NCBI GenBank assembly: GCA_903894655.1 | Contig: CAITQY010000050.1 | Coordinates: forward strand, 1 to 34,709 | DNA length: 34,709 bases | Reading direction: 5' to 3' | Origin: an uncultured Gemmatimonadota bacterium | GTDB lineage: Bacteria; Gemmatimonadota; Gemmatimonadetes; Gemmatimonadales; Gemmatimonadaceae | Shown here: positions 1-34,709 of the stretch, in pieces | Position numbering within the stretch: position 1 is the stretch's first letter | Layout of the letters: each line of letters starts with the position of its first letter | Notes under the pieces: generated by a model | Databases searched by the model: none | What the model was told of the DNA's origin: nothing | Seen by the model: only the letters and a program-made list of their open reading frames with translations | Program-made: the position numbers and the translations under genes

Positions 1-906
1 ACGATCTATGCGCAGCACAAAACGAAGACGGGACGCAATGGCTCCGGTGAGGCCGCCTTCGTGCAGAACTTCTCCAATATCGACGCCGACGACTTTCGCG
101 CGATGGGAGAAGTGTGGGTTGAGCAGCGCGTGCTGCAGGACCGCGTGAGCCTCAAGGCCGGCCGTATCGATTTTAATAGTGTCTTTGCCGGTACCGACAA
201 TGGCGGCGCGTTCCTGAACGCCTCGATGGGCTTCTCGCCGACCATCGTGGCCGCGCCCACGTTTCCGTTGCCGACGTGGGGTGTGGAGGCCGCGGTGAGC
301 CCGTGGTCACTCTTCAACGTCAGCGTCGGGGTGTTCGACGGACGCGACGGCGCACCGGCCCCGGTTGGCGGACGCTCCGGCTTTCAGATCGTGCAGGCGA
401 ATCAGCAGTGGTCGCTCGGGCATTCGCAGCTTGGCGGCCGCGTTGGCGTGGGCGGTTGGCGGCACACCGGCCTGTTCTCCGCGATCGACGCCGAACCCGA
501 CGCCGATCCGTCCATGTCCGGCACCAACGGCTGGTATGCCACGCTCGACCAGACGCTGTGGCAGGGCCGTTCGCGCGACGGCAACGCCGACAATCACGCG
601 TCGGTGGCCGCCTTCGCTCAGTTCGGCACATCGAGTCCCACCGTGCAAGCGATCCATGCGCATCGCGGAGGAGGCCTCACGTTGTCTGGTCTGCTGGCCG
701 CACGGCCGTCCGATCTCATTGGCATCGGTGTCACCCACGCGTCGTGGGGCACCGGCCGCGAAACCATCGGCGAGCTGTTCTATCAGCTCCCCGTCACGTC
801 GCATCTGTCGCTCGTGGCCGATGTGCAGCGCGTGCGTCGGCTGGACGGGCCAGGGCTGCGCGCCTACGGCGATGTAGTCACGATGCGCACGGTGCTGTCG
901 TTCTAA
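1..906 (+). CDS. Carbohydrate-selective porin, OprB-like (C-terminal part; 5' end outside window)
   Basis: Frame 1 is open from base 1 (TIYAQHKTKTGRNG...). OprB-like features include KAGRIDFNSVFAG, alternating beta-strand pattern, GIGVTHASWG...ETIGELFYQLPVTSHLSLVADVQ, and a terminal Phe (TVLSF) typical of outer-membrane barrels. Confidence 0.75.
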   Translation, partial: TIYAQHKTKTGRNGSGEAAFVQNFSNIDADDFRAMGEVWVEQRVLQDRVSLKAGRIDFNSVFAGTDNGGAFLNASMGFSPTIVAAPTFPLPTWGVEAAVSPWSLFNVSVGVFDGRDGAPAPVGGRSGFQIVQANQQWSLGHSQLGGRVGVGGWRHTGLFSAIDAEPDADPSMSGTNGWYATLDQTLWQGRSRDGNADNHASVAAFAQFGTSSPTVQAIHAHRGGGLTLSGLLAARPSDLIGIGVTHASWGTGRETIGELFYQLPVTSHLSLVADVQRVRRLDGPGLRAYGDVVTMRTVLSF

Positions 907-1355
907 TGCGCATCCCGATAGGCGGCGCGGTTCCGCCCTTCCCAGTTCTTGATGTCGTCGAGCGCGGAGCGATCCGTGGCCGCGTAGCGGCGACGAGTGG
1001 CGGCGGTGGCGGGATCGCCAGCCGATGCGGCGACGACCGAGGCAATCGGCATGCGCCAATGCTGCCAGCACGAGAAGAACGTGTCGGTGCCGATCCACTG
1101 CTCGGCGCGTCCCGACTTCTTGCCGTTCTCGAGCGGCTGATTGCCAACGGCCGTTTTCGCGAACAGGGGCACGCCGGTGCAGCGACCGGCGGCGGCGTCC
1201 ACGCCCACAATCAGGAAGTCCTGCGTGCCGACGACTGAGCGGTCGCCGTCGGGTCCCAGTACGGCATTGGTCTGGGCGCCGCCGAGCGCGCGCAACGTGG
1301 CCGTGTCCAGCTGGATCACGAGCCCGGGAGTGACGTCTTCGTACGTAAGTGACAT
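903..1355 (-). CDS. Hypothetical protein (150 aa)
   Basis: Intact ORF MSLTYEDVTPGLVIQLDTATLRALGG...; no family recognised; convergent with the porin. Confidence 0.6.
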   Translation of the reverse strand: MSLTYEDVTPGLVIQLDTATLRALGGAQTNAVLGPDGDRSVVGTQDFLIVGVDAAAGRCTGVPLFAKTAVGNQPLENGKKSGRAEQWIGTDTFFSCWQHWRMPIASVVAASAGDPATAATRRRYAATDRSALDDIKNWEGRNRAAYRDAH

Positions 1356-1434
1356 GGCGGATGATGCCCGGAGCGTGCATGGCTGGCAAGGCCGTACACG
1401 GCGGCGTGGTGCGAATCACGACCGGCACGAGTCT

Positions 1435-2253
1435 CTAGATCGCTCCGCGCGCGCGTTCTCCAAGGAAATCGGCCACTAGCGACAGAATGCGCTCTGGCTG
1501 CTCGCGATGCGGCACATGGCCGCAGCCGTTTATGATCTCGAGCTGCGACATGCCCTGTACCCCGCAGGCGATACGTCGCGGAAATTCCACCGATCCGAAT
1601 TCGTCCGCGTCGCCGTGAATCACGAGCGTCGGGCAGCGCACACCGCTCAGGTACGGGTCGAGTGTCCAGTTGGCGAACGCCGGCAACATCCACGTGTCCG
1701 TCCAGGCGTCCAGCACCCACTGCGCTTTCTGCCCATGATATCGCGTGAGCTTGGCGAAGGCGGCCGGATTGGCAAACTGCACCTTCGCCGCCCGTATGCC
1801 ATCGAGCGTGTGCGGTTCAATGAACGATTGCGCCGACTCCGAGACCACGTGCTGACAGTAGTCCGGCATCGCGGCGGCAATCACGAGGGACATGCCGCCG
1901 CCCACGCTGTGACCGAACAGCGAAAAGTCGGAGAAGCCAAGCGCCTCTCGAACCGCCGGGAAGTACAGCTCGGCCTCTTCATCGATGAAGCGCAACGACG
2001 GCGGATCGTGACGCGCCGACGACTGTCCGAAGCCGAGCCGGTCGTACGCGATCACTGGCCGCCGCACCGCGCGTGCGAGGCGTTCGGGAAACCCGCGCCA
2101 CAGTTCGACCGAGCCGAGTGAGTCGTGCAGCAGCACGACTGGCGACGCGCCGTCGACCAGGAGCGGCGGTGTCCATTCGCGAACGAAGAGACTTCCGCCG
2201 GGCACCGGAACGCGGTGCTCTGCTCTCGTGATCAGTTCGGCCGCCGCTCCCAT
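1435..2253 (-). CDS. Alpha/beta hydrolase
   Basis: Nucleophile elbow LFGHSVGGGMS, oxyanion-side LLHDSLGS, Asp region VIHGDADEF, late His GCGHVPHREQPE. Confidence 0.9.
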   Translation of the reverse strand: MGAAAELITRAEHRVPVPGGSLFVREWTPPLLVDGASPVVLLHDSLGSVELWRGFPERLARAVRRPVIAYDRLGFGQSSARHDPPSLRFIDEEAELYFPAVREALGFSDFSLFGHSVGGGMSLVIAAAMPDYCQHVVSESAQSFIEPHTLDGIRAAKVQFANPAAFAKLTRYHGQKAQWVLDAWTDTWMLPAFANWTLDPYLSGVRCPTLVIHGDADEFGSVEFPRRIACGVQGMSQLEIINGCGHVPHREQPERILSLVADFLGERARGAI

Positions 2254-2312
2254 TCTATCAAGCTATGCGCGGTGCGCCGGACGTGCGAGACACCACCTGC
2301 GGCACGACAGTC

Positions 2313-2981
2313 TTAGAAGACGATGTCCACGGCGATGTGATCGCCCGTCTTCAGGTTGAGCGGGCGCGTGGCCACATCCATGCCGCCCACGGGACGGACA
2401 AACACGCGGATCGCGTCACCACGGGCGATCAGATCTTTCGGGAACGAGAGCGTGGCCTGCGTCTTCGCCGACACTTCGCCCAGACGAACCGAGCGCAGCC
2501 CCTGTTCGGCGAACACGGTCATGGGCGTGTTGCGCGGGTTGTCGATCGTGATCGTGGTGCTCGCGCGCTCTTCAGCCGTGAGCGGCACGGGCACGCTGTC
2601 GATGCTGGCGATGCCACTGGACGGCACCACCAACCCGATCCGCACCGCGCCCGACACCGCGAAGCGCGGAGTGGCAACACTCACGCCGGACCCTTCTGGT
2701 TGAGCTAGGAGACGCACCATGCGGCGACCCTTCACCGCCCACGCCGGCAACGGCAACGTGGCCACCTCGCCGGCCGCGACCACGCCCAAACGACGATCGA
2801 AGCCAGCGGACTCGAGGTAGACGGTCACCGGCGTAGATCGATCGTTCTGCACGGTGACCATCTGCATCGTATCACCGATCACGCGCGTCACCGGCAAGCG
2901 CGTCGGAGGCTGGGTCTGCTGGGCCGAGGCGTTGGTAGAAAGCGTCGCAAGGCCGATGGCCAGAATCGTGAGGTAGCGCAT
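2313..2981 (-). CDS. Secreted hypothetical protein with two internal repeats
   Basis: Signal peptide MRYLTILAIGLATLSTNASAQQ; two similar ~78-aa halves (VTVQNDRSTPVTVYLES... and ITIDNPRNTPMTVFAEQ...). Confidence 0.75.
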   Translation of the reverse strand: MRYLTILAIGLATLSTNASAQQTQPPTRLPVTRVIGDTMQMVTVQNDRSTPVTVYLESAGFDRRLGVVAAGEVATLPLPAWAVKGRRMVRLLAQPEGSGVSVATPRFAVSGAVRIGLVVPSSGIASIDSVPVPLTAEERASTTITIDNPRNTPMTVFAEQGLRSVRLGEVSAKTQATLSFPKDLIARGDAIRVFVRPVGGMDVATRPLNLKTGDHIAVDIVF

Positions 2982-3079
2982 GGTGGGGTCCTCCCGTTGG
3001 GTCGTGTGGCAGTACCGGATGCGGTACCGCTACACAAGCATTACGGGCCGTTTCGGGGCGCTCGCGTAGGGGAAAACCT

Positions 3080-3098
3080 GAACTTCCGGCGGGAGTTC
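3080..3098 (-). terminator. Weak candidate terminator hairpin downstream of the J/KTSC gene
   Basis: Near-perfect stem GAACTTCC/GGGAGTTC; on the minus strand it is followed by AGGTTTTCCCC, only a short T-run. Confidence 0.25.
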
Positions 3099-3141
3099 CC
3101 GACACGCGTCTCTCGTCGACGGCACGGGTTCCACGCGCCAC

Positions 3142-3663
3142 TCAACGGGTGCGTGGGATCGCTTCGGATGCGTAGTGCCGATCCACGTGTGCACTCACGA
3201 AGGTCGATGCTGACGGGGCGCTGAGTAACGCCTCCACCACGGTGGGCGGCACGCCGCGATAGCGATAAATGCGATGGCCTAGGTATTTCACGAACAGATC
3301 GGCGGTGGCACTGTTGTAGCCCACGGAGATGATGTTCGACGGCGTCACGAAGATTTCGAGCACCGAGGGATCGGGAAATCCGTCGCGCGATGCCACCGCG
3401 GGTACATGCACCGGTGCGTGTTCACCATCGCCATCGCGCTCGAGCGCCGCCAGCAAGAACGCATACGCGTCATTGATCGCCGTCGCCCGTTCAACGGCAA
3501 CAGCATGCGTCGCCTGACCGTGATGACGATCCGGATGCCACTGCGCAATTAGCGGTCGGTAGGCGGCGTTGAGCTGGTCGATTGTGCGAACCGTACGAAG
3601 CCCGAGCACCGCGCACTGCGCGGAGAACGCGGCGCCGTTTCGCCACGAGGACGCTCCTGCCAA
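3142..3663 (-). CDS. J-domain protein fused to a C-terminal KTSC domain
   Basis: J-domain pattern LNAAYRPLIAQWHPDRHHG...AINDAYAFLL with HPD; C-terminal SVGYNSATADLFVKYLGHRIYRYRGVPPTVVEALLSAPSASTFVSAHVDRHY matches the KTSC pattern with central YxY. Start is TTG as given in the ORF track. Confidence 0.8.
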   Translation of the reverse strand: MAGASSWRNGAAFSAQCAVLGLRTVRTIDQLNAAYRPLIAQWHPDRHHGQATHAVAVERATAINDAYAFLLAALERDGDGEHAPVHVPAVASRDGFPDPSVLEIFVTPSNIISVGYNSATADLFVKYLGHRIYRYRGVPPTVVEALLSAPSASTFVSAHVDRHYASEAIPRTR

Positions 3664-3746
3664 TCACCCTCCGGTCCGCGATGAGATCCCGCTCCTGACG
3701 CACACAACATAGTGTACTCGCGTCGGTGCGCGTGACGCTCTGACGG

Positions 3747-4109
3747 TTACGCGCGCTCCACCCGAACCGCCGTGCCATAGCACAAGACTTCCGTTACGCC
3801 CTGCATCAGTTCGTTGGCGTCGTAGCGCACGCCGATCACGGCGTTGGCGCCCGCGAGGTGCGCCTGATGCAGCATCGTATCGAACGCCTGCGCGCGCGTC
3901 CGCTCGGCCAGCTCGGTAAAGAGCGAAATGTTGCCGCCCATCACCGTCTGCAGCGTGGCCCCCAAGGTCCCGAAGACGGAGCGCGAGCGCACCACCACAC
4001 CACGGACAATTCCGAGCGACGCGTCGATGCGATAGCCCGGCAAGTCGAACGCCGTGGTGGTCATGGCGTGCGGGACCTCAACGGCCTGTGCGGGAAGACT
4101 GGTGGACAT
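3747..4109 (-). CDS. YbjQ/DUF74 (heavy-metal-binding domain) family protein
   Basis: 120-aa C-terminal part of the longer ORF, from MSTSLPAQ: LGIVRGVVVRSRSVF...A(F)DTMLHQAHLAGANAVIGVRYDA...TEVLCYGTAVRVE, characteristic of YbjQ. Confidence 0.85.
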   Translation of the reverse strand: MSTSLPAQAVEVPHAMTTTAFDLPGYRIDASLGIVRGVVVRSRSVFGTLGATLQTVMGGNISLFTELAERTRAQAFDTMLHQAHLAGANAVIGVRYDANELMQGVTEVLCYGTAVRVERA

Positions 4110-4322
4110 GGTGTGGCTGGCCGGAAAAAGTGTAACCTGCGGAACCCGAGGGCGGATTGCCGGGCAGATGCGACGCTCGTTCGTGCTCAATGCAAGTGAG
4201 CACGCGGAATAGAAGCGGGTCAAGCGTGACTGGAGCGCAATTTGCTCGCCGGGTAGCGTTCCGCTCGAGGCGGCACACGCGCAGTATTCAGGCACGAAGA
4301 CCACCTCGAAACTGTCCAGCCT

Positions 4323-4898
4323 ATGGGTACCATGCCGATACGAGGCCGTCGAACGGACTCCCTGCGCGTGTACGTGACTGTCGCCGTGGCCATGCTCGTG
4401 TGCATGGCGTTCGGTCGCCAGGCGTCCGCACAGATTGCCCCGGTCCGCGTACGTCTGCCCGGCTACAATCAATCGCTGTCGCTTGATTCGGCCGCAACCA
4501 CGCCCGAGGCTATCCCGGCCGGCCAGGAGGCCACGCGCGCAGCGACCATCGCGGTTCTCGAGGCCTTGAGCATTCCGGTCACGACGAACGATCCGGTGGG
4601 ATTGGTCGGCAACGCAGGATTCACGCGGCTGCGTCGGCTGGGGAACGCACGGTTGTCCACATACGTGGACTGCGGCGTTGGGCTCAGCGGACCACAGGCG
4701 GATACCTGGCGCGTGACCATGGCGGTCATGGTCTGGATCGAACAGACGGGCGCGGCTGAAAGTCGCCTGCGATTGGCCTTCGTGGCGGGGGCGCAGGACT
4801 TGGACCCGGGCGCACGACGATCGGCCGGGTGCGGCTCCACGGGCGCTCTCGAGCTCCTGCTGCTGGAACGGATACGCCAACAGATTGCGGGGAAGTAA
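4323..4898 (+). CDS. Secreted hypothetical protein (191 aa)
   Basis: N-terminal hydrophobic signal VYVTVAVAMLVCMAFGRQASAQ; otherwise unrecognised. Confidence 0.6.
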   Translation: MGTMPIRGRRTDSLRVYVTVAVAMLVCMAFGRQASAQIAPVRVRLPGYNQSLSLDSAATTPEAIPAGQEATRAATIAVLEALSIPVTTNDPVGLVGNAGFTRLRRLGNARLSTYVDCGVGLSGPQADTWRVTMAVMVWIEQTGAAESRLRLAFVAGAQDLDPGARRSAGCGSTGALELLLLERIRQQIAGK

Positions 4899-4906
4899 CA
4901 ACGCCG

Positions 4907-6160
4907 ATGACAACTCCAGGCTCCACCTCGCCAATGGCGCCGACGCCCATCCAGCAGTTGCACGACGCGATGCACCGACGCGACACCGACGCAATGCGCC
5001 GTCTGCTGTCGGAGCACGCGCAGTTTCGTCCGCTCATCAACGCCCCGTTCTTCGCGTACAACGCGCCGGCCATCGTGGCCTATGCCAACGACGCGGCGAT
5101 GGTGGATGTGCTGCTCGAATTCGGCGCCGACCCGAACGTGCGCAGCGCGTGGTGGGCCGGGCCGTTCCATGCGCTGCATGTAGCCACGGGTGCCGCGGCG
5201 GCTCGACTGCTGGCCGCCGGTGCGATTCCCGACGCCTGCGCCGCCGCCCATCTCGATGATGCCGCACTGCTGGCGGCGATGATCGCCGCCAACCCTGCGT
5301 GCGTAGCAGAGCGCGGTGGTGATGGACAGACCCCATTGCACTTTGCGCGTTCACGCGGCGTGATCGACCTTTTGCTCGACGCCGGCGCCGACATCGATGC
5401 GCGCGACGTGGATCATCGCGCGACGCCGGCCGAGTGGATGCTGGAGCGTTCGCGCGACGCCGGGCGCTACGCGCTGGCGCAGTATCTCGTCGAGCGAGGC
5501 GCCCACGCCGACATTTTCATGACGGCTGCACTGGGGCTCACCGATCGCGCGCGTGACCTTCTTCAGCACACGACCACGTTACTCGACGAGCAGACGGGTC
5601 GCGGTGCGTATGCCGAGATGAAGCCCAGCAGCTTTCACATGTACTTCTGGACCATTGGCGGCAACCGCTCGCCGCTGGAAGTCGCCGCCCAGTTCGGACA
5701 CGAGGAGACACTGGCGGCGATGCTGCCGTTCGCCACGCCGGTGCAGCGGCTGCGCTTGGCCTGTCGCCGCACGGATGTCGAGGCGGCGCGTGCGATCGTG
5801 CGTGAGGACCCCGGCCTCGTCGCATCACTCGGTGCGCAGGACCATCGCGCGATCACCGATGCCGCGTGGGACGGTGATGCGCCGGCGGTGGCGTTGATGC
5901 TGGAGCTGGGCTTCGACCCGGCGACGCCAGGCCACGACTCCGGCACGGCGCTGCATTGCGCGTCGTGGCAGGGCTCGGCGGCCACGGTGACCGTGCTGCT
6001 CAGCACGCCACCGGGGCGTGCCTTGCTCACGGCGCGGGATGCCCATCATCAGGATACGCCACTGGGCTGGGGCCGCCACGGGGCCAAGAATGGCCCGCGT
6101 GGCGGCGACCACGCCGCGGTGGAAACGCTGCTGCTGACTCCACCCCGATCTTCCGTCTGA
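4907..6160 (+). CDS. Ankyrin-repeat protein
   Basis: Repeats such as VDVLLEFGADPNVR, TPLHFARSRGVIDLLLDAGADIDARD, SPLEVAAQFGHEETLAAML, TALHCASWQGSAATVTVLL. ATG at 4907 preferred over the longer ORF start at 4829. Confidence 0.85.
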   Translation: MTTPGSTSPMAPTPIQQLHDAMHRRDTDAMRRLLSEHAQFRPLINAPFFAYNAPAIVAYANDAAMVDVLLEFGADPNVRSAWWAGPFHALHVATGAAAARLLAAGAIPDACAAAHLDDAALLAAMIAANPACVAERGGDGQTPLHFARSRGVIDLLLDAGADIDARDVDHRATPAEWMLERSRDAGRYALAQYLVERGAHADIFMTAALGLTDRARDLLQHTTTLLDEQTGRGAYAEMKPSSFHMYFWTIGGNRSPLEVAAQFGHEETLAAMLPFATPVQRLRLACRRTDVEAARAIVREDPGLVASLGAQDHRAITDAAWDGDAPAVALMLELGFDPATPGHDSGTALHCASWQGSAATVTVLLSTPPGRALLTARDAHHQDTPLGWGRHGAKNGPRGGDHAAVETLLLTPPRSSV

Positions 6161-6298
6161 TCGCGAATCGCGTCGACGCACAGCGCCGACGCCATAGGCA
6201 CCTGGGGCCCCGTTGCCGGAAACTTGCATTTCACGGCCTACGGGGCACCTTCACCGCAGCAGATCCTTTCGTCCCGCTCCAATCTCCGGAGATCCTCC

Positions 6299-8272
6299 TT
6301 GAAGAGCCCTGCACCTTCGTCCTGTGGCGGCGCACACCGCGTCCTCCTCGCCGCGGCGACCATTCTCGTCGCCACCGGCACCGCGCTGCAGGCCCAAACT
6401 CCGGTGCATCCGCTCGATCAGCTCTCGGCTAAGGAGCACTGGGCGATCTACGACGCGCTGCAGGCGTCGGGCAAGCTCGACTCCACCTTCCGCCTGCTGT
6501 ACGAGGGGCTCAAGGAACCGGCCAAGAGCGCCGTGCTGGCGTGGCAGCCGGGGCAGCCGCTCACGCGCGAAGCCACGGTGCATCTCACGCAGGGGAAGTT
6601 CGGGTACGAAGCGGTGGTGGACATCACGGGCAAGAAGCTGGTGTCGTGGACGCAGCTGCCCGGCAAGCAGTTCATGAACAGCGGCCCCGAATCAGACGCG
6701 GCGGAAGCCGTCGCCATGAAGGACCCGCGGGTGAAGGCGGCACTGCGCCAGCGTGGGGTGACCGATTTCACCCATGTGTCCTGCAGCCCGGCCAACAACG
6801 GGTATTTCGATTTGCCCGAGGAGCGCAACACGCGCGTGTTGCACGTGACCTGCGGCGATGAACGCGGTCGCATCTCCGGCTACGGTGAGTCGTTCAGCGG
6901 GTTTGTGGTCGTGGTGGATCTCACCAACGAAAAGGTGCTGCGCATCGTGGACGTGGCCAGCGCGCGCAGCGGACTGCCCGACGGGCATTCGCCCGAGGAA
7001 ATCGGTCCCACGCGCGCCGCCGTGAATGCGGTGACGATGGTGCAACCCAAGGGCGCGTCATACACGCTGAACGGACACGAAGTCGCGTGGCAGAACTGGA
7101 AGTTCCATTTCCGCATGGACATGCGTCGCGGCCTGGTGCTTTCGCGCGTGCGCTACGTCGATGCCGGCAAGGAACGCTCGGTCATGTATCAGGGCTCGTT
7201 GTCGGAGCTGTTCGTGCCATACATGGACCCCACCGATCCGTGGAACTACCAGGGCTACTTCGACCTCGGCACCTACCCGTTTTCGTTCGGCGGCATCGCC
7301 AGCTCGCTCGAGCCCGGCGTGGAGTGCCCGGAGTACGCCACCTACTTCCACAGCTATGTGGTGACCGCGAAAGGCGCCCCGCGCGAGCGTCAGCGCACGG
7401 CGTGTTTGTTCGAGCGCAACACCGGAGACGTGGCGTGGCGGCACACGCGCGCCGGCGGCGGCGTGAACGAAGCGCGGCCGCGTACCGATCTCGTGCTGCG
7501 CATGTACATGAACGCCGGCAACTACGACTACCTGTTCGACTGGGTGCTGGGCCAGGATGGCGCGATCACGGTGAACCTGGGCGCCACGGGTATGGACCAG
7601 GTGAAGGCGGCCAGCGGCACGCCCAAGGACAACGACTACGGGCGGATGATCGCCAACAAACTCGTGGGCGTGAACCACAGCCACTTCTTCTCGTTCCGTC
7701 TCGACATGGATGTGGACGGCACGCAGAACTCGTTGATGGTAGACAAGCTGCAGACCACCACGCTGCCCAAGGAGAATCCGCGGCGCAGCGTCTGGACGGT
7801 GAATACGCTCACGGCGCAAACGGAGAAGGATGGCATGCGCAGGTCGGCCATGAATGCGCCGGAAGTGTGGCGCATTGTGAATCCGGCGGTGAACAACCCG
7901 TTCGGGTGGCCGGTGGGCTACGAAATCGAAGGCCACGGCGCGATGTCGCTGATGAGTCCCGACGACTACATGCGCCAGCGCGCCGGCTTCGTGGATCATA
8001 CGCTCTGGACCACGCCGTACGCGCCGGCCGAGCTGTACGCGAGCGGCGACTATCCCACCAACAGCGTGGCCGGTGACGGCCTCCCGAAGTGGACGTCCGC
8101 TAACCGCGCCATCGCCAATACCGACGTGGTCACCTGGCTCACGCTCGGCTTCCATCATGTGCCGCGCCCGGAAGACTGGCCCGTGATGCCGGTGGCGTGG
8201 CACAGCTTTGCGATCAAGCCCGTGGGTTTCTTCGGGCGCAGTCCGTCCCTCGACATTCCGCGCCAACGGTAA
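6299..8272 (+). CDS. Copper amine oxidase (primary-amine oxidase)
   Basis: TPQ-type motif NAGNYDYLFDW (Tyr codon 7523-7525), Cu ligands NHSHFFSF and a C-terminal GFHHVPRPEDWPVMP, catalytic-base region YFDLGTYPFSFGG. TTG start at 6299 gives a signal peptide and has GGAG upstream; the ORF track opens at 6224. Confidence 0.88.
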   Translation: MKSPAPSSCGGAHRVLLAAATILVATGTALQAQTPVHPLDQLSAKEHWAIYDALQASGKLDSTFRLLYEGLKEPAKSAVLAWQPGQPLTREATVHLTQGKFGYEAVVDITGKKLVSWTQLPGKQFMNSGPESDAAEAVAMKDPRVKAALRQRGVTDFTHVSCSPANNGYFDLPEERNTRVLHVTCGDERGRISGYGESFSGFVVVVDLTNEKVLRIVDVASARSGLPDGHSPEEIGPTRAAVNAVTMVQPKGASYTLNGHEVAWQNWKFHFRMDMRRGLVLSRVRYVDAGKERSVMYQGSLSELFVPYMDPTDPWNYQGYFDLGTYPFSFGGIASSLEPGVECPEYATYFHSYVVTAKGAPRERQRTACLFERNTGDVAWRHTRAGGGVNEARPRTDLVLRMYMNAGNYDYLFDWVLGQDGAITVNLGATGMDQVKAASGTPKDNDYGRMIANKLVGVNHSHFFSFRLDMDVDGTQNSLMVDKLQTTTLPKENPRRSVWTVNTLTAQTEKDGMRRSAMNAPEVWRIVNPAVNNPFGWPVGYEIEGHGAMSLMSPDDYMRQRAGFVDHTLWTTPYAPAELYASGDYPTNSVAGDGLPKWTSANRAIANTDVVTWLTLGFHHVPRPEDWPVMPVAWHSFAIKPVGFFGRSPSLDIPRQR

Positions 8273-11200
8273 ATGAACCGGTTGCTCATCCTGGGATTGC
8301 TTGCCGCCCTGGTCGCGCCACGCCACGCCGGCGCGCAGGGTCGCGAGACCGACACCCTAAGCACCGCGTCAGCGCTCGCGCGCGTGTCGTATCTCACGCA
8401 GCTGGATCTGCTCGACGATACGCGAAGCGACGAGGCCCGCTGCGGCGCCGCCGCGTCGCTGAACGCGTATCTGTTGCTGGGCGGAGATGTCGACGTGGTG
8501 GCGCGACTGCTTGGCCTGCCGGTAGACCATACGATCGGTACGGCGCATCGGGTGCAAGACTACCTGTATCGACACGCCGATGTGGATGGCGTGGCGGGGC
8601 TGATCGGGTCCACCAAACCGATCGTCAACGCGAGTGGCGCGATCGTCACCTCGCGTCGTTCGGCGGCCGATGAGTTTCATCGCATCCTCGACGTGCTGGG
8701 ACTCCGCGCGGAACCGCTCTTCGGAACCACGCTGGCCACCATGGGAGACCGCACGCGCGCGGTGGAGGCCTATCTGCGTCGCGCGGGGGATGCCGTGTTC
8801 ATCGTGGGCGCCGATGCCGACATCAGTCGTGGCGCACGACCGAGCCGGGCCCCCACGGCAAGTTCGGCGAATCACTATATCGTCCTCGCACGCGTGGCCG
8901 GCGCGTGGCAGAAAGTGGATAGCTGGTACCGCCCCGGTCAGCGCACCGTGTCGCCAATCTCCGAGGCCGAGGTGCGGGGGTTCCTGCACAACACACCGGT
9001 CACCCCGTGGGGCATCGTGCGCGACGCGAACAGTGCACCGCGGCTGGCGCAGGTGGGCTACCGCACCCCACCAGAGGGGAGCGACCTGACGCGCGCGACA
9101 ACGCGCACGGCGACGGCACCACGCGCAGCAACGCCACGTGCAGAAACACCACGTGCGCCGACACCGCTCGCACCGCTCGACGTGTTTCGCTTGGAAACCG
9201 CCAACGATCCGCGCCTCTCGCCCGATGCGAAGCGCATCGTGTACGTGCGACAGAGTTACGACATCATGCGCGACAGCAAGCGGTCGCAACTCTGGATGGT
9301 GAATGCCGACGGATCGTCGCATCGACGGCTGACTGCAGCGGACGGCAATGATCGCGCCCCGCAATGGACCCCGACGGGCGACGCCATTGTCTATCTGTCG
9401 GACGTGGACGGCACCACGCAGCTGTTCCGGCGCAATGTGAACGGTGAGGAGACGGTACGGCTCGCGACCTTGCCCGCCGCGCCGGAATGGTTCGCCGTCT
9501 CACCCGACGGGTCGCAGATCGCGTTCGCGATGCTGGTCGCGTCGCCGTCGCGCGTCCCGACTGGATTACCAGTCGCGCCGCAGGGCGCCACGTGGGCGCC
9601 GCCGGCGATCGTGGCCACCGATGTTCAGTACCGCAGCGATGGTGCCGGTCTGCTACCAACCGGTCGCGCTGAGTTGTTCGTGGTGCCGTCCGCTGGTGGC
9701 ACGCCGCGCCGCCTGACCTCCGGTGGGGTGCTGCAGTTCGGCCGCGCCTACGGCGCGACGCCAGGCATCTGGGCACCCGATGGCACCTCGCTCATTGTGA
9801 CCGCGAACGGCAATCCGTCACCCGATCTCACCGCGCGGTCGTCCGACCTGTTCGAGGTCCGCGTGCGCGACGGCGCCGTGACGCCCGTGTTCCGTCGTCG
9901 CGGCACGAACCGATCGCCCGCGGTGTCGCCCGGTGGGAAGTGGCTCGCCTTTGTCAGCGTGGCCGATTCCGGTCACGCCTGGACGCAACCGCGGCTGTGG
10001 CTGATGTCGCGCGAGGCCGACGCGAAGCCCAAGCTGCTGTCAGCCGGGTTCGATGCGGCCGTCGAGAGCCCCGCGTGGCTCCCCGACGGGAGTGGATTGC
10101 TCTTCTTGGCCGATCGCGAAGGGCGGGCCGGCCTGTGGCGCATCGCGCTCGACGGGTCGACTTCGCTAATGGCCGACTCCCTGGCGAGCGATCTGCAAGC
10201 GTACGGCGGGGGACAGGCCTTCTCGCTCAGTCGTAGCGGTGCTCTGGCAATGACCCGTGGATCGGCGATGTCACCGGGGGACCTCTGGTTCACCGCTCCC
10301 GGTGACACACGAGCGACGCGTCTCACGGCGGTGAACGACGACCTGCTCGCCGAGCGGCAGGTGGGACAGGTGAGTTCCTTCTGGTCGAAGTCCTCGAAAG
10401 ATGGTCTACCGATTCAGTCGTGGGTCATCACGCCTCCCGGCTACACGCCCGGTAAGAAATATCCGCTGATTCTCGAGATCCACGGCGGTCCGTTCATGGC
10501 GTATGGCGATCGGTTCGATCTCGAGAAGCAATGGATGGCGGCGCAGGGCTACGTCGTGCTCTACGTGAATCCGCGCGGCTCCACCAGTTACGGCGAAGCG
10601 TTTGCGCGGCTCATCGACAAGACGTATCCCGGCAACGATGCCGACGATCTGTTGACCGCGGTCGATTCGCTGGTCGCGCGCGGCATGGCGGATCCGGCAC
10701 AGCTGTACGTGACCGGCGGCAGCGGTGGTGGATTGCTCACCGCGTGGCTCACCGCGAGCACGTCGCGATTCCGGGCGGCGGCGGTGCTGTATCCCGTCGT
10801 GAATTGGACCAGCGAAGTGTTGACCGCGGACATGGGCGCAAATTTTCAGGGACACTGGCTGCGGGGGACGCCGTGGGAGAATCCCACGCATTACTGGGCA
10901 CAATCACCCTTGTCGCGCGTGGCGAGCGTGCAAACCCCAACCCTCGTGATGGGTGGAGACGCCGACTATCGCACGCCCTTTGGCCAATCGGAAGAGTGGT
11001 TCACCGCCCTCCGCTTGCGCGGCGTTCCCACCGAACTCGTGCGACTGCCGGGCGAACCGCATGGGGCGCGCGTTCGGCCCAGTCACTACATGGCGAAGGT
11101 GGCGTATATCACGGATTGGTTCGCGCGGCACCGTGACACGCCGTGCTGCGCACTGCGATCGGCCGAACACACCGATGCGCTCACCGCCTTTGCCGACTCG

Positions 11201-12211
11201 GCCGCCCGTGGCGACTTCGGCTACGTCGACGCGCTGCACGTGATGCGCGATGGCGTGCCCCTCATCTCGCGCACCTTTCCGCGCAGCTATACCGGGGTGT
11301 ATCCGATGAAATCGCCGCCGGGCACGTACAACTATCAAGATACAAACTGGCATCCGTTCTATCAGGGCAGTGCGCTGCACACGTTGCAGTCGGTCAGCAA
11401 GAGCATCACGTCGCTGGCGTACGGCGTGGCCATCACGCGCGGCGCGATCACCACGATCGATCAGCCCATTGCCCGCTTCCTGCCAGCGCATGCCAACGCC
11501 TTTCGCGATTCGGTGCGAAAGCAGATCACGATCCGGCATTTACTCACGATGACGTCGGGCATCGACTGGCCGGAGGGCGGCGGCTACGGCAGCAATGACG
11601 ACATCACGCAACGCATGGAGACCAGCGCCGATTGGGTGTCGATGGTGCTCGCGCAACCGATGGCCACCACACCGGGGAGCAGCTACCACTACAACGACGG
11701 CGCCGCGGCGCTGTTGGCCGAAGTGTTCCGTGGCGCGACCGGCATGGACCTGCAAGCGTACGCCGACCAGTATCTGTTTGCCCCGCTCGGCATCACGCGC
11801 TTCCACTGGAAGCGCTCGTCGGGTGGACTCACCGATTCCGAAGGGGGCGTGTACCTCGAGCCGTCGGACCTCGCCAAGATCGGTCAGCTCATGCTGGATC
11901 AGGGCGTGTGGAACGGTACGCGGTTAGTGAGCGCGGCGTGGGTGGCCGAGTCGGTGCGCGGGCAACTGCCCACCAAGCCCGGGCAGCCCCCCATGCGCAC
12001 GAACTACGGCCTGATGTGGTGGACCGTCGGTCCGGGCGTACTGCAGGATGCCGGCGCGTTTTCCGCGCGGGGGTACGGCGGACAATATCTGTTCGTCTTC
12101 CCGAAAACGCGCACCGTGGCGGTGTTGAATCAGTGGATGTTCAAGGGACAGGAGATCTCTGCCCTCGAGTTCGCGCGGCGCATCGAGAAGGCATTGGCGA
12201 CGATGCCGTGA
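8273..12211 (+). CDS. Three-hydrolase fusion: C39-like cysteine peptidase domain + S9 prolyl-oligopeptidase-like peptidase + class C beta-lactamase-like serine hydrolase
   Basis: Signal peptide; DEARCGAAASLNAYLLLGG (Cys57) with NHYIVLARV (His201) and KVDSW; TolB/WD40-like propeller; S9 triad VTGGSGGGLL (Ser817), GGDADYRTP, GEPHGARV; then SVSKS (Ser1040, SxxK) and YHYNDG (YxN). No stop across 1312 codons. Confidence 0.85.
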   Translation: MNRLLILGLLAALVAPRHAGAQGRETDTLSTASALARVSYLTQLDLLDDTRSDEARCGAAASLNAYLLLGGDVDVVARLLGLPVDHTIGTAHRVQDYLYRHADVDGVAGLIGSTKPIVNASGAIVTSRRSAADEFHRILDVLGLRAEPLFGTTLATMGDRTRAVEAYLRRAGDAVFIVGADADISRGARPSRAPTASSANHYIVLARVAGAWQKVDSWYRPGQRTVSPISEAEVRGFLHNTPVTPWGIVRDANSAPRLAQVGYRTPPEGSDLTRATTRTATAPRAATPRAETPRAPTPLAPLDVFRLETANDPRLSPDAKRIVYVRQSYDIMRDSKRSQLWMVNADGSSHRRLTAADGNDRAPQWTPTGDAIVYLSDVDGTTQLFRRNVNGEETVRLATLPAAPEWFAVSPDGSQIAFAMLVASPSRVPTGLPVAPQGATWAPPAIVATDVQYRSDGAGLLPTGRAELFVVPSAGGTPRRLTSGGVLQFGRAYGATPGIWAPDGTSLIVTANGNPSPDLTARSSDLFEVRVRDGAVTPVFRRRGTNRSPAVSPGGKWLAFVSVADSGHAWTQPRLWLMSREADAKPKLLSAGFDAAVESPAWLPDGSGLLFLADREGRAGLWRIALDGSTSLMADSLASDLQAYGGGQAFSLSRSGALAMTRGSAMSPGDLWFTAPGDTRATRLTAVNDDLLAERQVGQVSSFWSKSSKDGLPIQSWVITPPGYTPGKKYPLILEIHGGPFMAYGDRFDLEKQWMAAQGYVVLYVNPRGSTSYGEAFARLIDKTYPGNDADDLLTAVDSLVARGMADPAQLYVTGGSGGGLLTAWLTASTSRFRAAAVLYPVVNWTSEVLTADMGANFQGHWLRGTPWENPTHYWAQSPLSRVASVQTPTLVMGGDADYRTPFGQSEEWFTALRLRGVPTELVRLPGEPHGARVRPSHYMAKVAYITDWFARHRDTPCCALRSAEHTDALTAFADSAARGDFGYVDALHVMRDGVPLISRTFPRSYTGVYPMKSPPGTYNYQDTNWHPFYQGSALHTLQSVSKSITSLAYGVAITRGAITTIDQPIARFLPAHANAFRDSVRKQITIRHLLTMTSGIDWPEGGGYGSNDDITQRMETSADWVSMVLAQPMATTPGSSYHYNDGAAALLAEVFRGATGMDLQAYADQYLFAPLGITRFHWKRSSGGLTDSEGGVYLEPSDLAKIGQLMLDQGVWNGTRLVSAAWVAESVRGQLPTKPGQPPMRTNYGLMWWTVGPGVLQDAGAFSARGYGGQYLFVFPKTRTVAVLNQWMFKGQEISALEFARRIEKALATMP
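9116..9175 (+). repeat. Four 15-nt units encoding a Pro/Ala/Thr-rich linker
   Basis: Translates in frame as APRAA-TPRAE-TPRAP-TPLAP, between the C39-like and S9 domains. Confidence 0.85.
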
Positions 12212-12220
12212 CGACCGCGT

Positions 12221-15200
12221 TCACTTGATCACGAGCAGGATGCCTTTGCCCGGCGCCAACGTAATGGCCTCGCCCGTCGGGACCGTGCGCGCCTGCTGCA
12301 AGGCGCCAACCGCGGGCGCAACAATGGTCGCCCGCGTCGGATCGATACCAAGCGCGCCGAAATCGATCGTCGGGACGATGCGCACGGTGTCGGCCGCCCA
12401 ACTCGCGATAGCGACCAGCGCGCGGCCTTCCTGTCGGAACACGGTTGCCTTGACGTCCTCACGTCCGGTCCGCACTTGCACGTTGGGCGACCAATAGCCG
12501 AACAGCTTCGCGCCCTGCATCCCGAAATCATCCCAGAGCTTCCAGAGTGGACGGGGATCGGCGTTGTCGGACCATGGCATGCGGTTCGTCATTCCGTACA
12601 CCATGCCGCGCCACGGGTTGCCACCACCCTCGAGCATCTCGCCCATCAAGCCGAAGGGGATGCCGCTGACCTCGGTCATCCAGAAGTCGGACGGACTCTT
12701 CTCGTAATCGAAGTACTCGCCGAACCAGAGCCGGTCGATGTACGGAAAGAGTTCCATGTACAGCATCGCGCTGTTGATGAATCCATCGCGCTCGTTGTAC
12801 TGGTTGGCAGAATGGAGGTCGAGGATGCCCGGTCTCCCGTCCTGCCGGAGCATGCGGCGCACCCGTTTCATCGTGGTGCGGTCGAATGCGACATCGTCGA
12901 GGTACAGTCCGTCGATACCGACGTTCTTCACGAGCCAGCTGATGCCCTCGACGTAGTAGTTGTGCCAGCGGCTCATGCCGCTGTTCACGACGGCGGCGTC
13001 CTTGAGCGTGGGCACGAACCAGGCGGCGATGAAGTCGTCCTCGAGGTGCTCCTGAAGCCAGGAGTATCCGCCGCCGGGACCGGAGGAGTAGATCTCATGG
13101 CCGAGCGACCGCAGCGCGTAGGTTTCGAAGGCGCGGTTGGAGAGCTCGCGGACGGTGTTGTAGATCTTGACCTGCAGCCCGCGACGGTGCGCCTCGTCGA
13201 TGTACGCCTTCATCTCGCGATGCGCGATGAACGGATAGTTGATGTACGGGTTGATGGCGTTGGCGTGGTGGATATTCACGACCGACGCGCCGGCGGCGAT
13301 GACCGAGTCCACGGGCGAGTAGCGGTGATAGAAGCGCCGCGACCACTGCGCATCGGTATCGAGGGGATGAAACGGCGTGACCAAAAAGCGCGCGTCAAAG
13401 CGCAGCGTGTCGCCGCTCTGCATCGTGCGCGCACCGCTGGTGGCGCGTACCACGACCGCCGTCGGTGCGTCGCGCCACGTAATGCGACCCGCGCCGGCAT
13501 TGCCCCACGAGGACGGGAGCAGCAGCGGCTTCTGCAGATAGAAATTGGTATTCAGCGGGCGCACATAGTGCTCATCCCGCAGCGTGAACGAGAGGCCGGC
13601 ATTCACGCCACCAAGCCAGGCACCATCCTGATTCTTCTTCGCAACGTCCCAGCGCCAGTCCAGCAGGGGCGGACGCTGCTGCCCCTTGAGACCGAGTCCC
13701 ATCGCGTAGGTGGCGGCGCTGCGCGCATACGGTATCTCGAGCGCGACATCAGCGAGCGACACGGTGCGCTTGGCGCGGAGCCGCATCTCGTAGCTGAGAT
13801 TGCCGTCGAATTCGAGTGTCCCGCGCACCTCGAGGTCCCACGCGCCCGCCTCGGTAGTGGCCGTCCACTGCACGGTGCCCGGCTCCTGGCGAGTGAAGCG
13901 GAAATCGCCGGACGGTGATACGCGCGCGCCTGACTCCGCGCCCGACGCCTCAGGCGACGGCACCGGCATGACGTCGAGACGCATGGGCGCGGCCAGCACG
14001 GGATTCGCCGTGGTACCGATCCCCGTCATCTCGGGCGTGAAGAACGTCTCGATGTTCGCCGGAAGCCCGTTCGCACCAAGCGTGATGCGTCGGCCGAGGA
14101 TGCGCAGCGTGCGTCCCTCCACGGCGATTGGCGTGTAAGGAGCGATGACGTCGTTGCGCTGGCCGAGCGTGGAGTTGAGCCAACGCAGGCGTGTGAGCTT
14201 CTCGGGCTCGTCCGCACCGCCGGCCAGTACCGAGTCGGCCCGCACGACCACCGTGAGGCGCACCGTCACGGGCGCGGTCCCGTCGGCGATGATCGTCGCC
14301 TCGCCCGTGTATGTCCCGGGGGCCGCGCGTAACGGCACGTCGAGGCCACACCACATCGCTTGCACCTGGCCCGCGGGCACATCGACCCGAGCGGTAAAGG
14401 CGCGCGCGTCCCAGCCGATCCCGCCGTTGTTGATCGAAGTGAGCCGCGCAGCGGGGAGCGTGTGCGTGCCGTTGCGCAGATCGCCGAACACGACCTTCAC
14501 GTTGCGCAGCGACTGCATCGCGTACACGCCCAGCTGGAAGGCCAGGAACTCACCGCGGCGCGCCTGATCGCGGAAGGTCGTGGTCGGGCCGCGCACCGCC
14601 CACCGCTGCGGCAGTTGGTCGCGCATGCGAATCGAATGCATCCGGTCCTCGGGGAAGACGAGGAACGGCTGGCGCTGCTGCTGACGTCGGAGCGACTCGA
14701 CCTCACTCGGCGTGGCAATCACTTGCATGGGTGCGAACGCATTGAGCGAGTCGACCGCTTCGAAGCGGAGCACGCGCGCCGTGGGTGCGTTGGTATCACG
14801 CAGCGCCCCGAGCCAAGCGGGATCCGCCGTCGCCGTGTCAGGCAGATAGGTGACACTCGGATAGTTGGAGCGGCCGCCCGACTTATACGGCAGGTAGTAC
14901 AGGTAGTAGCGTCCCGGTCCGTCGATCGGCTCAAAGGCAAATTCACCGAGTGCCTGCGTGGTCGAGCGCCGGAGCACGTTCGTCACGCGCCGATTGGTTC
15001 GGGCGGCGACCACGATCACGCCCTTGCTGTTCGGGTTCCGGTCGGGACGCCGCCACGCGACACCGGCGAGCACGAATCGCCCCGGGGTCGTGACATCGAC
15101 GACCGCGCGGTGGTTCCCGTACACCTCGGAATCCCAGGCGGAAGCAGCGACCGTAAACGGTTGGGCGGCGAGCGGCGTGACCGCCACGGCCATTAGCGCG

Positions 15201-15223
15201 AGCGCGACGAGAGTCTGATGCAT
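12221..15223 (-). CDS. Large secreted glycoside-hydrolase-like protein (DUF6067-like)
   Basis: Signal peptide from MHQTLVALALMAVAVTPLAAQ; GLYLDDVAFDRTTMKRVRRML, YMELFPYIDRLWFGEYFDYEKSPSDFWMTEVSGIPFGLMGEML resemble TIM-barrel DUF6067 proteins. Confidence 0.7.
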   Translation of the reverse strand: MHQTLVALALMAVAVTPLAAQPFTVAASAWDSEVYGNHRAVVDVTTPGRFVLAGVAWRRPDRNPNSKGVIVVAARTNRRVTNVLRRSTTQALGEFAFEPIDGPGRYYLYYLPYKSGGRSNYPSVTYLPDTATADPAWLGALRDTNAPTARVLRFEAVDSLNAFAPMQVIATPSEVESLRRQQQRQPFLVFPEDRMHSIRMRDQLPQRWAVRGPTTTFRDQARRGEFLAFQLGVYAMQSLRNVKVVFGDLRNGTHTLPAARLTSINNGGIGWDARAFTARVDVPAGQVQAMWCGLDVPLRAAPGTYTGEATIIADGTAPVTVRLTVVVRADSVLAGGADEPEKLTRLRWLNSTLGQRNDVIAPYTPIAVEGRTLRILGRRITLGANGLPANIETFFTPEMTGIGTTANPVLAAPMRLDVMPVPSPEASGAESGARVSPSGDFRFTRQEPGTVQWTATTEAGAWDLEVRGTLEFDGNLSYEMRLRAKRTVSLADVALEIPYARSAATYAMGLGLKGQQRPPLLDWRWDVAKKNQDGAWLGGVNAGLSFTLRDEHYVRPLNTNFYLQKPLLLPSSWGNAGAGRITWRDAPTAVVVRATSGARTMQSGDTLRFDARFLVTPFHPLDTDAQWSRRFYHRYSPVDSVIAAGASVVNIHHANAINPYINYPFIAHREMKAYIDEAHRRGLQVKIYNTVRELSNRAFETYALRSLGHEIYSSGPGGGYSWLQEHLEDDFIAAWFVPTLKDAAVVNSGMSRWHNYYVEGISWLVKNVGIDGLYLDDVAFDRTTMKRVRRMLRQDGRPGILDLHSANQYNERDGFINSAMLYMELFPYIDRLWFGEYFDYEKSPSDFWMTEVSGIPFGLMGEMLEGGGNPWRGMVYGMTNRMPWSDNADPRPLWKLWDDFGMQGAKLFGYWSPNVQVRTGREDVKATVFRQEGRALVAIASWAADTVRIVPTIDFGALGIDPTRATIVAPAVGALQQARTVPTGEAITLAPGKGILLVIK

Positions 15224-15300
15224 GGTCGCAAAATTACCGGCTACTGGCGGAACGGCTACCACGAAAGCATCGGACGGCGCTCGCGGCGCGATCGAGTCTT

Positions 15301-16185
15301 CTACGCAAGGACGTCGGGCAACCGCGTTTCCCCACCCGTCACGCCAAGCCGAGCGATGATCGCGGCGGCGTGCGGGTAGCGCGCCGTCAGATCATCCACG
15401 CGCCCGGCCTCGAAACAGTCGGGTGTGAATCCCGGCGCCATCGTACATCCGAACAGCGCATGCCGGCCACCGGGGAGCAGACACCCGGCCTGCCACGTAC
15501 CGGCCGGAACTACGTACTGCACCTGCTGACCCTCGAGGGGATCCGTACCCATCAACACGTCGCTGGTGCTGCCGTCCTCGTGCAGCAGATGCAGCACGAA
15601 CGGATCGCCGGCATAGGCGTGCCACACTTCGTCGCGTGTGAGTCGATGAAAGCGCGACAGGCTGCCTAACGTCTCGGCATAGCAACCGATCATGGCGGTG
15701 CCGGCAGGCGCAGCCGTGGTGTCCCCATCGGTCGAGCGCCACGTCTCGCGATACAGGGTGCCTTCGATCGGCAGTCGCATGAATCGATATTGGCGGAGCA
15801 GAGCCATAGTGTCGGCAGGCACCGCCACTCCCGGAAAGTGCGCAAGCTCCATCACGTCGACGATCGCCGCCAGGTCGATGGGCCCGTAGCAGTGCGGGTA
15901 CAGCTCACCACCCACGGTGTCCTTCGGTGACGACGAGGGCAGCGGTGCCGGTGGCTCGTACACAAGCCGCGCCGTCAGCAGCGTGGGATCGATGACGAGC
16001 AGCACGAGATCGGGCACACCGGCGAAGTACGCCGCGGCGGTCGGCAACACTTGATGCGCACGCGACAGATGGATGAAGCCCTCGCCATCGAGGCTGTCAG
16101 CGCGGTAATGGCCCGCCGCCCGCGCCTGCACCGCCGCCTCGCGGTGACAGATATGAAAGACAGCAGAATCGTGTGCGACAGTCAT
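15301..16185 (-). CDS. DUF952 + Cupin_5 (DUF985) fusion protein
   Basis: N-terminus FHICHREA...GFIHLSRAHQV...LLVIDPTLL...ELYPHCYGPID (DUF952); C-terminus YRETWRS...FHRLTRDEVWHAYAGDPFVLHLL...VPAGTWQAGCLLPGGRHALFGCTMAPGF (Cupin_5). Confidence 0.85.
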   Translation of the reverse strand: MTVAHDSAVFHICHREAAVQARAAGHYRADSLDGEGFIHLSRAHQVLPTAAAYFAGVPDLVLLVIDPTLLTARLVYEPPAPLPSSSPKDTVGGELYPHCYGPIDLAAIVDVMELAHFPGVAVPADTMALLRQYRFMRLPIEGTLYRETWRSTDGDTTAAPAGTAMIGCYAETLGSLSRFHRLTRDEVWHAYAGDPFVLHLLHEDGSTSDVLMGTDPLEGQQVQYVVPAGTWQAGCLLPGGRHALFGCTMAPGFTPDCFEAGRVDDLTARYPHAAAIIARLGVTGGETRLPDVLA

Positions 16186-16275
16186 GAGCGGGGACGGCGA
16201 GCGAAAGGGAGACCAGCGTCGTGCCGGCGCGGAATCCCAAGTTATCGCTCGCCGTCTTGCCGCGCGATGACGCCG

Positions 16276-17682
16276 TTACGGCGTGATTTTCTTCGGTGCC
16301 TGCTGCTTGATCTTCTCCATGTACTTTTGGAAGAAGAGCTTGTGGATGTCCATCATGTTGATCTCACGACCCTGGATGTACGACTGGATGATGTTGCTCG
16401 TCATGTCCAGCGGCGTACCAGTAGTGATCAGCAGCGTGGCTTCCTTGCCGACTTCCAGTGAGCCTACCTTGTCGGAAATGCCCATCGACTCGGCGGCGTT
16501 GATCGTCACCGCCTTGAGCGCTTCTTCCTCGGGCAAGCCGAACGCTACGGCGACACCGGCTTCCCACGGCAAGCGATAGCTGTAGAGGCCACCGCTGCCA
16601 CCGGCAATCGCGAACTTCACACCAGCCGCGTGCAGCTTGCCCGGCGTGGCGTAGGCGTTGTCGTAGCTCTCGTACTGCCGGTCGGGCGCCGACATCGTGG
16701 ACGTGAGAATCACCGTGATCTTTTCCGCCTTGAGGCGATCGGCAACGAACAGCGCATCACGCCCGCCGCGAATCACCAGCTTCACGCCCTCGGCCTTGGC
16801 CCACGTGATCGCGTCGTTGATCTGCGCCGCGCCTTCAGCGGCCACCACCACGGGGATCGCGCCATCGAGCGCCGGAATCATGGCGGCGTAGCGTGAATCC
16901 GTGCGTACGGTCTGATTGGACTTCACAGCGTCGCGATACGCACGGGCCTCGGAGAACCACTCCTTGATCTGCTCCACCTGTTCGGCATAGGTCTTCGGTG
17001 GCGGACCGGCCGGACCACCGCGACCGCCGGGACCACCACCGCCGAACCGGCCGCCCGGCCGCGCATTGGGGTCGGGCCACTTCACGTTGAGCGCGGCCGC
17101 GCCCTTCATCGACATCTCTTCCCACGTCCAGCCTTCCAGCGACATCGCCGACGACAGCCCGGAAATCACGCCACCCTCCGGCGTGCTGAAGGCCACCAAC
17201 ACGCCCGCCGAACGCGTCGTACCGATGTGCCGGCTCTCCGCGTTCACCGCGACTTCGGCACGCACATTCGGATTGAAGTCGCCCTGTTCGCGGATGTCAT
17301 TCGACACGTCGACCGAACCGATCTCGGTGAGACCGACCGTGCTGTAGGCGTCGATGAGACCGGGATAGATGTGCTTGCCGGCCAGATCCACCACCTTGGC
17401 GCCGCGTGGTACTGCTACCTCAGGGCCGCCGATCGCCGTGATCTTGCCGCGATCGAGCACGATCGTACCATTGGTGATCGTCCCCTTGGTGACCGTGTGG
17501 ATCGTGGCGCCGCGCAGCACGACCGGCTGCTCCTGCGGTGCCACCGTCATGCGCTCCTGCGCGATCGCCGCGCGAGGGGCAAGCAGTCCGGCCACCGCCG
17601 TCGCCAGCGCCAGCGTCGCGAGGCGCGCAGTGGTGTTCATGGTTCGCATGGTGTGATTGGTCGAAAGGAATGGACAGATCAC
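16276..17682 (-). CDS. Amidohydrolase-like secreted protein, probably lacking the metal-binding HxH
   Basis: Amidohydrolase composite fold AKVVDLAGKHIYPGLIDAYSTVGLTE (HxH absent), ALKAVTINAAESMGISDKVGSLEVGKEATLLI. Start could be GTG 17682, ATG 17649 or ATG 17640. Confidence 0.85.
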   Translation of the reverse strand: MICPFLSTNHTMRTMNTTARLATLALATAVAGLLAPRAAIAQERMTVAPQEQPVVLRGATIHTVTKGTITNGTIVLDRGKITAIGGPEVAVPRGAKVVDLAGKHIYPGLIDAYSTVGLTEIGSVDVSNDIREQGDFNPNVRAEVAVNAESRHIGTTRSAGVLVAFSTPEGGVISGLSSAMSLEGWTWEEMSMKGAAALNVKWPDPNARPGGRFGGGGPGGRGGPAGPPPKTYAEQVEQIKEWFSEARAYRDAVKSNQTVRTDSRYAAMIPALDGAIPVVVAAEGAAQINDAITWAKAEGVKLVIRGGRDALFVADRLKAEKITVILTSTMSAPDRQYESYDNAYATPGKLHAAGVKFAIAGGSGGLYSYRLPWEAGVAVAFGLPEEEALKAVTINAAESMGISDKVGSLEVGKEATLLITTGTPLDMTSNIIQSYIQGREINMMDIHKLFFQKYMEKIKQQAPKKITP

Positions 17683-20675
17683 TTGCGCGCTCCTTCACCG
17701 CCGCGACCACGCGCCGGACCAGCAGCGGGCGTCTCGGTGGCACCGGCCGCGATCACGGCCTGAATGAGTTGCGCGCGCTGCTTGGCGACATCCTCGCGGA
17801 GCACCTTGTCGTCGTCGAGCGCGAAATACTTCTTGCCGTCCACCCACGTCTGCTCGGCCTTGGTGAACTGGGACAGCGGGTTGCCGTTCCAGATCACGAA
17901 GTCGGCGTCCTTGCCGGCTTCGAGCGAGCCCAAGGTCTTGTCGACCGCGATGGCCTTGGCCGCGTTGATCGTGACCGTCGAGAGGGCGTCGATTTCGTTC
18001 ACGCCTGAGCGGAGCAGCTTGCCCGCTTCCCAGTTCATGCGCGTCGAGATTTCCGCGTCGTCGGAGTGCAGCGACGTGACCACGCCCGCTTCCATGAGCA
18101 GACGCGCGTTGTACGACGTGGCATCATACGCCTCGAGCTTGAACGCGCCCCAGTCGCTCCACACCACCGCCGCCACCCCCGACTTCTTGAGTTCACTGGC
18201 GATCTTGTACGCTTCCACGCCATGCTGCAGCGTCTGGATGCGGAAGCCGAATTCCTCGGCGAGGCGAACCAGCGCCAGAAACTCGTCGGCGCGATAGCCG
18301 TGCGACGACACGAGCAGCTTCTGGTTGAGGATGTCGAGCAGTGCTTCCATGCGCAGATCCTTGCGCGGCGGAAGGCCCGTCTTCGTCTTCTCCCAGGCCT
18401 TCCATTCCTTCTCGTAGTCACGCGCGGCCAGGAAATGGTCGCGAATGATTTCCTGCACGCCCATGCGCGTGTTGGGATAGCGCGTCTGGCTGCGCTTTGG
18501 GTTTTCGCCGAGCGCGAACTTCACGGTGCGCGGCGCGCCCACGATCTTGTACTCGTCGGGGAGCGAGCCCCACCGGATTTTTACGAACACGTTCTCGCCG
18601 CCGATCGGATTGGCCGACCCGTGCTTGATCATCGTGGTGGTGAGTCCGCCGGCGAGCTGACGATAGAACCAGATGTTGTTGTGCGTGAGCACATCGCCCA
18701 TCTGCACTTCGGGGACGATCGCGAAGCCCGATTCGTTCACATCGCTCACACCTGAGTGCGTGTGCGGATCGATGAGTCCCGGGGTGACGTGCTTGCCGGT
18801 GGCGTCGATGATCACGGCGCCGGCGGGCGCGGCGAGCTTCTGCCCCACGCGCACGACCTTACCCGCCTGCACCAGCAGGTCGGCGTTTTCCAAGCGACCC
18901 TGCGAACCCTGCGTCCACACCGTGGCGTTGCGCACCAGCAGCACAGCCGGCTGTGCCGGCGCCGCTGCGCGGCCGAACTCCATCGACGGCCGGACGAACG
19001 GCAGGTCGATCTTCGGCACCTTCACCGCCACCGTACCACGGGCGGGACCTTCGAAGGCTTCGGTGCGCGCGCCGCGATAGCGGGCGTCGGTCCCGTTCGG
19101 GAGCGACAGCCAGCCGAAGAACGTCGTGTCACTCACCGAGCCGGCCAGCAGCAGCGAGCCTTCCTGCCCAAGCGGCTCGCCGGCGAACGTCGCTTCCAGA
19201 CGACCGGTCTCGGCGATGATCCGCACCGCCGTGAGCGGCACCGGGCGACGACCGGGCATTTCCACCGTGCCACGGATGCGATTGAGCGGCCCTTCGAGAC
19301 GCAGCGTGACGTTCTTGAACGTGCCGGCATCGTCGGAGGTGATCGCCCATGTGCCGCGGGGGTCCACCTGCGGCGGTCGCGTAACACCGTACTGCCGTCC
19401 CTGCACCCACACGTCGCGTACGGCCGACTCTTCGGTGAAGAGATCGCCCTCGCTGATCACGAAATTGGCCGCCTTGCCGACGGCGATCGTGCCGTGCGTC
19501 TTCTCGATGCCAAGGAACGTGGCGGGCACGGTCGTGAGCGCCGCCAGCGCCTTGTCGGGCGCGAGGCCACGTGCCACGGCAGTGCGGAGATTGGGAAGGA
19601 ACTGCGTGAGCGAGGAGAGGCCGTCGGCGGTGATGGCGAACGGCACGCCGGCGGCAGCCAGCTGCGCCGGGTTGGTGGGCGCGAGGTACCAGTGGCGGAG
19701 ATCGGCCAGCGACACGTTGGCGGCCGCTTCCGGGCTCGACACGTTCGGCGCGTCGGGGAAGTTCAGCGGCAGCACCATCGGCTGCGGGCGACCCTTCAGC
19801 ACGTCGAGCAGCCGGTATTCCTGACCGTTGCCGCGAAACCACGGCGTGAGCTTGTAGTCCTGCGCGAGCTTGTAGGCGCGGAGGTATTCCTCCTCGCTCC
19901 GGGTCTCGAACATGACCGGCTGCGTTCCCTTCACGGCTTTGCCGAGGGCCGCCAGCGCCTCACTCGTTTCCGGCGGCAGCAACGAGCGGCCACTCGTTTC
20001 GTAGGCCCCCCACGCGCGGCCATACCACTCGGCGTCCATCAACGTCTGCTTCATGAGCGCGACGGTGCCCATGGAGGAGTTGGGATACATGCCGCCAAGG
20101 GCGAAGGAACGCTGGAAGCCCACCGCCTGCGCGAGATCGGGGCGCAGCACGCGTTCGCGCACACCGGCGTCGCCGAGGCTGACCACCGAGGCGGTGCCGC
20201 GGAAGATGCCCTGACGCGGCACGGCCAGTGCCGTCCCGAAGCCGAGCGAGCGCAGCGCGGTGCGACGCGTGGAGTCGTCCTTGAAATTGGCGGTCGTGCT
20301 GAACCACGCGCGCACCTGCGGATTCCAATGCGTCGGTCCCACGTCGCCACCCTGCGGCGGCGCGTCACCGCCAAGGTCGGCGGAGGCATCGACGAAGCCC
20401 GGATAGACCGTGAGGCCCTTGAGGTCCCACACACGGGCGCCAGCGGGCGCCGCCATGCCGGCGCCGACGGCGGTGATGAGCCCGTTGCGGACGACGATCG
20501 TGGCGTTGGTCAGGACCTGGCCGGGGGCGGTGACGACGCGCGCGCCCACCAGGGCGTGGTAGCCCGTGCTGTTGTCGCGCAGGCCGGTCACCGGCTCCGT
20601 GCGCGAGGACTGCTGGGCCTCGAGCGATCCGGCAGCAAACGCCGCCACGCCGAGGAGGAAACGAAACGCTCTCAC
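17679..20675 (-). CDS. Tandem two-domain amidohydrolase (first domain degenerate, second with intact HTH)
   Basis: Domain 1: LKGLTVYPGFVDASADLGG; domain 2: TGKHVTPGLIDPHTHSGVSD, TLQHGVEAYK, SLHSDDAEIS. GTG at 20675 gives signal peptide VRAFRFLLGVAAFAAGSLEAQ; the ORF track opens at 20900. Confidence 0.85.
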   Translation of the reverse strand: MRAFRFLLGVAAFAAGSLEAQQSSRTEPVTGLRDNSTGYHALVGARVVTAPGQVLTNATIVVRNGLITAVGAGMAAPAGARVWDLKGLTVYPGFVDASADLGGDAPPQGGDVGPTHWNPQVRAWFSTTANFKDDSTRRTALRSLGFGTALAVPRQGIFRGTASVVSLGDAGVRERVLRPDLAQAVGFQRSFALGGMYPNSSMGTVALMKQTLMDAEWYGRAWGAYETSGRSLLPPETSEALAALGKAVKGTQPVMFETRSEEEYLRAYKLAQDYKLTPWFRGNGQEYRLLDVLKGRPQPMVLPLNFPDAPNVSSPEAAANVSLADLRHWYLAPTNPAQLAAAGVPFAITADGLSSLTQFLPNLRTAVARGLAPDKALAALTTVPATFLGIEKTHGTIAVGKAANFVISEGDLFTEESAVRDVWVQGRQYGVTRPPQVDPRGTWAITSDDAGTFKNVTLRLEGPLNRIRGTVEMPGRRPVPLTAVRIIAETGRLEATFAGEPLGQEGSLLLAGSVSDTTFFGWLSLPNGTDARYRGARTEAFEGPARGTVAVKVPKIDLPFVRPSMEFGRAAAPAQPAVLLVRNATVWTQGSQGRLENADLLVQAGKVVRVGQKLAAPAGAVIIDATGKHVTPGLIDPHTHSGVSDVNESGFAIVPEVQMGDVLTHNNIWFYRQLAGGLTTTMIKHGSANPIGGENVFVKIRWGSLPDEYKIVGAPRTVKFALGENPKRSQTRYPNTRMGVQEIIRDHFLAARDYEKEWKAWEKTKTGLPPRKDLRMEALLDILNQKLLVSSHGYRADEFLALVRLAEEFGFRIQTLQHGVEAYKIASELKKSGVAAVVWSDWGAFKLEAYDATSYNARLLMEAGVVTSLHSDDAEISTRMNWEAGKLLRSGVNEIDALSTVTINAAKAIAVDKTLGSLEAGKDADFVIWNGNPLSQFTKAEQTWVDGKKYFALDDDKVLREDVAKQRAQLIQAVIAAGATETPAAGPARGRGGEGARK

Positions 20676-20773
20676 AGAGGGCTCGGGATACGGGAGGGGA
20701 AGTTCGAACGGAGCATTGGAAGTATGAGGCGTAGGCGCCCGCGCGTCGAGGAGCAGACGTCGCCGATTGGCAA

Positions 20774-20806
20774 CCGGGAGGGAGCCGGGAGGGAGTCGGG
20801 AGGCTG
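20774..20806 (+). repeat. 11-bp imperfect tandem repeat (CCGGGAGGGAG x2 + TCGGGAGGCTG)
   Basis: Read directly: CCGGGAGGGAG CCGGGAGGGAG TCGGGAGGCTG. Confidence 0.85.
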
Positions 20807-20937
20807 GCGAGCGCCGGAAGCACAGGTCCGGCAACAGGGCATACGCACCTTTTTCGAAACGTCCGACCGGCGCGCACGTTGCACGGGTCCATAATCTCAT
20901 GTGTTCTCCCGGTCGTCACCTCACCTTGGTCTCCGTC

Positions 20938-22629
20938 ATGCCGCATCGTATCTCGCTGTTGGCACTCACTGTATTCGTGACTGTGTTCGTGGTCGGCTGT
21001 GGTGGTGCTGAGGCCGCACCGACCACGCCCACCTCTTCCCCGCTGCCGCCAACGGTGGCGGTGGTGACCGTGTCGCCCACCACCGGCTCCCTGGTGCCCG
21101 GTGAATCGCAGCTACTCGCCGCCGTCGCCCGCGATGCCGCCGGTACCGCCATCGCCGGCGCGACATTCAGCTGGAGTTCGTCGTCGGTGAGCGTGGCCAC
21201 GGTCGCGAGTGATGGACGCGCCACCGCGCTCACGCCTGGCACCACGACCATCTCGGCGACCAGCGGCGCCGTGTCCGCCACCGCACTCCTGACCGTGAAC
21301 GAGGGCGGGTTTATTGCGGTGAGTGGCGGGACCGTGACCGCGTTGAACGGCCAGCTTCGACTGGAGATACCGGACGGCGCACTCACGGCACCCACCGCGT
21401 TCGTGGTGCGCCCGGTGGCCGCGCCCACGCCGAACGCGCGCCTGTTGGCCGGCACCGCCGTGGCGATCACACCAGCGATCACGTTCGCCACTCCGGCCAC
21501 GGTGCGACTGCGCTATCCCACATCGCTCGCCGCCGATGTGGTCGAGACGCAACTGCGTATTGGCCGTCTCACCGATACCACGTGGCAGACCTTTGCCGTG
21601 GTGCCGCCAGACCGCGTGAACCGGACCGCCGCGGCACTAGTCACCGGCACCGGGACGCTCGCCGTGTTCGCGCCCCCGCCATCACTGCGTGGTTATGCGC
21701 AGCGTCGCAGCTTCGATATTGGCGCCGCCGTATCGGTCGACGCACTGCGGGCCGATTCGACGTATCGGCGCGTGCTCGCCGAAGAGTTCAATTCGGTCAC
21801 GCTCGAGAATGCGATGAAGTTCGGACCCATTCATCCCGCGGCCACGACATACGCGTTCGCCAATGCCGATACGATCGTCGAATTCGCGGTGGCCAACAAC
21901 ATGAAGGTGTACGGACATGTGCTTCTGTGGCACACGCAGCAACCCGCGTGGCTCACGGACGGGACTCCCACGCGCGCGTTCCTGCTGTCGTCGCTCAAGT
22001 CGCACATTGAAACGGTGGTGGCACGCTATGCCGGCAAGACGACCAGCTGGGACGTCGCCAACGAGATGATCGCCGACAACGGCACCGGACTACGTCGCAG
22101 CTTCTGGATCGAGGTGGCCGGGGCGGATATCATCGACTCGGCCTTCGTGTGGGCGCGCCGCAGCGATCCCAACGCACGCCTCTTCCTGAGCGACTACAGC
22201 GTGGAAACGGTGAATCGGAAATCCGATTCGTTGTTCGCGCTGGCCACCCGACTCAAAGCGGCCGGCGTGCCGATCGACGGCGTTGGGTTGCAGGGCCACT
22301 TCGCGTTACCCACGCCCAGTGCGGCGCAGCTCACGGCGAATCTGGCGCGCTTCGCCGCAGCCGGCCTCGATATCCGCTACACCGAAATCGACGTGCGATT
22401 GGTGGATGGCACCGACAACCTCGCAGTGCAAGGCACTGCGTACGGGAGCATCATTGACGCGTGCCTGGCGCAACCTCGCTGCAAAGCGCTGTCCACCTGG
22501 GGCTTCACCGATAAGTACTCGTGGATTCCGGGTACGTTCTCGGGCTTTGGACGCGCCTTGCCATTCGATCAACTCTTTGGCCCCAAGCCCGCGTACCTCA
22601 TGCTGCGGGATGCGTTGGCGAGACCGTAA
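20938..22629 (+). CDS. Lipoprotein with Ig-like (Big2) and ZU5-like regions and a GH10 endo-1,4-beta-xylanase domain
   Basis: Lipobox VFVVGCGG; VTVSPTTGSLVPGESQLLAAVARDAAGTAIAGATFSWSSS (Big2-like); GH10 motifs ENAMKFGPIH, YGHVLLWHTQQPAWL, TTSWDVANEMI (acid/base E), IRYTEIDVRL (nucleophile E), STWGFTDKYSWI. Confidence 0.9.
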   Translation: MPHRISLLALTVFVTVFVVGCGGAEAAPTTPTSSPLPPTVAVVTVSPTTGSLVPGESQLLAAVARDAAGTAIAGATFSWSSSSVSVATVASDGRATALTPGTTTISATSGAVSATALLTVNEGGFIAVSGGTVTALNGQLRLEIPDGALTAPTAFVVRPVAAPTPNARLLAGTAVAITPAITFATPATVRLRYPTSLAADVVETQLRIGRLTDTTWQTFAVVPPDRVNRTAAALVTGTGTLAVFAPPPSLRGYAQRRSFDIGAAVSVDALRADSTYRRVLAEEFNSVTLENAMKFGPIHPAATTYAFANADTIVEFAVANNMKVYGHVLLWHTQQPAWLTDGTPTRAFLLSSLKSHIETVVARYAGKTTSWDVANEMIADNGTGLRRSFWIEVAGADIIDSAFVWARRSDPNARLFLSDYSVETVNRKSDSLFALATRLKAAGVPIDGVGLQGHFALPTPSAAQLTANLARFAAAGLDIRYTEIDVRLVDGTDNLAVQGTAYGSIIDACLAQPRCKALSTWGFTDKYSWIPGTFSGFGRALPFDQLFGPKPAYLMLRDALARP

Positions 22630-22647
22630 CGCGCCACGCGGTGATCA

Positions 22648-22685
22648 GTCGCACCGGCGGCCGCTCAGGGCTTAGGGGGTGCGAC
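22648..22685. terminator. Possible bidirectional terminator stem-loop between convergent genes
   Basis: Perfect 8-bp inverted repeat GTCGCACC...GGTGCGAC with a 22-nt loop, in the 22630-22714 intergenic gap; no clear U-tract. Confidence 0.3.
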
Positions 22686-22714
22686 CGATATAGCGGGGCT
22701 CAACGGGCCACAGC

Positions 22715-24742
22715 TCAAGGCGGCGACGAGGCGCGCGGCGGTAGCGGCCCAAAGCCGGGTGGGGGCACCCGATGTTTGGTCCTCGTCTCGTACGCCGACG
22801 CGATCCGCAGCAACACCGGCTCCCTGAAAGGCAGCCCCAGGAAGTCGATCCCGACGGGGAGCCGCGCCGGGATCGGGCCCGTGAGGCGCGTGCTGTCGCG
22901 CGGCGTGCTATCGTGCGGCATACTGTCGCGAAGCGTGGTGACGCGCACCCGGTCGTACACGTGCGTGGTGAAGCCGGCGGGAACGGTCATCGCCGGAAAG
23001 CCCCGGCTATTCACGAAGCTCCACACGCCCGGAGGCCGGTCATTCTTACGCGGCTCTTCCGGGTTCGTGAGGATGGACGCCGGCACGCTGCCCGACGGGT
23101 AGACCACCGCGTCCAATTGCTGCTGCGCGAACACCGCGTGCACAATCGTCTGGAGTGCAAAGCGATCCTGCAGCGATTCGCCGACCGCCAACGTCTTCGC
23201 GGAATCGGTAGCCATCATGCCGGTCCGGCGGTTCGTAAACTGCGGATCGTCCCAGAAGTTGGCCTTCTCGATCAGGTCGCGGTACGTCTTGATATTCGCA
23301 TCGCCGCGCTCGCGAAGGTACGTCTCCATGTTGTACTTCCCGCCGCCCACATCCCCGCCGGCCGCGCCGCCGCCACGACCGCCGAAGCTGCGGATGTTCG
23401 GCCGACCGCCTGAGTCATGCGGCACGCGCGTGGGGTCCGCGTACAGATCGATCAGCGCCGGGAAGTGGTTGGCCGAGTCCGGGAATTGCGTGCGGAACTG
23501 CCGGATGAAGGCCTCGCTGCGCCACACCGGCGCGTACCGGTTCACCGCGTCCTGAAACAGCGCGCCGGCCGGTCCCGGGTCCACGATCGTCGCGCCCAGC
23601 GCGCGCAGGTCGTCGATCGCGCGCTCGATGAGCGTAATCGACTCGCTGTCGGCCACCGTGAAGAGTTCGCGATTCATGTACTCGCGCACCACACCGATCC
23701 GGATGCCATCGAGACGCCCGCCCCGCGCGAAGCTGGCGTAGGGTTGCGCCGGTTTTCTGCCGACGCTGAACGCGGTCAGTTCGTCCTTCGGATCGTGGCC
23801 CGCGTACGCGTCGAGGATTCGGGCCACGTCGCGCACGGTTCGGCAAATCGGCCCGACGCGCGTCGTGACGCCGCGATCCATCATCCCGTCCGCACTGACC
23901 AGCTCGCGCGTGGGTGCGAGCCCCACCGCACTGGCGTTCTTCGCCGGCTCACGCACGGAGGTGCCGGTCTCCTCGCCGATCGCGCACGTGACCAGGTTCG
24001 CGCCCACCGAGTTCCCTGAGCCGCCGCTCGACGCACCCGGGTCTCGCTCGGTGTCGTAGGCATTGCAATTGGTTCCGCCGAACGTGCTGCGCGTACCGGG
24101 GATTCCGCCCGCCGCGTACTCACCCATGTTCGACTTCGCGAGTACGATCGCGCCGGCGTCGCGCAGCCGTTTCACGAACGTGGCGTCATCGGGCGGCCGA
24201 TCGTTCGCGTAGAACGCGTCGGCGCCCGACGTCGTGCGCATGTCGTACGTGTCGTACTGATCCTTGATGGCGAGCACGACGCCGTGCAACGGCCCGATCA
24301 GCCGGCCCGTGCGCGCGAAATGGGCATCCTGTCGCGCCGCAACCTCGAGCGCGTCGAGCATCCCGGCGGCGTTGTCCGTCCCGTCGGTCATACTGCGCGC
24401 CGTGCGGTCGTCGAAGCCCCATGCGCGGCGCGTGGCGGGGCGCAGGTTCAGCGTGATCAGCGCGTTGATCTTACCCGCGTTCCTGATCGTCGAGACCGGC
24501 CCGAGCATCCCTTTGGGCTGATTCACGCAGGTGCCGTTGTACGCCTTGATGCGCGCGAGGTAGAGCTCAACCACTCGCGTCGAGGTGACCTCCCGCCGCA
24601 GGATGGCTGACTGAATGCTTTCGACGGTGGCTTCCTCAATCCGGAAAGCCGCCACGTGCGCGTTCGCCGCCAGGCCGGGCGACACCGTGAGGATGCCAGC
24701 CAGCGCGAGCGCGGCCGCAGAGAATCGAACGGTCGTCTTCAT
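22715..24742 (-). CDS. Secreted amidase (amidase signature family)
   Basis: Signal peptide; catalytic Ser-cisSer-Lys context VVLAIKDQYDT, GASSGGSGNSVGANL, GEETGTSVREPAKNAS. Confidence 0.92.
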   Translation of the reverse strand: MKTTVRFSAAALALAGILTVSPGLAANAHVAAFRIEEATVESIQSAILRREVTSTRVVELYLARIKAYNGTCVNQPKGMLGPVSTIRNAGKINALITLNLRPATRRAWGFDDRTARSMTDGTDNAAGMLDALEVAARQDAHFARTGRLIGPLHGVVLAIKDQYDTYDMRTTSGADAFYANDRPPDDATFVKRLRDAGAIVLAKSNMGEYAAGGIPGTRSTFGGTNCNAYDTERDPGASSGGSGNSVGANLVTCAIGEETGTSVREPAKNASAVGLAPTRELVSADGMMDRGVTTRVGPICRTVRDVARILDAYAGHDPKDELTAFSVGRKPAQPYASFARGGRLDGIRIGVVREYMNRELFTVADSESITLIERAIDDLRALGATIVDPGPAGALFQDAVNRYAPVWRSEAFIRQFRTQFPDSANHFPALIDLYADPTRVPHDSGGRPNIRSFGGRGGGAAGGDVGGGKYNMETYLRERGDANIKTYRDLIEKANFWDDPQFTNRRTGMMATDSAKTLAVGESLQDRFALQTIVHAVFAQQQLDAVVYPSGSVPASILTNPEEPRKNDRPPGVWSFVNSRGFPAMTVPAGFTTHVYDRVRVTTLRDSMPHDSTPRDSTRLTGPIPARLPVGIDFLGLPFREPVLLRIASAYETRTKHRVPPPGFGPLPPRASSPP

Positions 24743-25013
24743 GCGGTGCTCGAGTCGGAGGTACGCGTTCGCCGATGAGGCCTTCGTGGCGGTAGCGTAG
24801 CGCTCGCCAGACGCGGCGGCTAGGTGCGGGGGGACGCGCTGACCCCTCCGGCTCCGGTTCGCTCCGGAACGCCTCTACCGCGTGCCGGTGACCCTCGGAT
24901 GGGTGGCCAGGGCGCGCACCGAGCGTGAGATGCTGCCATACCCTGACGGATTGCGCTGAACGCGTCCGGCGGCGGCATCGCTCGCCACGGGAGGATGCCG
25001 GCGTACGGTGCAG

Positions 25014-25019
25014 TTGACA
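25014..25019 (+). promoter_or_regulatory. Possible sigma70-type -35 box (TTGACA) upstream of the YHYH gene
   Basis: Exact TTGACA in the divergent intergenic gap; at 17-nt spacing the -10 would be ACCTTA, a poor match. Confidence 0.25.
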
Positions 25020-25107
25020 TACATGACCCCACCGTCACCTTACGTGCGGGGCGCTACCGCCCGGCAGACAGCAGACCCTCCTGAAGAACCGTACACAGAG
25101 TATTCAG

Positions 25108-26103
25108 ATGCAGACTTCGACGATCGCCCGTGGACTGGTGGCGGCACTGTTGCTCGCCGCCTGCGGTGACGATGCACCGACCACGACCGACGATCTCGCC
25201 AACGCCGGCTGGGACAGCAACGGCGCGCCGACCTTCCTGAAAACGGCGCCGGCCGGCACCCTCCTCGGTGCGGCCGCCAAGAACACCTCCTTCGCCTGCA
25301 TCAAGGTCGCGATCCCCGGTACCGGCAGCTCGATCGTCCTTGGTCAGACGGCCGGGAAGCAAGTCACCCAAGCGAGTACGCCGTGGGTCCAGGGCGGCAA
25401 CGTGGTCATCGCGAAGATCGACGTCGTCCCCGGCAGCATGACCATGGAGAGTGTCTTCACCGTCACCGAGACGACGACCACGCGTCGTCTCAAGGGCAAC
25501 GGCATTCCGAATCATCCGATCGGCGTGTTCCCAATCCCTCGGTCATCATCGTCGTACCCGTACTACGCGGCGCTCCCGGCCGAGGGCTACGCCAATGCGG
25601 CGGAAATTCCCGTCCAGCCGTACGACCTCGATGTCACGTTGCCTCGCGAGCCCAAGACGTCCGCGACGCCGACCTGCATTTCCGGCCTGATGACGGGCGT
25701 GGCCCTTACTGGGGCGGCGTGGCACGTGGAGATGGCGCCGGATGCGCAGCTGAACGTGTACGACCCCAATGCCGCGTTGCCCACCGACCGCTGCTTCGGC
25801 CACCCGTATGCGACGCAGTACCACTACCACGGATATTCGTGGAAGTGCATGGATCAGGGCACCGCGGGAAAGCAATCGCCGCTGGTCGGATATGCACTCG
25901 ACGGTTTCGGTATCTACGGTCCTCGTGGCGCGGACGGCAAGCCGATCACCAATGCACAGCTCGATGAGTGCCACGGCATGGTGAGCGAGGTCCTGTTCAA
26001 CGGCAAGTTGCAGAGCATCTACCACTACGTGCTCAACAACGAGTACCCGTACTCGATTGGCTGCTATCGGGGCACGGTCCAGGCGTCCATGGCTGGCATG
26101 TAG
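25108..26103 (+). CDS. YHYH-domain lipoprotein
   Basis: Lipobox LLLAACGDD; CFGHPYATQYHYHGYSWKCM, GYALDGFGIYGPRG, LDECHGMV, YHYVLNNEYPYSIGCYRG. Confidence 0.88.
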   Translation: MQTSTIARGLVAALLLAACGDDAPTTTDDLANAGWDSNGAPTFLKTAPAGTLLGAAAKNTSFACIKVAIPGTGSSIVLGQTAGKQVTQASTPWVQGGNVVIAKIDVVPGSMTMESVFTVTETTTTRRLKGNGIPNHPIGVFPIPRSSSSYPYYAALPAEGYANAAEIPVQPYDLDVTLPREPKTSATPTCISGLMTGVALTGAAWHVEMAPDAQLNVYDPNAALPTDRCFGHPYATQYHYHGYSWKCMDQGTAGKQSPLVGYALDGFGIYGPRGADGKPITNAQLDECHGMVSEVLFNGKLQSIYHYVLNNEYPYSIGCYRGTVQASMAGM

Positions 26104-26181
26104 CACGGATTCGTTTCTCTCGCGATCGACTTGTAGCACGTCGTCTGAATCAGTTTTTAAAAACTCCTGCCGAGATACCCG

Positions 26182-27048
26182 ATGTTTCAGAAAGAATGGG
26201 AAGTACTCATCGTCGACGACGATCCCGATGTCCTCGCCGTCTCGAGGCTGGCCCTGCGCGGCGTCAAGGTGTGGGGCGTGCCGCTCAAGCTCCACACCTG
26301 TGCGAGCATGGCCGAGGCGATGGCGCTGTGCAACACCAAGTCCGACTTCCTGCCCTCGCTGGCGGTCGCCCTGGTGGATGTGGTGATGGAAACGGATAGC
26401 GCGGGGCTGGACTTCTGTCGCTACGTGCGCGAGGAGCGCAAGAACGCCTTGACCCAGCTGTTCATCCGCACCGGGCAGCCGGGCATTGCCCCGGAACGCA
26501 CCGTGATCGACCGGTACGACATCAACGGGTACTTCACCAAGGCCGAAGCCACCGAGGACAAGCTCTATTCGATGATCAAGAGCGGCGTGCGTCAGTACTA
26601 CTGGTCGGCGTTCGTGCTTGGTATGATCCCGATGGTGCGCCACGTGGCGGCCCAGATCGGCTCCCGCCCGGCAATCGCGAACGCCATCCAGCAGCACTAC
26701 GACGCCGCCTTTCAGGATCGATCGGGTGCCCAAGTGGAGTCGTACGACAACATCCGAATCGCCAGCATCTTCGACGACGAGGTGGCGGCCCTCGTGGGCT
26801 GGGACAAAGCGTCCGCCCTGGCCATGCGCGACCGCCTGAAAGAATTGCCAGCGGTGCCGTTCGGGGTGGACGGTGACGAGTACGTTCTCGACGACGAGCA
26901 CCGTTTGCTGATCAAGGTGGCCGCGCGCCCGAATGTCGCCGAGGCCTACCTCGTGGCCACGCAGACGTTTCGCGTGCCGGAATTCGTGCCCGAAGTCACG
27001 TACAACGGGCTTGCCGCGCTCGCATCCATCTGGCGTTTTTCCAAGTAG
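26182..27048 (+). CDS. Response regulator (receiver domain) with DUF3369-like N-terminal segment and unrecognised C-terminal domain
   Basis: Receiver DDDPDVL...ALVDVVME...; followed by IRTGQPGIAPERTVIDRYDINGYFTKAEATEDKLYSMI. No HTH, GGDEF or HD-GYP motif recognised in the C-terminal half. Confidence 0.82.
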   Translation: MFQKEWEVLIVDDDPDVLAVSRLALRGVKVWGVPLKLHTCASMAEAMALCNTKSDFLPSLAVALVDVVMETDSAGLDFCRYVREERKNALTQLFIRTGQPGIAPERTVIDRYDINGYFTKAEATEDKLYSMIKSGVRQYYWSAFVLGMIPMVRHVAAQIGSRPAIANAIQQHYDAAFQDRSGAQVESYDNIRIASIFDDEVAALVGWDKASALAMRDRLKELPAVPFGVDGDEYVLDDEHRLLIKVAARPNVAEAYLVATQTFRVPEFVPEVTYNGLAALASIWRFSK

Positions 27049-27147
27049 TCCTGCGGGCCACTCGCCGTCCCCGCGGCGTGTGCCCCTCGCATCGCCCGCA
27101 CGTGTTCGCCCACCTCAAGAAGCAGCCGTGTAACGGCGGAGTGTCAT

Positions 27148-27897
27148 GTGAACGAAGTACCCGTGGTGGATGGCGTCGTGCTGGTGCACGGCGGCACCTG
27201 CGCCGCCGACATTTGGGACGAAGTGCTGCCGATGCTCTCTTTCCCCGCCGTGGCCGTCGACCTGCCAGGGCGCGGCAGCAACCCGGCCGACCTGGCCACC
27301 GTCACGCTCGATGATTGCGTCGCCGCCGTGCTGGACGCCGCCGATGCTGCGGGCTTTCGGCAGTTCGCGTTGGTGGGCCATTCAATGGGCGGGGTGACCA
27401 TCACCGAGACGGCATACCGCCATCCCGAGCGCGTACGCAGCGTCATCTACCTCGCCGCGCTGGTGCCCACGCAGGAGGTCTCGGCGGCGCGCCTCGTCAC
27501 GGGCGGCGACATGCCCTCGGGTGTGATGTCGCGCATGCCCGAGGAGATGTCCAAAGCGCTGTTTGCCAATGATCTCACGGACGCCCAGTGGGCATCGGTC
27601 GCGGCCCGCCTCGTCGACGACAGCTTCACGATCCTCAACGCGACCGTCAGCGGCCACCCGCTCGACTCCCACCGCGCGTACATCGGACTGGCCCGCGACA
27701 TTCCCGTGCCGCCCGCGCTGGTCGATGCGATGGTCGGGGTGCTCGGCCCCGACCTCGACCGGCGCACGCTGGACACGGGGCACATGATCATGAACTCGCA
27801 ACCCGAGTTGCTGGCGGCAGTGTTGGCCGAGGTGGTGAGGGCGAGGCCGGAAGCGCCGCGAACTGCCCACGACCAACACGCCGAAATACATGCATGA
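27148..27897 (+). CDS. Alpha/beta hydrolase
   Basis: GTG start; VLVHGGTCAADIWDEV, ALVGHSMGGVTITE, late His in TLDTGHMIMNSQPELL. Confidence 0.9.
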   Translation: MNEVPVVDGVVLVHGGTCAADIWDEVLPMLSFPAVAVDLPGRGSNPADLATVTLDDCVAAVLDAADAAGFRQFALVGHSMGGVTITETAYRHPERVRSVIYLAALVPTQEVSAARLVTGGDMPSGVMSRMPEEMSKALFANDLTDAQWASVAARLVDDSFTILNATVSGHPLDSHRAYIGLARDIPVPPALVDAMVGVLGPDLDRRTLDTGHMIMNSQPELLAAVLAEVVRARPEAPRTAHDQHAEIHA

Positions 27898-28561
27898 TGA
27901 ACCGCGTTGTACAACGCACGGCGCCCTTGTGCTTACCCTGGCCGTGGCCGCGTTGTTGGACATGGCCACGTCCACAGCGCTCAGCCTGACAGATCAGTCG
28001 CCCAGCGTGCCAGTGATCGTCTTTCGTACTGTCGATGCATATGTCAGTCCTGCCGCATTAATCGCCAGCTTCATCGCCGGTATGCTCTGGCTGCTCAACA
28101 GGCAAAAGGCCGGCAAGCTGTTGTTCAGTGTGACCCTGGCTCTCGCTATGCTCGCCCTGCTGGACAACTTAGTTGGCCTCATTGTGAGCCTGTTCGATAA
28201 GCAGGACAATCCAGCGGATTTGCTGCTTTCTGCAAGTCTCGTGTACATCGAAAGCTTAGCGGTATTCGCGGCATACTACTGGAAGTTTGACAACCCCTAT
28301 CAAGTGCGCATTGCCGCGGGTGAAAAAATTCATCCTGGGATTGTCTTTCCGCACAACATGTGCGCCTTCGATTCGCTGACGGGTTGGCAACCAACGTTCA
28401 TGGACTATGCGTTCCTGTCATTCAACACCGCAAGCACGTTCGGTCCCACGCTTCCAATTCCACTGCGAAACCCAATTCAAATCGGCATGATGTTTCAAGT
28501 CGCCATCGCCATGGCGGTGCTGATCATGTTGGCCGCGCGTGCGATTGGTTTAATTAGTTAA
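27890..28561 (+). CDS. Multi-pass membrane protein (DUF1345-like pore segment)
   Basis: Several hydrophobic segments; C-terminal FMDYAFLSFNTASTFGPTLPIPLRNPIQIGMMFQVAIAMAVLIMLAARAIGLIS. Overlaps the upstream gene by 8 nt. Confidence 0.65.
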   Translation: MHDEPRCTTHGALVLTLAVAALLDMATSTALSLTDQSPSVPVIVFRTVDAYVSPAALIASFIAGMLWLLNRQKAGKLLFSVTLALAMLALLDNLVGLIVSLFDKQDNPADLLLSASLVYIESLAVFAAYYWKFDNPYQVRIAAGEKIHPGIVFPHNMCAFDSLTGWQPTFMDYAFLSFNTASTFGPTLPIPLRNPIQIGMMFQVAIAMAVLIMLAARAIGLIS

Positions 28562-28726
28562 GCGCCCGCGGGGTGGTTGGCGTACGGGTGGTGGATCGCT
28601 GGGAACATCGTCAGCGCGGGCCCGGCTGAGGCAACCAACTCCGATCGAACTTCCTATGCCGATCTATCCACCATCCGGCCGATGCAGAATCACCGAGGCG
28701 ACAGCGCAAACGAGGGCCGCCCTGGT

Positions 28727-30643
28727 ATGACGTCGGTGCTCAACGACCTTCGCCGGGCCCTGCGCGAAGTGCTTGGTGTGTGCCTGACGCTGGAGCGCTC
28801 TCGCATCGCCTATCCGTGCGGTCTCCGCGCGGCGCTCACGCTGGTGGTGGTGCTGTGGATCGCGCGCAGCGGTGGCCGTATGGACATCGGCGTGCCAATG
28901 GCCATTGGCGTCCTGATGGTCAACCTGAGTGACGTCTGCGAACCCCACGGACTTCGCTGGCGCACGATGTTGTGGACCACGGCGTGTGCCTCGCTGTCCA
29001 CCTGGCTGGCAGGAATGGTTTCTGCCGATCCGGCCGCTCACCTCATCGCCGGCATACTGTTAGCGGCGGTGCTCGGGTACGCCAGCGCACTCGGCCCCAA
29101 GAGCAGCCTGGCTGGGTCCATCGGCTTGGCGATGTTCGCGCTGTATGCCGGCTCAGCGATCGGCAGCCATCGCTCCGTGGCCGATGCGCTGGCGCTCGGC
29201 GTAGGCGGCGTACTCGCCACCGTGGTCGCCATCGCGGGTTGGCCATTGCGTCGCTTCGAGGTCCCGCGGACCCACATCGCCATCGCCTACGAGCAGTTCG
29301 CCTTTCTCTGCGACGACTTGCGATCACGATGGACATCCACTGCCGTGGCCTCGGCCATTCTTGACGCGGCCCGATCGGTGGAAACAAGCGGCGCAGCGGG
29401 CCCCACCGAGGTCTGGTTGCGAAAATTCCTCGAGTGCCTTGAGCACAGCCGCTGCCTGCTGCTCGCGATCGGGCCGATGCATGAGCCACTGCCGAATCCG
29501 GCGTCGCTGGACCGCGTGCTGGCGGCTACGTCGACGTTGACCCGGGCGATGGGCGCCGCGCTGGCCTTGAAGCACCGCACGCCTCGCGTCATGACCGAGC
29601 TCGAGCGGTTTCAAGCGGCGTGCGATGGCTACACTGATGCGGCGGGCATCGAACTCGTGCGTCGCTTGCGCGGCTACCTCACCGAAGCCGCTCAATTGAT
29701 GGCTGGCAGCTGGCCGATCGGCAGCGCGGCGAGCACCCGCGTGGTCAAGCCCGCGTCTGCTGGCATCCGGTCAATGATCCGTCAGCACGTTGACATGCGC
29801 GACAGCTATGTGCGGCACGCGATCAAGCTGGCCATCACCTACGGACTGGCCGTCGCCGTTTCGCTGGGGCCATGGGATCCCAGACACATCCACCACACGT
29901 ACTGGATTCCGCTCACGGTGGCATGGATCTGCAAACCTGACCTCTACAGCACCGTGGGCAGGATCGGCATGCGGGTGCTGGGCACGACCGCCGGGGTGGT
30001 GCTGGTCACGATCTTCCTGAATGTGATTGGAAGCGAGCGCGCCATCATCCTGCTAGTCGGCATCGGGGCCTTCGTGTCGTGCGCGTTTCTGTGGGCCAAC
30101 TACGCGGTGATGGTCATTGGCATGACGCTGGCGGTGCTCTGCCTGGGGGCGATTGGCGGGGTCGCGGTCGAGGCCGAGACCTACGTGCGATTGTGGGCCA
30201 CGTTGCTGGCAGGCGGCCTCGTGGCGCTCACGGCGCTCGTTCACCCCCTGCGCAAGGGCGCAGCGGTTTCGGGTCACTTGTCACGCATGTGCAGCGACCT
30301 GCGCGCCTACGCCGAAAAGCTGCGAGCTGGCATGCCTCCGGCAGATCTGTCACAGGCTCGTGCGCTATTGCTGCGCGACCGAACCAACGCGGCGCTCACG
30401 GTGGCGGCGGCGGCGGCCGAGCCACCAGCACTGTGGGCACGGGACCGCGTCCGTGTGGACGTGGCAAGCGCGCGAGCCGTTCTGCATGAACTGGAGGCCG
30501 AGCTTTCCAAGCTGATCGCCATCGACATCCTGGGACATCAACTCCGGAGCGCGCCGACAGCCTGGCCGCAATTCGAGACCACCCTGTGCGACATCGAGCG
30601 ACGCATAGGCGCCCTGTGCGGCACGCACGCCTCGACATCGTGA
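28727..30643 (+). CDS. FUSC-family (YccS/aromatic-acid-exporter-like) inner-membrane protein
   Basis: Two hydrophobic blocks (LRAALTLVVVLWIA..., AIKLAITYGLAVAVS...YWIPLTVAWICKPDLYSTVGRIGMRVLGTTAGVVL) separated by soluble region; ATG 28727 preferred to the ORF-track start 28577. Confidence 0.85.
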   Translation: MTSVLNDLRRALREVLGVCLTLERSRIAYPCGLRAALTLVVVLWIARSGGRMDIGVPMAIGVLMVNLSDVCEPHGLRWRTMLWTTACASLSTWLAGMVSADPAAHLIAGILLAAVLGYASALGPKSSLAGSIGLAMFALYAGSAIGSHRSVADALALGVGGVLATVVAIAGWPLRRFEVPRTHIAIAYEQFAFLCDDLRSRWTSTAVASAILDAARSVETSGAAGPTEVWLRKFLECLEHSRCLLLAIGPMHEPLPNPASLDRVLAATSTLTRAMGAALALKHRTPRVMTELERFQAACDGYTDAAGIELVRRLRGYLTEAAQLMAGSWPIGSAASTRVVKPASAGIRSMIRQHVDMRDSYVRHAIKLAITYGLAVAVSLGPWDPRHIHHTYWIPLTVAWICKPDLYSTVGRIGMRVLGTTAGVVLVTIFLNVIGSERAIILLVGIGAFVSCAFLWANYAVMVIGMTLAVLCLGAIGGVAVEAETYVRLWATLLAGGLVALTALVHPLRKGAAVSGHLSRMCSDLRAYAEKLRAGMPPADLSQARALLLRDRTNAALTVAAAAAEPPALWARDRVRVDVASARAVLHELEAELSKLIAIDILGHQLRSAPTAWPQFETTLCDIERRIGALCGTHASTS

Positions 30644-30790
30644 GGCCGGACATCGACGTGATGAGCTCCGCTCATTACCCTCCCACCATGGACGCCCTCG
30701 ACATCGCGTTTGCCGAAGCCCGCCGCTTTCTGCGGCTCGCTTGACACCCGCCCTGTCGCGTCGGCAAAGCATGATGGCACCGACCACGCC

Positions 30791-31141
30791 ATGACCATCA
30801 CGCTATACGGTATCCGCAACTGCGACACGATGAAGAAGGCCCGCGCCTGGCTCGATGCACGCGGTGTCGCGTATGTGTTTCACGACTACAAGGTCGCGGG
30901 CATCGATGCGGCGACGCTCCGCGCGTGGGCGAGCTCCGTCGGCTGGGAGAAACTGCTCAACCGCGCGGGCACGACATTCCGCGCGCTGGCCGATGCGGAC
31001 AAGGTCGACCTGAACGAGGCTAGAGCGATTGCGCTCATGGTCGCCAACCCGAGTCTGATCAAACGTCCGGTACTCGAGGGGGCGGTTGGGGTGCCGCTGG
31101 TGGGTTTCAGTGCGGCAGCGTACGAGGCAGCGCTGCCGTGA
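30791..31141 (+). CDS. ArsC/Spx-family reductase, YffB-like
   Basis: MTITLYGIRNCDTMKKARAWLDARGVAYVFHDYK...LLNRAGTTFRAL...NPSLIKRPVLE...VGFS. Confidence 0.9.
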   Translation: MTITLYGIRNCDTMKKARAWLDARGVAYVFHDYKVAGIDAATLRAWASSVGWEKLLNRAGTTFRALADADKVDLNEARAIALMVANPSLIKRPVLEGAVGVPLVGFSAAAYEAALP

Positions 31142-31193
31142 TCATCCGCCGACCGTGCCTGTGTGCTTCGCCCCGCACGCCCGCGCCGACTCC

Positions 31194-33821
31194 CTACAAC
31201 GCCGCACTCAAATAAAAGTCCGTCCGCCACTGCTTGAGCGGATACAACCCGCGCGAGAAGTCCACGCGAATCAATCCATCTAGTACGCCTATCCCAACGC
31301 CTGCCCCACGCTGCGGCTGCACCTTCGCGAACGCCTCCCGGCTCCCGGCCCAACCGATATCAAAGAAGCCCACCGGCCGGAAGACGCCTTGCTTGGTTCC
31401 CACTTCCGCACGCGCCAACCAGAACGCATCGCCATCCTGCGTGCCGGCGATCTGTCCGCGCACCGTCCGCACGCCACCCACGAACCAGCCGCGCTGACGC
31501 GGCACGTCGCCGAGTGAACTGCCGATCGCGCCGGTCAACGCCGTCGAGAATCGCGACACCGGGCGCGTGATCGTGCCTTCCACCGACGCCCGCGCATACT
31601 GAAAGGTCCCCGTGCCCGCCTCGCCATTCAGCACCGTCGTCACGCGCAGTCCCTGCGGGCGATCCAGCAACAGCCGCGAATACATCCCCGACACGCCGGT
31701 CACACTCAAATCTTCCGATTCGATATTCCGGCGGAATCGGCGGTCGGCAATGAGCTTCGCCAGCGAGAAGGTGTTCACCACATTGGTGTCGCCGGCCGTC
31801 CACTGCCGCTCGATGAACAGCTTGTACTCCAGCGCACCACGACGACGCTCGCGACGCTCACTCAACTCGGCGCCCGTCGTGCGATAGTAGAACCCTTCGT
31901 CGCGTCCGTAGATGAACGCCGGCAAACTCGGGCCGAAGCTCAGTCCCCCGCCCCACTCGGGATTGGTGGCGGCGAGGCGATGATACACCGCCGCGGTCAC
32001 GGTGCGTGCGCCGTTGGTACGCGTCAGGCTCAGCTCACCGTTCGCGTGCAGATCAGCGTGACCGATGCGCCCCACCGCGTTCAGCGTGTAGCCCGCCCCC
32101 AACAGCTGCGACACCTGCACGCCGGCGGAAAATCCCTCCACGCGGTTGAAGCGCAACAGGTCGGAGCCCACGCGCACCGTCGGCCTCTGCGGCATCCACC
32201 CGGGCTGCAGCGAGAAGTCGAGTGCCGACACCAGTGCGTCGCGACTCTTGAGGTCGAACAACTCATCGTCCGACGCCACCGCCGGTGGCAGCGCGGGCGA
32301 CTTCGCGAGCTTCGCGGCATCGCACGGCATATCGTACGCCACGCGCAACGCGCCTTCGTAGCGCGATTCCACCCGCGTGTACGTGGAATCCTGTGCGCAC
32401 AGCCGACGCCGCAGGCGATCCGCAGACGACAGCTTCACCGTATCGACCACGGCGTTGCCAGTACCGCCCTGCACGGCGCCGCCGCCAATACTGATGGTGA
32501 CGTTACCACTACCCACCAGCACCGTGGTGTCACTGCGTGTCCCGGCGCCGGAGAGACGCGCCGCCGGGATCGCCGCCAATGAGAAATCGCCGTTCACTTC
32601 GTCGTAGGTGAATTTCTCATCAATGCTGAATGGCGTTCGGATAAAGCCGATCTGCGCCGACGCCGTGGCACTGTTGGCGCGCGGCAACCAGAACTTACCC
32701 TGATACAAGCCGTACTCCACGGTGATCGCATCGAGTTTCGCCTTCGCGGGACGGAACGTCGCCTTCACCCAAGCCGGTGGCCCATCGTCGGCCCCGGTAC
32801 CGCTGGCCCGCGCCTGCACCGACGGTGCGCGCAGGATCGAATCCTTGACGTACAGATCACGCGGCATACGCACCCGGGCAATCGAATCACGCAAACGGTC
32901 CGCCTCGCGGCTCACCTTGGTGTCGGCCTCGCTGTCTTCCGACGCCACATCCCAGATCTCGAGCTCGGCCGCCAGCCGGTACGCCGCGCGCACCAGCTGC
33001 CCACCGTCACGATCGAACCAGAACGAGCCCACGAACACTCTCCAGTCGGGGCGACGTGCCGTGATGCGCAACTCGCGCAACCTGATCACCCGGCCACCAT
33101 CGAGCGTGATGTCCACCGAGTCGCCCGTGGCATACGTGTAGTACGTCTCGGCGCCGTTCGCGAGTGGATGAATGACTTCACGCTCGTCGATGTCGCTCTT
33201 CACTACGCCGAAGTTGCTACTCGGAAACCAGAGCGACTCGCGCCCCGGAAAATACGGAATGGAGATAGCACCACTGAAGTCGCCATTCGCCTTGCCACCC
33301 ATCGGCACCGTCATACGCGACCCGATCGGCCGCACGCGCACACCAACATTTCGTCGCCACGAGATCTCGGCCACGTTGTCCCCACGGAACAACAGCTTCT
33401 CGAGCCCTAGCCGCTTGGCGCCCAGCCCCATCGAGATGCGCTGTGTCGCGGTGGCCTTGTAGGCCGTCAGCGCGCTATCCTGCCGCACCCGCGCCTCACG
33501 GGCCCGTAGCAGGATGCGCTTCGCCTCGGGGTCGCTGAAGGCCGACGCGCTGGCCGAGTCGGCCCGCAGCCTCCGTATCACGCTGTCGGGAGACAGCTGC
33601 CGGCGCGCCATCGAGCGGGCGTCGCGGCTAAGCTCGCGCGCCGTCGCCCGTTCCTCGGCCGTCAGCGTGTCGCGCGTGACCGGCGGCTTGGCTCGCGCCT
33701 GGCCGAACAGCGCCTCGGGACACGCGGCGGAGATCAGGCTCATCACCCCAACCAGGGCGACCACACGGAGCGAATTCGGAGAGCGCATGAACCGGGGAAC
33801 GGGACGAGACGGGGACTTCAT
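31194..33821 (-). CDS. Large secreted/outer-membrane protein with C-terminal Omp85/surface-antigen-like barrel
   Basis: Signal peptide MKSPSRPVPRFMRSPNSLRVVALVGVMSLISA; C-terminal barrel-like strands FWLARAEVGTKQGVFRPVGFFDIGWAGS...GAGVGIGVLDGLIRVDFSRGL. Start also possible at 33788; the ORF-track start at 34217 would overlap the divergent gene. Confidence 0.7.
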   Translation of the reverse strand: MKSPSRPVPRFMRSPNSLRVVALVGVMSLISAACPEALFGQARAKPPVTRDTLTAEERATARELSRDARSMARRQLSPDSVIRRLRADSASASAFSDPEAKRILLRAREARVRQDSALTAYKATATQRISMGLGAKRLGLEKLLFRGDNVAEISWRRNVGVRVRPIGSRMTVPMGGKANGDFSGAISIPYFPGRESLWFPSSNFGVVKSDIDEREVIHPLANGAETYYTYATGDSVDITLDGGRVIRLRELRITARRPDWRVFVGSFWFDRDGGQLVRAAYRLAAELEIWDVASEDSEADTKVSREADRLRDSIARVRMPRDLYVKDSILRAPSVQARASGTGADDGPPAWVKATFRPAKAKLDAITVEYGLYQGKFWLPRANSATASAQIGFIRTPFSIDEKFTYDEVNGDFSLAAIPAARLSGAGTRSDTTVLVGSGNVTISIGGGAVQGGTGNAVVDTVKLSSADRLRRRLCAQDSTYTRVESRYEGALRVAYDMPCDAAKLAKSPALPPAVASDDELFDLKSRDALVSALDFSLQPGWMPQRPTVRVGSDLLRFNRVEGFSAGVQVSQLLGAGYTLNAVGRIGHADLHANGELSLTRTNGARTVTAAVYHRLAATNPEWGGGLSFGPSLPAFIYGRDEGFYYRTTGAELSERRERRRGALEYKLFIERQWTAGDTNVVNTFSLAKLIADRRFRRNIESEDLSVTGVSGMYSRLLLDRPQGLRVTTVLNGEAGTGTFQYARASVEGTITRPVSRFSTALTGAIGSSLGDVPRQRGWFVGGVRTVRGQIAGTQDGDAFWLARAEVGTKQGVFRPVGFFDIGWAGSREAFAKVQPQRGAGVGIGVLDGLIRVDFSRGLYPLKQWRTDFYLSAAL

Positions 33822-33975
33822 GACCAACACGACGGTCTCGGTGACCATACGGAGGGCCGGACCGAGCGGTTTCCCCGCCTGAAACGTAATTTCGAGGTTC
33901 GCCCGTTGTGCCCGGTTCGTTACGGCCACCGGCGACCTCTGTCCCAGATTCGCCGACCACCATTGGGAGTCCGCC

Positions 33976-34709
33976 GTGCATCCGATCCGCTTTCGCGACT
34001 GCTTTCGCTCCACCCGTTCCCTGATCGCCGGTCTCACGGCGTTCGCCGCCGTACCGGCGTCTGCGCCCGCGCTGCTGGCCCAGGGAGCCACCCCGCCGGC
34101 CACGGCGACCACACCGGCGGCCACCGTGCCCGTTGACCCCCGTCTCGAGAAGCTGAAGGCCGAGGCGCTGGTCATGGTCGAATCCCGCGCCAAGCAGGTG
34201 CAGGAGATCGTGGACATGCTCTTCTCGTTCCAGGAGCTCGGCTTCCAGGAGTTCGAGTCGCAGCGCTACATCACCACGCTGCTGGCCAAGGAAGGCTTCA
34301 CCATCGAGAAGGGCGTGGCGGGTATGCCGTCGTCGTGGACGGCCAAGTGGAGCTACGGCACCGGCAAGCCGGAGATCTCGCTCGGCTCCGACGTGGACGG
34401 CATTCCGCAGGCCAGCAACAAGCCGGGCGTGGGCTACCGCGATCCGATGGTGAGCGGCGGCCCGGGACATGGCGAAGGGCACAACGCCGGTCAGGCCGTG
34501 AACATCGTGGCGTCGATCGTCGTGAAGCAGCTCATGCAGCGCGACAAGATCAACGGCACGCTGCTGCTGTGGCCGGGCATCGCCGAAGAACAGATGGCGG
34601 GCAAGGCGTTTCTGGTGCGCTCGGGGCTGTTCAAGAACACTGATGTCACGCTGTTCACGCACGTCGGCAACGATCTCGGCGTGTCGTGGGGAGCCAGCGG
34701 TTCGAGCGC
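33976..34709 (+). CDS. M20-family amidohydrolase/peptidase, AbgB-like (3' end outside window)
   Basis: GTG start, signal peptide ending near ALLAQ; FSFQELGFQEFESQ, ISLGSDVDGIPQ, GPGHGEGHNAGQ, GIAEEQMAGKAF. Open to the last base, so absent from the ORF track. Confidence 0.88.
   Translation, partial: MHPIRFRDCFRSTRSLIAGLTAFAAVPASAPALLAQGATPPATATTPAATVPVDPRLEKLKAEALVMVESRAKQVQEIVDMLFSFQELGFQEFESQRYITTLLAKEGFTIEKGVAGMPSSWTAKWSYGTGKPEISLGSDVDGIPQASNKPGVGYRDPMVSGGPGHGEGHNAGQAVNIVASIVVKQLMQRDKINGTLLLWPGIAEEQMAGKAFLVRSGLFKNTDVTLFTHVGNDLGVSWGASGSS

Follow-up and report, generated by a model that had tools for sequence, protein, structure and literature searches.

The gene at positions 8273-12211 on the forward strand of the window, which is the whole stretch of 34,709 nucleotides analyzed here, raises the question of whether one polypeptide truly carries three different hydrolases outside the cytoplasm and, if so, what such a protein might do. 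The gene is a single open reading frame (ORF) whose translation yields 1312 amino acids with no internal stops. Its contig (C50) derives from an assembly of 793 contigs that is 80% complete, which made it necessary to rule out an artefact. Four independently assembled MAGs (Loclat, MiH, RE and Baikal-G1) have an intact three-part ORF whose product is 92-94% identical to the window protein. An intact but diverged version, with 74-83% identity per domain, is located at a different locus in genome G079, which consists of 30 contigs and is 99% complete. Fragmentation of the window MAG might evoke an assembly or frameshift error that merged adjacent genes, but this explanation is refuted because independent assemblies carry the same ORF, with an identical single-frame layout in six genomes. 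The same evidence settles the concern, raised in an earlier note, that a missed stop or frameshift separates the domains. In a genus-wide survey, the three-part gene was present in 6 of 30 genomes, representing six species. The fusion ORF is real and conserved, and its host is a lake bacterium of the Gemmatimonas group.

The uninterrupted frame, a Sec-type N-terminus and recognizable Pfam domains uphold the earlier proposal of a single polypeptide with three fused extracytoplasmic hydrolase domains. The features of the gene and its product, which is predicted to be exported beyond the cytoplasm, are listed in Table 1.

Table 1. Features of the fusion gene and its product, by position in the window.
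Feature	Positions	Strand	Evidence
Sec-type signal peptide, residues 1-22, MNRLLILGLLAALVAPRHAGAQ, without lipobox Cys	8273..8338	+	sequence
N-terminal domain, residues 23-272, predicted papain-fold Josephin-like thiol hydrolase	8339..9088	+	AF2, Foldseek, dN/dS
Cys57, putative nucleophile near start of predicted helix	8441..8443	+	invariant in six homologues; model
His201, putative catalytic base; H-x10-W-x3-D-S motif	8873..8875	+	invariance, motif scan
Asp216, putative third catalytic residue	8918..8920	+	invariance, motif scan
Ala/Pro/Thr-rich linker, residues 273-300, length variable	9089..9172	+	alignment
S9 beta-propeller (PD40 repeats), residues 301-690	9173..10342	+	Pfam; alignment to 8wt1
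S9C-type alpha/beta-hydrolase catalytic domain, residues 691-957; triad S817/D898/H930	10343..11143	+	Pfam, alignment, invariance
S12/PF00144 serine hydrolase domain, residues 958-1312	11144..12208	+	Pfam, PDB matches, invariance, tree
S12 domain motifs: S1040-x-x-K1043, Y1140-N-D, GYGGQ in KTG region	within 11144..12208	+	
Stop codon of fusion gene	12209..12211	+	sequence

On sequence grounds, the second domain is with certainty of the prolyl-oligopeptidase type, an S9 propeller joined to an S9C-type catalytic domain (PF00326). Pfam detects Peptidase_S9 at residues 748-953 (E 9e-50) as well as PD40 propeller repeats, and the S9 part aligns over its full length, propeller and catalytic region included, with 8wt1 (E 5e-87). 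This alignment places S817, D898 and H930 at the triad positions. Thus, the assignment of Ser817, an Asp and a His to an S9 serine peptidase is borne out by solved S9 enzymes, with which D898 and H930 align. The propeller-catalytic layout, the full-length match and the triad are all shared with S9C peptidases of the acylaminoacyl/oligopeptidase type (8wt1, 5yzm and Dpp5-like enzymes). However, the window S9 part is fused on both sides, and it carries GGSGGG around the catalytic Ser where these peptidases have GGSYGG. It also scores below the NCBIfam Dpp5 cut-off.

The third domain is assigned with equal certainty, by its Pfam match, to the PF00144 serine hydrolases of the penicillin-recognizing type. 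The Beta-lactamase model covers residues 990-1285 (E 9e-33) and scores 114 bits against a cut-off of 27. The domain had been described as class C beta-lactamase-like. Its place in the PF00144/S12 superfamily stands but the class C subgroup does not, given that the bla_class_C model reaches 11.9 bits against a cut-off of 415. Likewise, Ser1040-x-x-Lys1043 and Tyr1140 are present as described, but the class C YxN motif is absent, with the domain reading Y1140-N1141-D1142. Free-standing relatives from the family mostly have Y-S-S at this position, and the KTG region is occupied by GYGGQ or GFGGQ. The nearest PDB matches are 8rlj, Lsa45 and the 6-aminohexanoate-dimer hydrolase NylB, which share SxxK, Tyr and a whole-domain alignment with the window protein. 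By these matches, the domain is nearest to NylB/esterase-type S12 enzymes rather than to class C beta-lactamases, but it differs from the former by its YND sequence and by forming a separate branch within Gemmatimonadaceae.

The novel element of the fusion is its N-terminal, thiol-hydrolase-like domain. This N-domain has no matches in Pfam, NCBIfam, PHROGs or PDB sequences. A profile search of 180 family genomes revealed no free-standing copies, and a single-sequence search of 399 genomes from the phylum revealed none beyond the six fusions, where the domain is always accompanied by the S9 and S12 domains. Cys57 and His201 are not convincingly aligned in the weak matches that were inspected. 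The single sequence gave only matches with E>1 against plasmids and no match against phages.

Structure prediction provides the main indication of a fold. Two AF2 models were obtained, one for the window N-domain (pLDDT 58.5) and one for a homologue with a different crop (pLDDT 53.2), and both are shallow and not fully independent. In each, a helix starts near Cys57 and strands follow; His201 opens one strand or directly precedes it, and Asp216 ends the next. When compared using Foldseek, the first model matches PaJOS (9g7g) best (E 0.004), with cathepsins and USP7 next in rank, and the second matches PcJOS (9fpa/9fn4) best, with E 0.04 to 0.1, all with TM below 0.35. Josephin is also the sole Pfam family seen for any member: the G079 copy, which took no part in either model, gives E 0.15-0.17 and 12.1 bits against a cut-off of 26. 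The Josephin profile has no match on the window protein or elsewhere in its own genome.

The residues C57, H201 and D216 fit a Josephin Cys-His-Asp triad by sequence position, with an H-to-D spacing of 15. The pattern H-x10-W-x3-[ND]-S has no other occurrence in about 0.70 million residues scanned, and its Trp and Ser are shared with Josephin. The same spacing of 15 separates H119 and N134 of ataxin-3 (PMC2928749). Not one of these pointers is significant alone. We consider a papain-type fold very probable, and Josephin is favored, by a slight balance of probability, as its nearest branch. Placement in the bacterial Josephin-like branch is suggestive but not significant. Unlike PaJOS and PcJOS, the window N-domain is part of an exported fused protein, has no significant sequence match, and lacks the oxyanion Gln from its usual position before Cys57. 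With this Gln missing, catalysis by the N-domain is putative; papain-fold families without a canonical oxyanion residue exist (PMC10318531).

Our main reading, to which we assign a probability of about 0.5, is that the protein is an exported fusion of three hydrolases, consisting of a signal peptide, a Josephin-like-candidate thiol hydrolase, an S9C peptidase and a NylB-type S12 serine amidase-esterase, and that it would serve in the extracytoplasmic degradation of peptides or peptide-like amides. In this scheme, trimming of ordinary L-peptides would fall to the S9 part, and bonds that S9 enzymes leave, for example D-residue amides or esters, would be cleaved by the S12 part. D-aminopeptidase is among the members of family S12 (PMC9053604). 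Substrates that are compact or of the isopeptide type would be opened by the N-domain. The activity and substrate of each domain, and any cooperation among them, are what we infer, and a peptide 'processing line' formed by the three domains is plausible.

Alternatively, the N-domain might be a papain-fold non-enzyme that binds a substrate or the cell wall, such that the protein is a two-enzyme S9 and S12 peptidase. We consider this unlikely, yet worth serious attention. Consistent with a binding head, the oxyanion Gln is missing, and residue 58 changes from Gly in the window to Ser in G079. In addition, every comparison gives the N-domain a higher dN/dS than S12 and the S9 catalytic domain. 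Between the window and G079 (dS 1.2-1.4), for example, dN/dS is 0.13 in the N-domain, 0.06 in the S9 catalytic domain, and 0.11 in both the propeller and S12. Values over all comparisons range from 0.04 to 0.19 for all three domains (0.11-0.19 for the N-domain), and all three domains are maintained under purifying selection. Cys57 and His201, as the earlier note had them, are identical in six of six homologues, as are Asp216, Ser817, Asp898, His930, Ser1040, Lys1043 and Tyr1140. Trp212 is likewise invariant among the fusion homologues. The catalytic residues are unchanged even where dS is >1, and for Cys57, His201, Asp216 and Trp212 this argues against a mere binding role.

A more specific form of the main reading is that the N-domain is the founding member of a family of exported Josephin-like thiol hydrolases that are catalytically active, and that the fusion is a three-site enzyme, an extracytoplasmic peptide degrader of a new kind, that dismantles isopeptide-linked or D-residue peptides in lakes. 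We find this doubtful. Cyanobacterial or cell-wall peptides are examples of substrates of this kind. A domain that family libraries do not recognize offers a testable entry to the use by lake bacteria of peptides left over by ordinary peptidases.

It is also improbable that S12 acts mainly as an esterase or as a hydrolase of beta-lactams or other antibiotics, in which case the protein would serve in detoxification and not as a nutrient peptidase. PF00144 does cover family VIII esterases and beta-lactamases, and a carboxylesterase and transesterases are among the further PDB matches of the domain. However, class C beta-lactamase models are far below their cut-offs, and no resistance context is present among the neighbors scanned.

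Bacterial Josephin-like enzymes (Hermanns 2025, cited in PMC12751079) are the best structural neighbors of the N-domain, and they bring to mind a deubiquitinase or clippase directed against eukaryotic microbes. Such a function is very improbable for a protein with a Sec signal that is fused to two ordinary hydrolase families. Moreover, the MAGs are assigned to a mainly free-living group, with no host link seen. Should the Josephin-like assignment of the N-domain hold, this family, known for cleaving ubiquitin, would gain an exported relative for which ubiquitin is an unlikely substrate.

The earlier note had instead assigned the N-domain to the C39-like peptidases, which would cut GG-leader peptides while the other domains trim the product in a maturation line. 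We give this reading scarcely any credence. The Cys/His spacing is loosely compatible with any papain-fold peptidase, but the C39 profiles PF03412 and PF13529 yield no match at E 10, and no C39 structures are among the 50 Foldseek hits listed for each of the low-pLDDT models, whose weak structural signal is Josephin-like. C39 enzymes usually have D-P where the N-domain reads D-S, and no leader-peptide exporter was noticed among the longer ORFs of the window. With no match in any of the sequence libraries searched, the C39 identity was rejected, and GG-leader cutting has no C39 signal behind it.

The order of the domains had also been described as unseen on one chain. This holds for all three domains, a combination seen only in the six genomes among the collections searched, but it does not hold for S9 followed by S12. 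An S9 peptidase and then PF00144 occur on one chain in Streptomyces and Embleya plasmids, where ten records have at least 80% cover, including the 'serine hydrolase' WP_153182374 (prolyl oligopeptidase plus PF00144). The S9-S12 pairing is recurrent, and the new part is the unclassified N-terminal domain. The Streptomyces and Embleya chain likewise runs from an S9 propeller through the catalytic domain to PF00144, but it lacks the signal peptide and the N-terminal Cys domain, carries an additional C-terminal region of ~120 aa, and uses another S12 subfamily. The window S9 and S12 domains are 44% and 43% identical to free-standing Gemmatimonadaceae enzymes, compared with 31-34% and about 25-32% for the Streptomyces chain. 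The closer relationship to the free-standing enzymes indicates that the S9-S12 fusion arose separately, and common descent with the Streptomyces fusion was ruled out by these domain identities. Thus, S9 and S12 hydrolases have joined on at least two occasions, in unrelated bacteria, suggesting a shared substrate class.

A stand-alone S12 gene (L022) in G136, a genome from a different genus of the same family, sheds light on the history of the fusion. Its signal peptide matches that of the window protein at 15 of 22 residues, but the N- and S9 domains are absent. The S12 domain is 87.5% identical to that of G079 and 78% identical to that of the window. In a tree of S12 domains whose root is not firmly placed, the fusions and the G136 gene cluster together with good support, at a long distance from every other family member (about 38-43% identity). 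In this cluster, G136 pairs with G079 (support 100/100), and the freshwater clade stands separately. Given this pairing with G079 among the fusions, the G136 gene is probably a derivative that lost the N- and S9 domains through internal deletion. The shared signal peptide first favored the stand-alone S12 gene as an ancestral building block, a reading judged less likely given the position of G136 within the fusion branch of this insecurely rooted tree. The fusion probably formed a single time, from free-standing parts that were joined before the gene lineages of the freshwater clade and G079 diverged.

The neighbors of the gene in the window code for a copper amine oxidase, a GH123-type protein and amidohydrolases. 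None of the neighbors is conserved around the fusion gene in all species among those checked. The copper amine oxidase is found only in the window and at locus L016, where only a stretch of it is present, at the end of the locus. A short 3' remnant is present in L013 and the gene was not found in L015. A functional link to this adjacent oxidase was rejected on its patchy presence. In G271 and G299 (closest for the neighboring cupin gene), the fusion gene is absent at that place.

Other gene associations are seen for related genes elsewhere. The G136 S12 gene is located between genes for an alpha/beta hydrolase and an amidohydrolase. The best NCBIfam model for the latter is PRK09061, at a score below cut-off, and we take the older name of this model to be D-glutamate deacylase. 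The G079 fusion gene has an amino-acid permease gene nearby on the same strand. On two Streptomyces plasmids, the S9-S12 gene is downstream of oligopeptide ABC transporter genes, and on one plasmid it is followed by genes for an M20 peptidase, a GNAT transferase and a menC-type member of the enolase superfamily. A GNAT enzyme and N-succinylamino-acid racemase are part of a D- to L-amino-acid route (Sakai 2006, cited in PMC8762209), which the M20/GNAT/menC-type operon resembles. This operon serves as an analogy only, because the Streptomyces fusions have an independent origin and no signal peptide. By such analogy, the Streptomyces, G136 and G079 contexts agree with a role in peptide or amino-acid catabolism.

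The ATG of the fusion gene is directly preceded by the TAA of a copper amine oxidase gene. This gene is likewise located upstream of the fusion in another genome (L016), as a partial stretch at the locus end. In a second genome (L013), all that is left before the fusion's start is about 60 bases resembling the 3′ end of the copper amine oxidase gene, so the gene has probably been deleted there. The GH123_N-type gene adjoins the fusion in L013 as it does in the window, where the match covers all 969 positions of GH123_N (PF19543), but it was not found at the corresponding place in L015 or L016.

The stand-alone S12 gene of G136, from another genus of the family, carries a signal peptide of the same type as the fusion's, and probably arose naturally when the N- and S9 domains were lost by internal deletion. 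The Streptomyces S9-S12 fusion is independent of the window fusion. On plasmid NZ_CP045548 its gene row also holds an oligopeptide ABC transporter, an M20 peptidase, a GNAT protein and a menC-type gene, which suggests use of D-residue peptides.

Among the remaining window genes, the DUF952/Cupin_5 (DUF985) fusion is a single protein with matches in 16 of the 30 genus genomes. The amidohydrolase genes share a strand and overlap by 4 bases; the larger product (1073 aa) gives recurring amidohydrolase matches. One short protein combines DnaJ-like sequence with a KTSC domain.

Coordinates of the neighbouring and comparison genes
Feature	Location	Strand
Short DnaJ-like + KTSC protein	window 3142-3663	-
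Copper amine oxidase gene	window 6224-8272	+
GH123_N (PF19543) protein, 1013 aa	window 12221-15262	-
DUF952 + Cupin_5 (DUF985) protein, 294 aa	window 15301-16185	-
Two amidohydrolase genes	window 16276-20900	-
Stand-alone S12 gene	L022 1501-2766 (genome G136)	-
S9-S12 fusion gene row	L120 2298-8359, Streptomyces plasmid NZ_CP045548
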